Shown: positions 1 to 64,000 of the stretch, in pieces
How positions within the stretch are numbered: position 1 is the first letter of the stretch
Layout of the letters: every line of letters begins with the position of its first letter
Source of the DNA: an uncultured Clostridia bacterium
GTDB taxonomy: Bacteria > Bacillota > Clostridia > Oscillospirales > Acutalibacteraceae
NCBI GenBank assembly: GCA_945863885.1
Contig: CAMAZY010000008.1
Span: 1-64,000, forward strand
Direction: 5' to 3'
DNA length: 64,000 bases
Translations under genes and position numbers: made by a program
The notes under the pieces: model-generated
What the model saw: the letters and a program-made list of their open reading frames with translations, nothing else
Databases searched by the model: none
What the model was told of the DNA's origin: nothing

Positions 1-487
1 TAACAAGCTCCATACCGAGAGAATACGCATATTCGGCTTCTTTTACGGCCGAAACGCCGTTATCAACGGTGACAATCAGTTTCACTCCGTTGTCGGAAAG
101 CTGTTTGACAGCGGCAATATTAAGACCGTATCCCTCGCGGTTACGATCCGGTATGTAGCAAACAACGTCGGCACCCAAAAGGCCAAGATAGGTATACAAC
201 AGTGAGGTGGCTGTCACGCCGTCCGCATCATAGTCACCGTAAATTGCTATTTTTTCATCGTTGTATAAGGCGAGATTGATTCGTTCGACAGCCTTATCCA
301 TATCCTTTAGTTCAAAAGGGTCGTTTAAAGCGGGAGTATTGTCAAGGAACGCAAGAGCCTGCTGTTCAGTGGTAATTCCTCTTGAAATCAGAAGGAGCGC
401 AACAAACGGGTCGATATCAAGTCTCAAGGCAAGCTCGTTGGCTTCGTCCTTATTGACAGACGAGACGCACCACTTCTTTCTTCCCAT
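1..487 (-). CDS. recJ: Single-stranded-DNA-specific exonuclease RecJ, N-terminal part (continues past the left edge)
   Basis: Minus-strand reading frame begins MGRKKWCVSSVNKDEANELA... and contains IAIYGDYDADGVTATSLLY, the DHH-family DYDADG motif, with VTVDNGVS following. Open at base 1. Confidence 0.88.
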   Translation of the reverse strand, partial: MGRKKWCVSSVNKDEANELALRLDIDPFVALLLISRGITTEQQALAFLDNTPALNDPFELKDMDKAVERINLALYNDEKIAIYGDYDADGVTATSLLYTYLGLLGADVVCYIPDRNREGYGLNIAAVKQLSDNGVKLIVTVDNGVSAVKEAEYAYSLGMELV

Positions 488-559
488 TTTATCAATCCTT
501 TCGAACGTAATAATTATTTATTATAGCATAACCGTGCCGTATTATCAACAAAAAAGCCG

Positions 560-2410
560 TCAAAAATTCCATTTGGGCTTTCGGGGTAAATCGGCATTGC
601 TTTGAAAGCCGGTCCGAAGCTCATACGCTTTTATCTCCCGTATAAACAAGGCAGCATATTTATCTTTTTTCACTTCTCCGACACCGGGAATTTCCGAAAA
701 CTCTTTTATATTGGTCGGTTTTTTCGATGACATGATTTTTAAGGTGGCGTCTGTAAAGACAGTAAAAGCCGGTATCCGCTTACTTGATGCGATTTCTTTT
801 CTTAGTTTTTTCAGAATGTCAAACAAATCTCTGTCAAAGCTTTCGCTTTCATCATCAGCAGATAAGTTTTGTCGGGCTTTTCTTGCCGAAAAGTCAACCG
901 ACTTACCGGAAAACAGAACAGATTTTGATTTTTCGGTTATTCGAAGCCGTCCGCCGTCCGAATCAATATAACCGTTACGGATAAGAAGATTGATGATTTC
1001 GCTGACTTTTGCCAACGGGACGTTTTTCATCAGGCCGAAAGTCGAAAGACGGTCAAAGCCTTTTTCGCTCACCTGAGACGTTACGTTGCCTTTCAAAATA
1101 TCGGTAATGAGTTCACTATTCACATTCTGACCGGTTCTGACGATGCAGGACAGGATCATTTTTGCATATTGATTCAAGCTTTCTTTGTTGTCATCATTCC
1201 GGCATGAGGAACAATTTCCGCACTTTTCTGCCGTTCTTTCGCCAAAGTACGACAATATGTATCGTCTGAGACACCCTGTGCATTCGGCGTAGCCGATCAT
1301 ATCGTCAAGCTTGCGCAGCCGAAGCTTTCGAAGCTTTGCCGCATCGAGAGAAGAAAGTTCTTCATTTTCGCTTGGATTCTCGATAAAAAAGCGTTGGGTT
1401 CTGATATCGCCGGCGTTGTACATCAATATACAGTCGGCACTGCAGCCGTCTCTGCCGGCTCTTCCGGCTTCCTGATAATAGCTTTCAATGTCCCCCGGCA
1501 TATTGTAGTGGATAACAAACGAAACGTTCGATTTATCAATTCCCATACCGAAAGCATTTGTGGCGACTATGATCTGCTTGTCGTCGTTGACGAATTCTTC
1601 CTGGTTTTGCTTTCTTTCCTGAGCGCTGAGTCCGGCGTGATACTTGGTAACACTGAGACCTTGCGCCGAAAGGACTTCATAAAGCCGGTCCGTTGTTTTA
1701 CGGGAAGAACAATAAATGATTCCGCTTCTGCCTTTGTAAAGCGCAAGATACTGTTTCAGTGTTTCCGGTTTGTTCTTCGGTTTAACGACTTCAAAATACA
1801 GATTCTTCCGATCGAAACTTAATATCGATACAGTCGGGCCCAAAAGCCCGATCAGTTCGATGATATCCCTGCGGACTCTTTCGGTTGCCGTAGCGGTGCA
1901 GGCACAGACAACCGGTCTTTTGGAAAACCGATTGACAAAATCTTTGATTTTAAGGTAATTCGGACGAAAATCCTGACCCCATTGTGAGACACAGTGTGCC
2001 TCGTCAACAACAACCATAGAGATCTCAACTTCGTCACACAAAGCGGAAAACGCATGTGTGTTCAGCCGCTCCGGGGCAACATAGATAATTTTATAGGCGC
2101 CTTTTCTGGCTCGTGTAAGCGCAAGTGAGATTTGCTTTTCATTCAGCGAGCTGTTCAGATATGCCGCTTTCACGCCGTTCTGGATCAAGGCATTGACCTG
2201 ATCTTTCATAAGAGAAATCAAGGGTGATACGACGATTGTTATCCCTCTAAACATCAGAGCCGGCACCTGAAAACAGATCGATTTTCCTGCTCCCGTCGGC
2301 ATGACGGCAAGCGTATCTTGTCCCGAAAGCAGAGAGTCAATGACATTTAATTGCCCTTCACGAAAAGACGAATAGCCGAAATACTCCGATAATACTTCAT
2401 ATTTATCCAA
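560..2410 (-). CDS. recQ: ATP-dependent DNA helicase RecQ; probable TTG start (LDKYEVLSEYFGYSSFREGQ) rather than the upstream ORF start
   Basis: FREGQ, MPTGAGKS, VDEAHCVSQWGQDFRP, QEAGRAGRDG, Zn-binding C-rich RQC region and HRDC-like C-terminus. Purine-rich AGGGA precedes TTG at 2410. Confidence 0.93.
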   Translation of the reverse strand: MDKYEVLSEYFGYSSFREGQLNVIDSLLSGQDTLAVMPTGAGKSICFQVPALMFRGITIVVSPLISLMKDQVNALIQNGVKAAYLNSSLNEKQISLALTRARKGAYKIIYVAPERLNTHAFSALCDEVEISMVVVDEAHCVSQWGQDFRPNYLKIKDFVNRFSKRPVVCACTATATERVRRDIIELIGLLGPTVSILSFDRKNLYFEVVKPKNKPETLKQYLALYKGRSGIIYCSSRKTTDRLYEVLSAQGLSVTKYHAGLSAQERKQNQEEFVNDDKQIIVATNAFGMGIDKSNVSFVIHYNMPGDIESYYQEAGRAGRDGCSADCILMYNAGDIRTQRFFIENPSENEELSSLDAAKLRKLRLRKLDDMIGYAECTGCLRRYILSYFGERTAEKCGNCSSCRNDDNKESLNQYAKMILSCIVRTGQNVNSELITDILKGNVTSQVSEKGFDRLSTFGLMKNVPLAKVSEIINLLIRNGYIDSDGGRLRITEKSKSVLFSGKSVDFSARKARQNLSADDESESFDRDLFDILKKLRKEIASSKRIPAFTVFTDATLKIMSSKKPTNIKEFSEIPGVGEVKKDKYAALFIREIKAYELRTGFQSNADLPRKPKWNF

Positions 2411-2424
2411 AACGATCCCTCGGT

Positions 2425-3135
2425 TTAAACAAAAAATCTTTTTGACAGCCAGCGGCGCATATGCTTGCTTGAATAACAATAAACCAAAAACGCAACCAGA
2501 ACCGCACATGAAACAAAGATAATCATACCGATATCAAATGCGCTTTTCAAGCTTGTTACATTCCGGATAAGAGCACCTAATACAAGACTTGCTAAGGCGA
2601 TATCAACCGTAATCAGTACCGTTCTCAAAAGCCAGTGCCGTTTTTTGCGTTTCGTCCAAAGCATATAAAACAATACCATCAGCGAAACAATACAGATAAA
2701 CGGAAGCGCACAGAGAAAATACCAGTCTTTTCCGCTTTCGTGATGAATGGCAAAAAAGAAGTAAACATAGGCGGCAACCCCGACGGTATCCAAAGCCCAC
2801 ATCAGAAACGGCTTGAGCTTTTTCGTGAAAAACGGAAAGACAAAAATCACCCATATCAGAAACGATGTGGTGTTAACATACACTGACCAGAATCCGCCTT
2901 TAAAAATTGCATTTGTCAGGAAGCACACAATATTCGGAATAAAAATAATTACCGAAACAATATACGCAATAAACCTTTTTTTGATTCCTTGGGGAATATG
3001 CTCCTGAGACGAAAACGGCGGCTGCGTTTCTTCGGGCTTTGTTTGTATGTTGGGATTGATTACGGGCGTAGCACATAAAGCGCATTTTTTGGCGCTGTCG
3101 TCCAGTTCTACGCCGCAGTTAACGCAATAAGACAT
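2425..3135 (-). CDS. Zinc-ribbon (CxxC...CxxC) multi-pass membrane protein, DUF6320-like
   Basis: N-terminal MSYCVNCGVELDDSAKKCALCATP zinc ribbon followed by about 6 hydrophobic segments. Confidence 0.65.
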   Translation of the reverse strand: MSYCVNCGVELDDSAKKCALCATPVINPNIQTKPEETQPPFSSQEHIPQGIKKRFIAYIVSVIIFIPNIVCFLTNAIFKGGFWSVYVNTTSFLIWVIFVFPFFTKKLKPFLMWALDTVGVAAYVYFFFAIHHESGKDWYFLCALPFICIVSLMVLFYMLWTKRKKRHWLLRTVLITVDIALASLVLGALIRNVTSLKSAFDIGMIIFVSCAVLVAFLVYCYSSKHMRRWLSKRFFV

Positions 3136-3152
3136 ATCATACCTCCGAGCAG

Positions 3153-4451
3153 TTATTCTCTGTTACTTTCGATTTTCACGTGAATTCCCATCTTTACAAG
3201 TCTTGTAAAAAATTCACGTTCAATATCACTCTCTTGATAGCAGTTGGAAAAAGTGAAAACAAGCTTATCATCAAATGTTATAACGCCGCATCTGGCTCCG
3301 TTCAGCTTTCCGGGGCCGGTAAAAAACATATATTTTTCAATATGCTCTTTCATTTCCCCGGGAAGTGAAACAGGGCCGATATTTGAAATGAGAGCGGAAG
3401 TTGTCTGCTCTCCGGTAAGCAGGAAAGTGATCGCAACGCCAAGGTTTTTAATCCCCAATGGGATATATTTTGTGAAAGGATTTTTTTCAATTTTCAGATT
3501 CTGGGTCATCATGGAGTTAACTTCCTTTTCGTCATTTGCCAGTCTCAGCTGAAGAGAGACAAGCTTCAAAATCTGCTCAAAGGTGTAGTCCCCCATATTG
3601 GGATTCATTTTTACCCGCAGACATAAAACAAAATTTCGCAGCGTATCCGTCGGATAAAACTTCCGGAGATTAACCGGAATCTGAACACTGACCTCCCTCG
3701 GTTTTTTTACTTGTTCCGCCTTTTGCTTCTGATAATGTATATCCATCAGCATTGCAGCAAAAAATTCCGTAACCGTAACCTGATACCGTTTGCAAAGCGC
3801 ATGGACTTGCTGAAATGACATGATGCCGACAGTGTAATTACACATATGCTCGCCTGCTTTGGTACCGACAGCATGATAAACAGGCTTGTCCCGGCGATTG
3901 TATTTGACTTTGGACGAGGCAAAGCGATTATATGCATCTTCGGTTTCTGACTTCGTCGGCTTATCGTTCAAGTCAAGAATGACACCCGAAGCCGGTATAT
4001 TGTGCCCTTTCAATCTCAGATATTCGGCGACAACCGTTGACACAAATACGACGTTGCCGTAACCGTCGCTGATTGCGTGATAAATGTCAACGGATATTCT
4101 TTTTCCATAATAGTACATACGGAAGAGAAAGCCTTTATTTTCTTTGAAATTAACCCGATAGCAGAGATTTTTTATGTCCGGTGAAACAGCAGCTTGATTC
4201 GGATTCTTTTCAAAAAAATACCAGAAGAAGCCCTTTCGGATTCTGACATTAAAGCTCGGCATCCGCTCAAGCGTACGGTTCAAGGCTTTTTCAAGAATTT
4301 CGGGGTCCACCTCTTCTTTCAGCTCGACACCGATTCTGAATACATTGGACCATGAATTGGAATTCTGTCCCGGGAAAATTTTGGCAGCGTTATCAAGCTT
4401 GAACCAATCAAAGCCGTTGCTTTTCATATCCTCAGCCTTTCCGATATACAA
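3153..4451 (-). CDS. Condensation-domain-superfamily acyltransferase (alcohol acetyltransferase/PapA-like)
   Basis: HAISDG (HxxxDG) active-site motif at 4062..4079, preceded by DPEILEKALNRTLERMPSFNVRI, typical of condensation/acyltransferase folds. Confidence 0.7.
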   Translation of the reverse strand: MYIGKAEDMKSNGFDWFKLDNAAKIFPGQNSNSWSNVFRIGVELKEEVDPEILEKALNRTLERMPSFNVRIRKGFFWYFFEKNPNQAAVSPDIKNLCYRVNFKENKGFLFRMYYYGKRISVDIYHAISDGYGNVVFVSTVVAEYLRLKGHNIPASGVILDLNDKPTKSETEDAYNRFASSKVKYNRRDKPVYHAVGTKAGEHMCNYTVGIMSFQQVHALCKRYQVTVTEFFAAMLMDIHYQKQKAEQVKKPREVSVQIPVNLRKFYPTDTLRNFVLCLRVKMNPNMGDYTFEQILKLVSLQLRLANDEKEVNSMMTQNLKIEKNPFTKYIPLGIKNLGVAITFLLTGEQTTSALISNIGPVSLPGEMKEHIEKYMFFTGPGKLNGARCGVITFDDKLVFTFSNCYQESDIEREFFTRLVKMGIHVKIESNRE

Positions 4452-4575
4452 AAAATGAAACTTTCTTTTTATTATACAACAAAAAACTCATCTTGGCAAC
4501 CAAAATCACCGGCAGACTTGCTCTTTTTGATTCGGTATGATATGATAGCAAAAGAAAAACATAGGAGCTACTAAA

Positions 4576-5565
4576 GTGAGAAGTTTTACGATTGAAAAAA
4601 ATGATGCCGATCAGCGTCTCGATAAATATCTTACCAAAAGCTTTCCTAATCTTCCGAAAGCTTTGATGTACAAATATATCAGAATCAAGCGGATCAAAGT
4701 CAACGGCAAACGAGCGGAGATTTCCACCCGTCTGAAGCTTGGGGACAAAATCGACTTATATATCAACGACGAATTCTTCGCAAAAAGCGAAACAAAATAT
4801 GATTTTATGTCGGCCTCCAAAAAGCTTGACATCATTTATGAGGATGACAACATTCTTCTACTTAATAAGAAAGTCGGTCTGCTTTCCCATCCGGACGAAA
4901 ACGAATACACGGATACACTGATAACAAGAGTCAAGCGGTATCTTTTTGAAAAAGGAGAATTTGATCCGGAAAATGAAGCCTCCTTTACGCCGTCTTTGGT
5001 AAACCGTATTGACCGTAATACCAGCGGTATTGTCATAGCCGCCAAAAACGCCGAAGCATTACGGATTATGAATCAGAAAATGAAAGACAGAGAGCTTCAT
5101 AAGTTGTATTTGTGCGTTGTTCACGGCGTGCCGAAGCCGAAAGAAGCTGTTCTTGAGGGGTATCTGACAAAGGACGAAGATAAAAACAAGGTCTTTATCA
5201 GCCGGAACAAGACAGATGGAGCCAAGCTTATCCGGACAAAATATCGGGTCCTCGCCGAAAAAGACGATTTAAGCTTGCTTGAAGTAGATTTGCTGACAGG
5301 CAGAACGCATCAGATCCGAGCCCATTTAGCTTCCATCGGTCACCCGCTGTTAGGCGACGGTAAGTACGGTACGAATAAGCTGAACAAAAAAAGCGGGCTG
5401 AAAAAGCAGTGTCTGTGTTCCTACAAGCTGATATTTGATTTTACCACGGACGCCGGATCGCTTTCCTATCTTAACGGAAAACAGTTTCAGATCCGTGATG
5501 TATGGTTTCAGGACGAGTTTTTTTCACAAAACGCCTTTGAAAAAACAAACAACAAGCATCGGTAA
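4576..5565 (+). CDS. RluA-family pseudouridine synthase with N-terminal S4 domain
   Basis: S4-like N-terminus (DQRLDKYLTKSFPNLPKALMYKYIRIKRIKVNGKR), VNRIDRNTSGIVIAAK and LLTGRTHQIRAHLASIGHPLLGD. Confidence 0.93.
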   Translation: MRSFTIEKNDADQRLDKYLTKSFPNLPKALMYKYIRIKRIKVNGKRAEISTRLKLGDKIDLYINDEFFAKSETKYDFMSASKKLDIIYEDDNILLLNKKVGLLSHPDENEYTDTLITRVKRYLFEKGEFDPENEASFTPSLVNRIDRNTSGIVIAAKNAEALRIMNQKMKDRELHKLYLCVVHGVPKPKEAVLEGYLTKDEDKNKVFISRNKTDGAKLIRTKYRVLAEKDDLSLLEVDLLTGRTHQIRAHLASIGHPLLGDGKYGTNKLNKKSGLKKQCLCSYKLIFDFTTDAGSLSYLNGKQFQIRDVWFQDEFFSQNAFEKTNNKHR

Positions 5566-5583
5566 GAAACCCTGCCGATGCTT
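5554..5583. terminator. Probable bidirectional terminator between convergent genes
   Basis: AAGCATCGG-N12-CCGATGCTT inverted repeat overlapping the rluA-type stop codon, with T-rich flanks on each strand. Confidence 0.6.
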
Positions 5584-5596
5584 CGTTTGTTTGATA

Positions 5597-6370
5597 TCAG
5601 TTTCCGCATTCAATGCTGATCTGATTGAATTGATAAAGAATATCATCTATTTTGGTATTCTGCTTCTCCTCGCCCGCTTTGTCGAGTACGATTCTGCCTT
5701 TATCCATCATGATAAGACGGGTACCGTATTCAACGGCGTACCGGAGATTATGCGTAACCATTAACGCTGTTGCTTTCTTCTCCTTAACAAACATATCGGT
5801 AAGCTGCATAATTCTTTCGGACGACTTCGGATCAAGCGCAGCCGTATGCTCGTCAAGAATCAGAATGTCGATATCCGACATATTGGCGATAACCAGTGCG
5901 AGTGCCTGTCTCTGACCGCCGGAAAGGGAGCCGACCTGAACGTCGAGGCGGTTTTCAAGACCCATATTACATTCTTCAAGCAGTGATTTGTAATAGTCCA
6001 TGCGCTTTTTGTTGATTGCGGGCGTGAGAAGATAGCGTTTATTCTTATTATCGGCAAGAGCCATGTTTTCCAATATTGTAAGCTTTGCCGCACTACCCTT
6101 TTGCGGATCCTGAAATACACGTCCGATGTATTTCGCTCTCACATATTCGTTCATCTTCGTTATGTTCTTTCCGTCAAGAACGATTTTACCCGAATCAACC
6201 GGAAGAGAACCGCAAAGAAGGTTGAGCATGGTGGTTTTTCCGCTTCCGTTTGAACCTACCACACAGACAAATTCGCCTTTTTCAATCTTCAGGTTAAAAC
6301 CGTCGAACAGCGTTGTTTCATCGGGTGTACCGACATTGAATTTTTTCACAATATCAATAAACTCTATCAT
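5597..6370 (-). CDS. ABC transporter ATP-binding protein (tryptophan/ABC_sub_bind-type system, TrpZ-like)
   Basis: Walker A GSNGSGKTT, LSGGQRQALAL signature, LILDEHTAALDPK Walker B; overlaps the permease gene. Confidence 0.9.
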   Translation of the reverse strand: MIEFIDIVKKFNVGTPDETTLFDGFNLKIEKGEFVCVVGSNGSGKTTMLNLLCGSLPVDSGKIVLDGKNITKMNEYVRAKYIGRVFQDPQKGSAAKLTILENMALADNKNKRYLLTPAINKKRMDYYKSLLEECNMGLENRLDVQVGSLSGGQRQALALVIANMSDIDILILDEHTAALDPKSSERIMQLTDMFVKEKKATALMVTHNLRYAVEYGTRLIMMDKGRIVLDKAGEEKQNTKIDDILYQFNQISIECGN

Positions 6371-7302
6371 GCCTTTGACGCCCCTTTCTTAATGGAATTG
6401 CTGAAAACAAGGGCAACGGTAAACAAAACCGCCATGATAATTTTATTATAAGCTGACGGCACGCCGAGATAGGTCGCTATAGCAAGACAAGCCTGGTACA
6501 CGATCGAGCCGAGAATAACCATGGTGGTCGGTTTGAGAAAACGCAGTTTCCCGAAAAGAGAAAGACCGATAATAACGCTGGCAAGACCGATGACAATCAT
6601 GCCGATACCCATTCCCTGATTGGCGTTGGCTCTTGAAGTGGCAATCAGGGCACCCGCAACGGCCGCATATCCGTTTGAAATGGCAAGACCGGTAATTTTG
6701 CTTCGGCCCGGATTTTGTGCAAGCATCGAAACATATTGCTCATTGCAGCCGGTCGCCCGAAGCAACAGACCGTTTTTTGTCTTGAGGTACCAGTCCAGAA
6801 TCCATTTAAAAATCAGCGCAACCACAAGGAAGGTAATCAGTTCACGAAGATTGAACGCCCCGGTCTTATCAGGAATAAGCGATGCCGGAAACGTGCGCAA
6901 AACAGTCGGATCGTTTCTTGAAAACGAAATCGTACTCAGGGCACCCTCTCCGTTGAAGCTTCCGCCGTTACCGACAACAGCAAGAACAAGGTTGACGGAT
7001 ATCAGAGCAGTTGAAACAAGAATACCGCAAAGAAGCGGTCTTATTTTCAGCTTGACATGAAGCAGGCCCGTAACACAGCCGGCAAGAGAGCCGAGGACAA
7101 AGGCAACGATCACGGCAAGCCAGGGGTTCACACCTTTGCAGACCAACAGCGAGTAGCTCACACCGCCGAGAAGTACGGTTCCTTCGACGGACAGATCGGC
7201 AAAATCAAGAATACTGAACGAGATATAAAAGCCGAGCGCCAGAATCGAATACATCAGGCCGTCGCGCAAAAATACATCCATACAAGCAAGAACAGAACTC
7301 AT
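6367..7302 (-). CDS. ABC transporter permease (TrpY-like, branched-chain permease fold)
   Basis: Multi-pass membrane protein between the ATPase and the binding-protein gene; ISFSILDFADLSVEGTVLLGG. Confidence 0.85.
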   Translation of the reverse strand: MSSVLACMDVFLRDGLMYSILALGFYISFSILDFADLSVEGTVLLGGVSYSLLVCKGVNPWLAVIVAFVLGSLAGCVTGLLHVKLKIRPLLCGILVSTALISVNLVLAVVGNGGSFNGEGALSTISFSRNDPTVLRTFPASLIPDKTGAFNLRELITFLVVALIFKWILDWYLKTKNGLLLRATGCNEQYVSMLAQNPGRSKITGLAISNGYAAVAGALIATSRANANQGMGIGMIVIGLASVIIGLSLFGKLRFLKPTTMVILGSIVYQACLAIATYLGVPSAYNKIIMAVLFTVALVFSNSIKKGASKA

Positions 7303-7333
7303 ATCAATTATTCCTTTTTATTAAGATATGCAT

Positions 7334-7367
7334 TGACAAGGTGCGGCAGGAAAGTCGCACCTTGTCA
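7334..7367 (-). other. Intercistronic hairpin between the binding-protein and permease genes
   Basis: TGACAAGGTGCG-N10-CGCACCTTGTCA, 12-bp perfect inverted repeat; no U-tract on the transcribed strand. Confidence 0.6.
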
Positions 7368-7388
7368 GCTTATGAAAGCGAAATTAAA

Positions 7389-8501
7389 TTATTTATTTGT
7401 TACGACGGTTTCCGCTTCGGTATACGCTTTCGGCATTTCAATGTTGAGAGAAGCAAGTACCTCAGAGTTTACAACCGGATCGGCTTTGGAAATTGTCTGA
7501 ACGGCCATCGTGGAAGCGTCGGCACCGTTGAGAACCTCGATTCCCATATTACCGGTGACCTTGCCGAGTTCAACATAGTCAATAGAAACAGCGGCAAGAC
7601 ATCCGTTTTTAACCTGTTCAACTTCAGAACCGTAAACCGGAATGCCGGCTTCGTTGGCTGCGTTCAGAACAACAGAAAGATTGTTAACAACCTTGTTATC
7701 GGTGAAGTTATTGATGCAGTCAACTTCTGAAGCAAGAGCGGCAGCTGCTGCCGGGATATCGGAATCGTTCTGAATACCCGTAGCTTTAACCTCGATATTT
7801 CTCTTTTTACATACTTCTTTGAGTGTGTTGAGCTGTGAAATAGAGTTGGCTTCGCTTGTTGTGTAAAGAATGCCGATTGACTTAACGTCCGGCTGCATTG
7901 ACTGAATCAGATCAACTTGTGCATCAAGGTTCAGAACATCGGAAGTGCCGGTACAAAGAGAACCCGGATTCTCCATTGAGTCAACGATTTTTGCAGCAAC
8001 AGGATCAGATACAGCGCAGAAAATAACAGGGATATCCGTACCCTCCGTAGCGGCATAAGCAACCGTGGCGGCAGGAGTAGCAATGGCAAAAATCATGTCA
8101 TACTTTTTGGCTACCATACTTTCAGCATACGTCTTACAGTCTGAATCTGCGGCAGCATCGGAACCAATCTGGCGGTCAAGCTCATATTTAAGACCGCTTT
8201 CTTTCAAAGCAGTTTCTATTCCGGTGTAGCAGTTGTCAAGAGACGGATGAGAAACATATTGAATAACGCCGATTTTCAGTGTTTTACCATCGGAAGCGCC
8301 GTTTGCTGAGGTCTTCTCAACAGAGGAAGCAGTGGTTGCTTCATCGGAAGAATCTTTGGTTGCATCAGCAGAAGAAACAGTGGTTTCCTCAGTAGAAGAA
8401 TCTGTAGCGGAAGTGTCGTCTTTTCCGCCGCAAGCAGCAAAGGCAAAGATCATTGCCGCACAAAGAATCAGTGCAAGAACTTTAATAATTGATTTTTTCA
8501 T
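7389..8501 (-). CDS. trpX: ABC transporter substrate-binding lipoprotein, ABC_sub_bind family (TrpX-like)
   Basis: Lipobox-like signal (MKKSIIKVLALILCAAMIFAFAACGG), Ser/Thr linker, then IGVIQYVSHPSLDNCYTGIETALKE. Downstream of a T-box with Trp specifier. Confidence 0.82.
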   Translation of the reverse strand: MKKSIIKVLALILCAAMIFAFAACGGKDDTSATDSSTEETTVSSADATKDSSDEATTASSVEKTSANGASDGKTLKIGVIQYVSHPSLDNCYTGIETALKESGLKYELDRQIGSDAAADSDCKTYAESMVAKKYDMIFAIATPAATVAYAATEGTDIPVIFCAVSDPVAAKIVDSMENPGSLCTGTSDVLNLDAQVDLIQSMQPDVKSIGILYTTSEANSISQLNTLKEVCKKRNIEVKATGIQNDSDIPAAAAALASEVDCINNFTDNKVVNNLSVVLNAANEAGIPVYGSEVEQVKNGCLAAVSIDYVELGKVTGNMGIEVLNGADASTMAVQTISKADPVVNSEVLASLNIEMPKAYTEAETVVTNK

Positions 8502-8575
8502 TTTAAATGACTCCTTTTGATTTACTGTATTTTATTTTATGATAGGTTTCGGTGTGTGAAGACTCAGATAAAGCT

Positions 8576-8605
8576 TCACCATCGTTTTGTCAATAAAATC
8601 ATCAT
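8576..8605 (-). CDS. Putative tryptophan leader peptide MMILLTKRW* between the T-box terminator and trpX
   Basis: Minus strand reads ACGGAGGAATCAAT-ATG ATG ATT TTA TTG ACA AAA CGA TGG TGA: GGAGG Shine-Dalgarno 7 nt upstream, Trp as the last sense codon. Confidence 0.55.
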   Translation of the reverse strand: MMILLTKRW

Positions 8606-8617
8606 ATTGATTCCTCC

Positions 8618-8656
8618 GTAAAAAATAAAAAAAGCTTGCCCCTGAAAAGGGACAAG
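8618..8656 (-). terminator. T-box intrinsic terminator
   Basis: Minus strand CTTGTCCCTTTTCAGGGGCAAG followed by CTTTTTTTATTTTTT. Confidence 0.85.
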
Positions 8657-8900
8657 ACTTAAAATCCTGCGGTACCACCCAAATTGATGTTTCCATCCAC
8701 TCTTCATTGCACAGATTATGCAACCCGACTTGATAACGGGTACGGCTCCCGTCGGTTACTACTTGCTTACGCTTTCGACCGCCCTCATAAGTCCATTCGC
8801 CAAAAGGCCGGATACCGAAATCACACCGTCATCGGCTCTCTAAAATCCGGGAACTAAAGGTTACTATTCTTAATCTCAGGTTTCGTTTCTTCATTTGTTG
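8618..8900 (-). ncRNA. T-box riboswitch with UGG (Trp) specifier
   Basis: Minus strand contains T-box core TTTGGGTGGTACCGCAGG (8665-8685 region), AGAGAG GA-motif, specifier loop GCGAA-TGG-ACTTATGAG (TGG complement at 8793..8795), and terminator CTTGTCCC/GGGGCAAG plus U-tract. Confidence 0.93.
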
Positions 8901-8905
8901 ACACG

Positions 8906-8934
8906 ATTTTAGCACATTAAAGTCATGATGTCAA
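8906..8934 (-). promoter_or_regulatory. Sigma-A-like promoter for the T-box/trpX operon
   Basis: Minus strand TTGACA-17 bp-TAAAAT. Confidence 0.75.
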
Positions 8935-8948
8935 GAGAAAAATGCAAT

Positions 8949-9440
8949 TTATTTATTTTTTTTATTATGCCGTCCGGGGATTCCGAAAAAGATGAATATG
9001 GTAGCGGGAACAATGCTCAAAGCAAAAAGCAACAGCATCAGCGGATTCGCCGAAAAATACAGATGCATCTGTCTGAACGCTTTCGGCTGTAACAAAACCA
9101 CAAGACCGATAATCACCGCAAAAACAGCATTGACCAAAACGGCGCCTGAGCCGGCATCTTTCGCTTTTTTGGCAAATTCGCTGTATTCAGTTGTTACAAG
9201 ATTGACAGCATTTTCTATCGCTGTATTGACAATTTCTCCCGAAAGGACAAGCGCACTTGCCAAAATCAAAGCACACCAGTCGCTTTTGTCAAGCGAAAAC
9301 CAGTCGGTCAACAGCAGAATAGAAAACATATACGTTACGCATACAAGGTGAATTCTCATGTTCCGCTCGGTTTTTACGGTTGCAGCCACGCCGCTTGCGG
9401 CATAATAAAAACTTTTGAATAAGGCTTTGAGTTTCTCCAT
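8949..9440 (-). CDS. dgkA: Diacylglycerol/undecaprenol kinase family protein
   Basis: GEIVNTAIENAVNL motif, three hydrophobic helices; next to ybeY. Confidence 0.88.
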   Translation of the reverse strand: MEKLKALFKSFYYAASGVAATVKTERNMRIHLVCVTYMFSILLLTDWFSLDKSDWCALILASALVLSGEIVNTAIENAVNLVTTEYSEFAKKAKDAGSGAVLVNAVFAVIIGLVVLLQPKAFRQMHLYFSANPLMLLLFALSIVPATIFIFFGIPGRHNKKNK

Positions 9441-9444
9441 GCGC

Positions 9445-9951
9445 TTATTCGTCCATTGTATAATAGCTTCCGCTTCTGACAAGACCGAGTTGTGTCAATA
9501 CGGCTTCCTCGTGCTCTCTCATATGTACAAGCTCAAGTCCGCCTGCTTCATGATCGTATCCGAGAAGATGCAGCATCGAGTGTACCGTGAGAAAGGCTAT
9601 TTCTCTGTCAAGCGAGTGTCCGTAGACCTTTGCCTGCTTGACGGCGTGTTCAATCGAAATAACAATATCGCCTAAAAGCTGCGCACCGGTTTCGGGGTTG
9701 ACGTCGTATACGCCGTTTTCCCCGAGCGGAAACGATAAAACATCCGTTGATGCGTCAATGTTTCTGTGCTTACGATTCAGCTCATGAATCTGTTCGTCGT
9801 CAACGATTGTAACGCTGATTTCCGCTGAACCTTTGAACTTTTCATTGACAAGAACGGCGTTACAGCAGCGTCTTATCAGCATACGGACACCCGTCGGAAT
9901 TTTTACGGCATTCTGGCTGTTGCTGATGATAACCTTGATTTTATCTTTCAT
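9445..9951 (-). CDS. ybeY: rRNA maturation endonuclease YbeY
   Basis: HSMLHLLGYDHE metal-binding motif; NRKHRNIDASTDVLSFP. Confidence 0.95.
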   Translation of the reverse strand: MKDKIKVIISNSQNAVKIPTGVRMLIRRCCNAVLVNEKFKGSAEISVTIVDDEQIHELNRKHRNIDASTDVLSFPLGENGVYDVNPETGAQLLGDIVISIEHAVKQAKVYGHSLDREIAFLTVHSMLHLLGYDHEAGGLELVHMREHEEAVLTQLGLVRSGSYYTMDE

Positions 9952-10922
9952 TTCCTTTTCTTAGCCTCCTCATACTTTTCGTATGCTTTTATGATATCCT
10001 GAACAAGCTTGTGGCGTACCACGTCTTTTTCAGTAAAGCGTACGGTTTCAATATCGTTTACATTTTTCAGTATTTTTACGGCCTCAACCAGGCCCGACCG
10101 TTTTCCGTCAGGAAGGTCGATCTGCGTTACGTCACCGGTTACGACGATTTTTGAATTAAAGCCGAGTCTTGTCAGGAACATTTTCATCTGTTCAGGTGTC
10201 GTGTTTTGCGCTTCATCAAGAATGATGAAGCTGTCATCGAGCGTCCGGCCTCTCATATAGGCAAGCGGTGCGACTTCAATACTGCCTCGTTCCTGAAAGC
10301 GCTGAAAATTTTCGGCGCCGAGCATATCAAAAAGCGCATCATAAAGCGGTCTTAAATACGGGTCGACCTTTTGCTGTAAATCACCGGGAAGAAAGCCGAG
10401 CTTTTCTCCGGCTTCCACCGCCGGACGGGTCAGGATAATACGGTTGACCTGCTTGGAGCGAAAAGCGCTGACTGCAAGAGCCACGGCAAGATAGGTTTTT
10501 CCCGTACCGGCAGGTCCGATTCCGAGAACAACTGTGTTATTGCGGATGGCCTCAATATACTTCTTCTGACCGAGGGTTTTGGCTTTGATGGGCTTACCTT
10601 TTGCTGTAATACAGACGCATTCAGACGACATGGAAATCAATTTGTCGTCGTTGCCCTCATGCACCATGGATATCACGTATCGGACGTTTTGCTCATTCAG
10701 CGATTCCCCTTTATTGACAAGCGCCAACAGACCGTTAACGGCACGCCTTGCAAGCGAGACAGCTTCCTCGTCGCCTTGTATTTTAAGCTCGCTTCCCCGG
10801 CTTACCACCGTCACGTTGAACTCTTTTTCGATTATGTTGATATTTTCGTCAAACGAGCCGAAAAGACTGACAGCGTGCTCCATCCGGTCTATATTGATAA
10901 TACTTTCAAACAATCGGTACAC
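9948..10922 (-). CDS. phoH: PhoH-like ATPase
   Basis: GIGPAGTGKTYLAVA, PLAYMRGRTLDDSFIILDEAQN; overlaps ybeY. Confidence 0.95.
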   Translation of the reverse strand: MYRLFESIINIDRMEHAVSLFGSFDENINIIEKEFNVTVVSRGSELKIQGDEEAVSLARRAVNGLLALVNKGESLNEQNVRYVISMVHEGNDDKLISMSSECVCITAKGKPIKAKTLGQKKYIEAIRNNTVVLGIGPAGTGKTYLAVALAVSAFRSKQVNRIILTRPAVEAGEKLGFLPGDLQQKVDPYLRPLYDALFDMLGAENFQRFQERGSIEVAPLAYMRGRTLDDSFIILDEAQNTTPEQMKMFLTRLGFNSKIVVTGDVTQIDLPDGKRSGLVEAVKILKNVNDIETVRFTEKDVVRHKLVQDIIKAYEKYEEAKKRK

Positions 10923-11023
10923 CTCAATCGCTTTAAAAACATTTAAATTTATCCATTATGAATTCATTATAACACTTTTTTTAAATTTGTGAATAGATTT
11001 TCATCTTTTTATCCAAATAATTT

Positions 11024-12208
11024 TTAAGAATCCTGCTGATCAAATTCAATTTTTTGTTTGATCCCCATAAAATCAATACAATTCGCTTCATTCGAAATGA
11101 AAAATTTTTGTCCGTCTTCCCTGACACTGAGTTTTTTTTCGAGAATGCGTGTGTTTTTATATTTTTCATATTCTGTATCGGTATAATCATCAAAAAACAG
11201 CGTGTATTTCTTATCGGCATCTGACACGCAGTCTTCGTTATAATATGCCCTGGTTGTTTCACAAATATAAAACGGAAGCTTCGTTTGTCCGAAATACAAA
11301 GAGAACTTTTTTTCGTATTGCTCATACTCTTTTTCACCGGAGAAAAAGCCAAGAGGGATACTGAGTCCGAATAAGCCTATTTTTTTAACGGTTTTTTTAC
11401 TTTGAAAAGACTTGTAATGTTGCTTCATATTTTTTTCGATTGTCAGATCGTTTTCATGAATTGCCGTTATGATCCCCCTCGCCTCCATAAAGATGCAGGA
11501 AGTGTCACGGTTTTCGAATATACCGCTGATGATCAGGTCGCCTTTTTTTACACCGCTCCCCTCCGGGCAGGCTTTTGTGCCGTTGTGAACTTCAACGCTT
11601 AAAAGCACGCCGTCAAAATCGGCAATAATATTGCACGGGTCACAATAGGTTTCGTCCTCTCTTCTTGCTACATAATCCCTCACTTCAATGACGGCATGAC
11701 TGCCCTTGATATTGACCGAGACCCATGAAAGCTTCCCATTCAACGTGGTGATGATGTTTTCAGCCGCCTGAAGTTGATCAATATTCCGCCGGAGTGCGCC
11801 CGGATATACACCGGCTTGCCCGGCCGCCGCAAGTATCGTTTGCCGGCTGAGCGTTTCCGAGCCTGCCGTTTCCACATTCCATATAAAAAGAGAAGCGATA
11901 CACATGAAAACGACAAAAAAGGCTGCGCCTACCGCAAGCCCGACTCTTTTTTCATTGCGTCTGAGAAAAAATACAAATCCGCGTTTTTCCTTACAACAAA
12001 TTTTACAGCCGGAAAGTCTTGCTATTTCACGCAGACGGCGGTATTCACCGGCTCTGATATCCGCTGTAACCGATTTATCATTGATGCTGACATGATTCAG
12101 AACAATGCCTTTTTGTGTACAAAGATTGAAAAAGCGTTCCGTAAAGCCGTCGGTAACGCAGAAAGTGATATAACCAAGAATCCATCTGTATAGTCTTAGA
12201 AAAAACAT
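11024..12208 (-). CDS. yqfD: Sporulation protein YqfD
   Basis: WILGYITFCVTDGFTERFFNLCTQKGI, IPLGF and the position next to a YqfC-like gene and phoH, as in Bacillus yqfC-yqfD-phoH. Confidence 0.85.
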   Translation of the reverse strand: MFFLRLYRWILGYITFCVTDGFTERFFNLCTQKGIVLNHVSINDKSVTADIRAGEYRRLREIARLSGCKICCKEKRGFVFFLRRNEKRVGLAVGAAFFVVFMCIASLFIWNVETAGSETLSRQTILAAAGQAGVYPGALRRNIDQLQAAENIITTLNGKLSWVSVNIKGSHAVIEVRDYVARREDETYCDPCNIIADFDGVLLSVEVHNGTKACPEGSGVKKGDLIISGIFENRDTSCIFMEARGIITAIHENDLTIEKNMKQHYKSFQSKKTVKKIGLFGLSIPLGFFSGEKEYEQYEKKFSLYFGQTKLPFYICETTRAYYNEDCVSDADKKYTLFFDDYTDTEYEKYKNTRILEKKLSVREDGQKFFISNEANCIDFMGIKQKIEFDQQDS

Positions 12209-12284
12209 AATCCATATCCCCTGATTGATAACAAAACGCCGAACGGTGAATGTATCGTTCCTTTCGAACAGATTAGGTCACTGC

Positions 12285-12584
12285 TTATGTACTGAATTCA
12301 ATCGAAACAATTGTTCCTCTGACGACGATCGTGTCCGTACTCGGCGAGCTGATTCCGAGACAATCGCCGCACAGTTTCACAATAACATTTCCGCAATTGA
12401 TTCTGACCGTTGTTTCACAGTATTCGATAATCCCCCGACAGCCTTCAATGGTTGCGGCCTTATTTGAGCACAGCTCAATATGCGGCATTTCAAATTCTTC
12501 CGATGAATCTGGAAAAGCGAAATCAGCAATTTTCTTTCTTTTTTCTTTCTCCAAAACAATCACCCCAACACAGATATAGTCCAT
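12285..12584 (-). CDS. yqfC: YabP/YqfC family sporulation protein
   Basis: Short protein with HIELCSNKAATIEGCRGIIEYCETTVRINCGNVIVKLCGDCLGI; position directly upstream of yqfD. Confidence 0.8.
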   Translation of the reverse strand: MDYICVGVIVLEKEKRKKIADFAFPDSSEEFEMPHIELCSNKAATIEGCRGIIEYCETTVRINCGNVIVKLCGDCLGISSPSTDTIVVRGTIVSIEFST

Positions 12585-12656
12585 TTTATGTTTTTGTTTG
12601 TCGTTTCATACTTATATTTTCTTTGAACGGTTCATATTTATCAAAAGGGTGATAGT

Positions 12657-13781
12657 ATGAAAAAAAATAAAGCTGCTCAATCGGTTTCAAGTTTAAAAAT
12701 CGTACTGAAATACTGCATTTGTGTGTTTGCCGTATTCACCTTGGCGGCCATTACTTTAATTTTTCCGTCACAAAGCGCAAACGGGGTACGAAACGGATTG
12801 GAGCTATGCTTCAGAACGGTCATACCCTCCCTTTTTCCGTTTATGGTGATTTCAAGTTTTCTTGTTCAGAGCAACCTCACGTCAAAGCTCGATCGGATAT
12901 CCGGAAGACTGACCTATTTTCTCTTCCGACAACCAAGCTGTACCGGTTCCGTCATTTTCCTGTCGCTGATAAGCGGATTTCCTGTCGGAACAGAACTTGT
13001 CAGACAGCTTTATGACAGCAAAAAAATCACGAAATCTCAGGGACAGCGGCTTTTATTATTCTGCGTCAATCCCGGACCTGCTTTTGTCATCAGCTGTGTC
13101 GGCGTGCAGATACTCGGTTCGCAAAAAATCGGGGTGATTCTTTTTACTTCCGTTACACTTTCCTCGGTTATTCTCGGAATTCTGACAAGATTTATGGTTA
13201 TTCCCGAAGATGAAGCGGAATCGGTCAGGATTACTGACAATCCGAGACTTTCGCAGTCTCTCGTTGCGGCAGTTTCAAAGAGCACCAACTCCGTTCTGAT
13301 GATCTGCGGCTGGGTTATCGTGTTTTCCACAATTTCTTCTCTTCTTCAGACAGCCGGACTGTCCGAGGGCTTTGCTCTTTTTCTCGATTGCATACTTGAA
13401 GTGACAAACGGATGTTACCGGGCTGTCGGTACTTTTCCGATAAGCGTTGTAGCCGGTATTATAAGCTGGAGCGGTTTTTGTGTTCATTGTCAGGTTATGC
13501 CGGCGATCATAAAGCTTCGTCTCAATTATAAATATTTTGCGACAGGAAGGATTATTTGCGGCGCCTTAGCCTGCGTTATCTGCAGCTTTTTATTAAACAT
13601 TTTTTGCCCCGATACGGCTGTTATCAAACTCAACTATGACAATATAAGCGCAAAAAAACCGGAATTTCTTCCGGTCTCGTTGGGGCTTTTTGCCATGTGT
13701 GCGCTTTTTTTAATCGGCGACAGTGTGAGAATCAGGCTCAAAAGCCGCCACATCAGCCAAACGGCTATTGAAATAAAATAA
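12657..13781 (+). CDS. ylbJ: Sporulation integral membrane protein YlbJ
   Basis: GLELCFRTVIPSLFPFMVISSFLV, SLISGFPVGTELVRQLYDSKKI, CVNPGPAFVISCVG; multi-pass. Confidence 0.85.
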   Translation: MKKNKAAQSVSSLKIVLKYCICVFAVFTLAAITLIFPSQSANGVRNGLELCFRTVIPSLFPFMVISSFLVQSNLTSKLDRISGRLTYFLFRQPSCTGSVIFLSLISGFPVGTELVRQLYDSKKITKSQGQRLLLFCVNPGPAFVISCVGVQILGSQKIGVILFTSVTLSSVILGILTRFMVIPEDEAESVRITDNPRLSQSLVAAVSKSTNSVLMICGWVIVFSTISSLLQTAGLSEGFALFLDCILEVTNGCYRAVGTFPISVVAGIISWSGFCVHCQVMPAIIKLRLNYKYFATGRIICGALACVICSFLLNIFCPDTAVIKLNYDNISAKKPEFLPVSLGLFAMCALFLIGDSVRIRLKSRHISQTAIEIK

Positions 13782-13838
13782 AGGTTATGCTATTATAGTA
13801 AAGCAGTATTTGTTTGCTGCGTTAAAACGATATCGGCG

Positions 13839-14063
13839 GTGAAATTCATGCAGAAATATTACGACAGAAAAAAACACGATCCGAGATGTGAATACTGTAT
13901 TTATGCGAAGATTCCTCTTGACAGATCGGTTGCACTTTGTAAATTTGACGGTGTAATGCCGCTTGACAGCCATTGCAGACGCTACGATTACGACCCGCTC
14001 AAAAGAGTGCCGAAAAAGCTTCGCATCGATACCGATTACACAGCGGAAGATTTCAAGCTTTAA
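13839..14063 (+). CDS. Small Cys-rich conserved hypothetical protein (CxxC...C...C)
   Basis: 74 aa: CEYCIYAKIPLDRSVALCKFDGVMPLDSHCRRYDYDPLKR; probable metal-binding cysteines. Confidence 0.6.
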   Translation: MKFMQKYYDRKKHDPRCEYCIYAKIPLDRSVALCKFDGVMPLDSHCRRYDYDPLKRVPKKLRIDTDYTAEDFKL

Positions 14064-14069
14064 TCATTA

Positions 14070-14231
14070 GGCAACCGCTAAAAACTCAAGGCGTTCGGCA
14101 TAGTGCACAAATGATGTCGAATTTTAGGCAAAAAACCGCAGGAATACTTTGCGTATTTCAAGGTTTTGGGGCGACAAAGGCGGCATTAGTTGGGCATTAT
14201 GACGAATGCCGGGAGGTTTTTAGAGGTTGCC
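14070..14231. repeat. MITE-like 162-bp imperfect palindrome with terminal inverted repeats
   Basis: Left end GGCAACCGCTAAAAAC, right end GTTTTTAGAGGTTGCC; arms remain similar inward (GGCrTTCG.CATA.TGC.CAA.T.ATG.CG) to a centre GGAATAC-TTTGC-GTATTTC. Flanked by ATTA on both sides. Confidence 0.7.
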
Positions 14232-14235
14232 ATTA

Positions 14236-15360
14236 TTATTTAAAATACATGAAAAGCTGGCACTTGATCATGCCGTTATAAAGCTTGCGGCGTTTATCCG
14301 CTTTTCTTGAGAAAAACACTTCGAAATCTTCGGACGGGCTGATGATATAATAAGCCCAGCCGTGCCGTCTTTCGAAACGCTCGCCCATCAATTTGTAGAT
14401 TCTTTCCGCCTCTTTCAGGTCAAGCAGTCTTTCCCCGTACGGCGGATTGCAGATAACGGTTCCCTTTTCGCTTTTCGGTGTGAAATCCTTTAAGTCTCTT
14501 TTTTCGAACGTGATATATCGGTCAACGCCGGCTCTTTGGGCGTTGGCTTTTGCTATGTCAAGGCAAGAAGAATCAATATCCGAGCCGTAAGCGACAAACG
14601 GGCTGTCATGCTTTTCAAGCGAGCGAGCCCGCTCTCTCTCCTCTTTCCAGATTTCCCCGGAAATATTCGACCAGCGTTCAGCGGAAAAATTACGATTGAC
14701 ACCGGGAGCAATGTTGTTGGCAAGCATCGCTCCTTCGATAAGAATCGTACCCGAACCGCACATCGGATCATAAAGCGTATGATAATCCCGCACCCTTGCC
14801 AAACAGCAAAGCGAAGCAGCAAGGGTTTCTTTGATCGGCGCACCGCCTGCCTCAAGACGGTAGCCTCGCTTATGAAGTCCGACACCGGTCGTATCAAGAA
14901 GCAGACTCACCTTGTTTTTCATGATCGAAAACTGAATCTGATGAACAGGTCCCGTTTCGTCAAACCATGAAATATTGTACTTAGACTTCAGTCTTTCCAC
15001 AACGGCTTTTTTGATGATCGACTGACAATCGCTGACAGAGAATAAAGCCGAGTTGATGGAATAGCCCTTGACCGGAAATGCGTCATACGCACCGATCCAT
15101 TCCTCCCACGGCAAAGCCTTCGTGCCCTGAAACAAATCTTCAAAGCTCATCGCTTCAAATGAACCGACAAGAATCTGTACTCTTTCGGCGTAGCGTGAAC
15201 AAATATTGACTCTTGCAAGAATGTTCTCGTCGCCGGAAAACAAAACTCTTCCGTTTTCAGCAGCAACATCGAATGCACCGAGATCTTTCAGTTCATCGGC
15301 AATCAGTTTTTCAAGACCCAGAAGACAAGGGATAACAAAATTTATTTTCATATTGTTCAA
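14236..15360 (-). CDS. THUMP-domain class I SAM-dependent RNA methyltransferase (RlmL/YpsC family)
   Basis: DPMCGSGTILIEGAM, VICNPPYGERL; N-terminal THUMP-like region. Confidence 0.92.
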   Translation of the reverse strand: MNNMKINFVIPCLLGLEKLIADELKDLGAFDVAAENGRVLFSGDENILARVNICSRYAERVQILVGSFEAMSFEDLFQGTKALPWEEWIGAYDAFPVKGYSINSALFSVSDCQSIIKKAVVERLKSKYNISWFDETGPVHQIQFSIMKNKVSLLLDTTGVGLHKRGYRLEAGGAPIKETLAASLCCLARVRDYHTLYDPMCGSGTILIEGAMLANNIAPGVNRNFSAERWSNISGEIWKEERERARSLEKHDSPFVAYGSDIDSSCLDIAKANAQRAGVDRYITFEKRDLKDFTPKSEKGTVICNPPYGERLLDLKEAERIYKLMGERFERRHGWAYYIISPSEDFEVFFSRKADKRRKLYNGMIKCQLFMYFK

Positions 15361-15377
15361 CTCATTTCAAAAAAGAT

Positions 15378-15399
15378 CAGCGGCAGAATCCTGCCGCTG
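15378..15399 (-). terminator. Terminator after hpf
   Basis: Minus strand CAGCGGCAG-GATT-CTGCCGCTG then ATCTTTTTT. Confidence 0.7.
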
Positions 15400-15427
15400 A
15401 ATATTTTAACAGATTATTATTCCGAAA

Positions 15428-15958
15428 TCAATCTTCTTCAGGAATTATTAAGCCGTAACCGCCGTCTTTCCGGGCGTAAACAACGCAAATCTTGTCATCA
15501 TCACCGCTGTTTTTGAACATATAGAACTGATGATCCAAAAGATTCATCTGAAGGATAGCTTCCTCGACGCTTTCAGGCTTTAACAGAATCGACTTTGAAC
15601 GGACAACGTCGTAATTGTCCTCCGGTTCAAACTCGTCGATCGCATCAAATGCCTCAAAAGCACCCTCATGAAGTTTCTTTTCAACCTTCGTCTTGTTCTT
15701 GCGGATCTGACGCACAAGAGAGTCGACGCAGCGGTCAAGAGCATCGTTCATGTTGACAGCCCGCTCCTGAGAGCGATAGAACATGCCGTTATAGAAAATC
15801 GTAATTTCGACAATCTGTTCGGTTTTTTCAACCGTTGCCGTGATTTTCGCTTCGGCTTCGCTGTCAAAGAACTTTTCGACCTTTTTCAGGCGTTTTTCAG
15901 CTCTTTGCTTAAAGGAATCTCTTGGTGTACATTTTCTTCCGATAACCGTTATCTTCAT
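15428..15958 (-). CDS. hpf: Ribosome hibernation-promoting factor, long form
   Basis: MKITVIGRKCTPRDSFKQRAEKRLKKVEKFF and C-terminal VEEAILQMNLLDHQFYMFKN...VVYARKDGGYGLI. Confidence 0.93.
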   Translation of the reverse strand: MKITVIGRKCTPRDSFKQRAEKRLKKVEKFFDSEAEAKITATVEKTEQIVEITIFYNGMFYRSQERAVNMNDALDRCVDSLVRQIRKNKTKVEKKLHEGAFEAFDAIDEFEPEDNYDVVRSKSILLKPESVEEAILQMNLLDHQFYMFKNSGDDDKICVVYARKDGGYGLIIPEED

Positions 15959-16154
15959 AAAGGTCATCTCCTTTCTATATTAAACCCCGAAGGGCGTTAA
16001 ACCGATTGCAAGGCTTATTACAGTATTATAATAGCATAGTTATACAGAAAAATAAAGTGTTTTTACAAAATTTTATATATTTTTTACAAAGAACAAGCAT
16101 GGATTTACTTTCAACTAAATTGTATCTGCATAGTTTATACGCAATTTAAGAGGC

Positions 16155-16183
16155 TTGAAAAAAGACCATAAAAATGGTATAGT
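16155..16183 (+). promoter_or_regulatory. Sigma-A-like promoter for metallophosphoesterase gene
   Basis: TTGAAA-17 bp-TATAGT upstream of an AGGAG site and ATG 16213. Confidence 0.5.
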
Positions 16184-16212
16184 CTTCATAGAAAGCTTAA
16201 AAGGAGAATAAA

Positions 16213-17331
16213 ATGCAAACGCTTCAATTCAAAGACGGACGATTCAAAATCATGCAGATTGCCGACGTTCAGGAAAACGCAATTCCGAATCCCGACACTG
16301 TTTCACTGATCCGGCTTGCAATCGAAAGAGAAAGGCCTGATCTTGTCATTTTTACGGGTGATCAGATCAAAGGGTACTCCCCGTCGTTCAAAAAAGACAC
16401 GCTCAATAAAATTGAAAACCTGTTACTTCGCATTACCGGACCGATTCAGAAGTATAACATTCCGTTTGCCGTTACATTCGGAAATCACGACCGGGACTGC
16501 GGTATTTCAAACCGGGAGCAAATGAAAATTTATCAGAAACTTGACGGCTGTTACACACCCGGCATCCGGAATCAGGACAATCCCGGCACCTATAGTATCC
16601 CGATAAAAGACAGCAAAGGAAAAAAAGACATCTTTTGCCTTTATATCATTGATTCCAACGCAAAAGATGAAAACGGAAATTATGCTCCGGTTTCAAAAGA
16701 ACAGATTAAGTGGTACAAAGCGGAGCGTGATCGGCTTCGGTCTGAAAACGGCACCTGCCTGCCTGCCCTTGTTTTTCAGCATATACCGCTTCCGGAGTAT
16801 TACAAAGCGATAAAAAAATGTTCCCGTTTCAGCAAAGGACGTGTCGAAGCTTACGGCTTACATAAAAACGAGTATTACAAGCTTTACGACGATTCGATTG
16901 CCGACGGCGGCTTTATGCTTGAGTCGCCCGCTTCGCCGGAAATCAACAACGGCGAATTTGAAGCATTCAAGGAGAAAGGCGATGTGCTCGGCGTATTTGT
17001 CGGCCATGACCACAACAACAGCTTTGTAAAAAATGTTGACGGAATTGACCTCGGCTACACACAGGGAGCCGGATTTTCTACTTACGGACCGGGCAAAAAA
17101 AGAGGTGTCAGGATTTTTGAGCTGAAAGAAAGCAATCCCACCGACTACCGGACATATACTGTTACCATGGACGAGCTTTGCGATTACAAACCGTCAAAGC
17201 CGTTCAGTGAGTTTATTCTCTCTCATGCCCCTTCGTCAGTAGCTCAGGTGAAAAGCACGGTGAAAAAGCTTGCGGTTGCCGCCGTCATTTGTTCTTCCGG
17301 TATTTGCTTAAGTAAAATAATCAAAAAATAG
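16213..17331 (+). CDS. Calcineurin-like metallophosphoesterase
   Basis: IADVQ, FTGDQI, TFGNHDRDC, GHDHNN motifs; hydrophobic C-terminal tail. Confidence 0.88.
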   Translation: MQTLQFKDGRFKIMQIADVQENAIPNPDTVSLIRLAIERERPDLVIFTGDQIKGYSPSFKKDTLNKIENLLLRITGPIQKYNIPFAVTFGNHDRDCGISNREQMKIYQKLDGCYTPGIRNQDNPGTYSIPIKDSKGKKDIFCLYIIDSNAKDENGNYAPVSKEQIKWYKAERDRLRSENGTCLPALVFQHIPLPEYYKAIKKCSRFSKGRVEAYGLHKNEYYKLYDDSIADGGFMLESPASPEINNGEFEAFKEKGDVLGVFVGHDHNNSFVKNVDGIDLGYTQGAGFSTYGPGKKRGVRIFELKESNPTDYRTYTVTMDELCDYKPSKPFSEFILSHAPSSVAQVKSTVKKLAVAAVICSSGICLSKIIKK

Positions 17332-17335
17332 CCGA

Positions 17336-17367
17336 ATCCGGCGGGCATAATGAGTTGTCCGCCGGAT
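17336..17367 (+). terminator. Intrinsic terminator
   Basis: ATCCGGCGG-N14-CCGCCGGAT followed by TTTCATTTT. Confidence 0.65.
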
Positions 17368-17424
17368 TTTCATTTTAAGAAACCTCTGAATCAATCACAG
17401 CATACGCTTAGCTGAGAGGATTCC

Positions 17425-18927
17425 TCAACTTTCCGGTTTTTCATACCGTGCAATATCGAACCAGAATTCCACTCCGTCATCGTAGTTCCTGACGCCGAAG
17501 TCACGTCCCTGAAGGTTTTGCGCCGCAGCAACGATCGAAAGACCGAGACCGAATCGACCCGCTGCTCTTGAGTGAGCCTTATCCGCCCTGTAAAAGCTTT
17601 GCCAGATATGCTCAATATCTTCATCAGCAATCGGCTTGCCTGTATTAAACACGGAAACTCTGTAACTGTCTTTGACGGGTACGCAGGTGATTCTGATTAC
17701 TTTTTCATTTTCGCAATGGCTGATTGCGTTTGAAATATAATTGCCGAAAACATTGTCGAGCAGCTCCCTGTCACTGTATCCGATATATTCAGGCGGAACA
17801 TCAAATTCGACCTTAATATTTTTTTGACTGAGAAGCAGTCGGACTGCATCAAGCCGGCGTTCCAGTTCGTCACGAATACACATCGGTACACACGAAATAA
17901 TATTTCCCCGATAATCGTATTTTGTTATCTCGAGAAGTTTGACAACAAGGTTATTCATCTTTTGCACTTCTTCGATGATCGTGTCGCAATATTCCTCCGG
18001 CGAACCATCGACAATGCCGTATTTCAGACCCTCCGCATACCCTTGGATAATGGCAAGCGGGGTCTTTAATTCGTGGGAGGCATTGGCGGTAAACTGCTTC
18101 CTGAGCTCAATTACCTGACGCTCTTTTTCAATCTCCTGCTCAAGGCGTCTGTTTTTTATCTGAAGATCCTTTAAAGTCAGTTCGAGAGACGCTGACAACG
18201 CATTCACACTTGCACTCAGTTCGTCAAGTTCTCTGATTCTGAAAGACGGGCATCGCTGGCCGAAATCCATTTGCGTGATCTTTTTTGTAATACTGTTTAC
18301 CGTGTCAAGGGGTTTGACGAAGGCCATCGTATATATCAACAGCGCAATAACAGCAACAAGAAGAAAAACCGTACTGATCCCGAAAAACGTCCAGCTTGCC
18401 GTTTTGGCATTGCCGGTTATAATGTCTACCGATGAATACAGTATGATGCCGATGTCGGTGTTGGTAAAGTCTCCGTAAACAATATATTTTGCAACAGCGA
18501 AGAACTCCTGCCGTTCTTCAAAAAAGCTCCCGTCACTATTATCTTTATGACTGAGAACCTTCATAATACGTGGCTTCAGCTCATTTTCGGAAGAATTCTG
18601 CTGATTCGGATCAAAAATCCAGCCATTGTTATTGGTCGTATAAATCAGATCCTCATGCGACTTATAGATCTCAATATAGACATTGTACGCACTTTCCAGT
18701 TCGGCTATCGCCTTGTAAAATTCACTGTCATCGAGATTGAGCTCCATTACCGCATCGGCCGCTTTTTTCATATCAAGCTTTGTCGCATATGTATAAATAC
18801 GCGTCATGGAAAGAAACTGAATAAGGTTTAAAAGCACAATCGCAACAACAACAACCGAAAGTGTGATTCCGAACCGACTTCTTATTCCGCTTTTTCGTCT
18901 TTGAGAAGTACCGGCAGACATTATCAT
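17425..18927 (-). CDS. Membrane sensor histidine kinase (HAMP, HisKA, HATPase)
   Basis: ANASHELKTPLAIIQGYAEGL, NYISNAISHC, RFGLGLSIVAA; two transmembrane segments. Confidence 0.93.
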   Translation of the reverse strand: MIMSAGTSQRRKSGIRSRFGITLSVVVVAIVLLNLIQFLSMTRIYTYATKLDMKKAADAVMELNLDDSEFYKAIAELESAYNVYIEIYKSHEDLIYTTNNNGWIFDPNQQNSSENELKPRIMKVLSHKDNSDGSFFEERQEFFAVAKYIVYGDFTNTDIGIILYSSVDIITGNAKTASWTFFGISTVFLLVAVIALLIYTMAFVKPLDTVNSITKKITQMDFGQRCPSFRIRELDELSASVNALSASLELTLKDLQIKNRRLEQEIEKERQVIELRKQFTANASHELKTPLAIIQGYAEGLKYGIVDGSPEEYCDTIIEEVQKMNNLVVKLLEITKYDYRGNIISCVPMCIRDELERRLDAVRLLLSQKNIKVEFDVPPEYIGYSDRELLDNVFGNYISNAISHCENEKVIRITCVPVKDSYRVSVFNTGKPIADEDIEHIWQSFYRADKAHSRAAGRFGLGLSIVAAAQNLQGRDFGVRNYDDGVEFWFDIARYEKPES

Positions 18928-19604
18928 TCCTCAATCTTGTATCCGATTCCGTAAACGGTTTTCAGGTGATTGTTGCCCCAGTCGCCGAGTTTTGCACGAA
19001 GCCTTGCGACGTGAGAATCGACAGTTCTGACGTCTCCGACGTAATCATAACCCCAGATACTGTCGAGAAGCTGGTCACGGCTGAAAACTCTTCCCGGAGC
19101 TTCGATGAGCATTTTCAACGTATTGTATTCCTTTAAGGTCAGATCAATTTCACGCCCGCCTAAACGGACTTCATGAGCCTCATGGTTAAAGGTAAGTTCC
19201 CCTATCGTTCCGTCACACTTTTCGTCCTTTTTGGCTGATGCCGTTCTTCTGAGAAGAGCTTCCACCTTTTTGACAAGAACCGATGGACTGAAAGGTTTGG
19301 TAACATAATCGTCAGCACCGGATTCATAGCCCATCAGCTCGTCAAATTCTTCGCACCGGGCAGTAAGAATCATAATCGGCACGTTGGATTTTTCTCTCAC
19401 CTTTCTGCATACTTCCCAGCCGTTCAAACCGGGCATCATGATATCAAGAATCAACAGCGAAAAAACCGAAGGGTTTTCGTGATATAGTCTGTATGCATCG
19501 TCACCGTTATCGGTTTCGACTGTTTCATATCCGGCTTTTTTTAAAAAGTCGCCGACAAGCTTAAGGATTTTGGGCTCGTCGTCAGCAATCAGAATTTTTG
19601 ACAT
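18924..19604 (-). CDS. OmpR/PhoB-family response regulator
   Basis: MSKILIADDEPKI, LLILDIMMPGLNGWEV, ADDYVTKPF, C-terminal winged helix; overlaps the kinase gene. Confidence 0.95.
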   Translation of the reverse strand: MSKILIADDEPKILKLVGDFLKKAGYETVETDNGDDAYRLYHENPSVFSLLILDIMMPGLNGWEVCRKVREKSNVPIMILTARCEEFDELMGYESGADDYVTKPFSPSVLVKKVEALLRRTASAKKDEKCDGTIGELTFNHEAHEVRLGGREIDLTLKEYNTLKMLIEAPGRVFSRDQLLDSIWGYDYVGDVRTVDSHVARLRAKLGDWGNNHLKTVYGIGYKIEE

Positions 19605-19741
19605 AATATCGCCTCCTTTTTTATTATACAAAAAATCCGCAGGCACTTCAACAGATTGAGCCAAAATAGTTTTTAACTTTTTCACGACGGAATATTTCAT
19701 TACATATATTGATATTGATATTAACCATACAGAGGTGACTT

Positions 19742-19966
19742 ATGACATACATTAAATTTGCCAATCAGACTTTTGCTCAAAAAGCTGCCTCTTTGCTGAA
19801 TAAAAGAGGGTTCAAGACAAGAATCAGAAGAAATCCGAATCCAAATCATATGGAAGGGTGCAATTATGCACTTTATGTAAGCGGAGATATATTTGAAGCT
19901 TATGACATTATTTCCGAAAATTTTATTCCGAATTTCGGTGTTGAACATTTAGGTGATGAAGAATGA
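19742..19966 (+). CDS. DUF3343-like putative Se/S-carrier protein
   Basis: 74 aa with one Cys in HMEGCNYAL; ATGA overlap with the downstream cysteine-desulfurase-like gene. Confidence 0.6.
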   Translation: MTYIKFANQTFAQKAASLLNKRGFKTRIRRNPNPNHMEGCNYALYVSGDIFEAYDIISENFIPNFGVEHLGDEE

Positions 19967-21111
19967 TTTATCTTGATAATGCCGCCACATCTTTTCCGAA
20001 ACCAAAATGTGTTCTTGAGGCAATGTGCAAAGCATCGTTATTTTCAGCCAATCCCGGACGAGGAGGACACCGGCTCTCCGTCAAAGCGGGCGAAACGGTT
20101 TACAAAACAAGAGAAAAAGCTGCGTCAATTTTCGGTGCAGACAGCGAACGTGTTATTTTTACGAAAAACTGCACGGAATCGTTGAATATGGTAATTAAAG
20201 GGTGTGTGAAAAAAGGAGATCATGTTATTATTTCATCGTTGGAGCACAACTCTTTATTAAGACCCGTTCAGAAGCTTTTTGAGCAGGGCGTCATAACGTA
20301 TGATATCGCTCAGGTCGTCCCGAAAAATGACGAACAGACCGTCATGAATTTTCAATCGCTGATTAAGCCGAACACACGGCTGATCGCCTGCTGCCATGTC
20401 TCCAATGTTTTCGGAACGGTTCTTCCGATCGAAAAAATCGGCTTGTTATGCCGGGAAAAAGGTATATTATTTGCCGTTGACGCTGCGCAGTCAGCCGGAA
20501 CATTCCGATATGATATAAATAACAGCGCCATCGATTTTCTTTGCCTGCCGGGTCACAAGGGCTTATTAGGCCCGATGGGTACGGGGCTTTTAATCCTGAA
20601 TCAAAGTTCACAGCTTGAATCCTTTATCGAGGGCGGCACCGGAAGCCTTTCCCTTGAGCCATCGCAGCCAGATGTTCTGCCTGACAAATTCGAAAGCGGC
20701 ACCGTCAATTTACCCGGTATTGCCGGACTTTACGAGGGGCTGAGAATGGTTGAATCAATCGGATGTGAAAACATTTTAAAAAAGGAAAGCCGGCTTACGG
20801 AATGGATTACGAGTGAACTGAAAAATATAAACGGTGTTACCGTATATGATAATATGCACTCGAAAACGAACAGTGGCGTGATAAGCTTTAATATCGGAAA
20901 GATTCACAGTGAGCAAATCGGCGAATTACTCGATCAAAACAATATAGCCTGCCGGGCAGGCTATCATTGTTCGGCATTGGCTCATAAAAGCGCTTCAACA
21001 ATCGCTCAAGGGACAGTCAGAATCAGTCCGGGCTTTTTTAACGGCATAAATGATATAAAAAAGTTGATTTTTTGCATAAATAAAATTGCAATGAGACAAA
21101 AAATATGGTAA
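19963..21111 (+). CDS. Aminotransferase class V-fold / cysteine desulfurase-like enzyme
   Basis: MIYLDNAATSFPKP, LPGHKGLLGPMGTG (PLP lysine), CRAGYHCSALAH (catalytic-Cys region). Confidence 0.88.
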   Translation: MIYLDNAATSFPKPKCVLEAMCKASLFSANPGRGGHRLSVKAGETVYKTREKAASIFGADSERVIFTKNCTESLNMVIKGCVKKGDHVIISSLEHNSLLRPVQKLFEQGVITYDIAQVVPKNDEQTVMNFQSLIKPNTRLIACCHVSNVFGTVLPIEKIGLLCREKGILFAVDAAQSAGTFRYDINNSAIDFLCLPGHKGLLGPMGTGLLILNQSSQLESFIEGGTGSLSLEPSQPDVLPDKFESGTVNLPGIAGLYEGLRMVESIGCENILKKESRLTEWITSELKNINGVTVYDNMHSKTNSGVISFNIGKIHSEQIGELLDQNNIACRAGYHCSALAHKSASTIAQGTVRISPGFFNGINDIKKLIFCINKIAMRQKIW

Positions 21112-21210
21112 TATTATTAAGAAAATGATGCGTGTATTGTTATCCTTTTAGTCTGGTTTTAACAATAGACGGTATGATATAAGGTAAAGTTTTTTGGTTG
21201 GTGTATAAAT

Positions 21211-22077
21211 ATGACGGAGTTTATCAATTCTTTCGGCGAAAACGCAATGAAGCTTATCACATCCTTGCAATGGTACGATATTTTGGATATCCTCACCATA
21301 ACGCTCATGATCTATTATTGTATCAAGCTTTTCAGACAAACGAGAGCCATTCATCTTGTAAGAGGCATCGTTTTAATTACGCTGATTTATCTGTTGGTTT
21401 CCGCTTTGAATATGTCGACCAGCAGGTTTGTTTTCAGCAGGCTTTTTGACGACATCGTAATCGTTCTGATCCTTTTGTTCCAGCCTGAAATCCGTCATGC
21501 CATTGAATCGTTCGGCCGGGGCGATTTTAAGAAATTTACGCTGTTTTCGAAAAACTCCGAACTGACAAAAGAACAGCTTCGTGCCGGCGCCTCCTGTATT
21601 GCGAAAGCAGCAAGCAATATGTCGGAAAGCAAAACAGGAGCCCTAATCGTCATCGAAGGAAAAAGTCCGCTTGGTGAAATTATTGCGACGGGCAGCCCGG
21701 TCGATGCACAGATTTCAGTTCCGGTTATTGAAAATATCTTTTATCCAAAAGCTCCGCTTCATGACGGCGCTATGATTATTCGGGATAACCGGATCAATGC
21801 CGCCGGATGCATTCTGCCGCTGACGCAGGCTCAGATCGGCCGGGATCTCGGCACAAGACACAGAGCCGCAGTCGGAATGAGTGAGCACTCCGACGCCCTA
21901 ATCGTTGTTGTTTCAGAAGAAACCGGTCAGATCTCCGTTGCCAAAGATTCGGTGCTGACCCGAAATATTTCTAATGGCGAGCTTCTTGAAAAGCTGATGC
22001 AATTCCTCATCACGGACGATTCAGACAAAAAGAACAACAAAAAAAATCGCAGGAGGAAAGACGCTGATGAAGAATAA
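21211..22077 (+). CDS. cdaA: Diadenylate cyclase CdaA
   Basis: Three N-terminal TM helices, APLHDGAMIIRDNRI (DGA), GTRHRAAVG (RHR). Confidence 0.95.
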   Translation: MTEFINSFGENAMKLITSLQWYDILDILTITLMIYYCIKLFRQTRAIHLVRGIVLITLIYLLVSALNMSTSRFVFSRLFDDIVIVLILLFQPEIRHAIESFGRGDFKKFTLFSKNSELTKEQLRAGASCIAKAASNMSESKTGALIVIEGKSPLGEIIATGSPVDAQISVPVIENIFYPKAPLHDGAMIIRDNRINAAGCILPLTQAQIGRDLGTRHRAAVGMSEHSDALIVVVSEETGQISVAKDSVLTRNISNGELLEKLMQFLITDDSDKKNNKKNRRRKDADEE

Positions 22078-23383
22078 AAAGACTTTTGAGAAGCTGTTTT
22101 ATAACAACAAGTTTGTTTTGGCTTTTTCTGTTTTTCTTGCTGTCATTTTTTGGGCTGCGGTTAAGATGAATTACAGCGACAACACAACCCGGATCATTTC
22201 CGATGTCAGAATCTCATTGGACACCACTTTTACAAAGGACAATGATTTTGTTGCCTTTGTTGATTCGGACAAGCTTACGGTTGATGTTGAAGTATCCGGT
22301 AAAAGCTATGTCATCAACTCCAAGTCCTTCAGCAAAGACAATATCACCGTTGAAGCATCGAGCGGATATATAGACTCGGCAGGTTATAAGGTTATCACTC
22401 TTTCAGCAAAATCAAGCGAAGCGGATGTTTCCGTTATCAGTGTCAATCCGTCAACCGTTACGGTCTTTTATGACCGCAAAACTACGGAAACCTTCAACGT
22501 TGAAGCCAGGCTGAACAATAAGCTTGACACCCTGGTAAGCGACGGATACAGTGTCGGTCAGCCGGTTCCTTCGTTGAGCACGGTTGACGTCAGCGGGCCT
22601 GCATCGGTTGTTGAAAAAATAAAGAAGGTTTATTTTGAAGCAACACTTGACGATAATAATCTGCCGCTGAAGGAAACAAGAGAAGTAATGGCTGAGGTAA
22701 GCTTTGATCTTACAAACGAAAAAGGTTCACAATTTTTAGTTTGTGACAGTCTGGCCAGCGAAGCGAATACGGCAACCATTACCATTCCCGTTTCAAGAGT
22801 AAAAACCGTCCCGACGACCGTAAAGTTTATCAACGAACCGGAGAATTTTGAAAACAATCCGCCGAAAGTCAGCATCAACCCGTCGAAGATTGAAATTTCT
22901 TACAATCCGCTTGATGATACGGATTACGAATCCTTCAATGTCGGAACTATTGATTTTAAAGAACTTGAAAACGGACAGAATACATTTGAGTTTACGCCCG
23001 ATGAAAAGTCAGTCGTAAACATTGTCGATTCTTCAATCAAGACATTTACCGTCCGTGTCAACCTTTATTCGCAAAGTCAGACGACCGTGAACGCCACCGG
23101 TTCCAAAACGGTTTTACTCAATCAGGCTGACGGCTACGAATACGCTGTAAATCTTGACACAACCGGACTTGACAGCGTGAAAATAATCGGGCCGAAAGCT
23201 CAAATTGACAAAATCACGCCCGATATGCTTCAGATTGAAATCAACGTTTCTTCTCTTGAAGCCGCAATTTCTACGCCTCAATCCGTCCGGATTTCGAATA
23301 TTTCTATTCAGTCCGATTACGGAAAAAGCTGTTGGGTCAGCGGAAAATATAACGCTTATGTAACGGTAAACAAAAAGCAATAA
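22067..23383 (+). CDS. cdaR: YbbR-domain protein CdaR
   Basis: N-terminal TM with NNKFVLAFSVFLAVIFWAAVK and YbbR repeats (VSGPASVVEKIKKVYFEATLD); overlaps cdaA. Confidence 0.9.
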   Translation: MKNKKTFEKLFYNNKFVLAFSVFLAVIFWAAVKMNYSDNTTRIISDVRISLDTTFTKDNDFVAFVDSDKLTVDVEVSGKSYVINSKSFSKDNITVEASSGYIDSAGYKVITLSAKSSEADVSVISVNPSTVTVFYDRKTTETFNVEARLNNKLDTLVSDGYSVGQPVPSLSTVDVSGPASVVEKIKKVYFEATLDDNNLPLKETREVMAEVSFDLTNEKGSQFLVCDSLASEANTATITIPVSRVKTVPTTVKFINEPENFENNPPKVSINPSKIEISYNPLDDTDYESFNVGTIDFKELENGQNTFEFTPDEKSVVNIVDSSIKTFTVRVNLYSQSQTTVNATGSKTVLLNQADGYEYAVNLDTTGLDSVKIIGPKAQIDKITPDMLQIEINVSSLEAAISTPQSVRISNISIQSDYGKSCWVSGKYNAYVTVNKKQ

Positions 23384-23469
23384 TTGTTTCGGTGAGCAGG
23401 TAACTGTTCACCGATTCATTACCAATAAATGAAAGGACATTGCCGCATTATCGGCAAAAAAGGTGAAAA

Positions 23470-24243
23470 ATGCTGTATAAATTTATCATTTGTTTTATTG
23501 CGGGAATCGGCGCAGGCCTCGGAACCGGTTTTGCCGGTATGAGTGCCGCCGCCGTAATCAGCCCCATGTTGATTACTTTTCTCGGTCTTCCGGCCTATCA
23601 GGCGGTCGGTATCGCCCTGGCAAGCGATGTTCTTGCGAGTGCCGTCAGTGCTTATACTTACGGAAAAAGCAAGAATCTTGATATAAAGAACGGGTCGATC
23701 ATGATGGCAAGCGTTCTTTGCTTTACCATGATCGGCAGCTGGGTTTCGAACATGGTTCCGAATACGACTATGGGCTCAATGTCTCAGATTATGACCGTTT
23801 TTCTCGGCATTAAATTTATCGTCAAGCCCGTCATGACAACCAAAGAGAGCATGTCAGAAAAGCTCAGTGCCGGGCAAAGAGTCATACGCTCGATTCTTTG
23901 CGGATGCATGATCGGCTTTATCTGCGGTTTCGTGGGCGCCGGCGGCGGAATGATGATGCTTCTTGTATTGGTGACAGTTCTGGGATATGAGCTTAAAACC
24001 GCTGTCGGAACAAGTGTTTTCATTATGGCGTTTACAGCTTTTACCGGTTCAGCCAGTCACTTTGTGATTTCCCGGGAAATCACCGACATCTGGGCGCTTG
24101 TGTTCTGTGTAATCTCAACGCTGATCTGGGCATTGATTGCCGCAAAAATCGCAAACAAGGCAAGCGCAAAAACACTAAACCGTGTTACCGGTTTAGTGCT
24201 CATAATCGTCGGTATCGTGACCGTTGTATTCAAATATATCTGA
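23470..24243 (+). CDS. TauE/SafE-family sulfite exporter-like membrane protein
   Basis: GAGLGTGFAGMSAAAVISPML and GFICGFVGAGGGMMMLLVL repeats. Confidence 0.85.
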   Translation: MLYKFIICFIAGIGAGLGTGFAGMSAAAVISPMLITFLGLPAYQAVGIALASDVLASAVSAYTYGKSKNLDIKNGSIMMASVLCFTMIGSWVSNMVPNTTMGSMSQIMTVFLGIKFIVKPVMTTKESMSEKLSAGQRVIRSILCGCMIGFICGFVGAGGGMMMLLVLVTVLGYELKTAVGTSVFIMAFTAFTGSASHFVISREITDIWALVFCVISTLIWALIAAKIANKASAKTLNRVTGLVLIIVGIVTVVFKYI

Positions 24244-24690
24244 TCAATCAACTTCGACCGTGCCGTCGTCTTTGATCGTGATCGTCATGCCGTCTTTGAC
24301 GTAGTTTAAAAACTCATCACCGAGACAGTCAACGACAGGCATGGTAATATCATCAAGCCATACTTCAGCCAGAACGGCGCCGGACGCTGCAAGCGAATCA
24401 ATGTGATTGGCAAACAGCATGCAAGCCGGCTGACGCTTCATAGCGCAGGCACAATATAAAACCAGACCGCCCGTTGTTGAGCCGATCGTCTGAGGCAGAC
24501 AAAGTGCGGCCCCTGCCATCTGCTTACCGTACAGATCGGGATTGTTCTGATCGCCGCAGGTGGCTTTTTTGTCGCCGAACTGCAAGGCCTTCTGGAAAGA
24601 CGCAAGCGTATTCAGTCCCCCGTGAGAAACAAGCGCTTTGGCTGTTATCGTTCCGGGTGTTACTGTTCTTCCTTTAAAAACTTTCATCAC
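24244..24690 (-). CDS. Aconitase X swivel-domain subunit (DUF126)
   Basis: KGRTVTPGTITAKALVSHGGLNTLASFQ, GTTGG-like SPQTIGSTTGGLVLY; ATGA overlap with the large subunit. Confidence 0.83.
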   Translation of the reverse strand: MMKVFKGRTVTPGTITAKALVSHGGLNTLASFQKALQFGDKKATCGDQNNPDLYGKQMAGAALCLPQTIGSTTGGLVLYCACAMKRQPACMLFANHIDSLAASGAVLAEVWLDDITMPVVDCLGDEFLNYVKDGMTITIKDDGTVEVD

Positions 24691-25970
24691 TTTGCACCTC
24701 CTTTTGTGATTTCTTTAAGGATTTCATCATCGGTATAATATTTCGCCGTTGTATAAGTACGAAGCTTATTTGATGATGTGATGACAGGCATTTTCGCACA
24801 TAAGGGATTATTCATATACATCAGCGGGCAGATATAAGAAGTTATAACCCCGGTATCCTTGAGCCGCTTCGCATACGATGTTTTTTCAAATTCCTTCAAA
24901 ACGCCCGGTGCCGCTGTGAACACTGTCGGAATGCTCACCCTTTGGGCACCGCTTTCCCGAAGTGCCTGCTCTACCCTGTCCGTCCACGATTTGAGCTGTT
25001 CAAGCGACATATGCGGACAGCCCATGAAGCAAAGCTTCGGCTTGGCGTTCTTGTCCTTCCAGACAACAGGATAGCTTGCCTTGACTCTTTCAAGCTCGGC
25101 ATCATCGATTATGTATTCTTTTGCACCCTCGGCGATAAGGGCTTCCCCGTGCTTTTTGGCTTCCGGCGTAAGATTGGCAATATGATAAAGACCAACAGCA
25201 CCGTTGGATGCCGTAGCCGCACCGAAATCCTTGAGATAAGTACAGGCCTTTTCGTCAAGCGTGTCGCCGAGCCACTGATCAAGACCGAAAACGTACGGAA
25301 CGTCCTCCATGACCTTCATACCGATTGCGGAACCTAAAAGCTGCGCTTCGGGCTTTTGGGAGGTGTTAACCCTGACAATCCATGTCGCCTTTCTTCCCTC
25401 GTCGGTAAGAAGACCGAAATACGGAACATAGCCCACAATCGAGCCCATGATATCCATAATGCCCGAGTTACGGTTGCAGCGTGCGCCGAGCACCGAGTTA
25501 GCATAAACAACGGCCGATGATTCCGACCAGCTTAAGATATCGCCTTCCTTCGGCTTGTTACCGACCTCGGACATATAACAGGTACAAGTGAAAGCGTCCT
25601 TATCCATAAGTCCGAGCTTTTCAAGCTGATTTTCATAATAATCCTGCTTGGAATACATGAATTTTTTGAAAATGAAGTTCTGGAGAATATTGCTCGGAAC
25701 GTTCGGATCAATCGGTCTCGGGTCCGCCGAAAACTTCTGACCGGACTTAACACCCTCGGCAATCAGCTTTTCCATCAGTTCATAGACCGGCGTAAGCGCC
25801 TTAAGACCGAAAGATGTAACGAGATGGTTGTATTGCGAAGTTACGGCCACCATTTTTTCGGCGCCGAAGGCTTCTCCGAACATCACAAGCGTTTTCATTA
25901 CCTTGGCGAGAGTTTCGCCTTTCTGACCGTCAAGGATCGCCTGTTGGTCAGGGGTTAAAATCATAGACAT
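24687..25970 (-). CDS. Aconitase X catalytic subunit (DUF521)
   Basis: MSMILTPDQQAILDGQKGETLAKVMKTLVMFGEAFGAEKMV; SESSAVVYANSVLGARCNRNSGIMDI; CFMGCPHMSLEQL. AGGAGG precedes ATG 25970. Confidence 0.85.
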   Translation of the reverse strand: MSMILTPDQQAILDGQKGETLAKVMKTLVMFGEAFGAEKMVAVTSQYNHLVTSFGLKALTPVYELMEKLIAEGVKSGQKFSADPRPIDPNVPSNILQNFIFKKFMYSKQDYYENQLEKLGLMDKDAFTCTCYMSEVGNKPKEGDILSWSESSAVVYANSVLGARCNRNSGIMDIMGSIVGYVPYFGLLTDEGRKATWIVRVNTSQKPEAQLLGSAIGMKVMEDVPYVFGLDQWLGDTLDEKACTYLKDFGAATASNGAVGLYHIANLTPEAKKHGEALIAEGAKEYIIDDAELERVKASYPVVWKDKNAKPKLCFMGCPHMSLEQLKSWTDRVEQALRESGAQRVSIPTVFTAAPGVLKEFEKTSYAKRLKDTGVITSYICPLMYMNNPLCAKMPVITSSNKLRTYTTAKYYTDDEILKEITKGGAK

Positions 25971-26288
25971 ATTTTTCCTCCTATCTTTCCTCTCTGTTAT
26001 GATTTCTACGAGTAAAGCGTACACCGAAAATATAAATAAGTCAAGTGAGATACAGCAATTTAAACAAAAAAATATAGTGATTTGCGCTATTTTTGTCATC
26101 TATACCCTCGGAATCAGCCGATAAGATTACAACGAACGATACAATAGTATATGTTGATAAATTTCCGGAACATGAACACAAAAAAAAGCGAATCAAGAAA
26201 TTAATATATTATTAACATTTCTGTAAAACACTATACAAAATAACATATTAGAATTTTCAAGATTATATTGTTAAAATTCTAAAAATGA

Positions 26289-26606
26289 GTGATAAAAATG
26301 CTTACAGAATGTATAATGATGGCAATCGCCGGGCTGATTATGATAATCGTAGGAATCTTTTCGATTTCACAGGATGCATTTTATCTGCCGTGGTTCACAA
26401 GAAGTAAAGTGGCCGACGAACACCTGAACAAGTACGCAAACGGTATGGGAGCCGGAAGCGTTTTCATCGGTCTCGGTATTACCGGCACTGCTATCGCCCG
26501 TATCTTCACCTCAGGTGAAAAAATATGGCTTATCGCTGCTGCCGGATGCACAGCGGGGCTGATTGTAATCGCAATCAGCTATTTTGGTTACGGAAAGCGT
26601 CATTGA
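26289..26606 (+). CDS. DUF3784-like small membrane protein
   Basis: Three hydrophobic segments, WFTRSKVADEHLNKYANGMGAGSVFIGLG. Confidence 0.55.
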   Translation: MIKMLTECIMMAIAGLIMIIVGIFSISQDAFYLPWFTRSKVADEHLNKYANGMGAGSVFIGLGITGTAIARIFTSGEKIWLIAAAGCTAGLIVIAISYFGYGKRH

Positions 26607-27225
26607 GAAACGGCTTGCCTTCCCACATGACGGCAAGCGTACCGTTTTCAACGCTGACAAGGCTGTTTGTTTTCATAAATTCATTACTTACCGCCATCGG
26701 ATTTGACGAAGAAAGCGAAAAATTTGTGACCTGATATTTGAGTCCTTTTATATCAATTCCCAGGCTTTGATTACTTAACGAGAAAACGGAGATCATTCCT
26801 TCGTTTTCTTTTTTAAAGCTTATTGAATCGTTCTTGACGGCGGTAACGTGATAGTGACTTCCGACAAGCAGTCCTTTTGCACCGTGTTCGCAAAGAAATG
26901 ATAAAAGCTGTATGTTGGCAAAAGTGTGGTCAAGTCTTCCGCCGAGCATCCCGTACAGAATAAAGGTTTTGTATCCCTTTTCAAGGCCGATTTTCACGGC
27001 AAGCATAGAATCGGTATCATCTTTTTCGGGCGGATGAACAATCACATTCTTTCCTTGCGGAATCGACCCGAAAGAATCAAAATCTCCGACAGTAAGATCC
27101 GGCTCGATACCGTTTTTTAAAGCAGCCGAGTAACCGGCATCTGCACAGATTACATAGTCTTCTTTTGTGCGGTTTATATCGATTTTTTCGCACTCACCCG
27201 CTCCGATTACATAACAAATACCCAT
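26575..27225 (-). CDS. thiN: Thiamine pyrophosphokinase
   Basis: CADAGYSAALKNGIEPDLTVGDFDSFG, HPPEKDDTDSMLAV, GMLGGRLDHTFANIQLL. Confidence 0.92.
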   Translation of the reverse strand: MGICYVIGAGECEKIDINRTKEDYVICADAGYSAALKNGIEPDLTVGDFDSFGSIPQGKNVIVHPPEKDDTDSMLAVKIGLEKGYKTFILYGMLGGRLDHTFANIQLLSFLCEHGAKGLLVGSHYHVTAVKNDSISFKKENEGMISVFSLSNQSLGIDIKGLKYQVTNFSLSSSNPMAVSNEFMKTNSLVSVENGTLAVMWEGKPFLNDAFRNQNS

Positions 27226-27332
27226 TTTTCAATCCTTCTTTCTTGTCTTTCAGTATACCATAACCCGGTGTTTTTTACAACATGGTATACCGATTTCAAA
27301 TACTACATAACCTTTACTAAGGAGGGCGATTT

Positions 27333-28976
27333 ATGTCATCAGCAACGGTTATATTAGAAAAAATCAGTAACTTCATCTGGGGAGGTCCCAATATTGTTTT
27401 ACTCTTGGGCGCCGGAACATACTTCACTTTCAAATTAAAGTTTTTTCAGTTCAAAGATTCACCGCTTTGGTTGAAGAAAACACTTCTCTCCCTTTTCAAG
27501 AAAAATACGCATGACTATGATCCCGGAAAGTCTCTTTCGCCTTTTCAGGCTGTTGCAACGGCATTAGCGGCAACCATCGGTACGGGAAATATTGCCGGCG
27601 TGGCAACGGCTATCTCTGTCGGAGGTCCCGGAGCCGTTTTCTGGATGTGGATGTCAGCCGTTTTAGGCATGATGACCAGTTACAGTGAAAACCTTCTCGG
27701 CGTTCAGTACCGGACCAAGGACGAAAACGGTGCGCTGAAAGGCGGACCGATGTACTACATAAAAGATGCTTTTGAAAAAACGAAAAAGCTCAGATTTCTT
27801 GCAGGACCCTTTGCCGCTGTCTATGCTGTGTTTTTGATTTTCGCAAGTTTCGGAATCGGCAACATGACGCAAACGAACTGTATTGCCACTTCCATTCATG
27901 CGAGCTTCGGCGTTAATGAAACTCTGATCGCTGTTGTTTTAGCAGTTGTTGTCTATCTGATTATCCGTTCAGGCAAAAAGTCCATCAGCAGCGTTGCGGA
28001 AAAGATCGTGCCGTTTATGGCGGCATTTTATATTATCTGCTGTCTGACCATTCTTGTCATAAATTTCAGGAATATTCCGTATGTATTTTCTTCAATATTC
28101 AGAAATGCATTTGATTTTAAGGCAATTGCAGGTGGCGCCGGCGGAATTGCTGTTTCCCGCTGCATCAGTGTCGGCATGAGAAGAGGCGTTTTTTCAAACG
28201 AAGCAGGACTTGGCGGATGTGTAACCGTCAGCTCCTGTTCGAGCACAAGCAAGTCGGCGGAACAGGGTATGTGGGGAATTTTCCAGGTGTTTTTCGACAC
28301 AATCATCATATGTTCGCTTACGGCTTTTGTCATTCTTTCGACAAATGTCAAAGCGGTGAATCCGGACTATGCACTTTCCAATCTTTCACAGCAAACGCAA
28401 TACATCTGCCTTGATGAAAGCATAAGCGCCGACAGCGGCTCCACTATGCTGACCGACGTCAACGCCAACAGCGTTCTTTCCTATTCCGACAACACCGGTT
28501 CGTTCGAAAAGCTGAATAAGTATACCTATACGAACGTCATGTCCTTGAAAGGCGAATATGAAGACGGAACCCTCAAATCCGTTGATTTGAGCGAAGTTGA
28601 AGGAATCTCATTGGTCTCTCTCGCCTTTACCGAGCATTTAGGTTCTTTTGCCGGAAAGCTCTTATCAATCGCAACCGTTCTGTTCGCTTTTTCAACGGTT
28701 CTGGGCTGGTCTTCCTATGCGAGCGTAGCCATCGAATACTTGTTCGGCAAAAAAGCCATCAAGTTTTACTTTATCATCTGCGGTGTTCTTGCCTTTGTCG
28801 GCTCTGTGCTGAAAATCGAGGTGGTATGGACACTTTCGGATATTTTCAACGGTCTTATGGTAATTCCGAACGTAATCGGCCTGATTGCACACCGGAAAGA
28901 GGTTGCAAAAGTCACTGATGAATACCTGACGGATTACAACAAAACCGTTCGGGAAAGGCTCATCAGCGAGACTTGA
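27333..28976 (+). CDS. AGCS family sodium:alanine symporter with an unusual hydrophilic insertion
   Basis: ATALAATIGTGNIAGVATAISVGGPGAVFWMW; GMRRGVFSNEAGLG; LFAFSTVLGWSSYASVAIEYLFG. Confidence 0.92.
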   Translation: MSSATVILEKISNFIWGGPNIVLLLGAGTYFTFKLKFFQFKDSPLWLKKTLLSLFKKNTHDYDPGKSLSPFQAVATALAATIGTGNIAGVATAISVGGPGAVFWMWMSAVLGMMTSYSENLLGVQYRTKDENGALKGGPMYYIKDAFEKTKKLRFLAGPFAAVYAVFLIFASFGIGNMTQTNCIATSIHASFGVNETLIAVVLAVVVYLIIRSGKKSISSVAEKIVPFMAAFYIICCLTILVINFRNIPYVFSSIFRNAFDFKAIAGGAGGIAVSRCISVGMRRGVFSNEAGLGGCVTVSSCSSTSKSAEQGMWGIFQVFFDTIIICSLTAFVILSTNVKAVNPDYALSNLSQQTQYICLDESISADSGSTMLTDVNANSVLSYSDNTGSFEKLNKYTYTNVMSLKGEYEDGTLKSVDLSEVEGISLVSLAFTEHLGSFAGKLLSIATVLFAFSTVLGWSSYASVAIEYLFGKKAIKFYFIICGVLAFVGSVLKIEVVWTLSDIFNGLMVIPNVIGLIAHRKEVAKVTDEYLTDYNKTVRERLISET

Positions 28977-29001
28977 CGAAAAGACGAAGATATGATATAT
29001 T
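28973..29001 (+). promoter_or_regulatory. Promoter overlapping the AGCS stop codon
   Basis: TTGACG-17 bp-TATATT upstream of AAAGGAG and ATG 29044. Confidence 0.5.
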
Positions 29002-29043
29002 TTGGAAGGCAAAAAAGATTCAGTGTTGAGCAAAGGAGCCTTT

Positions 29044-29388
29044 ATGAACATTCAGATTTTCGGTACGTCAAAATGCTTTGACACAAAGAAAGCGCAGCGG
29101 TATTTTAAAGAAAGAGGAATCAAATTTCAATTTGTCGATCTTTCAAAATACAGCATGAGCAAAGGTGAATTTAACAGTGTGTTATCCTGCGTTAAAGGTG
29201 ACCTCGAATCGGTTATTAACCCCAAAGCAAAAAAATATGATTCGTCATTTATCAAATACCTTGCATCAAACGAAGCAAAAAGAGAAAAGCTTTTTGAAAA
29301 TCAGGATTTATTTGTTACACCGATTGTAAGAAACGGAAAGAAAGCAACCTTCGGCTATCAGCCTGACATCTGGAAGGAATGGGAATAA
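29044..29388 (+). CDS. ArsC/Spx-family thioredoxin-fold protein
   Basis: MNIQIFGTSKCFDTKKAQRYFKERGIKFQFVDL; TPIVRNGKKATFGY. Confidence 0.8.
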   Translation: MNIQIFGTSKCFDTKKAQRYFKERGIKFQFVDLSKYSMSKGEFNSVLSCVKGDLESVINPKAKKYDSSFIKYLASNEAKREKLFENQDLFVTPIVRNGKKATFGYQPDIWKEWE

Positions 29389-29600
29389 TGATCACACAAA
29401 AACAAATTGACAGAATCAACGAGCTTTCGAGAAAATCGAAAACCGAACAGGGCCTTACACCCGAAGAAAAAGAAGAGCAGCAGATTTTACGAAGAGCTTA
29501 TATTGATTCTTTCAAGGCAAGCCTTGTGGCAAATCTTGAAAACACATACATCGTTGATGAGCACGGTAACAAAAGAAAAGTTAAAAGACATAAAAAGTGA
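29388..29600 (+). CDS. DUF896 family protein
   Basis: INELSRKSKTEQGLTPEEKEEQQILRRAYIDSFKASL; TAATG overlap with the upstream gene. Confidence 0.88.
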   Translation: MITQKQIDRINELSRKSKTEQGLTPEEKEEQQILRRAYIDSFKASLVANLENTYIVDEHGNKRKVKRHKK

Positions 29601-29611
29601 TAAAGCAGTCC

Positions 29612-29647
29612 ATCGGAAAGTTTGACCTTGAAAGGTTTCTTTCCGAT
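29612..29647 (+). terminator. Intrinsic terminator after DUF896
   Basis: ATCGGAAAG-N18-CTTTCCGAT followed by TTTTATTT. Confidence 0.65.
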
Positions 29648-29649
29648 TT

Positions 29650-30261
29650 TTATTTATGCGGCACCGTGTTTTCCCTCGTTTCTGTCAATTGAGCAAAAGG
29701 CTCTTTATTTTCCGGTTTATTCGTCGTTTCCGTTTGCTTCAGCTTGTTGTTTCTGATAATCACTTCGCTTACAAGACTGTTTGAATAATAGATAAAATAA
29801 TAGTCGCCGGTTTCTTTCGTTATCTCGGATTCTTTGAATAAGTCCGGAACGGAAGCCGGAAAGATTTTCGCTGGTATTTCCGTTATCTCTCCGTTTGAAA
29901 AAGCATAGGCGGTTTTATTGCAGACATTGAAGAAACTGTTCCGATCATTTTCGATAAGCTCAATCCTATCACCGTTTTTATCCGCCTTTCTTAAAACAAT
30001 TCGTGCCTCACCTATTTGCCTGAATTCATCGTTTTCGAGCCTGACAGCCATTATATCAGTACCGTCAGGGAAAAAGGAGACGATCTGCTTATTCTCGTTT
30101 TCATCGACAACAAAGGACGAAAAATCAATCTTATTTTCCGCTTCATTTACGGCGTTGTAATTATCAATAAAAGATGAAAGATTTACAAAATCGGTATTCC
30201 GGCAAGCCGAAAAAATGAAACACATTGATACGATCATGATAAGCATGGCAGTTTTTTTCAT
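29650..30261 (-). CDS. Hypothetical lipoprotein
   Basis: Signal peptide with lipobox MKKTAMLIMIVSMCFIFSAC. Confidence 0.6.
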   Translation of the reverse strand: MKKTAMLIMIVSMCFIFSACRNTDFVNLSSFIDNYNAVNEAENKIDFSSFVVDENENKQIVSFFPDGTDIMAVRLENDEFRQIGEARIVLRKADKNGDRIELIENDRNSFFNVCNKTAYAFSNGEITEIPAKIFPASVPDLFKESEITKETGDYYFIYYSNSLVSEVIIRNNKLKQTETTNKPENKEPFAQLTETRENTVPHK

Positions 30262-30357
30262 CTTGCGCCTCCATACGGTTTCTTCATCTAAGAAATCATA
30301 TTAAAGAGGCCGATAAAATATTCAATCCCCTGCTTTAAGCAGAGGACTGAAAGATCG

Positions 30358-32268
30358 TTAATTAACCTTATATACATTTGCTTCATACGGCGTAAGCTCA
30401 CCGGATTTATCGCTGTCAACGTTAGAAAGAATCAGTTTGAAGCCGATTGTGCATACCGTTCGCTTTACAGGCTTATCGGTAAGATTCAGCTCGACAAAAT
30501 AGATGCCGTCGTCCTTATCGCTTCGGTAATAGCAAAGAACATCGTCAAAGTCTTCTTTTGCAAGCTTAAACGAGCCGTAAACCAAGGCGGGGTGCTCATG
30601 GCGAAGCTTCGTCATTTTACGGTAGAAATTGAGAACAGAAAGCTTATCCTTATCCTCTTTTTCGGCGTTGATCTCTTTATAGTTTGCGTTGACCTCAATC
30701 CACGGCGTGCCGGTCGTGAAGCCGCCGTTTTCTTCCGCCGTCCACTGCATAGGCGTTCTTGCGTGGTCACGGCTTCCGGCAAGAACGGTTTCATACGCCG
30801 CTTGCGGACCTTTGCCCTGTTCCTGAAGCTGATAATAAAGATTCAGGCTTTCAACATCACGGAAATCATCAATCGATTTAAAATCATTATTCGTCATGCC
30901 GAGCTCCTGACCCTGATAAATAAAGGGCGTGCCCTTAAAGGTCATCTGCATCACGGCAAGAAGCTTGCTCATTTCCTTACGGTAGAAGCCGTCGGGACAA
31001 ACCTTGGACGTCATTCTCGGCCAGTCGTGGTTTTCGAAAAATACCGTCGGCCAGCAGTGATTGCCGTAGTGAAGCTGCCACTTGACAAGCTCTTTTGCCA
31101 TGGGGCGAAGGTCATACTTATAATTCTGGAAGCGTTTTTTGCCGGGGTTATCCATGTGGTCAAACGAAAAAACGACATTCAGTTCTTTCCGGTAATCGCC
31201 TGTCATCAGCTTGCTCATTTCGATGCCCGTACCCTGACATTCGCCGACGGTAAAAGCGTCATACTTTGAAAACGTGTTCTCGTTCATCTCACGAAGATAT
31301 TCATGAAGTCTCGGTCCGTAGAAATAATGCTCACAGCCCTTGAACGCCATCAGCGAGCCGACAAGGTCGTTTCCGTCGGGAAGTCCGGGCGTTTTCGAAA
31401 TAAAGCTGATGACATCGAGACGGAAGCCGTCAACGCCCTTGTCAAGCCAACGGTTAATCATCGCATAAAGGTCTTTTCTCAAGTTTTCGTTTTCCCAGTT
31501 GAAGTCCATTTGCTTGCTTGAGAAAAGATGCATCGCCCACTGTCCCCGTTCGGGGTAATAATTCCATGCACTTCCGCTGAAAATCGAATCCCAGTTATTC
31601 GGCGGCTGATTGTCCTTTCCGCCGTCACGCCAGATATAATAGTCACGGTACGGCGAATTGGGGTCATGAAGCGAGCTTTGGAACCATTTATGCTCGTCAG
31701 AGCTGTGATTGATGACAAGATCCATAATCAGCTTCATGTCTCTTTTATGTATTTCCGAAAGAAGACGGTCAAAGTCCTCCATCGTACCGAACTCTTCCAT
31801 GATTTTGTCATAGTCACGGATATCATAGCCGTTGTCATCGTTCGGCGAATCGTAAATCGGACTGCACCAGATAGCATCGACACCGAGTTCTTTCAGATAG
31901 TCAAGCTTTTCGATAATGCCGTTCAGGTCACCGATACCGTCGCCGTTTGAATCGTTAAAGGAACGGGGATAAATCTGATAAAAAACAGCCTCTTTCCACC
32001 ACTTCTTTTCAATCGGGGCGTCGTCCTCAAGCGGAGCGTCCTTTTCGCTGTTGAGGATACCTAAAAGCGAATCAATGATTTCGTCATCAATCTTCCCCAT
32101 GGATACCTTTTGAAGCGAAGCAAGCGTCAGCGAACCCAACGGTGTTTTGGTAATGACCGAGCTGTCAATGCCCGCCGCATAAAGGGCTTTATTGATAATA
32201 TCATGACCGGCGGGAGATTTCAGAATGTCTTTTAATTTTGTGTTTTTTGTTACGACTAAACTCTCCAT
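30358..32268 (-). CDS. GH13 alpha-glucosidase (oligo-1,6-glucosidase-like) with N-terminal helical extension
   Basis: WWKEAVFYQIYPRSFNDSNGDGIGDLNGI, DLVINHSSDEHKWF, VDGFRLDVISFI, FFENHDWPR; about 90 residues precede the catalytic domain. Confidence 0.92.
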   Translation of the reverse strand: MESLVVTKNTKLKDILKSPAGHDIINKALYAAGIDSSVITKTPLGSLTLASLQKVSMGKIDDEIIDSLLGILNSEKDAPLEDDAPIEKKWWKEAVFYQIYPRSFNDSNGDGIGDLNGIIEKLDYLKELGVDAIWCSPIYDSPNDDNGYDIRDYDKIMEEFGTMEDFDRLLSEIHKRDMKLIMDLVINHSSDEHKWFQSSLHDPNSPYRDYYIWRDGGKDNQPPNNWDSIFSGSAWNYYPERGQWAMHLFSSKQMDFNWENENLRKDLYAMINRWLDKGVDGFRLDVISFISKTPGLPDGNDLVGSLMAFKGCEHYFYGPRLHEYLREMNENTFSKYDAFTVGECQGTGIEMSKLMTGDYRKELNVVFSFDHMDNPGKKRFQNYKYDLRPMAKELVKWQLHYGNHCWPTVFFENHDWPRMTSKVCPDGFYRKEMSKLLAVMQMTFKGTPFIYQGQELGMTNNDFKSIDDFRDVESLNLYYQLQEQGKGPQAAYETVLAGSRDHARTPMQWTAEENGGFTTGTPWIEVNANYKEINAEKEDKDKLSVLNFYRKMTKLRHEHPALVYGSFKLAKEDFDDVLCYYRSDKDDGIYFVELNLTDKPVKRTVCTIGFKLILSNVDSDKSGELTPYEANVYKVN

Positions 32269-32354
32269 ATTTTCCTCCTGAAAAAGTTTTATCATCCTTG
32301 TTATTTTATAACAAAACGCCGAATAATACAAGATGAAAAGTAAATTTGTTTATA

Positions 32355-32383
32355 TTGACTTTTAAGACGTTGAAAGGTAGAAT
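32355..32383 (+). promoter_or_regulatory. Promoter of the deo/cdd operon
   Basis: TTGACT-17 bp-TAGAAT, about 30 bp upstream of deoC ATG. Confidence 0.6.
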
Positions 32384-32414
32384 GATGATATAAACAAAAA
32401 GGACGGTTTTTAAT

Positions 32415-33080
32415 ATGGAAAATAATAATATTTTATCATACGTTGACCACACACTGTTAAGACAAAGTGCAACATGGAACGAGATAATGCAAGTTTGCGA
32501 CGATGCGGTAAAATACAATTGTGCAAGTGTCTGCATACCGCCGTCATACGTCAGACAGGCAAAAGAATATCTCAATGACAAAATGAAAATCTGTACGGTC
32601 ATCGGCTTTCCGAACGGGTACAATACCTCAGCCGTCAAATGCTTTGAAGCCGAGGACGCCGTCAGAAACGGTGCGGACGAAATCGACATGGTTATCAATA
32701 TCGGATTACTCAAAGACAAACGGTATAACGAGCTTTCCGACGAAATCAAGGCTGTCCGGGAAAGCTGTAAAGGCAAAATCTTAAAGGTTATCATCGAGAC
32801 CTGTCTTTTGACCGAGGAAGAAAAAGTCAGGATGTGCGAAATCGTAAGTGACTCGGGCGCAGACTTTATCAAGACCTCAACAGGCTTTTCAACCGACGGA
32901 GCCACAAGAGAGGATATTGCTCTATTTAAGGCAAACGTTAAAAATGGGCTGAAAATCAAAGCCGCCGGCGGCATCGCAAGCTTACAGGACGCCGAAGATA
33001 TGATTGATTTAGGTGCCAAGAGACTCGGCACGAGCCGAATTGTCAAAATCATCAAAAACGAAGAAACCGAAGGCTATTAA
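32415..33080 (+). CDS. deoC: Deoxyribose-phosphate aldolase
   Basis: YVDHTLLRQSATW, CTVIGFPNGYN, LKVIIETCLL, FIKTSTGFS, KAAGGI. Confidence 0.97.
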   Translation: MENNNILSYVDHTLLRQSATWNEIMQVCDDAVKYNCASVCIPPSYVRQAKEYLNDKMKICTVIGFPNGYNTSAVKCFEAEDAVRNGADEIDMVINIGLLKDKRYNELSDEIKAVRESCKGKILKVIIETCLLTEEEKVRMCEIVSDSGADFIKTSTGFSTDGATREDIALFKANVKNGLKIKAAGGIASLQDAEDMIDLGAKRLGTSRIVKIIKNEETEGY

Positions 33081-33092
33081 GGAGAAAACGCT

Positions 33093-33821
33093 ATGATAAA
33101 TACACCGCATATCAATTTACTTGACGACATCGGGTTTGCGAAAACGGTGCTTATGCCGGGCGACCCGCTCAGAGCGAAGAAAATCGCAGAAGACTTTTTG
33201 GAAAACGCCGTACTCGTCAACAATGTACGGGGAATTCAGGGCTATACGGGCTTTTACAAGGGACACAAGGTTTCGGTTATGGCGAGCGGCATGGGCATTC
33301 CGTCCATCGGGATTTATTCCTATGAGCTGTACTCGTTTTTCGGTGTCGAAAACATTATCCGAATCGGCTCTGCAGGCGGTCTTGCGCCGGAAATTCAGCT
33401 TCGGGACATTGTCGCCGGAATCGGAGCACACACCAACTCGAATTTTTTTAAGCAGTTTGACGTAGCCGGTACAATCGCTCCGACCTGTTCTTTTGAGCTT
33501 CTTGCGTGTGCCGTTGACTGTGCAAAAGAGCTCGGCTTGACGCTTAAGGTCGGCAATCTTTATTCCGCCGACACGTTTTATGACGCAGACCCGGAAGCGA
33601 ACCGCAAGTGGGCTGACTTAGGCTCTCTTGCCGTCGAAATGGAGGCGGCAGGACTGTATCTGAACGCCATGAGAACGAAGAAAAGAGCGCTTGCCATCTG
33701 CACCGTTTCCGATTTACCGCTTCTACCCGACTGCCCGGGCTGTACAGCCGAGGAACGGCAGAACACCTTTACGGACATGATGAAAATTGCACTTGAAACC
33801 GCCGTGAGAATGGATAAGTGA
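33093..33821 (+). CDS. deoD: Purine-nucleoside phosphorylase DeoD type
   Basis: TVLMPGDPLRAKKIAEDFL, IRIGSAGGL, AVEMEAAGLY. Confidence 0.97.
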   Translation: MINTPHINLLDDIGFAKTVLMPGDPLRAKKIAEDFLENAVLVNNVRGIQGYTGFYKGHKVSVMASGMGIPSIGIYSYELYSFFGVENIIRIGSAGGLAPEIQLRDIVAGIGAHTNSNFFKQFDVAGTIAPTCSFELLACAVDCAKELGLTLKVGNLYSADTFYDADPEANRKWADLGSLAVEMEAAGLYLNAMRTKKRALAICTVSDLPLLPDCPGCTAEERQNTFTDMMKIALETAVRMDK

Positions 33822-33822
33822 T

Positions 33823-34992
33823 ATGATGACAAACCGTGTATTTTTAATTGTGCTCGACTCGTTCGGTATCGGTGAATTGCCCGACGCCGACGAGTACGGC
33901 GACAAGGGAAGCAACACGCTGAAGTCCTGCTTTCTTCAAAAGGATTTTTATGTTCCCACCATGAAAAGGCTTGGACTGTTCAATATTGACGGTGTTGACT
34001 TCGGCGAAGAAACAGAAAATCCCGCCGCAGCATACGGGAGACTCAAAGAAGCATCAAAAGGCAAAGACACCACGACGGGACATTGGGAAATTTGCGGAAT
34101 CATCAGCAAAAAAGCGATGCCTACCTACCCTGACGGTTTTCCGCAAGAAATCCTCGACGAGTTTTCCCGGCTTACAGGCAGAGGTGTTCTTTGTAACAAG
34201 CCGTATTCGGGAACAAAGGTAATCGCCGATTACGGCGAAGAACATCTCAGAACAGGGGCACTTATTGTATATACTTCCGCCGACAGCGTGTTTCAGATTG
34301 CGGCACACGAAAGCATTGTACCGCCCGAACAGCTTTACGAATACTGTAAAATTGCGAGAAGACTTCTTTGCGGCGACCATGCGGTAGGACGGGTCATTGC
34401 AAGACCGTTCGAGGGTGAGTTACCTTTTAAAAGAACGGCAAGACGGCACGATTTTTCGCTTGAACCGCCGAAAAAAACGCTTCTTAACTGTCTTTCCGAA
34501 AGCGGACTTGATGTCATTTCCGTCGGGAAAATTTATGATATTTTCGCCGGCAAGGGAATCACCGAAAGCCACCCGACCAAAAGCAACGCCGACGGCATGA
34601 AGCAGACATCGGATTTACTCGAAAGGGATTTTCACGGACTGTGCTTTGTCAATCTTGTCGATTTTGATATGGTTTACGGCCACAGAAACGATGCGGTCGG
34701 ATATGCAAAAGCGCTCACCGAATTTGACGGTTGGCTGTCCGGTTTTCTTAAGAATATCAACGAAGACGATGTCGTGATGATTACCGCCGACCACGGATGC
34801 GACCCGCTGACGGAAAGCACCGATCATTCACGGGAGTATATTCCGCTTCTGATTTACGGCAAGACGATAAAGCCGATAAACTTAGGCACAAGGGAAACGT
34901 ACGCCGACATCGGCAAAACTGTCGCAGAGCTTTTCGGACTCGACTGTGATATCAGTGGTGAAAGCTTCAGAAAGCTTATTACGGAGGAATAA
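33823..34992 (+). CDS. deoB: Phosphopentomutase
   Basis: FLIVLDSFGIGELPDADEYGDKGSNTL, KDTTTGHWEICG, VMITADHGCDPLTESTDHSREYIPLL. Confidence 0.97.
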   Translation: MMTNRVFLIVLDSFGIGELPDADEYGDKGSNTLKSCFLQKDFYVPTMKRLGLFNIDGVDFGEETENPAAAYGRLKEASKGKDTTTGHWEICGIISKKAMPTYPDGFPQEILDEFSRLTGRGVLCNKPYSGTKVIADYGEEHLRTGALIVYTSADSVFQIAAHESIVPPEQLYEYCKIARRLLCGDHAVGRVIARPFEGELPFKRTARRHDFSLEPPKKTLLNCLSESGLDVISVGKIYDIFAGKGITESHPTKSNADGMKQTSDLLERDFHGLCFVNLVDFDMVYGHRNDAVGYAKALTEFDGWLSGFLKNINEDDVVMITADHGCDPLTESTDHSREYIPLLIYGKTIKPINLGTRETYADIGKTVAELFGLDCDISGESFRKLITEE

Positions 34993-34993
34993 A

Positions 34994-35401
34994 ATGACGG
35001 ACATTGAATTGATTAAAAAAGCCAAAAAAGCGGCGGAAAATTCCTATTCTCCGTATTCAGGTTATACCGTCGGGGCGGCTTTGCTTACAAAAGACGGCAG
35101 GGTTTTCACCGGCTGTAATATCGAAAACGCCGCCTACTCACCTACCAACTGCGCCGAACGAACAGCCGTTTTTAAGGCGGTCAGCGAAGGCGTAAGAGAA
35201 TTTGAAAAGATTGCAGTCGTCGGCGGATACAGACTTGACTTCAAGGATTATTTTGCCCCGTGCGGCGTGTGCCGGCAGGTTTTACGGGAGTTTTGTGACG
35301 AGGATTTCGTTATCCTGCTCGGGAAGAACGCTGATGAATATAAAAGACTTACTTTAAAGGAGCTTTTGCCCTGTTCGTTTTCAAACGAATCGATGAAATA
35401 A
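34994..35401 (+). CDS. cdd: Cytidine deaminase
   Basis: TGCNIENAAYSPTNCAERTAVFKA, APCGVCRQVLREF. Confidence 0.96.
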   Translation: MTDIELIKKAKKAAENSYSPYSGYTVGAALLTKDGRVFTGCNIENAAYSPTNCAERTAVFKAVSEGVREFEKIAVVGGYRLDFKDYFAPCGVCRQVLREFCDEDFVILLGKNADEYKRLTLKELLPCSFSNESMK

Positions 35402-35407
35402 AGCAAA

Positions 35408-35436
35408 ATCACCGCCCGGATTATCTGAGCGGTGAT
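35408..35436 (+). terminator. Terminator of the deo/cdd operon
   Basis: ATCACCGC-N13-GCGGTGAT followed by ACTTTTTTG. Confidence 0.7.
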
Positions 35437-35465
35437 ACTTTTTTGATGATTGTAAGAGTATTTAC

Positions 35466-36392
35466 TTATTTAATCATGCTTGCGATTTCAGCGGCGAAAT
35501 TTTCTTCCTTCTTCTCGATGCCCTCGCCCTTAGCAAAGCGGGTGAAGCCGGTAAGCTTGATTTCAGCACCGAGTGCTTTCGCGCAGTTAGCAACATAAGT
35601 TGCAACGTTGATGTCGCCGTCCTTAACGAATGCCTGCTCAACAAGGCAGTTCTCCTTATAGTACTTAGCGATCTTACCGTCAACAATCTTCGACAGAACC
35701 TGCTCGGGCTTGTTAGCCATCTTCGGATCTTCCTTCATCTGAGCGACAAGAATTGATCTTTCATGCTCAAGTACATCAGCCGGAACAGAGGCGGCATCAA
35801 GATAAAGCGGGCTCATAGCGGCAACCTGCATAGCTACGTCCTTGCCCATCTCAACAAATTCGGGCTTCGCTGCGGTAGCGTCATCAGTGTCAAACTCAAC
35901 CATAACGCCGACCGTTCCGCCTGCGTGGATATAGGTTTCGGCAACAGTCTCTTTTCTAACAAAACGGCGAACCTTCATGTTCTCACGGATAGCAAGGAAA
36001 AGCTCCTGAACTGCTTCCTCAACGGTATTGCTTCCGCCGGAAATCGTTGTCTTCAAAAGAGCGTCAACATCAGCGGGATTTGCTTCGACAACGGTCTTCG
36101 CAACAGCGTTTGCAAGCTCAACGAACTTCGGGTTCTTCGCAACGAAGTCGGTTTCGCAGTTAACTTCTACAAGAGCGGCAACCTTGTTAGCCTTATCGTT
36201 GTAAGCAACAACAACGCCTTCAGCGGCAACACGGCTCGACTTCTTAGCGGAAGAAGCAAGTCCTCTTTCTCTTAAAACGTCGATAGCCTTTTCCATATCG
36301 CCGTCTGTTTCAACAAGTGCCTTCTTGCACTCCATCATTCCTACACCGGTCTTCTCACGAAGAGCCTGTACATCTTTAGCTGTAAAAGCCAT
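35466..36392 (-). CDS. tsf: Elongation factor Ts
   Basis: VQALREKTGVGMMECKKALVETDGDMEKAIDVLRERG; VEVNCETDFVAKN. Confidence 0.98.
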   Translation of the reverse strand: MAFTAKDVQALREKTGVGMMECKKALVETDGDMEKAIDVLRERGLASSAKKSSRVAAEGVVVAYNDKANKVAALVEVNCETDFVAKNPKFVELANAVAKTVVEANPADVDALLKTTISGGSNTVEEAVQELFLAIRENMKVRRFVRKETVAETYIHAGGTVGVMVEFDTDDATAAKPEFVEMGKDVAMQVAAMSPLYLDAASVPADVLEHERSILVAQMKEDPKMANKPEQVLSKIVDGKIAKYYKENCLVEQAFVKDGDINVATYVANCAKALGAEIKLTGFTRFAKGEGIEKKEENFAAEIASMIK

Positions 36393-36437
36393 ACTATATT
36401 CCTCCTAAAATTCTTTAATCTTTATTGTTTCAAAGAA

Positions 36438-36462
36438 AGCCCGCATAAAAACTATACGGGCT
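36438..36462 (-). other. Hairpin in the rpsB-tsf intergenic region
   Basis: Minus strand AGCCCG...CGGGCT, then TTCTTTG; may be an attenuator or processing hairpin. Confidence 0.45.
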
Positions 36463-36475
36463 GAAAAATTCTGAA

Positions 36476-37216
36476 TTACTCGGCAGCTTCCTCTGCGGGG
36501 GCTGCTTCTTCCTCGGCGGCGGGAGCGTTTGCTTCGCCCTGTCTGCCTTCGATAACGGCGTCTGCCATGGCACCGGCAATCAGTCTTACGGCACGGATAG
36601 CGTCGTCGTTTCCGGGGATAACATAGTCAACCTCATCGGGATCGCAGTTCGTATCAACGATTGCCACGATGGGGATACCGAGCTTATGCGCTTCGGCAAC
36701 AGCAATTCTTTCTTTTCTCGGGTCAACGATGAAGAGAGCCTCGGGCTGCTTCTTCATGTTGGTGATACCGCCCATGAATTTTTCAAGCTTTTCGATTTCA
36801 AGGTTAAGCTTGATAACTTCTTTCTTCGGAAGAAGAGCAAAAGTTCCGTCGCTTTCCATAACCTTGAGCTGAGCAAGTCTCTTGATTCTCTTTTGAATCG
36901 TGTTGAAGTTTGTGAGCATACCGCCGAGCCAACGAGCATTAACAAACGGCATACCGCAGCGGATTGCTTCTTCACGAATGGAATCCATAGCCTGCTTCTT
37001 TGTGCCTACGAAGAGGATTTCGCCGCCGTTTTCGGAAATCTCACGAACGAACGAATACGCTTCTTCGAGCTTTCTGACTGTCTTCTGAAGATCGATGATA
37101 TAAATACCGTTTCTTTCGGTAAAAATATACTCGCTCATCTTCGGGTTCCATCTTCTTGTCTGATGGCCGAAGTGAACACCGGCTTCAAGAAGCTGTTTCA
37201 TTGATACTACTGACAT
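36476..37216 (-). CDS. rpsB: 30S ribosomal protein S2
   Basis: [44 protein letters not shown] before ATG 37216. Confidence 0.98.
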
Positions 37217-37314
37217 TTCATTGTCCTCCTTTTGTTTTAACCTCCACAAGTTCAAAGGTACACCCGCATAAAGCGAACAAGGCATACGAATCCCTTGCGT
37301 GCGTTATCTTGTGA

Positions 37315-37343
37315 ATTATATCACAGCAATTTTCAAAATGCAA
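37315..37343 (-). promoter_or_regulatory. rpsB promoter
   Basis: Minus strand TTGCAT-17 bp-TATAAT. Confidence 0.75.
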
Positions 37344-37352
37344 GACTTATTT

Positions 37353-37574
37353 TCAATTTTTATCGGAAAACAGGCTGTTTTGAAGATCAAGAAGCAGTTT
37401 TTTTCTTCGCTTTGTTTCCGCTTCGTCATAAATATAACGTTCACCTGACTCTATGAGCATACTCCCCGGCTTAATTGCGTCAGGAAGCAGTGACAGGGAA
37501 ACCGTTATTTTGTTTCTTTCTTCATCAATCAGCACCGCCGTTTTCCCCTCGATACGGTCAACAGAAAATTTCAT
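37353..37574 (-). CDS. DUF3006 family protein
   Basis: MKFSVDRIEGKTAVLIDEERNKITVSLSLLPDAIKPGSML; next to a ComEC-like MBL protein. Confidence 0.75.
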   Translation of the reverse strand: MKFSVDRIEGKTAVLIDEERNKITVSLSLLPDAIKPGSMLIESGERYIYDEAETKRRKKLLLDLQNSLFSDKN

Positions 37575-37587
37575 GATAAGCTCCTTT

Positions 37588-38499
37588 TCAGCCCGTTGTG
37601 ACAGTCATCTTGTCCTTACTGCAGGTAAAAACGATGTTACCGAGTAAGTCTGTCCGGTATGATTCAATGCTCTCGCCTTTGAGATAATCCGTAATCTTTT
37701 CTCCGGGGAACCCGTACCGATTGTTCTTTCCGCATGAAATCACGACATATTCCGGTTCGGCTTTATCAAGAAAGGAAGTCAGAACCGAAGTGTCGCTTCC
37801 GTGATGACCGGCCTGAAGAACATCGCAGTCAAGTATGGCTCCCGAATTTTCAATTTCACTCAGTTCTTCCTTTTCGGCGTCTGCCAAAAACATAAACGTT
37901 GAAGAGAAGGCAGTAAGACGGCATACGACCGACATATTGTTCAACTCTTCGTCCTGACTGAGCGGCCCAAAAATTTCGAGCGAGCAATCGCCGAATGTAT
38001 ACTCGTCTCCCGGATTTGCCGGAACGGCCGGAATGCTTTTTTTGGCTATCGTCGTCAGAAATTCTTCATAGGTTGATGTTGTCGGCGTGTTGAATTCTTC
38101 AAGAGCCGGCATGATAACCGTATCAACGGGAAAAGACGATAAAACCTCAATCAGACCGCCGATATGATCGGAATGCGGATGCGTGGCAAGTACACAGCCG
38201 AGCCGTTCGATGCCGTTTATCCGAAGATAGTCACATACTGTGTCGCCTGCTTCTCTTTCGCCTGCGTCAATCAAAACGCCGACTGTACCGCATTGGATCA
38301 GCGTGCTGTTACCCTGTCCGACATCAATAAAATGAACGGATACGCTTTCTTCGTCCGTCTGCTTGACCGTGTACGCAGCAGTCGGATTCCGGTCAAGCGA
38401 CGGATCGCTGTGTCCGTAAATCAGAGCAGCGGCGCAACATATCAAAAAAATAACAAAGACAGCCGACTTAACGGCGTTTTTTATTCTTCGCCTTTCCAT
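37588..38499 (-). CDS. ComEC/Rec2-like metallo-beta-lactamase-fold protein (no channel domain)
   Basis: VHFIDVGQGNSTLIQCG, ATHPHSDHIGGL, LQAGHHGSDTS. Confidence 0.88.
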   Translation of the reverse strand: MERRRIKNAVKSAVFVIFLICCAAALIYGHSDPSLDRNPTAAYTVKQTDEESVSVHFIDVGQGNSTLIQCGTVGVLIDAGEREAGDTVCDYLRINGIERLGCVLATHPHSDHIGGLIEVLSSFPVDTVIMPALEEFNTPTTSTYEEFLTTIAKKSIPAVPANPGDEYTFGDCSLEIFGPLSQDEELNNMSVVCRLTAFSSTFMFLADAEKEELSEIENSGAILDCDVLQAGHHGSDTSVLTSFLDKAEPEYVVISCGKNNRYGFPGEKITDYLKGESIESYRTDLLGNIVFTCSKDKMTVTTG

Positions 38500-40345
38500 A
38501 GCTTACGCCCCTTTTATCTGCGGCTTTATTTTGGTAACTGCTCTTTTCGGGAGATACAAGGCATTTACTGCCGTGACCAATCAGATCGTACCGGCTGCAC
38601 TTTTTTAGCGCCTTTAAAACAAGCCCGCTGTTCTTTTTGTCGTAATATTGAAGCAACGCTCTTTGCATGGCTTTTTCCTCTGGGTCTTTTGCGACGTATA
38701 CTTCTTCAAGCGTATACGGATCAAGACCGGTATAAAACATGCACGTTGATACCGTGCCCGGTGTCGGATAAAAATCCTGAACCTGCTCCGGGCGAATATT
38801 GCGTTTTTTCAAAAACAGGGCTAATTCAACGGCATCATTCAGCGTTGAGCCGGGGTGCGAGGACATCAGATACGGAACAAGATATTGCTGTTTTCCGGCA
38901 TTCGATGACAGTTCAAAATATCTCTTGGAAAAGTCGATGTAAGCTTCAATATGTGGTTTTCCCATTTTATCAAGGACATGAGCTGAACAGTGCTCCGGCG
39001 CAACCTTAAGCTGACCGCTGACATGGTAACGGACAAGCTCTTTGAAAAAGGTTTCGTCCTTATCTTTTAACATATAATCGTACCGTATGCCGGAGCGGAT
39101 GAAGACCCGCTTCACCCCGGGAAGCGAACGTACCGCACGCAGAATATCAAGGTATTCCGTATGGTCGGCTATCAGCGACGGACACGCTTTCGGGGCAAGA
39201 CATTTTTTGCCCTTACACAAGCCGCTTCTCAGCTGCTTTTCGCAGGAGGTTCGTCTGAAGTTGGCGGTCGGTCCGCCGATATCGTGAATATATCCCTTGA
39301 AATCCGGCAGCTTTGTCAGCAGTTTCGCTTCCTCGACAATCGACTGCTTGCTCCGGGACGTAACAAACCGCCCCTGATGCAGCGCAATCGAGCAAAAATT
39401 GCACGCTCCGAAACAGCCTCTGTTATGCGTAATCGAAAACCGTACTTCCTCGATTCCGGGCACACCGCCCTGTTTTTCATAACTTGGGTGGTAAGTACGC
39501 ATATACGGCAAAGCGTAAACCTCATCAAGCTCTTCGGTAGTTAGCGGTGGCATCGGCGGATTTTGAACCAGCATTTTTTTGCCGTGCCGCTGTTTGATAA
39601 GCTTTCCTCTGATCGGATCCTGCTCGTCAAGCTGAATCCGACAGGAAACGGCGTATTCACGCTTGCTTTTTACGACGTTTTCGAACGACGGACATTCCGC
39701 TCCCTCAAGCGGTGTGTCCTCGACGTCGCAGACATAGCAGGTACCCTTGACATCGGTAATCGAAGAAATCGGCTCGCCGTTTTTCAGACGGTTTGCAATT
39801 TCAATTGTTTGCTTCTCGCCCATTCCGTAAGAAATCAGATCGGCTTGTGAATCAAAAATAATCGAACGCCTGATTTTATCATCCCAGTAATCGTAATGCG
39901 CAAAGCGGCGTAAGGACGCCTCGAGTCCGCCGATAATGATCGGAATGTCACCGTACGCTTCCCGGATCCGATTACAGTATACAATAACCGCCCGATCGGG
40001 TCTTGCTCCGCTTTTTCCACCGGGTGTATAGGCGTCGTCACTGCGCCGCTTTTTCGCCGCCGTATAGTGAGCAACCATGGAGTCGATATTTCCCGAAGAG
40101 ACAAAAAAGCCGAGCTTCGGCCTGCCGAATTCACGAAACGGCTCGCAGGTATGCCAATCCGGCTGTGCCAAAAAGCCGACCTTATAACCGGCGTTTTCAA
40201 GAACACGGGTAATTATGGCCGCTCCGAAGCTCGGATGATCGACGTAGGCGTCACCGTTGACATAGACAAAATCGACCTCGTCCCAGCCTCGTTCTTTCAT
40301 TTCACTGAAATTTATCGGTAAAAAAACGTTTGCGTTCCGGCTCAT
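38468..40345 (-). CDS. YgiQ family radical SAM protein
   Basis: RFSITHNRGCFGACNFCSIALHQGR; VIIGGLEASLRRFAHYDYWDDKIRRSI; PTPGTVSTCMFYTGLDPYT. Confidence 0.93.
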   Translation of the reverse strand: MSRNANVFLPINFSEMKERGWDEVDFVYVNGDAYVDHPSFGAAIITRVLENAGYKVGFLAQPDWHTCEPFREFGRPKLGFFVSSGNIDSMVAHYTAAKKRRSDDAYTPGGKSGARPDRAVIVYCNRIREAYGDIPIIIGGLEASLRRFAHYDYWDDKIRRSIIFDSQADLISYGMGEKQTIEIANRLKNGEPISSITDVKGTCYVCDVEDTPLEGAECPSFENVVKSKREYAVSCRIQLDEQDPIRGKLIKQRHGKKMLVQNPPMPPLTTEELDEVYALPYMRTYHPSYEKQGGVPGIEEVRFSITHNRGCFGACNFCSIALHQGRFVTSRSKQSIVEEAKLLTKLPDFKGYIHDIGGPTANFRRTSCEKQLRSGLCKGKKCLAPKACPSLIADHTEYLDILRAVRSLPGVKRVFIRSGIRYDYMLKDKDETFFKELVRYHVSGQLKVAPEHCSAHVLDKMGKPHIEAYIDFSKRYFELSSNAGKQQYLVPYLMSSHPGSTLNDAVELALFLKKRNIRPEQVQDFYPTPGTVSTCMFYTGLDPYTLEEVYVAKDPEEKAMQRALLQYYDKKNSGLVLKALKKCSRYDLIGHGSKCLVSPEKSSYQNKAADKRGVSYGKAKNKKRR

Positions 40346-40369
40346 AAAGCCCTCCTTTTCAATATGAAG

Positions 40370-40397
40370 AAAAAGGGAATGGTATCACTCCCTTTTT
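40370..40397 (-). terminator. Terminator after ftsK/spoIIIE
   Basis: AAAAAGGGA-N10-TCCCTTTTT; stem overlaps the ftsK stop codon. Confidence 0.6.
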
Positions 40398-43188
40398 AAT
40401 CGGAAAGCACATCAAAATCGTCAACGTCATCATCCTGAGACGTCGGCTCGCCTCTCGTTGCTTTCATTTCGAGAAGCTGAGATTTGGTAATCAGAACCTT
40501 TCTCGGCTTGCCTCCCGTTTCGGCAGGACCGATAAGACCTCTTTCATCAAGCTGATCCATGATTCTTGCCGCTCTTGCGTAACCGATGCGAAGCTTACGC
40601 TGGAAAAGACTTGCCGATGCGGCTTCACACTCGACGGCGACCTCCAACGCTTTTTCAAGCATATCGTCACCGCTTTCCGCACTCTCTCCGGCGGCTGCGG
40701 CGGCTGTCGATTTCTTATCTTCAACCGCTTTTCGTTCAATTTCATCCATGACATCGCTGTCATATTCGGCACTTTCTTCATCCTTAATGAAGTCAACGAT
40801 TTTTTCAATTTCCTCTTCCGAAAGGTAAGCGCCCTGAATTCTCACCGGCTTTGACATACCGAGAGGATTGAAGAGCATATCGCCGTTGCCTAAAAGCTTT
40901 TCGGCACCGACCGTATCAAGAATGGTTCTTGAGTCGATTTGTGAGGAAACCGAAAGTGAAAGACGGCTCGGAATGTTCGCCTTGATGATACCCGTGATAA
41001 CATCAACGGACGGACGCTGTGTCGCAACAACAAGATGCATACCGGCGGCTCTTGCTTTTTGGGCAAGACGACAAATCGAGTCTTCGACTTCCTTCGGAGA
41101 AACCATCATCAAGTCGTTAAGCTCGTCGATAAAAATCGCAATTTTCGGCATCGGCTCATGCTCAGGATGATCCTTGACAAAATTATTGAACCCACCGATA
41201 TCCCGGACGCCGCAGGCGGAGAAGGTCTTATAGCGGCTTTCCATTTCGCCGACCGCCCACGAAAGAGCGCCTGCCGCTTTTCTGACGTCAGAAATAACGG
41301 GAACAAGCAAATGCGGTATGCCGTTATAAACGGAAAATTCAACCTGCTTCGGGTCAATCATCAAAAGCTTCACTTCCGACGGCTTCGCATTATATAGGAT
41401 GCTCGCAATCATGCAGTTTAAGCACACGGATTTACCCGAGCCGGTCGTACCGGCAATCAAAAGATGCGGCATTTTCGCAAGGTCGGTGCAGACAACCGTA
41501 CCGGAAATATCCTTTCCTAACGCAACGTTCAGCTTACTTTTGGCCTTGGTGAACGCCGAAGAAGAGATAATTTCCCGGAGTGTGACCGTCGCACGGAATT
41601 TATTCGGCACCTCGATGCCGACGGCAGATTTATTCGGAATCGGGGCTTCGATGCGGACACCCGAAGAAGCAAGATTCAACGCAATATCATCGGCAAGATT
41701 CGTAATTTTGCTGATTTTTACGCCGGGTGCCGGCTGAAGCTCATAACGCGTTACCGACGGACCCCGGCTGACGCCGATAAGGGTCGTTTCAACATTGAAG
41801 CTTTTGAGCGTATCGACAAGCTTTTTCGCCGTCGTCTTCATTTCAAGCGCAAAGTCATCGTCACGGCTGAAATCCGGCTCACGCAGACAGTCAATCGGCG
41901 GAAGAGAATACTCACGCTTCAAGACCGGACGGTCAGAATAGGACTGAACCTCCGACTGATTTTTCTTTTCGTTTTCCTGCGCACTGGTAATAGCGTCATT
42001 GACCAGTCTTGCCGCAGAAGCCGAGAGTTCGGTATCCGAGACTTCTTCATCAAAATCCGCTTCTTCAAACGGATCCTCGTCAAGCGGCTCAACGTCTTCC
42101 GGGAACACGGGCAATGAAGCTTCATCGGTATCAATCTCCGTGTCCGCATCTGCTTCGCTTTCACCCGTGTTTTTAGGAGCGGGTTCGGGTCTTTCGAAAA
42201 CACGGGCATTCGGATTGTTAACAGCCGAAGCATCAAAGTCGGTAAAGAGACGCTCGGGCGGATTATAAACCCTCGGAGGAGCCGGACGCTCAGGCTCAGT
42301 ATTTCGTCCGTCAAAATCAGTTTCTACTTCCGATGAGCCAAAATTGAAGTCGTCCGATTCTTCCTGTTTGCGGCGTTCGGCTTCCTCGGCTTCACGCTGC
42401 TTTTTTTCTTCCTTTTCTTTCTTCCTGAGTTCTGCTTTTATTTTATGCTCTTCATGCTTTGCACGGCTTTTTTCCTTAATGACCTGCTTTCCGTCGTCAA
42501 GTTTATTTTTGCCGCCGTTGATAAGCGATGAAACAACTGAGCCGAGAGACGAAAAGCTGATATCGAAAAAGAGCATGGTAAAAAGAATCAGTAAAGTAAT
42601 AAGAATGATGAACGCCGCCGCTTTTCCGAGAAGATGAAGAAATCCGCCGCCGATGAAAGCGCCGATCACACCGCCGGTCGCTCGAAAATCAAAGCTGATA
42701 TCCCAACCGACAGAGGCGGCATTTTTCAGCTGAGCCAGCCATTCTTCTTTTCCGCCCGAAGAAATCGTGTTGATAAACAGATGAATCAGCGAGGAAAATA
42801 CAGCACTTAACATAAAACCGCTGAGCGTTGTTACAGCTAAGTTGCGTTTGAGATTATTAAGAGCAAGACGGATTCCGACATACAAAATACCGAACGCAAA
42901 GAGAATAAAGCCGAGACCGAAAAAACCGTAACAGGCTCCTCTGATTCTCAGCCAGAAATTATAGCCGGGAATAAACGCCACACAGAGCATAAACACGGAC
43001 ATCGCAAGATAAACGAGCATGAGGGCGTTTCTGTGCGCTTCATAAAAGCTCAGGTCTTGTTTTTTATTCTTCCCCTTGGCTTTTGAGGACTTGGCGGAAG
43101 ATTTTTTTGAAGCACCTGATTTTGATTTCGCTTTTGAATTGTCTTTTGTATTACGGGTCGATTTTTGTTTTGTTTTCTTTTCAGCCAT
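40396..43188 (-). CDS. ftsK: FtsK/SpoIIIE DNA translocase
   Basis: Four N-terminal TM segments, long acidic linker, HLLIAGTTGSGKSVCLNCMI, LRIGYARAARIMDQLDERGLIGP gamma domain. Confidence 0.96.
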   Translation of the reverse strand: MAEKKTKQKSTRNTKDNSKAKSKSGASKKSSAKSSKAKGKNKKQDLSFYEAHRNALMLVYLAMSVFMLCVAFIPGYNFWLRIRGACYGFFGLGFILFAFGILYVGIRLALNNLKRNLAVTTLSGFMLSAVFSSLIHLFINTISSGGKEEWLAQLKNAASVGWDISFDFRATGGVIGAFIGGGFLHLLGKAAAFIILITLLILFTMLFFDISFSSLGSVVSSLINGGKNKLDDGKQVIKEKSRAKHEEHKIKAELRKKEKEEKKQREAEEAERRKQEESDDFNFGSSEVETDFDGRNTEPERPAPPRVYNPPERLFTDFDASAVNNPNARVFERPEPAPKNTGESEADADTEIDTDEASLPVFPEDVEPLDEDPFEEADFDEEVSDTELSASAARLVNDAITSAQENEKKNQSEVQSYSDRPVLKREYSLPPIDCLREPDFSRDDDFALEMKTTAKKLVDTLKSFNVETTLIGVSRGPSVTRYELQPAPGVKISKITNLADDIALNLASSGVRIEAPIPNKSAVGIEVPNKFRATVTLREIISSSAFTKAKSKLNVALGKDISGTVVCTDLAKMPHLLIAGTTGSGKSVCLNCMIASILYNAKPSEVKLLMIDPKQVEFSVYNGIPHLLVPVISDVRKAAGALSWAVGEMESRYKTFSACGVRDIGGFNNFVKDHPEHEPMPKIAIFIDELNDLMMVSPKEVEDSICRLAQKARAAGMHLVVATQRPSVDVITGIIKANIPSRLSLSVSSQIDSRTILDTVGAEKLLGNGDMLFNPLGMSKPVRIQGAYLSEEEIEKIVDFIKDEESAEYDSDVMDEIERKAVEDKKSTAAAAAGESAESGDDMLEKALEVAVECEAASASLFQRKLRIGYARAARIMDQLDERGLIGPAETGGKPRKVLITKSQLLEMKATRGEPTSQDDDVDDFDVLSD

Positions 43189-43201
43189 GGTTACTCCTTA
43201 A

Positions 43202-44059
43202 TCAAACATAAAACGTTGCAAGAAAAATAAACAGTCCGAACAGGATTGAATATACACAAGCAAAGGAATACAGCCGTTTCGCACCGATTTTCCCGATTGC
43301 TTTGACAACAACGGCACTGGAAATCAAACCGCCGACAGCACAAATCAGGATCATGACAGGGTCAAGCGTTACCCCGGCAAGGATATAACGGACCAGTCGT
43401 ACAACACCGACGGCAAAGGTTGACGGCGCAAGATATAAAAGTACCTCTCTTGCTATCACGACATCGTCAACATCACTGACCGTCAAAGCGGCGGCACCCG
43501 AGGAAATATGGGAGAAGCCCGGAAAAATATAAGCCGGTAACTGGTAAATGCCGAACCGCACGACACCCGAAGCTTTTGAACTTCTCCTTGTCTTATCGCT
43601 CCTTTTACGGGAATACCAGACAGCAACGGTCAGGATAACGCCGCTTGCTATACAGCAAAAAGACGTAACCATAAGATGGTCATCGGTAAAATAACGGGCA
43701 AAGACATCAAATAAAAACGTTGTCTTCGAAACGGGTAAGAACAGAATAACCGCCGGTAAAAGGCTCAGAAAAAGATTAACGGCAATGCTTTTATACTGAC
43801 TGTGTTTATCGGAACCGCCGCCCTTTCCGCTTCGGAAGAACGAGGCGATTGATTTCAAATAAAGCTTCCGAAGAAAGACAAACACAACGAGGGAAAATAC
43901 AACAGAGATAATGCTGTAATAAAAACCCAGCGTGTCCGCATCGGACGAGAAGTGCAAGACGGAATTCAAAAAAGCGTAATGAGCCGAAGAAGAAACCGGC
44001 AAAGCCGCAAAGGCACCGCTTACAAAAGAAATAACAAGCATCTTTAAATATTCAAACAT
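43202..44059 (-). CDS. Undecaprenyl-diphosphatase (UppP/BacA) family membrane protein
   Basis: AALPVSSSAHYAFLNSVLHF motif; multi-pass. Confidence 0.75.
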   Translation of the reverse strand: MFEYLKMLVISFVSGAFAALPVSSSAHYAFLNSVLHFSSDADTLGFYYSIISVVFSLVVFVFLRKLYLKSIASFFRSGKGGGSDKHSQYKSIAVNLFLSLLPAVILFLPVSKTTFLFDVFARYFTDDHLMVTSFCCIASGVILTVAVWYSRKRSDKTRRSSKASGVVRFGIYQLPAYIFPGFSHISSGAAALTVSDVDDVVIAREVLLYLAPSTFAVGVVRLVRYILAGVTLDPVMILICAVGGLISSAVVVKAIGKIGAKRLYSFACVYSILFGLFIFLATFYV

Positions 44060-44188
44060 CTATCTTTATATACACCGTACAATCGGCGCTTCCTTTCAAT
44101 TAGACTTATGCGGTCAGAACAACACTTATATAATTCACAACAGCTTAAATATTATATCACAAAAAATACATAAGGGCAAGAAAAAAAT

Positions 44189-44218
44189 CGGACTTTCGCT
44201 CAAAGCGGCAAAAGTCCG
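44189..44218 (-). terminator. Terminator after ftsH
   Basis: Minus strand CGGACTTT-N14-AAAGTCCG followed by ATTTTTTTC. Confidence 0.8.
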
Positions 44219-44225
44219 TAAAATA

Positions 44226-46160
44226 TTAAATCTGTTCGCCGTTTTCGGTGTTATCACCGATAAGTCCGGCTGTCTCCGGCTCTGTGATAGCCAACGTGCC
44301 TTCCATAAGGTGCTTGAACTGCTCACCGTCGATTTTTTCGTTGACAATCAGATAGCCGGCAAGCTCGTGAAGCTTGTCGCTGTGGTCACTTAAGATCTTT
44401 TCACAGCGCGCATAACCGTCCGAAAGAATACGGTGGATTTCCTTATCAATTTCACAGGCGATCTCTTCCGAATAGTTTCTCGTGCTGTTATAGTCACGTC
44501 CGAGGAAGACCTCATGATTGCCCGGATTATAAGCAACAGGGCCGATGACCTTGCTCATACCGTATCTTGTGACCATGTCCCGTGCCGTGTCCGTCGCTCT
44601 TTCAAGGTCGTTCGACGCACCGGTTGAAATATCACCGAGAACGAGAGCTTCCGCAACACGTCCGCCGAGAAGAATCACAATATCGTCAAGCATATCATTT
44701 TTCAGCTTATACGACTTGTCTTCCTGAGGAAGTGACATGGTATAGCCGCCCGCCATACCTCTCGGAACAATCGAAACCTGATGAACGGGATCCTGACCCG
44801 GTATATAATAGGTGGCAATTGCATGACCGGCTTCATGGTAAGCTGTCAGTTTCTTTTCCTTGTCGGACATTTTGTGTGACTTTTTCTCGGTACCCATGAC
44901 CACCTTGATCGTTGCTTCTTCAATATCCTCCATCGTAAGCGCTTTTCTCTTTTTGCGAACGGCAAGCAACGCCGCTTCGTTCAGAAGATTTTCAAGATCG
45001 GCGCCTGTGAAGCCCGCTGTGCTTTGTGCTATCGTGCGAAGATTGACATCGGGGGCAATTGATTTATTCCGTGCGTGTACTTTCAGAATTTCTTCTCTGC
45101 CCTTAACGTCCGGATAATTCACCGTAATCTGACGGTCAAATCTTCCCGGTCGCAAAAGTGCGGGGTCAAGGATATCCGGCCGGTTCGTTGCGGCGATAAC
45201 AATAACGCCGTCGTTCATGCCGAAGCCGTCCATTTCAACAAGAAGCTGGTTGAGCGTCTGTTCCCGTTCATCGTGTCCGCCGCCCATTCCGGCACCTCTG
45301 TGACGGCCGACGGCATCAATTTCATCAATGAAAAGAATTGACGGCGCATTCTTCTTCGCCTGATTGAAAAGGTCACGAACTCTTGACGCACCGACGCCGA
45401 CATACATTTCAACGAAATCCGAGCCGGAAATCGAGAAGAACGGCACGCCTGCTTCTCCGGCGACGGCACGGGCAAGAAGCGTCTTGCCGGTACCCGGAGG
45501 GCCGACAAGCAAAACACCCTTCGGAATTCTTGCGCCGATTTCAATGAATTTTGTCCTGTCTTTCAGGAAATCAACAATCTCTTCAAGCTCTGCCTTTTCT
45601 TCGTCCGCACCGGCGACATCGTTGAAGGTCGTTTTCCGCTTTTCGTCTTTACTGAGCTTCGCTCTCGCTTTGCCGAAGCTCAGCGTCATATTATTCTCGT
45701 TCGTAATAGTCTTTTCCATGCGCTTCATCAGATAATACATCGCAAAAATAAACGCAGCGGACAGAAGCACCATCGGAAGAATACTTGCCCAGACGGAATT
45801 GTTGGCGCCGGCCTTATAGTCGTATACGATCTGATTGTCCGGATTCTGTTCGTTGTATTCCACAATGTCGTCATGAACATCATTCAGGAAAAGCTCCACG
45901 CTGGGAAGCGTATATTTTTGTTCGGTGTTGTCGCCTTTGACTTTATAGGTCAGCGCACCGCTTCGGATTGTGAGGGTGAATTCCGTTACCTGATTCGTTT
46001 TGAAAAGATTCACGATCTCGTAGTATTTGGTTTTCTTACCGGCATTCTGACTCGCCGTAAAGTAACCGATTATCAAAATCAGAATTAAAGGCAAAATCAG
46101 ATAAATTAAACTTCCCAGATTCTTATTATTCTTCTTCAAACTTCGAGCACTCCTTTTCAA
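44226..46160 (-). CDS. ftsH: ATP-dependent zinc metalloprotease FtsH
   Basis: [55 protein letters not shown]. Confidence 0.98.
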
Positions 46161-46186
46161 ATCCGGTAGAACGTGTACAGGAAAGA

Positions 46187-46750
46187 TTATTTATTATTTT
46201 CAATCGCTTCCGGTTTTAAAATACCGATAAACGGAAGGTTGCGGTATTTTTGGTTATAATCAAGCCCATAACCGACAACGAATTCATCCCGAACCTCGGC
46301 GCCGATATATTTGGCGCTGATTTTTACGTCGGGCGAACGTCTTGAGGGCTTATCAAGCAAGGTGCAGATTGTGATGCTTGACGGATTTTTTGTCATCAGG
46401 AAATCGGAAAGCTTCTGAAGCGTGTTGCCGCTGTCGAGAATGTCCTCGACAATAAGAATATCGTAGCCTTTAACGTCTTCGGAAAGGTCTTTTGTAATAT
46501 CGACATTTCCGCTTGAGGACGTGCCGGCGCCGTAGCTTGCCGCTGTAATAAAATCAATGCGACAGGGAATTGTAATATTCCGCATAAGATCCGCCATGAA
46601 AACAACGGAACCTTTTAAGACGCTTACCATAAGCAGATTCTTATCGGCAAAATCCCGGCTGATTTCCGAACCGATTCTCTTCGTCATTTCCGCCAGCTGT
46701 TCCCGGCTGAAAAAAACTTCGCTGATATCATCAAGCATATTGTTACTCAT
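46187..46750 (-). CDS. hpt: Hypoxanthine phosphoribosyltransferase
   Basis: [47 protein letters not shown]. Confidence 0.97.
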
Positions 46751-46753
46751 ATT

Positions 46754-48076
46754 TTACCCTCTCTTTTTTACAATATAAACCTTTTTCGTTTTTTGCGAAA
46801 CTCCGTTATCGGCATTTGCGCAAATATTTTCCACCCATAAAACGCCGTCATCGTCACATAAAACGGCGATCTGATTGCGCTGACAAGGCGGTATCTTCCT
46901 TTCACAAAACAGCTTTTTGAGCGTTTTTGTGTTTCCCCGGCGCTTATCCGTTATTCTGTCACCCGGCAAGCGGGAACGCAGAACAAGCGTTCCGTTCACC
47001 GTATCGGCGTCAACGGCGAACCGTTCATCTTTACTGTCAAGCTGTGTTATATTACAAAGCCTGACGGAATAGGACGCATACGGCGAATCGACTGTTTCAC
47101 CGACAACTGTGGCTTTCCAGCCTTCGCTTACCGGCAGACAAGCCTGAATGGTAATTATATCACCTTTTACACACAGATACAAGTCTTTTGTCAATTCCAC
47201 CTTGCCCTTTGATTCAGTTATCGCCTTACAGCAAAGGTCAATATGACGAAGCTCAACAGGCTTTGACAAAAAAGGTGAAATCACGAAGCTGACCGCCTGT
47301 CGTCTGACAGCCTCGTGGCAGGCTTGCCATTGACTAAGCCGATAAGAATTTTCCTCTGTCCGGCTTTTTTCAATCAGCTCTTTTGCACTTTGTTCAATAA
47401 AATCTACATCGATCCTGATACTGTCAAAAAACCTTGCGGCGCATTTTTCAAGCTCGGGATTGACTCGTTTTAAAGCCGGAACCGCATGGTGACGAATTTT
47501 GTTTCTGGCGTAATCATCAAGCAGATTCGTGCTGTCCGTCACAAAATCAAGACCGTTATCCCGGCAATATTGTTCAATTTCGCTCCTTGTACAGCGAATC
47601 AGCGGTCTGATGATGTGATCCCGTTTCGGCGGAATTCCGCAAACGCCCCGAAGTGCCGTCCCTCTCGCAAGATTGAAAAGCACGGTTTCGATACTGTCGG
47701 AAAGCGTGTGCGCAACGGCGACCGCATCACAGCCGGCCTTTTGAAAGCAGTCGTATCGGACAAGCCGGCCGCATTCTTCAACGCTTATTCCCTTTTTTAA
47801 AGCCAGAGACGGAACATCAACAGAAAAAACGAGAAACTCAACAGCAAGCTTTTTACATAAGTCTTTCACAAAGTCACAGTCTCTTTGCGCCTGCTCACCT
47901 CTGATATTATGGTTCACATGAACTGCTTTGAGTATAATACCATACTCTTGTCTAATTGAACTTAAATAATGCAAAAGACAAACGGAATCCGCACCGCCGG
48001 AAACACCGACGGCGACGGATTTTACCGAGGAAAGCATATTATATTTTTCAATCGTTTCTTTGATTTTACATATCAT
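46754..48076 (-). CDS. tilS: tRNA(Ile)-lysidine synthase
   Basis: VAVGVSGGADSVCLLHYL (SGGxDS), HVNHNIRG, RLPGDRI. Start placed at MICKIKETIEKY, not at the track start. Confidence 0.95.
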   Translation of the reverse strand: MICKIKETIEKYNMLSSVKSVAVGVSGGADSVCLLHYLSSIRQEYGIILKAVHVNHNIRGEQAQRDCDFVKDLCKKLAVEFLVFSVDVPSLALKKGISVEECGRLVRYDCFQKAGCDAVAVAHTLSDSIETVLFNLARGTALRGVCGIPPKRDHIIRPLIRCTRSEIEQYCRDNGLDFVTDSTNLLDDYARNKIRHHAVPALKRVNPELEKCAARFFDSIRIDVDFIEQSAKELIEKSRTEENSYRLSQWQACHEAVRRQAVSFVISPFLSKPVELRHIDLCCKAITESKGKVELTKDLYLCVKGDIITIQACLPVSEGWKATVVGETVDSPYASYSVRLCNITQLDSKDERFAVDADTVNGTLVLRSRLPGDRITDKRRGNTKTLKKLFCERKIPPCQRNQIAVLCDDDGVLWVENICANADNGVSQKTKKVYIVKKRG

Positions 48077-49454
48077 TACGAAGCTTCTCCAAATTGGAAA
48101 ACATGGTATAATCTCCGTTCCACATCGCTTCAACCGTGGTTGTCGGCCCGTGTCGGTTCTTTGATACGATAAATTCAACCTTGTTGACGGTCGGCTTCGG
48201 CTCGTCCGGCTCGTCGTCATGCTCTTTTTCGCTGTCGTAGTATTCCTCACGGTACAGCATGATGACAATATCGGCGTCCTGCTCAATGGAGCCTGATTCA
48301 CGAAGGTCGGCGAGCTGCGGCCGGTGTGACTTTCCTCTGCCCTCTGTGCTTCTTGCAAGCTGTGCGAGAACGACGACGGGTATGTTTAGATCTTTCGCCA
48401 TCAGCTTCAGGCTTCTTGTGATTTCGGAAACCTCCTGAACACGGTTATCGCTTCTGACGCCGCTTTTCATCAACTGAAGATAATCAACGAAAACCGCGTC
48501 AACATCACGAAGCCTGCGGATTCTTGATTTCATTTCAGGTACGGTCATATTCGAAGTATCATCGAAGTAAAGCTCGCATTTGCTGAGAATGGCGGTCGCC
48601 GTGGCAAGCCGTTCCCATTCTTCACCGGAGATTTCGCCGGTTCTCATTTTTGTGCTCTGAACTCTCGCTTCGGTTGAAAGCACACGCTCGGCAAGCTGCT
48701 GTTTTGTCATTTCGAGAGAGAAAAACAAGACCTTTTTCTTACCCAGAAGAGCCGTATTTCTTGCCATATTCAGCGCAAGGCTCGTTTTACCCATCGCAGG
48801 ACGGGCGCCGATAATCACAAGGTCGGAGCGGTTCAGACCGGTTATCACCTTGTCAAGGTCATAAAAGCCCGTTGTGTAGCCCTTATACTGTTCGGCATCC
48901 TCCGAGCTTAATTTCTGGAGCTTGTCGTAAACCTCGTTGACGATGATGTCACCGATTCTCACAGGACCGCTTGTTACCCTGCCCTGACGGATATCGTATA
49001 TTTTCTGCTCAGCGGAATCGAGCAGTAAATCTGCCGAAGAATCCGAGGAAACGGAGTCCTCAATGATTTCCTTGGAAACGGAAATGAGCGTACGGACATA
49101 AAACTTTTCTTTTATAATACGGCAGTAGCTTTCAACGTTGTCCGTCGAAGGAACAGCCTGCGCAAGCTGATAAAGATAGGTTTTTCCCGTTGCGTCGTCG
49201 TATATCTTATCGTTTTTCAGCTTTTCAAGAACAATCAGCGGGTCAACCTTACCGCCGACCGTGTCGATCTCCTGCATCACGGTAAAAATCGCACGGTGCT
49301 GAGGAAGATAGAAGTATTCGGGCTTAATCAGGATAAGCACCTGAGAAATACACGACGGCTCAATCAGGATACAACCCAAAACAGCCTGCTCCGCTTCAAG
49401 GCTGAACGGCATTGAGATATCATCAAGACTTAAAATCGCTTTGTCCGACTGCAT
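48066..49454 (-). CDS. dnaB: Replicative DNA helicase
   Basis: GARPAMGKTSLALNMARNTAL, MPFSLEAEQAVLGCIL. Confidence 0.98.
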   Translation of the reverse strand: MQSDKAILSLDDISMPFSLEAEQAVLGCILIEPSCISQVLILIKPEYFYLPQHRAIFTVMQEIDTVGGKVDPLIVLEKLKNDKIYDDATGKTYLYQLAQAVPSTDNVESYCRIIKEKFYVRTLISVSKEIIEDSVSSDSSADLLLDSAEQKIYDIRQGRVTSGPVRIGDIIVNEVYDKLQKLSSEDAEQYKGYTTGFYDLDKVITGLNRSDLVIIGARPAMGKTSLALNMARNTALLGKKKVLFFSLEMTKQQLAERVLSTEARVQSTKMRTGEISGEEWERLATATAILSKCELYFDDTSNMTVPEMKSRIRRLRDVDAVFVDYLQLMKSGVRSDNRVQEVSEITRSLKLMAKDLNIPVVVLAQLARSTEGRGKSHRPQLADLRESGSIEQDADIVIMLYREEYYDSEKEHDDEPDEPKPTVNKVEFIVSKNRHGPTTTVEAMWNGDYTMFSNLEKLRNDM

Positions 49455-49456
49455 TC

Positions 49457-49897
49457 TTATTCACCGACCGAAACGTAAAGCTTTGCCGAGATGCCCTGAT
49501 AAAGCTTTACTTCAAATTCATAGGTTCCGAATTGCTTGATATCGTCTACAACGATTTTCCGCTTGTCAACATCAATTGAAAACGCTTCTTTCAGCTTCTC
49601 GGCAATTTCCTTAGAGGTAACGGAACCGAAAAGTTTACCGTTCTGACCGGCTTTTGCAGTGATTTTAATCGTTTTTCCGCTGATTCTTGCGGCGGTATCT
49701 TTCGCCGCCTTCGTCTCAGTCGCAATTCTGAATTTTTCGGCATTTTCTTTATTTTTCATTTCGGACATGGCCTGCGCATTTGCTTCGGAGGCAAGCTTGC
49801 GGGGAAAAAGGAAGTTTCTTGCATAACCGTCTGAGGTGTTGACAAGCTCACCCTTTTTTCCGAGTCCTTTTACATCCTGTTTGAGTATAACTTTCAT
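49457..49897 (-). CDS. rplI: 50S ribosomal protein L9
   Basis: [36 protein letters not shown]. Confidence 0.98.
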
Positions 49898-49963
49898 ATT
49901 CATTCTCCAATCCGGCGAAAATTCGCATAGCGAATCCGCCATATATTTTTCCGAAAGTTTCAA

Positions 49964-51973
49964 TCAGCTTTCGGGTTCAGATTCAATGTACTTTTCAATA
50001 TATTTGTCGATGGCTTTTTCGAGCTTTTCTCTTGCACCCGACAAATCAACATTTTTCAGCTGACACGCAGACATCGCCTGATGTCCGCCGCCGCCTAAGG
50101 TCTCCATAATCAGCTGAACATTGACCTCGCCGAAGGAACGGGCGGAAATATTGATTTCCCCACCGTTCTTATACAAAACGAACGAAGCCTTGATTCCCTC
50201 GATATTCAGCATCTCGTCTGCCGCTTGTGAAGTAACAAGACGGATTTCGGGAGACTCGATATCCGCAACGGAAATTGCGCAGATATCACGGTAACGCTCT
50301 GCCGTATCAATGACATTGTTGCGAAGCCGGAAGATTTCCATATCGTTCGAAAATAGCTTCTTCGCTTCAACCGTGTTGGCACTCCGGCTTTTCAGGTAGG
50401 CCGCCGCTTCGAAGGTTCTGACGCCAGAACGGATTACAAAGTTTCTCGTGTCAAGCATAATTCCGGCAAACAAAGCCTGCGCAACCAAAGAGTCAATGAC
50501 AGGCTTGCTGTCAACATATTCGGCAAGCTCCGTCACCATTTCACAGGCGGAAGAGGCGTTCGGCATATGATAAAACACCACCGTGTTTTCAATAAAGCCA
50601 ACACTTTTTCTGTGGTGGTCTATTACCATCACACGGTTCGCCTTATCGACAAGTTCGGGACATTCGGTAAAGCTTTGTTTATGCGTATCGACGACAACAA
50701 CCAACGTGTTTTCTCCGACACGATCAAGAGCTTTTTCGGGAGGCAGAATCATGTCGGGATACTTATCATCATTAAACCGCTCAATCAAGGGCTTAGCAAG
50801 AGAAGTTTTCGTATCCACAACAACATTTGCAGGAACACCGAAATTTCTTGCGATACTGTAAATACCTGCCGCACTTCCGAAAGCGTCAAAATCAGAAAAC
50901 CGGTGACCCATGACAAGCACATTGTCACTCTCTTTGATGATTCCGGCAATGGTCTTGGCAATCAGTCGGGTTTTGACTTTATTTTTCCTTTCAAATCCGG
51001 CAGAAACACCGCCGTAAAATTTATACTGTGCCTCGTGCTTGATGGCGACCTGATCACCGCCGCGGCTTTGCGCCATATCAAGCGCCTGTTTCGCAGAATT
51101 GTTGGAATCACCGAGAGCCTGTTCTTTTCCGACGCCGATTGATAGCGTCAGCTCGGTCGGTTTTCCGTCGTAGGTTAGGTTCCGGATTTTTTCAAGAATC
51201 GAGAAGTTGTCGGCAATCATTTTCTGAAGCCCCCGCTCCTCAACGATAATCATCATACGGGCGTTGGAAAACTTCCGGCAAAGACCGCCGTAGCCCGACG
51301 CCCAGTCGTCAATCATCTGTTCAATCTTGCTGAAAACCGCCGCACAGTCGCTTTCTTTGAAATTCTGATAGATCTCATCGGAATTGTCAATAACCGAAAG
51401 CATGATGGAAGGTCTTGACTCGTAATACTCTTTTTCGGTAAGTCGAAGCTTAGTTTCATCAAAGAGATAAAGAAGATAGGCGTTTTCGTCTTCAAGCTTA
51501 ACAAGACTCGTATATACGGCAAAGCATTGACTGTCAACCTTAACCCGAAAACCCTTGCCTTCTAATATTTTTGTCAGACTGTCCTTTTTCAAAAGCTGCT
51601 TCAAAGAAAGAACCGGTGTCGTTTCATCAATACAAAACGTATTTTTAAAGCATTCGTTAAACCAGATAACCGTTCCGTCTTCTTCAACAAAGGCGCAGGC
51701 TACTCTTAGCTTTTCAAACGCCTTTCCCTGTTCAAAGTCAAGCGTATCAGCAACAGCTTTTACGTTGTAAAGAAGCTTTTGCTTAACGTTTTTCGAATAC
51801 GATATCTTCGCCCAGATAAGAACCGCCGTCAAAAGAAGCTCGGCAAGTGCAAGCCATGCATTAAAGTATACGGTCACCGCAATAAAAACGGCGCACACCA
51901 AAACGGCTATCAGCGAAGTGTCATATTTTTTCCACAAGCTTTTCATTTTAAATCCGACACGGCACACAAACAA
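49964..51973 (-). CDS. gdpP: c-di-AMP phosphodiesterase GdpP (degenerate GGDEF plus DHH/DHHA1)
   Basis: Two TM segments, GHRFSDFDAFGSAAGI, VVVDTHKQS, VIDHHRKS, GGGGHQAMSA; upstream of rplI-dnaB as in Bacillus. Confidence 0.95.
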   Translation of the reverse strand: MFVCRVGFKMKSLWKKYDTSLIAVLVCAVFIAVTVYFNAWLALAELLLTAVLIWAKISYSKNVKQKLLYNVKAVADTLDFEQGKAFEKLRVACAFVEEDGTVIWFNECFKNTFCIDETTPVLSLKQLLKKDSLTKILEGKGFRVKVDSQCFAVYTSLVKLEDENAYLLYLFDETKLRLTEKEYYESRPSIMLSVIDNSDEIYQNFKESDCAAVFSKIEQMIDDWASGYGGLCRKFSNARMMIIVEERGLQKMIADNFSILEKIRNLTYDGKPTELTLSIGVGKEQALGDSNNSAKQALDMAQSRGGDQVAIKHEAQYKFYGGVSAGFERKNKVKTRLIAKTIAGIIKESDNVLVMGHRFSDFDAFGSAAGIYSIARNFGVPANVVVDTKTSLAKPLIERFNDDKYPDMILPPEKALDRVGENTLVVVVDTHKQSFTECPELVDKANRVMVIDHHRKSVGFIENTVVFYHMPNASSACEMVTELAEYVDSKPVIDSLVAQALFAGIMLDTRNFVIRSGVRTFEAAAYLKSRSANTVEAKKLFSNDMEIFRLRNNVIDTAERYRDICAISVADIESPEIRLVTSQAADEMLNIEGIKASFVLYKNGGEINISARSFGEVNVQLIMETLGGGGHQAMSACQLKNVDLSGAREKLEKAIDKYIEKYIESEPES

Positions 51974-51999
51974 GATTTTTGTGCCGTCCTTTCTAAAAA

Positions 52000-53907
52000 T
52001 TAAACCTCAACCAGTATCGGCAAAATCATCGGGCTTCTCTTGGTTCGTTCATACATCAGTCTTGATACATCGTCACGCACTCGGTTTCTCACGGCCGTCC
52101 AGTTCTTATCGGCATTTTTCATAATGGAGCGGTAAGCGGTATCTCTCGCCTCTCCGATAAGGTCTTCGGCCTCTTTGACATACACGAAGCCTCTTGAAAC
52201 AACGTCGGGGCCGGATACAAGATCCCCTGTCACGCCGTCAAGAGCGGCAACGATGATAATAATACCGTCCTGAGCCAGATGCTTCCGGTCACGGATAACG
52301 ATGCTTCCGACATCGCCGACACCGAGTCCGTCAACAAAAACGCCCTCGGCGGGAACGGTACCCACCTTTTTAATTCCGCCGGGTGTTACTTCAACCTGAA
52401 TTCCGTTATCGACAACCATAATATTTTTCTTGTCAACACCCATCGACTCCGCAAGAAGAGCGTGCTTTAAAAGATGTTTCTGCTCACCGTGGACAGGAAT
52501 AAAATACTGCGGCTTCACGATTCCGAGCATCAGCTTGAGCTCCTCACGGCAAGCGTGGCCGGAAACGTGTACATCGTACATTTTTTCATATACGACCTCG
52601 GCACCGAGCTTCATTAGTTCATTGATAACACGGCTGACCGTCTTTTCGTTGCCCGGAATCGGCGTTGCGGAGATAATCACATAGTCGTGCGGCGTAATCG
52701 CAACCTTTCTGTGGTCGGAAAAAGCCATTCTCGTAAGTGCCGACATCGGCTCGCCCTGACTTCCGGTAGTAATCAGAACAAGCTGGTCGTCGGTGTATTT
52801 TTTTATCATATCAAGATCGATGATGATTCCCTCGGGAACTTTCAGATAACCGAGCTCACGACCGATATTGACAACATTTTCAAGGCTTCTTCCCGAAAGT
52901 GCAACCTTTCTTCCGAGTGCTTTGGCGACATTGATAATCTGCTGGACACGGTGAATGTTCGAAGCAAAAGTTGCAACAATGATTCTACGGCTTCCCGCTT
53001 TACGGAAAAGCAACTCGAACGACTCGCCTACCTTGCTTTCGCTTTCGGTATAGCCCGGGCGTTCGGCGTTCGTCGAATCCGCCATCATGCAAAGCACGCC
53101 TTCGTTTCCGAGCTCTGCAAAACGTGCAAGGTCAATCATGCCGCCGTCAATCGGCGTACTGTCGATCTTGAAGTCACCCGTGTGGATGATCGTCTGTGAA
53201 CCGAATTTAATCGCGAGTGCGACTGCGTCGGGTATCGAATGGTTAACATGAATGAACTCGACATCAAATTTTCCGAGGCTGATATGCTCACCGGGATTGA
53301 CTGTATTAAGCTTCGCTTTTGAAAGAAGATTGTGTTCTTTCAGCTTACCCTCAACAAGACCGATTGTCAGTCTCGTTGCGTAAACGGGCACATTAATACT
53401 TTTCATTAGATACGCAAGCGAGCCGATATGATCCTCATGTCCGTGGGTAATCACAATACCCTTGATTCGATCGGCATTATTGATAACATAGCTGAAATCG
53501 GGAATAACAAGGTCGATACCCGGCATTTCTTCATCGGGGAACGCAAGACCGCAGTCAACGATTATCATATCGTCCTCGTATTCGAATACGGTCATATTCT
53601 TTCCGACCTCGTTGATACCGCCGAGGAATGAAATCTTAACCGGCTTCGCTTTAGCCGGGCTGTTTTTCTTTGAAGTCTTTCGTTTGCCCGCCGTTTTATT
53701 CTGCGGCTTCTTCGCCTTTTCAGGCTTTGCCGCCTTGGAAGCGGAAGCAGACTTTACTGCCGGCTGTTTTGCGGTTGTTTTAGGCTTTTTATTCCGATTA
53801 TTTTTCGCTGTGCTTTTCAGGTTGCTCTTTTGATTGTTCTTTGCCGCACCTTTCGACGAATTCTTTTGCGGCTTCCCTGCTGCCGCCGGTGCATTCTTTC
53901 CTGTCAT
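52000..53907 (-). CDS. rnj: Ribonuclease J with Lys/Ala-rich N-terminal extension
   Basis: ITHGHEDHIGSL, SGHACREELKLML, HTGDFKID; basic N-terminus of about 90 aa. Confidence 0.95.
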   Translation of the reverse strand: MTGKNAPAAAGKPQKNSSKGAAKNNQKSNLKSTAKNNRNKKPKTTAKQPAVKSASASKAAKPEKAKKPQNKTAGKRKTSKKNSPAKAKPVKISFLGGINEVGKNMTVFEYEDDMIIVDCGLAFPDEEMPGIDLVIPDFSYVINNADRIKGIVITHGHEDHIGSLAYLMKSINVPVYATRLTIGLVEGKLKEHNLLSKAKLNTVNPGEHISLGKFDVEFIHVNHSIPDAVALAIKFGSQTIIHTGDFKIDSTPIDGGMIDLARFAELGNEGVLCMMADSTNAERPGYTESESKVGESFELLFRKAGSRRIIVATFASNIHRVQQIINVAKALGRKVALSGRSLENVVNIGRELGYLKVPEGIIIDLDMIKKYTDDQLVLITTGSQGEPMSALTRMAFSDHRKVAITPHDYVIISATPIPGNEKTVSRVINELMKLGAEVVYEKMYDVHVSGHACREELKLMLGIVKPQYFIPVHGEQKHLLKHALLAESMGVDKKNIMVVDNGIQVEVTPGGIKKVGTVPAEGVFVDGLGVGDVGSIVIRDRKHLAQDGIIIIVAALDGVTGDLVSGPDVVSRGFVYVKEAEDLIGEARDTAYRSIMKNADKNWTAVRNRVRDDVSRLMYERTKRSPMILPILVEV

Positions 53908-54070
53908 TATAAGGTATAACACTCCTTTTTGAATCAATTATGTATCCGAAAACGGTCTGTACCGAAAAAACTACAAACCAACCCATACTAATAAAGTATT
54001 TGTTATTATACAATTCTTTAAGCAAGAAGTCAAGAATTGACAGTCAGATTTCAAAGAGTATTCAAAGTGC

Positions 54071-54099
54071 TTGCCGTACCGTGCAATTTATGGTAAAAT
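54071..54099 (+). promoter_or_regulatory. Promoter upstream of rnhA
   Basis: TTGCCG-17 bp-TAAAAT, followed by AAGGAG and ATG 54141. Confidence 0.5.
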
Positions 54100-54140
54100 A
54101 CTCTAAAACGTATTATCGGCAAAATTCAAGGAGCAAATCA

Positions 54141-54581
54141 ATGAAAAAAGTCACAATTTATACAGACGGCGCTTGTTCCGGAAACCCCGGTGCCGGCGGT
54201 TGGGGAACAATTCTCGACTATCAGGGCAAAAGGAAAGAACTTTCCGGCGGTGAAGCGCAGACAACCAACAACCGTATGGAGCTTACCGCCGTCATCGAGG
54301 GACTAAAAGCACTTAAAGAAAAATGTGAAGTAACCGTCGTCACCGATTCTCAGTACGTCGCAAACGGAATCAATCTCGGCTGGGCAAGAAGCTGGAAAGC
54401 GAACGGATGGAAAAAAAAGGACAAAAAGCCCGCCTTGAATCCTGAGCTTTGGGACGAGCTGCTAAGCCTTATCGACCGCCACGAGGTTACAATCGAATGG
54501 ATCAAAGGGCATGCAGGTCATCCCGAAAATGAACGGTGCGATGAGCTTGCTGTCAAGCAAAGCGAAGCACACAAGCAGTAA
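54141..54581 (+). CDS. rnhA: Ribonuclease HI
   Basis: [57 protein letters not shown]. Confidence 0.97.
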
Positions 54582-54584
54582 AAT

Positions 54585-54621
54585 ACCGCCGCAAGGGACA
54601 AATCAGTCACCATGCGGCGGT
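54585..54621. terminator. Bidirectional terminator between rnhA and the topoisomerase A subunit gene
   Basis: ACCGCCGCA-N19-TGCGGCGGT followed by TTTTATATTTTG. Confidence 0.7.
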
Positions 54622-54633
54622 TTTTATATTTTG

Positions 54634-56895
54634 TTATGCGTCGAAGCCGTCAAGCGTAAAATTATTTTTCAGTGCGGCGTCTTCGGTCGAGAGAAGCGCA
54701 CCCGTTGACGGAAGCGACTTCGCCCGGTAACGGTTATCCTTGACGAATTCGCCAACCCTATGCTCACGCATGACGGAAATTTTATTGTTTCTCTTCAGCG
54801 TAAAGCAGGACACGCCTATCGTATCTTTCATTGCTTTCGGCAGTACGATTTCCGTGTTAAACAGCAGATACCGTCCGCCCGTCGTTTCAATGACGATATC
54901 ACGGTCAGCCTCAATCTGCATGATGGCCGCAAGAGGTGACTTGTCACTGTACGCTTTAATCAGCTTTTTGCGGTTCGTCTTCGTCAGATACGACGAAAGG
55001 CTGACCTTGGCAAGCTTTCCGTTTTCGTAAAGGAAGAGCATGAAGCCCGTTCCTTTATCATCGAGCACGGCGCAGTAAACGGTGTTCTCGCCCTCCTCCA
55101 TTTCAAGCTTCGACGGGACATAGTCACCGAGCACGCTCGCCTTGGTGTCGGCAAAATCATCGACCTTGGCTTTATAGACCTGACACTTATCGGTGAAGAA
55201 CAAAAGCTCCTTATTGTTCGTCGTTTCAATCGTTTCGATGATGACATCGTTTTCCTTAAGCTTTTGCTCACCGCTCATACGAAGCGACTGCGGCGTGATT
55301 TTCTTGAAGTAGCCGTCTTTAGTAAAGAAAACCGTAACGGGATAATCGGGGATTTCCTCTATCTGCTCGTCGCTTTCGATTTCGCTGACTTCAAGAATAT
55401 CGCTCTTACGGGGCGCACCGTATTTTTTGATAACCTGCTCAAGCTCTTTGATGATAACCTTCCGGATTTTCGCCTTGCTTGAAAGGGTGTCTTCCATATC
55501 GGCAATCGACTTTTCAAGCTCTTCGATGTCCCGGAGCCGCTTCATGATGTATTCACGGTTGAGGTGACGCAGCTTGATTTCGGCAACGTATTCCGCCTGA
55601 ATTTTGTCGATTCCGAAGCCGACCATCAAGTTCGGCACAACGTCGCTTTCTTCCTCGGTCTTACGGATTATTGCAATCGCCTTATCAATATCAAGCAGGA
55701 TTTTTTCAAGGCCCTTTAAAAGATGAAGCTTGTCCTTTGCCTTTTGCAAATCAAAGCTGATACGGCGGTATACACAGCGTCCCCGGAAACGAATCCATTC
55801 AAGCAAAAGCTCTTTGACACCGAGGACTTTCGGCGAGCCGTCAATGAGCACGTTGAAGTTACACGAGAAGGTGTCCTCGAGCGGCGTCGATTTATAAAGC
55901 TTTTGCATCAGCTTATCGGCGTCAACACCACGCTTTAAGTCAATTGTGATCTTCAGACCGCTCTTGTCGGTTTCGTCTCTTATATCACTGATTTCCTTAA
56001 GCGTACCGGCTTTGATACGCTCAATAATTTTATCAATAATCGCTTCCGCTGTTGTTGTCGGCGGAATTTCCTTGATGTCGATACAGTTGCAAGATTTGTC
56101 GTAAGTGTACTTTGCCCGGACCTTGATGCCGCCCCGTCCGGTGTCGTAAATTTCCTGCATACTCTTGCGGTCATAGAGAATCGTACCGCCGCCGACAAAA
56201 TCGGGTGCCGGCATGGTATCAATCACAACATGATCCTGGTTTTTAATCAGTTCGATCGTTGTTTCACATAGCTCGGTCAGGTTAAAAGAACAAATTGAGC
56301 TTGCCATACCGACAGCGATTCCGAGACTGACGTTCGCAAGAATTGACGGAAACGTAACGGGAAGAAGCGACGGCTCTTTCGTCGAGCTGTCATAGTTATC
56401 GACAAAGTCAACCGTATTTTTATCAATATCACGAAAAAGCTCGTTGCAGATCGGCTCAAGCTTTGCTTCCGTGTATCTTGCGGCGGCATAATGCATATCT
56501 CTTGAATACGCTTTGCCGAAGTTGCCTTTTGAGTCAACATACGGATTCAGAAGCGACTCGTTGCCTCTCGCAAGTCTTACCATCGTTTCATAAATCGAAG
56601 CGTCACCGTGGGGGTTGAGTCTCATGGTCTGTCCGACGATGTTGGCGGACTTGGTTCTTGACGAGCCTAACAGATTCATCTTATACATCGTATATAAAAG
56701 CTTCCGGTGCGAGGGCTTAAAGCCGTCGATTTCGGGAATCGCACGGGACAGAATGACGCTCATCGCATAGGGCATATAGTTAATTTCGAGTGCGTCCACA
56801 ATCTGCTGGTCAATGACCTCGCCGGCGTCGGCAATATGCGTGTTCAAAAGCAGGTTTTCGTCGTCTTTCTTTTCATTTTTCTTTTTTCTTGCCAT
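54634..56895 (-). CDS. Type II topoisomerase subunit A (topoisomerase IV/gyrase A-like)
   Basis: YAMSVILSRAIPEIDGFKPSHRKLLYTM; AAARYTEAKLEP (catalytic Tyr). Confidence 0.93.
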   Translation of the reverse strand: MARKKKNEKKDDENLLLNTHIADAGEVIDQQIVDALEINYMPYAMSVILSRAIPEIDGFKPSHRKLLYTMYKMNLLGSSRTKSANIVGQTMRLNPHGDASIYETMVRLARGNESLLNPYVDSKGNFGKAYSRDMHYAAARYTEAKLEPICNELFRDIDKNTVDFVDNYDSSTKEPSLLPVTFPSILANVSLGIAVGMASSICSFNLTELCETTIELIKNQDHVVIDTMPAPDFVGGGTILYDRKSMQEIYDTGRGGIKVRAKYTYDKSCNCIDIKEIPPTTTAEAIIDKIIERIKAGTLKEISDIRDETDKSGLKITIDLKRGVDADKLMQKLYKSTPLEDTFSCNFNVLIDGSPKVLGVKELLLEWIRFRGRCVYRRISFDLQKAKDKLHLLKGLEKILLDIDKAIAIIRKTEEESDVVPNLMVGFGIDKIQAEYVAEIKLRHLNREYIMKRLRDIEELEKSIADMEDTLSSKAKIRKVIIKELEQVIKKYGAPRKSDILEVSEIESDEQIEEIPDYPVTVFFTKDGYFKKITPQSLRMSGEQKLKENDVIIETIETTNNKELLFFTDKCQVYKAKVDDFADTKASVLGDYVPSKLEMEEGENTVYCAVLDDKGTGFMLFLYENGKLAKVSLSSYLTKTNRKKLIKAYSDKSPLAAIMQIEADRDIVIETTGGRYLLFNTEIVLPKAMKDTIGVSCFTLKRNNKISVMREHRVGEFVKDNRYRAKSLPSTGALLSTEDAALKNNFTLDGFDA

Positions 56896-56902
56896 ATCAA
56901 AC

Positions 56903-58888
56903 TCAGCTTACATCGGTCATGTCGATATAAAGATGACCGAAATTCGCTATATACTCCTTTCTGCCTGCCAAATTGTCTCCCAAAAGCAGGTCAAATTTTT
57001 CCGCTGTCTCTTCGGCGTCGGCAGGCTCGATTTTGATAAGTCGCCTTGTCGCCGGGTTCATCGTCGTCAGATTCATCATTTCGGCGTCGTTTTCACCGAG
57101 ACCCTTGGAACGCTGAACGGTGTATTTGGCGTCGCCGATTTCGGCTAAGGCGTCCGCCTTTTCCTTTTCGGTATAAGCAAACCATGTCTGATTGCCGCTT
57201 GTGATCTCATAAAGCGGCGATTCGGCAATAAAGACCTTTCCTTCGCTTATCAGCGTCGGCATCAGACGGTAAATCATCGTCAGGATAAGCGTTCTGATCT
57301 GATAGCCGTCAACGTCGGCGTCGGTGCAGATAATAATCTTGCTCCATCGAAGCTTATCGAGACTGAAAGATACCATGTTTTTGTTCTGCGATGCTTTTGT
57401 CTTGACTTCGACACCGCAGCCTAAAACCCGTATCAGGTCGGTGATGATGTCGCTTTTGAAAATCTTTTCGTATTCGGACTTCAGGCAATTGAGAATCTTA
57501 CCTCTTACGGGAATAATCGCCTGAAATTCCGAGTCTCTTGCCTGCTTACAGGCACCGAGAGCCGAGTCGCCCTCCACGATGAAAAGCTCGCGCACGCTTA
57601 CGTCACGGCTTCGGCAGTCAACGAATTTCTGGACACGGTTTGTCACGTCGGTCGAAGCGGCAAGGGTCTTTTTCAGGTTCTGTCTTGTGCTTTCCGCCTT
57701 GATTCTTGAGCGCATATTGACAAGCACCTGGTCGCAGATTTTATCCGCTTCCATTTTGTTTTCGATGAAATAGACCTCAAGCTGATGACGCAAAAACTCT
57801 GTCATCGCCTCCTGGATAAACTTGTTGGTGATCGCCTTTTTCGTCTGATTGAGATAGGACGTTTCCGTGGAAAAGGAGGAGGAAACGAGCACAAGGCAGT
57901 CGGCTACGTCCTGAAACTTGATTTTGCTGTCAGCTTTTGTGTACTTGTTATTTTGCTTGAGATACAGGTCAATCGCATAGACAAAAGCGTTGGTGACCGC
58001 CTTATCGGGCGCACCGCCGAACTCGAGCCAGCTTGAGTTATGGTAGTATTCAATAAGCTGTTTTTTATTTGAAAACGTCAGAGCCACATTCAGTTTGACC
58101 TTATATTCGGGCAAATCTTCTCTGTCCTTACCGCTTCTTTCCGCCTGCCAGTACTGGACAGATGACATGGCGTCCTCGCCGGCGATCTCTTTTACATAGT
58201 CGCTGATTCCGTTTTCATAGTAATATTCAAAGGTTTCAAAGCCGCCCTTGATCTCATTTTTCAAAATAAAACGGATACGGCTGTTGACAATCGCCTGCTT
58301 CTGAAGCACGTTTTTGAAGTAATCAAGCGATACGTCAATATCGGTGAAGACCTCAAGGTCAGGCTTCCAGCGGATTCTTGTCCCGGTGTCCCGTTTTGCG
58401 TACGGTTCATCGTGAAGCCCGCCTTTGTTAAAGCCTTTTTCAAAGTGCAGCGTATACACATGACCGTCGCTTTTGATTTCGGCGTCCATATATTCACTTG
58501 CAAACTGTGTTGCACAAAGACCGAGACCGTTTAATCCCAACGAATACTCGTAGCTTCCGCCGGTGTTGTTATTGTACTTTCCGCCGGCGTAAAGCTCGCA
58601 GAAAACAAGCTCCCAGTTATACTGGTCATATTTTTCGTTATAGCCGACGGGAATACCTCTTCCGAAATCCTGAACTTCGATTGAGCCGTCAAGAAACTTC
58701 GTGACGACAATACGGTTACCGTAGCCCTCTCTCGCCTCGTCGATGGAGTTTGACAAAATTTCAAAGACCGAATGTTCGCAGCCCTCGATTCCGTTCGAGC
58801 CAAATATGACCGCCGGACGAAGCCGCACCTGATCCGGTCCTTCAAGCTTGGTTATATCCTGGTCGGTATAGCCGCTTTTTTTCGCCAT
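56903..58888 (-). CDS. Type II topoisomerase subunit B (topoisomerase IV/gyrase B-like)
   Basis: EILSNSIDEAREGYGNRIVV; LGLNGLG; FIVEGDSALGACKQARD; DADVDGYQIRTL (TOPRIM). Confidence 0.93.
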   Translation of the reverse strand: MAKKSGYTDQDITKLEGPDQVRLRPAVIFGSNGIEGCEHSVFEILSNSIDEAREGYGNRIVVTKFLDGSIEVQDFGRGIPVGYNEKYDQYNWELVFCELYAGGKYNNNTGGSYEYSLGLNGLGLCATQFASEYMDAEIKSDGHVYTLHFEKGFNKGGLHDEPYAKRDTGTRIRWKPDLEVFTDIDVSLDYFKNVLQKQAIVNSRIRFILKNEIKGGFETFEYYYENGISDYVKEIAGEDAMSSVQYWQAERSGKDREDLPEYKVKLNVALTFSNKKQLIEYYHNSSWLEFGGAPDKAVTNAFVYAIDLYLKQNNKYTKADSKIKFQDVADCLVLVSSSFSTETSYLNQTKKAITNKFIQEAMTEFLRHQLEVYFIENKMEADKICDQVLVNMRSRIKAESTRQNLKKTLAASTDVTNRVQKFVDCRSRDVSVRELFIVEGDSALGACKQARDSEFQAIIPVRGKILNCLKSEYEKIFKSDIITDLIRVLGCGVEVKTKASQNKNMVSFSLDKLRWSKIIICTDADVDGYQIRTLILTMIYRLMPTLISEGKVFIAESPLYEITSGNQTWFAYTEKEKADALAEIGDAKYTVQRSKGLGENDAEMMNLTTMNPATRRLIKIEPADAEETAEKFDLLLGDNLAGRKEYIANFGHLYIDMTDVS

Positions 58889-59047
58889 AAATTCACAAAT
58901 CCTTCCTAAGTTTTTCGTTGCCGTACAAAATCGGCGATTTTTCAAAAAATCAAATACAAAATATAGAGTAACAAAAATTTCACATACTTATATAATTTAC
59001 ACTATTTTGCAAAAAAAATCAAGTATTCAACTACTATAAACGGAAAT

Positions 59048-59067
59048 AAGCAGGCGTTCGCCTGCTT
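59048..59067 (-). terminator. Hairpin immediately downstream of spoVM
   Basis: AAGCAGGCGTTCGCCTGCTT near-perfect palindrome; weak T-tract. Confidence 0.5.
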
Positions 59068-59073
59068 AATGAA

Positions 59074-59151
59074 TTATTCATCTTTAATTTTAAATATCAG
59101 CTTCAATAAGCCTCTTAATACTTTCGGACTTCTGACAACAACTACTTTCAT
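59074..59151 (-). CDS. spoVM: Stage V sporulation protein M (25 aa), not in the ORF track
   Basis: MKVVVVRSPKVLRGLLKLIFKIKDE*, matching the SpoVM pattern (K...PK.L.G...). GGAGGG Shine-Dalgarno 6 nt upstream. Confidence 0.85.
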   Translation of the reverse strand: MKVVVVRSPKVLRGLLKLIFKIKDE

Positions 59152-59171
59152 CGACAACCCTCCGCAGTCTG

Positions 59172-59330
59172 TCACCTCGTACAGCACATAATGCCGAGTA
59201 TGACAAGCATAATCGCAAGGATGAAAAGCATTATTTTCGTCGGAAAGCAAAGAGCAAGAAGCAGGCCTGCTCCGAATGCAGCAAAGACAAGACCCTTGCT
59301 TTTGACGTTCGAACGGGACACGGCAATCAT
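59172..59330 (-). CDS. Small membrane protein (52 aa) upstream of spoVM, not in the ORF track
   Basis: MIAVSRSNVKSKGLVFAAFGAGLLLALCFPTKIMLFILAIMLVILGIMCCTR*; two hydrophobic helices; GAGG near the start (GTG at codon 4 possible). Confidence 0.55.
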   Translation of the reverse strand: MIAVSRSNVKSKGLVFAAFGAGLLLALCFPTKIMLFILAIMLVILGIMCCTR

Positions 59331-59400
59331 CCTCACTATAAGTATTGGCTTTTCAGCTCAATACATTATACGGATTTGCGCCTGTTTTGTTACCGTTTTC

Positions 59401-60279
59401 TCAAAGCTGCCACTCTTTTATGTATTTTACCTCGTTATAAAGGGCCATATAGCTGTCATAGCGGCTACGGCTTATTTCGCCTTTTTCGACCGCTTCTAAG
59501 ATTTTACAACCCTTGTCTCCGGTATGAGAACAGGAAACAAAACGGCACTGACCCAAAAAACGGTCAAACTCGGGAAAGTAATACTGTAAGTCGTCTTTCA
59601 GGATAATATCCTCACCTTGAAAATCAAGCGAAGAAAAGCCCGCCGTATCAATGACAAGACCTCCGGCAACATGAAAAATCTCCGCCTGTCTTGTCGTATG
59701 CCTGCCTCGGCCAAGCTTTGTGCTGATTTCGTTCGTTTCAAGAGATAATTCGGGACAGACAGCGTTAATCAGTGTTGACTTGCCGACGCCGGAATTACCG
59801 GTAAAAGCCGTCAGCCGATTCTTGAGAACTGCCTTTACTTCGTCAACGCCCACACCTGTTTTACCGGAAACCGCAATCACACGATAGCCTGTTTTTTCGT
59901 AGATATCCATAAGCTCATCGAAAAAGCCGAGGTCGGTTTTCGTTATCACGATTACCGGCTCGATTCTGTTCTTTTCGGCGAGCACGGTCATTTTGTCAAT
60001 CACAAGTGTATTCGGTGCGGGGTCGGCAACCGAAACGACAATCATCAGCGTATCGATATTGGCAACGGGCGGCCGTTTCAGACAATTTTTCCGCTCAAAA
60101 ATTTCGTCAATTGTGTTTTCTTCACCGTCTCGTACGGTGATTTTCACCCGGTCACCGGCAAGCGGAACGATTCTTTCTTTCCGAAACTTCCCCTTTGCCT
60201 TGCACTCAAATATGCCGTCGGCGGTCTCTACATAATAGAAACCGCCGATTCCTTTCATAATAAGTCCGTTTTCAATCAT
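59401..60279 (-). CDS. rsgA: Ribosome small-subunit biogenesis GTPase RsgA
   Basis: GNSGVGKSTLINAV, RGRHTTRQAEIF, VIDTAGFSSLDF, CRFVSCSHTGDKGCKI. Confidence 0.96.
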   Translation of the reverse strand: MIENGLIMKGIGGFYYVETADGIFECKAKGKFRKERIVPLAGDRVKITVRDGEENTIDEIFERKNCLKRPPVANIDTLMIVVSVADPAPNTLVIDKMTVLAEKNRIEPVIVITKTDLGFFDELMDIYEKTGYRVIAVSGKTGVGVDEVKAVLKNRLTAFTGNSGVGKSTLINAVCPELSLETNEISTKLGRGRHTTRQAEIFHVAGGLVIDTAGFSSLDFQGEDIILKDDLQYYFPEFDRFLGQCRFVSCSHTGDKGCKILEAVEKGEISRSRYDSYMALYNEVKYIKEWQL

Positions 60280-60295
60280 ATGTCAACAAACGTTA

Positions 60296-62296
60296 TTATT
60301 CAACTTGCGGAGTAGACGGGAAGGTTGTCGCACGTTTCGTAGTCGACGGCTCAGTCGGCTTTTCAGACGAAGGCTCAGGCGACTTTGTTGTCGTCGGTTT
60401 TTCCGTTACAGGCGGCTGCGTAGTAGTCGGTTTTGTCGTAGTCGGTGCGTTGGTAGGCTTCGCAGTAGTCGACTGTTCAGCCGGCTTTTTGGTCGTTGAA
60501 GGCTCACTTTGTTTTTGTGTCGTCGTCTCACGGTTAGCTTCGGTCGTTGTCTCGGCGGCTGTCGTCTTTTCCGTAGATTCCGCCGTCTGAGGCAGGACGC
60601 CCGTGCTGACATAAACAGCAATTGCCGTTCCGGGAAGCACCTGCTCGCCTATCTTATCATAGCCGATAATCGTACCCTTTGTCGCTGAACTTGCCCGATA
60701 TTCGGTCGCATCGGCGTCAAGAACGAGTCCTGCATCTTCAAGAAGCTTTTCGGCTTCTTCGACTGTTTTACCCAAAAGATCCGGCACATCAACAGGCTCT
60801 GTTTCTTCATTTGTCGCAACATATAACGTGATGAGTGCTCCGGCCTCAGCCATTTCGCCTCTTGCGGGGCTTGTTCTGATAACCGTACCGGGATCTTTCG
60901 TATCACTGTTTTCTTTCACGATGTTTACTTCAAAGCTTTCGCTTTTCAGTGTTCTTTCTGCGGAGGTATATTCATAGCCGTATACATCAGGAACCTTCAC
61001 CTTTGTTCCGGCTTTCGCAACGGTCAGGGTGATTTTTCCGCCCCGTCCAAGCTTACCTCTGCTCGGATCCTGTGACAAAATCGTTCCGGACGGTTCATCG
61101 CTTTCGTTGTCATCAATGATTTCGAACTGGAACATGGAATAATCCTGATTATTCATAACGTCCTGCGCAAAATTCTTACCGACAAGATTCGGCACCTTGT
61201 ATCCGCCGCCGCCCGAAGCAAAGACGGCAAACAGGACAGCCGCAAAAATGACAACGACGACAAGAACACCTGAAAGAACGGCAATTGTCCGCTTCTTCGA
61301 TTTTTCGCCGACATCATTGTATTCATCGTAATCGTTATCCTCGATCGGCTCAACCGTTTTCGGCTCTTCAGCTTCACGGACGGGCTCATTTGTCGCAACA
61401 GTACCGCCGGTCGAAACATATCTGGTAGGTTGACTGTCAACAAAATAGGAATAATCGAATTTTATATTCGGATTGTTTTTGAATTTTTCGATATCCATCA
61501 GCATTTCGGACGCTGATTGATAGCGGTCATTCAGGTTCTTCTGCATGGCTCTGAGCACGATCTGTTCAAGGCCTACGGGAATATCAGGGTTGATTTCACG
61601 AGGCATGACCGGATCATTCTGAAGCTGCATCAGCGCAACCGAAACAGCGTTTTCCGACTGGAAAGGCAGCTTACCCGTAAGCATTTCGTACAGCACAACA
61701 CCGACCGAATAAATATCGGTCTTTGCGTCTGTAACACTGCCCTTAGCCTGCTCGGGGCTGATGTAGTGAACGGAACCGATCGCCTGACCGTTCATGGTTT
61801 CGGTTTCGCTTCTGCTGAATCGGGCAATACCGAAATCCGTCACCTTGATTGTTCCGTCGGAGGTCAGCATGATATTCTGCGGCTTGATATCCCGATGAAC
61901 TATCCCCTTATCGTGAGCGTGCTGCAGCGCTCTTAAAATCTGGGTTACGAAATATATCGCTTCCCGTGTATTGATTGTTCCCTGCTGTTCAATATATTCT
62001 TTCAGCGTAATACCATTGACATATTCCATCACTATGTATTGAAGTCTGTCACCGTAGCTGACGTCATATACCTTTACAATATTTTTATGGGAAAGGACGG
62101 AGATCGCTTTAGATTCGTTTTTGAATCTGCGGCGAAAATCCTCGTTGGCAAGGAATTCATCTTTCAGTATCTTAACGGCAACGATCCTGTTGTCAATATT
62201 ATCGAACGCCTTATAGACAACGGCCATTCCGCCGACGCCGATAATCTCCATGATTTCGTATCGTCCGTCCAATCTTTTTCCGACATAATTTTCCAT
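60296..62296 (-). CDS. prkC: Serine/threonine protein kinase with PASTA domains (PrkC/Stk1)
   Basis: IVHRDIKPQNIML, DFGIARF, single TM, three PASTA repeats (VPNLVGK, VPDVYGY, VPDLLGK), Thr/Pro-rich tail. Confidence 0.95.
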   Translation of the reverse strand: MENYVGKRLDGRYEIMEIIGVGGMAVVYKAFDNIDNRIVAVKILKDEFLANEDFRRRFKNESKAISVLSHKNIVKVYDVSYGDRLQYIVMEYVNGITLKEYIEQQGTINTREAIYFVTQILRALQHAHDKGIVHRDIKPQNIMLTSDGTIKVTDFGIARFSRSETETMNGQAIGSVHYISPEQAKGSVTDAKTDIYSVGVVLYEMLTGKLPFQSENAVSVALMQLQNDPVMPREINPDIPVGLEQIVLRAMQKNLNDRYQSASEMLMDIEKFKNNPNIKFDYSYFVDSQPTRYVSTGGTVATNEPVREAEEPKTVEPIEDNDYDEYNDVGEKSKKRTIAVLSGVLVVVVIFAAVLFAVFASGGGGYKVPNLVGKNFAQDVMNNQDYSMFQFEIIDDNESDEPSGTILSQDPSRGKLGRGGKITLTVAKAGTKVKVPDVYGYEYTSAERTLKSESFEVNIVKENSDTKDPGTVIRTSPARGEMAEAGALITLYVATNEETEPVDVPDLLGKTVEEAEKLLEDAGLVLDADATEYRASSATKGTIIGYDKIGEQVLPGTAIAVYVSTGVLPQTAESTEKTTAAETTTEANRETTTQKQSEPSTTKKPAEQSTTAKPTNAPTTTKPTTTQPPVTEKPTTTKSPEPSSEKPTEPSTTKRATTFPSTPQVE

Positions 62297-62353
62297 ATTA
62301 CAGTCTCCTCAAGGCAGCAAACAGGCTGCAAAATTATATAGTATCATGCAAAT

Positions 62354-63082
62354 TCAGCATTTGATTGCTACGACGGTTATATTGTCTCGTCCGCCGTTAT
62401 TGTTAGCAAGCTCAATATAAGTGGCCGCAAGATTTTCAAAATCGTTATCAAGATATGTATGAAGGATATCCTGATCGGAAACACAGCCGCACAGCCCGTC
62501 GGTACAAAGAATCAGCACGTCGCCGTCTTTAACGTCAACCGTATCAAAATCAATGTCGACCTCTTCTTCAATTCCGAGCGCACGGGTAATAATATTTTTA
62601 TTGGGATGATGTTCAAATTGCTCTTTCGTAAGCTGTCCCTTATCATACATTTCCTGAACAAGGGAATGATCTCTTGTAATTTGTCTGATTTCGCCGTCGC
62701 TGATAATATAAGCACGGCTGTCGCCGACATGAGCGATACAGGCAACATTGTTTTTGATAACGCAGGAAACAATCGTGGTTCCCATACCCTCAAGCGATTC
62801 GTCCGACACGGCACGGTCAAAAATTGCAACATTGGCGGTCGTGATAGCGGAAAGTAAAAGATTTTCGATCGACAAATCAGTCATCAGAGTATTATAGCAT
62901 TTTTCGATTTTCCTTCCGACCATATCGGCGGCAATGGTGCTTGCAGTCTGGCCGCCTTTCGCACCGCCCATTCCGTCACATACGACGGCCCAAACAACGC
63001 CGTCCTCGCATTGACCGAAGCGGAAAGAATCCTCATTGCGGACTCTTTTTTTTCCGATATCCGAAGAACCGACAGTGTTCAT
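62354..63082 (-). CDS. prpC: PP2C-family protein phosphatase (PrpC/Stp1)
   Basis: DIGKKRVRNEDSF, VCDGMGGAKGG, HVGDSRAYII, LCTDGL, GGRDNITVVAI. Start at ATG 63082 after GAGAGG. Confidence 0.95.
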   Translation of the reverse strand: MNTVGSSDIGKKRVRNEDSFRFGQCEDGVVWAVVCDGMGGAKGGQTASTIAADMVGRKIEKCYNTLMTDLSIENLLLSAITTANVAIFDRAVSDESLEGMGTTIVSCVIKNNVACIAHVGDSRAYIISDGEIRQITRDHSLVQEMYDKGQLTKEQFEHHPNKNIITRALGIEEEVDIDFDTVDVKDGDVLILCTDGLCGCVSDQDILHTYLDNDFENLAATYIELANNNGGRDNITVVAIKC

Positions 63083-63084
63083 AT

Positions 63085-64000
63085 TTATACCTCTCTTTCG
63101 ACCGCTGTCTGACCTCGTCTGAGCTGTCCGCACGAAGCGTTGATATCGCTTCCGAGCGTCCTTCTGACGGTAGCGGTTATACCTTTCTTTTCAAGAATCG
63201 CAATAAAGGACTTCATCCGCTTATCGCTGCTTCTTTTATAGTCTCTTTCCTTAACGGAATTGACGGGAATCAGATTCACATGACAGAGCATACCGGCAAG
63301 CCGACAAGCAAGCTCTTTTGCACATTCGTCGCTGTCGTTTACTCCGTCTATCATGGCATATTCAAATGAAATTCTTCTTGACGTGGCTTTCGCATAGCTT
63401 TTACAGGCACGCAAAAGCTCATCGATTCCCCATTTGTTGTTGACCGGCATTGTCCGGCTGCGGATTTCGTCATTCGGCGCATGGAGAGAAACAGACAAAG
63501 TCAGCTGAAGCTTTTTTTCTTTCAGCCGATTGATTCCGCTGACAACACCGCAGGTGGAAAGCGAAATATTCCGCATACTCAGATTCATACCTTTTTCGTC
63601 GGTAACAAGGCGTAAAAACCGCATAACATTGTCAAAATTATCAAGCGGCTCTCCGACGCCCATCATCACGACATGGGATATCCTGATACCAAGGTCAGCG
63701 GCGCTTTTATAGACCTGTGACAAGATTTCGCTTGCCGTCAGGTTCCTGACAAATCCGGCAATACCCGAAGCGCAGAACTTACAGCCCATCTTACAGCCGA
63801 CCTGACTGGAAACGCAGATCGTGTATCCGTATTTGTACTGCATAACGACCGATTCAATCAGTTCACCGTCATGAAGCCGGTACAAATACTTAACTGTATC
63901 ATCATACACTGAACAAAGCTTTTTTTCAATAGTACAATCATAAATCTTAAAAAAATTTTTCAATTTTCGACGCAAATCTTTCGAAATGTCCGTCATTTCG
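63085..64000 (-). CDS. rlmN: 23S rRNA/tRNA adenine-C2 methyltransferase RlmN (5' end beyond the window)
   Basis: VSSQVGCKMGCKFCASGIAGFVRNLTASEI, MGVGEPLDNFDNV, LSLHAPNDEIRS; frame open to the edge. Confidence 0.95.
   Translation of the reverse strand, partial: EMTDISKDLRRKLKNFFKIYDCTIEKKLCSVYDDTVKYLYRLHDGELIESVVMQYKYGYTICVSSQVGCKMGCKFCASGIAGFVRNLTASEILSQVYKSAADLGIRISHVVMMGVGEPLDNFDNVMRFLRLVTDEKGMNLSMRNISLSTCGVVSGINRLKEKKLQLTLSVSLHAPNDEIRSRTMPVNNKWGIDELLRACKSYAKATSRRISFEYAMIDGVNDSDECAKELACRLAGMLCHVNLIPVNSVKERDYKRSSDKRMKSFIAILEKKGITATVRRTLGSDINASCGQLRRGQTAVEREV

Follow-up and report, generated by a model that had tools for sequence, protein, structure and literature searches.

The leader of the anti-TRAP gene rtpA (yczA) of Bacillus reportedly consists of a Trp T-box and, behind it, a leader peptide, rtpLP, which is said to contain several Trp codons and to end in a stop codon that adjoins the rtpA Shine-Dalgarno (SD) sequence. 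To our knowledge, double sensing of tRNA charging, by a T-box and a leader peptide, is known for one Bacillus regulatory gene. In the TrpL attenuators of Proteobacteria, ribosome pausing at the Trp codon or codons drives an adjacent hairpin switch and terminator, and TnaC and the macrolide leader peptides act by nascent-peptide arrest at the peptidyl-transferase centre. The papers on the Bacillus subtilis rtpA leader (Chen and Yanofsky 2003, 2004) are cited in PMC11255114. Elsewhere, a Trp-specific T-box at trpXYZ of Streptococcus suis responds to Trp limitation (PMC9382623), His leader peptides replace T-boxes at hisZ and hisS* in bacilli (PMC2965389), and an upstream open reading frame (uORF) with Arg-Leu-Arg is described for hflX in Firmicutes (PMC8632094).

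The locus described here lies in a stretch of 64,000 nucleotides (the window) from an uncultured Clostridia bacterium of the Acutalibacteraceae, and combines a Trp T-box, a short leader peptide and a trpX-like transporter operon. It resembles S. suis trpXYZ in that a Trp T-box precedes transporter genes of the same family, and differs from it in the leader peptide, of which the text of PMC9382623, searched for 'leader' and related terms, makes no mention. As at rtpA, a Trp T-box governs transcription, and a short Trp leader peptide downstream would add a translation-level sensor of tRNA-Trp charging, a concept that is read here from sequence. Unlike rtpLP with its several Trp codons, the peptides found here have one Trp codon after a near-invariant CGA; their stop codons lie mostly 35-80 nt from the main ATG rather than beside the SD, and the genes behind them serve Trp acquisition and do not include anti-TRAP. 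The original prediction for this locus, made from the window alone, had named the Bacillus rtp leader as its precedent, and the match holds for the concept, without the stop beside the SD and the several Trp codons. Like the TrpL attenuator, the arrangement has a short leader peptide with Trp codons and ribosome pausing as the putative sensor; unlike it, there is no conserved hairpin switch or terminator, and a T-box stands upstream. It shares with the hisZ/hisS* and hflX leaders the use of a regulatory leader peptide in Firmicutes, and departs from the His leaders of PMC2965389 in that T-box and peptide occur in tandem, the T-box first, with one trpB leader (L266) in which the T-box is missing. 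The layout is thus known in concept from rtpA, and its KRWR/CGA-TGG form without SD occlusion appears to be new. No description of the KRWR peptide was found in the literature searched, which is weak evidence, because subscription papers were mostly outside reach.

The leader of the trpX-like operon

All elements are encoded on the minus strand, in the order promoter, Trp T-box, terminator, SD, MMILLTKRW* and a trpX-permease-ATPase operon. The predicted sigma-70-type promoter, TTGACA-N17-TAAAAT (8906..8934, minus strand), is a consensus match at 11 of 12 positions. The T-box leader (8645..8886, minus strand) matches RF00230 with 98.8 bits (E 1.6e-20), above the gathering score of 93 bits, and has UGG as its specifier, GAA-UGG-AC aligning at the specifier position of the Stem I loop. 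Its bulge, UGGU, meets a tRNA-Trp gene that ends in GCCA (discriminator G) with a U-G wobble rather than a Watson-Crick pair. The UGGU bulge also occurs at one other locus (L346), and many relatives have UGGC instead. The intrinsic terminator of the T-box (8626..8656, minus strand) reads CTTGTCCC-TTTTCA-GGGGCAAG-T7 and comprises a 9-bp stem (8656-8635) and the T run.

Behind the terminator, a GGAGG (8613..8617, minus strand) forms the SD of the leader peptide, and homologous uORFs are likewise SD-preceded. The uORF itself (8576..8605, minus strand) runs from 8605 to 8576 as ATG ATG ATT TTA TTG ACA AAA CGA TGG TGA, which gives nine residues and a stop; a second in-frame ATG lies at 8602, and the conserved CGA-TGG (Arg-Trp) codon pair occupies 8579..8584. 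The original prediction had placed a GGAGG and a short ORF ending in TGG-TGA between the T-box terminator and trpX, and all of these elements are present there on that strand. The window also contains a hairpin, GTGAAG-N12-CTTCAC (8556..8579, minus strand; arms 8579-8574 and 8561-8556), which is lineage-specific. The trpX SD (8516-8511) begins 60 nt from the uORF stop, and the trpX ATG lies at 8501.

The first gene of the operon (7389..8501, minus strand) encodes a substrate-binding protein of PF04392 (Pfam, 3.9e-69). Its match to the TrpX model NF041285 (E 1.2e-73, 248 bits) falls under the 390-bit cut-off, and the protein is therefore named trpX-like. It is followed by Pfam-assigned genes for a trpY-like ABC permease (PF02653; 6367..7302, minus strand) and a trpZ-like ABC ATPase (PF00005; 5597..6370, minus strand). 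The Trp T-box, and not the protein family, is the basis on which we infer the substrate of the trpX-like protein. A further relative, 38% identical, is encoded elsewhere in the same genome (G000:C52).

Conservation of the peptide and its reading frame

Homologues of trpX were gathered across the genus, family, order and class, together with named genomes; most of these are metagenome assemblies, the related species among them do not count as independent, and start codons were chosen automatically. An SD-preceded uORF with Trp within its first 24 codons is present in 53 of the 104 distinct T-box-trpX leaders, one of the 53 (L125) looking spurious. The usual motif around Trp is (K/R/E)-R-W-(R/Q), within a peptide consensus of M-x-(L/I)-L-(T/S)-(K/R)-R-W-R, and a single Trp is found in 82/87 RW uORFs. 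For example, a sister species with a 90% identical TrpX (L014/L119) has the leader ATGAAAATCTTATTGACCAGACGATGGCGC..., encoding MKILLTRRWRGFI*, and Acetanaerobacterium elongatum (L175) encodes MIILNRRWRRLY. A smaller class, including Eubacterium callanderi (L194), has GW, GWW or DGW in place of RW, and we take its GWW forms to resemble TrpL in sequence. The claim that a Trp leader peptide is nested behind the Trp T-box is borne out by these comparisons, in which the SD and the Trp codon are conserved in close and distant relatives.

Many Ruminococcus-like trpX leaders have no uORF. Leaders that lack a uORF usually have little space from the terminator T-run to the start codon (many 18-60 nt, versus 85-201 nt in those with one). 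An RW uORF is present in 42 of the 81 leaders in which this gap is 60 nt or longer; 60 dinucleotide shuffles gave 1.2 on average and 5 at most. A genome of the same genus as the window (G022; L120/L015) has a decayed-looking uORF in its T-box-trpX leader, with LLTSVK... for LLTKRW. Five GW-class leaders (L057, L060, L063, L067 and L081) have a Trp uORF that runs on into trpX in the same frame, and a ribosome starting there would extend TrpX N-terminally, before the lipoprotein signal.

The layout is not special to a Trp transporter operon, since it also occurs before trpB, trpE and trpD; the module is not a trpX peculiarity. A pattern of T-box core, T-run and CGATGG was found in 70 of 300 family genomes, versus about 6 for a reversed control; some of the matches are merely main-gene starts, and most are uORFs such as MILLTKRWRDLKTYH. 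The uORFs found in this way precede genes for trpX-like and other PF04392 binding proteins, trpB, a trpB-like gene and an ECF S component encoded in the same direction as trpB, and a phylum-wide run located uORFs in other families before trpX-like genes, trpE (L323) and trpD (L316). About two thirds of the 30 loci in a TrpB-based set, which was not selected for CGATGG, have the uORF, and the specifier is UGG in 10/10 printed T-box alignments of uORF-bearing loci, which belong to different genes. At one locus (L231, 1893-158, minus strand), an ECF S component (PF07155) stands between the Trp T-box with its KRWR uORF and trpB, and is a candidate Trp or indole transporter. Another, which belongs to the TrpB-based set (L266), has MLLTKRWRCSR* before trpB, with a promoter directly upstream and no T-box match; its leader spans about 1370-1525 (plus strand), and a congener (L210) retains the T-box. 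The L266 lineage therefore appears, from its sequence, to have lost the T-box and kept the leader peptide. In the genome of the window, a Trp-like T-box (AA-UGG) before a trpB-like gene (L010, contig C10) is without a leader peptide, showing that the module is not on every Trp T-box.

A functionless chance ORF in an AT-rich leader would be compatible with a reading frame of only nine codons and with a hairpin region that folds like shuffled sequence, but conservation over genera, gene types and families refutes it, and we consider this explanation practically eliminated.

In the trpX set, whose selection did not involve CGA, 41/41 RW uORFs have CGA as the Arg codon before Trp; in the downstream genes, CGA accounts for 3.3% of Arg codons. 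At the nucleotide level CGATGG is near-fixed (84/86), although this 86-member RW set includes loci found by the CGATGG pattern, and the CGA counts are for that reason taken from the 41-member trpX set. CGA is not absolute, since the TrpB-based set contains one CGC-TGG and one Ser-Trp leader. Upstream of CGA, the uORF frame is under coding selection. Across the five preceding codons in pairs of similar uORFs, single-nucleotide codon differences comprise 596 synonymous and 633 nonsynonymous changes in frame, versus 204/1,179 and 59/1,230 in the other two frames; these pairs are non-independent, and the frame control holds relatedness fixed. Residue preferences relative to Trp are L/I/M at -4/-5, T/S at -3 and K/R/E at -2, and codon +1 encodes Arg in 72/86 uORFs with a free third base (entropy 1.82, versus 0.50 and 0.46). 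Selection on the coding frame argues that the uORF is translated.

These data bear on two further explanations. If CGAUGG were a non-coding RNA motif or a protein-binding site, and the frame incidental, its near-fixation would be expected, as would the GATGG seen in several GW-class leaders. Such a motif is very improbable, given that CGATGG almost always lies in frame behind an SD-preceded ATG and at a varying distance from it, that the third base of codon +1 is free, that the five preceding codons evolve synonymously in that frame only, and that one trpB leader has CGC-TGG. The main rival to a pause dependent on tRNA charging is nascent-peptide arrest, in which KRWR, a motif of the +X+ type (Arg-X-Arg), would stall the peptidyl-transferase centre, perhaps aided by free Trp, and the gene would answer to free Trp or some other ligand and not to tRNA charging. 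Peptide-level conservation beyond Trp, at residues -5 to -2 and as Arg at +1, and the in-frame synonymous excess are in keeping with arrest, and the Arg-Leu-Arg uORF of hflX in Firmicutes has been treated as such a motif (PMC8632094). However, arrest leaves the fixed CGA codon unaccounted for, and both the GW(W) class and the forms ending in RW-stop, including that of the window, are missing either the basic residue at +1 or the R-X-R spacing. Few residues precede Trp, and ligand-dependent arrest peptides are normally longer than this before the stall. We consider arrest unlikely.

Terminal Trp and structure downstream of the peptide

The original prediction assigned regulatory roles to the hairpin at TGG-TGA and to a single Trp in the last position, and neither is a conserved property. 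GTGAAG/CTTCAC was not found in the 90%-identical sister species (L014/L119) or in relatives generally, and it was rejected as a regulatory element; in the window, the hairpin region alone folds like shuffled sequence (z -0.47). From TGG to the trpX start, the 53 uORF leaders have a mean fold z of -0.07 (median 0.14; two under -2), and in the window no terminator was found between the uORF and trpX. Besides the window, at least three further loci have forms ending in RW-stop, two before trpB (L265 and L246) and one before a trpX-like gene (L304). Judged from sequence, terminal Trp is a derived state, a CGA-to-TGA change of an ancestral RWR. Recurrence of this change suggests that decoding of TGG outweighs what comes after it. 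Alignment of related leaders, which had been proposed as a check, retained the SD and the Trp codon and lost both the hairpin and the terminal position of Trp.

Structure is also central to translational attenuation, in which a ribosome paused at TGG would open a hairpin that hides the SD, or a terminating ribosome would cover the SD, as in Bacillus rtpA. The T-box-less leader L266 can pair CAAGAUAA with UUAUCUUG beside the trpB SD, and a ribosome at TGG would cover the 5' arm. At some loci (for example, L047, L243 and L276), the SD is predicted to become more accessible once the footprint is kept open. However, L266 does not fold better than its shuffled versions (z -0.61), and pairing between the post-Trp region and the downstream SD (z -1.3 to -2.3; |z| <2.4) barely exceeds swapped controls; base pairing that joins this SD to the uORF or to the post-Trp region was set aside as a weak, composition-level signal. 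The gain in predicted accessibility of the main SD with the footprint open is small, from a mean of 0.484 to 0.529 (0.49 to 0.51 in the window). Distances are a further difficulty: the 60 nt between the uORF stop and the trpX SD in the window are too many for occlusion, and stop-to-ATG spacing among relatives is variable, ranging from -26 to 122 nt. Attenuation of this kind may operate in single lineages, and as a general mechanism it is decidedly improbable.

Other candidates were considered and rejected. Rho rut-like composition showed a small excess of C over G (18.0% versus 14.8%), with C>G in 67% of leaders with a uORF versus 46% of those without, and was not decisive. By inspection, UGG-N of the uORF does not serve as a second site for the tRNA acceptor end, as the T-box bulge base and the post-TGG base mismatch, and a second ORF from the ATGG inside CGATGG has variable lengths and no SD. 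Frameshift coupling to trpX was discarded because the spacing of TGG and the trpX ATG varies modulo 3.

Probable tandem sensing and the CGA-Trp codon pair

Because a KRWR peptide is kept before several Trp genes in many gut bacteria, these genes probably sense Trp twice. We favour, with fair though far from full confidence, a tandem Trp sensor that joins a T-box responding to uncharged tRNA-Trp with ribosome pausing on a leader peptide. Uncharged tRNA-Trp would cause the T-box to antiterminate, and the transcript would then reach a short translated leader peptide, M-x-L-L-(T/S)-K-R-W-R, in which one obligatory Trp codon is met right after CGA. With CGA in the P site and Trp-tRNA scarce for the A site, the ribosome would pause at TGG, and this pause would make the downstream Trp gene more strongly expressed under Trp shortage, or reduce its expression once Trp is plentiful again. 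The paused ribosome would act directly on the transcript, shielding its 5' part from decay or blocking Rho; either output is favoured over an attenuator hairpin because neither a conserved hairpin nor a conserved SD-sequestering structure was found. Several observations count against a tandem sensor. Beyond the uORF, no conserved RNA switch was found that would couple it to the gene, the T-box already senses uncharged tRNA so that the redundancy needs justifying, and many Ruminococcus-like trpX leaders, like the Trp T-box before the trpB-like gene in the genome of the window, do without the peptide.

The codon before Trp may contribute to sensing. The genome of the window contains a tRNA-Arg(ACG), which is expected to read CGA via inosine, and A-I wobble is reported to be inefficient (Curran 1995, as cited in PMC10454642). 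A slow CGA in the P site before a lone Trp codon would sharpen the sensitivity of the pause to Trp-tRNA. A more specific and more tentative proposal, possible but on present evidence doubtful, is that (M)xLLTKRWR with an invariant CGA-TGG is a widespread Clostridia module, a pausing Trp sensor without an RNA switch, in which weak inosine-adenine wobble in the P site makes the lone Trp codon hypersensitive to Trp-tRNA, and which works in tandem with a Trp T-box and in at least one lineage replaces it. The near-fixed CGA ahead of the lone Trp codon points to a sensor made up of the codon pair.

Small ORFs are missed in annotation, leaving the Trp T-box leaders of these genomes incompletely annotated. 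Many gut Clostridia appear to acquire Trp or to convert indole, and since in many genera the KRWR peptide goes with Trp T-boxes that precede genes for transport, salvage and biosynthesis, it may be a general design of gut Clostridia.
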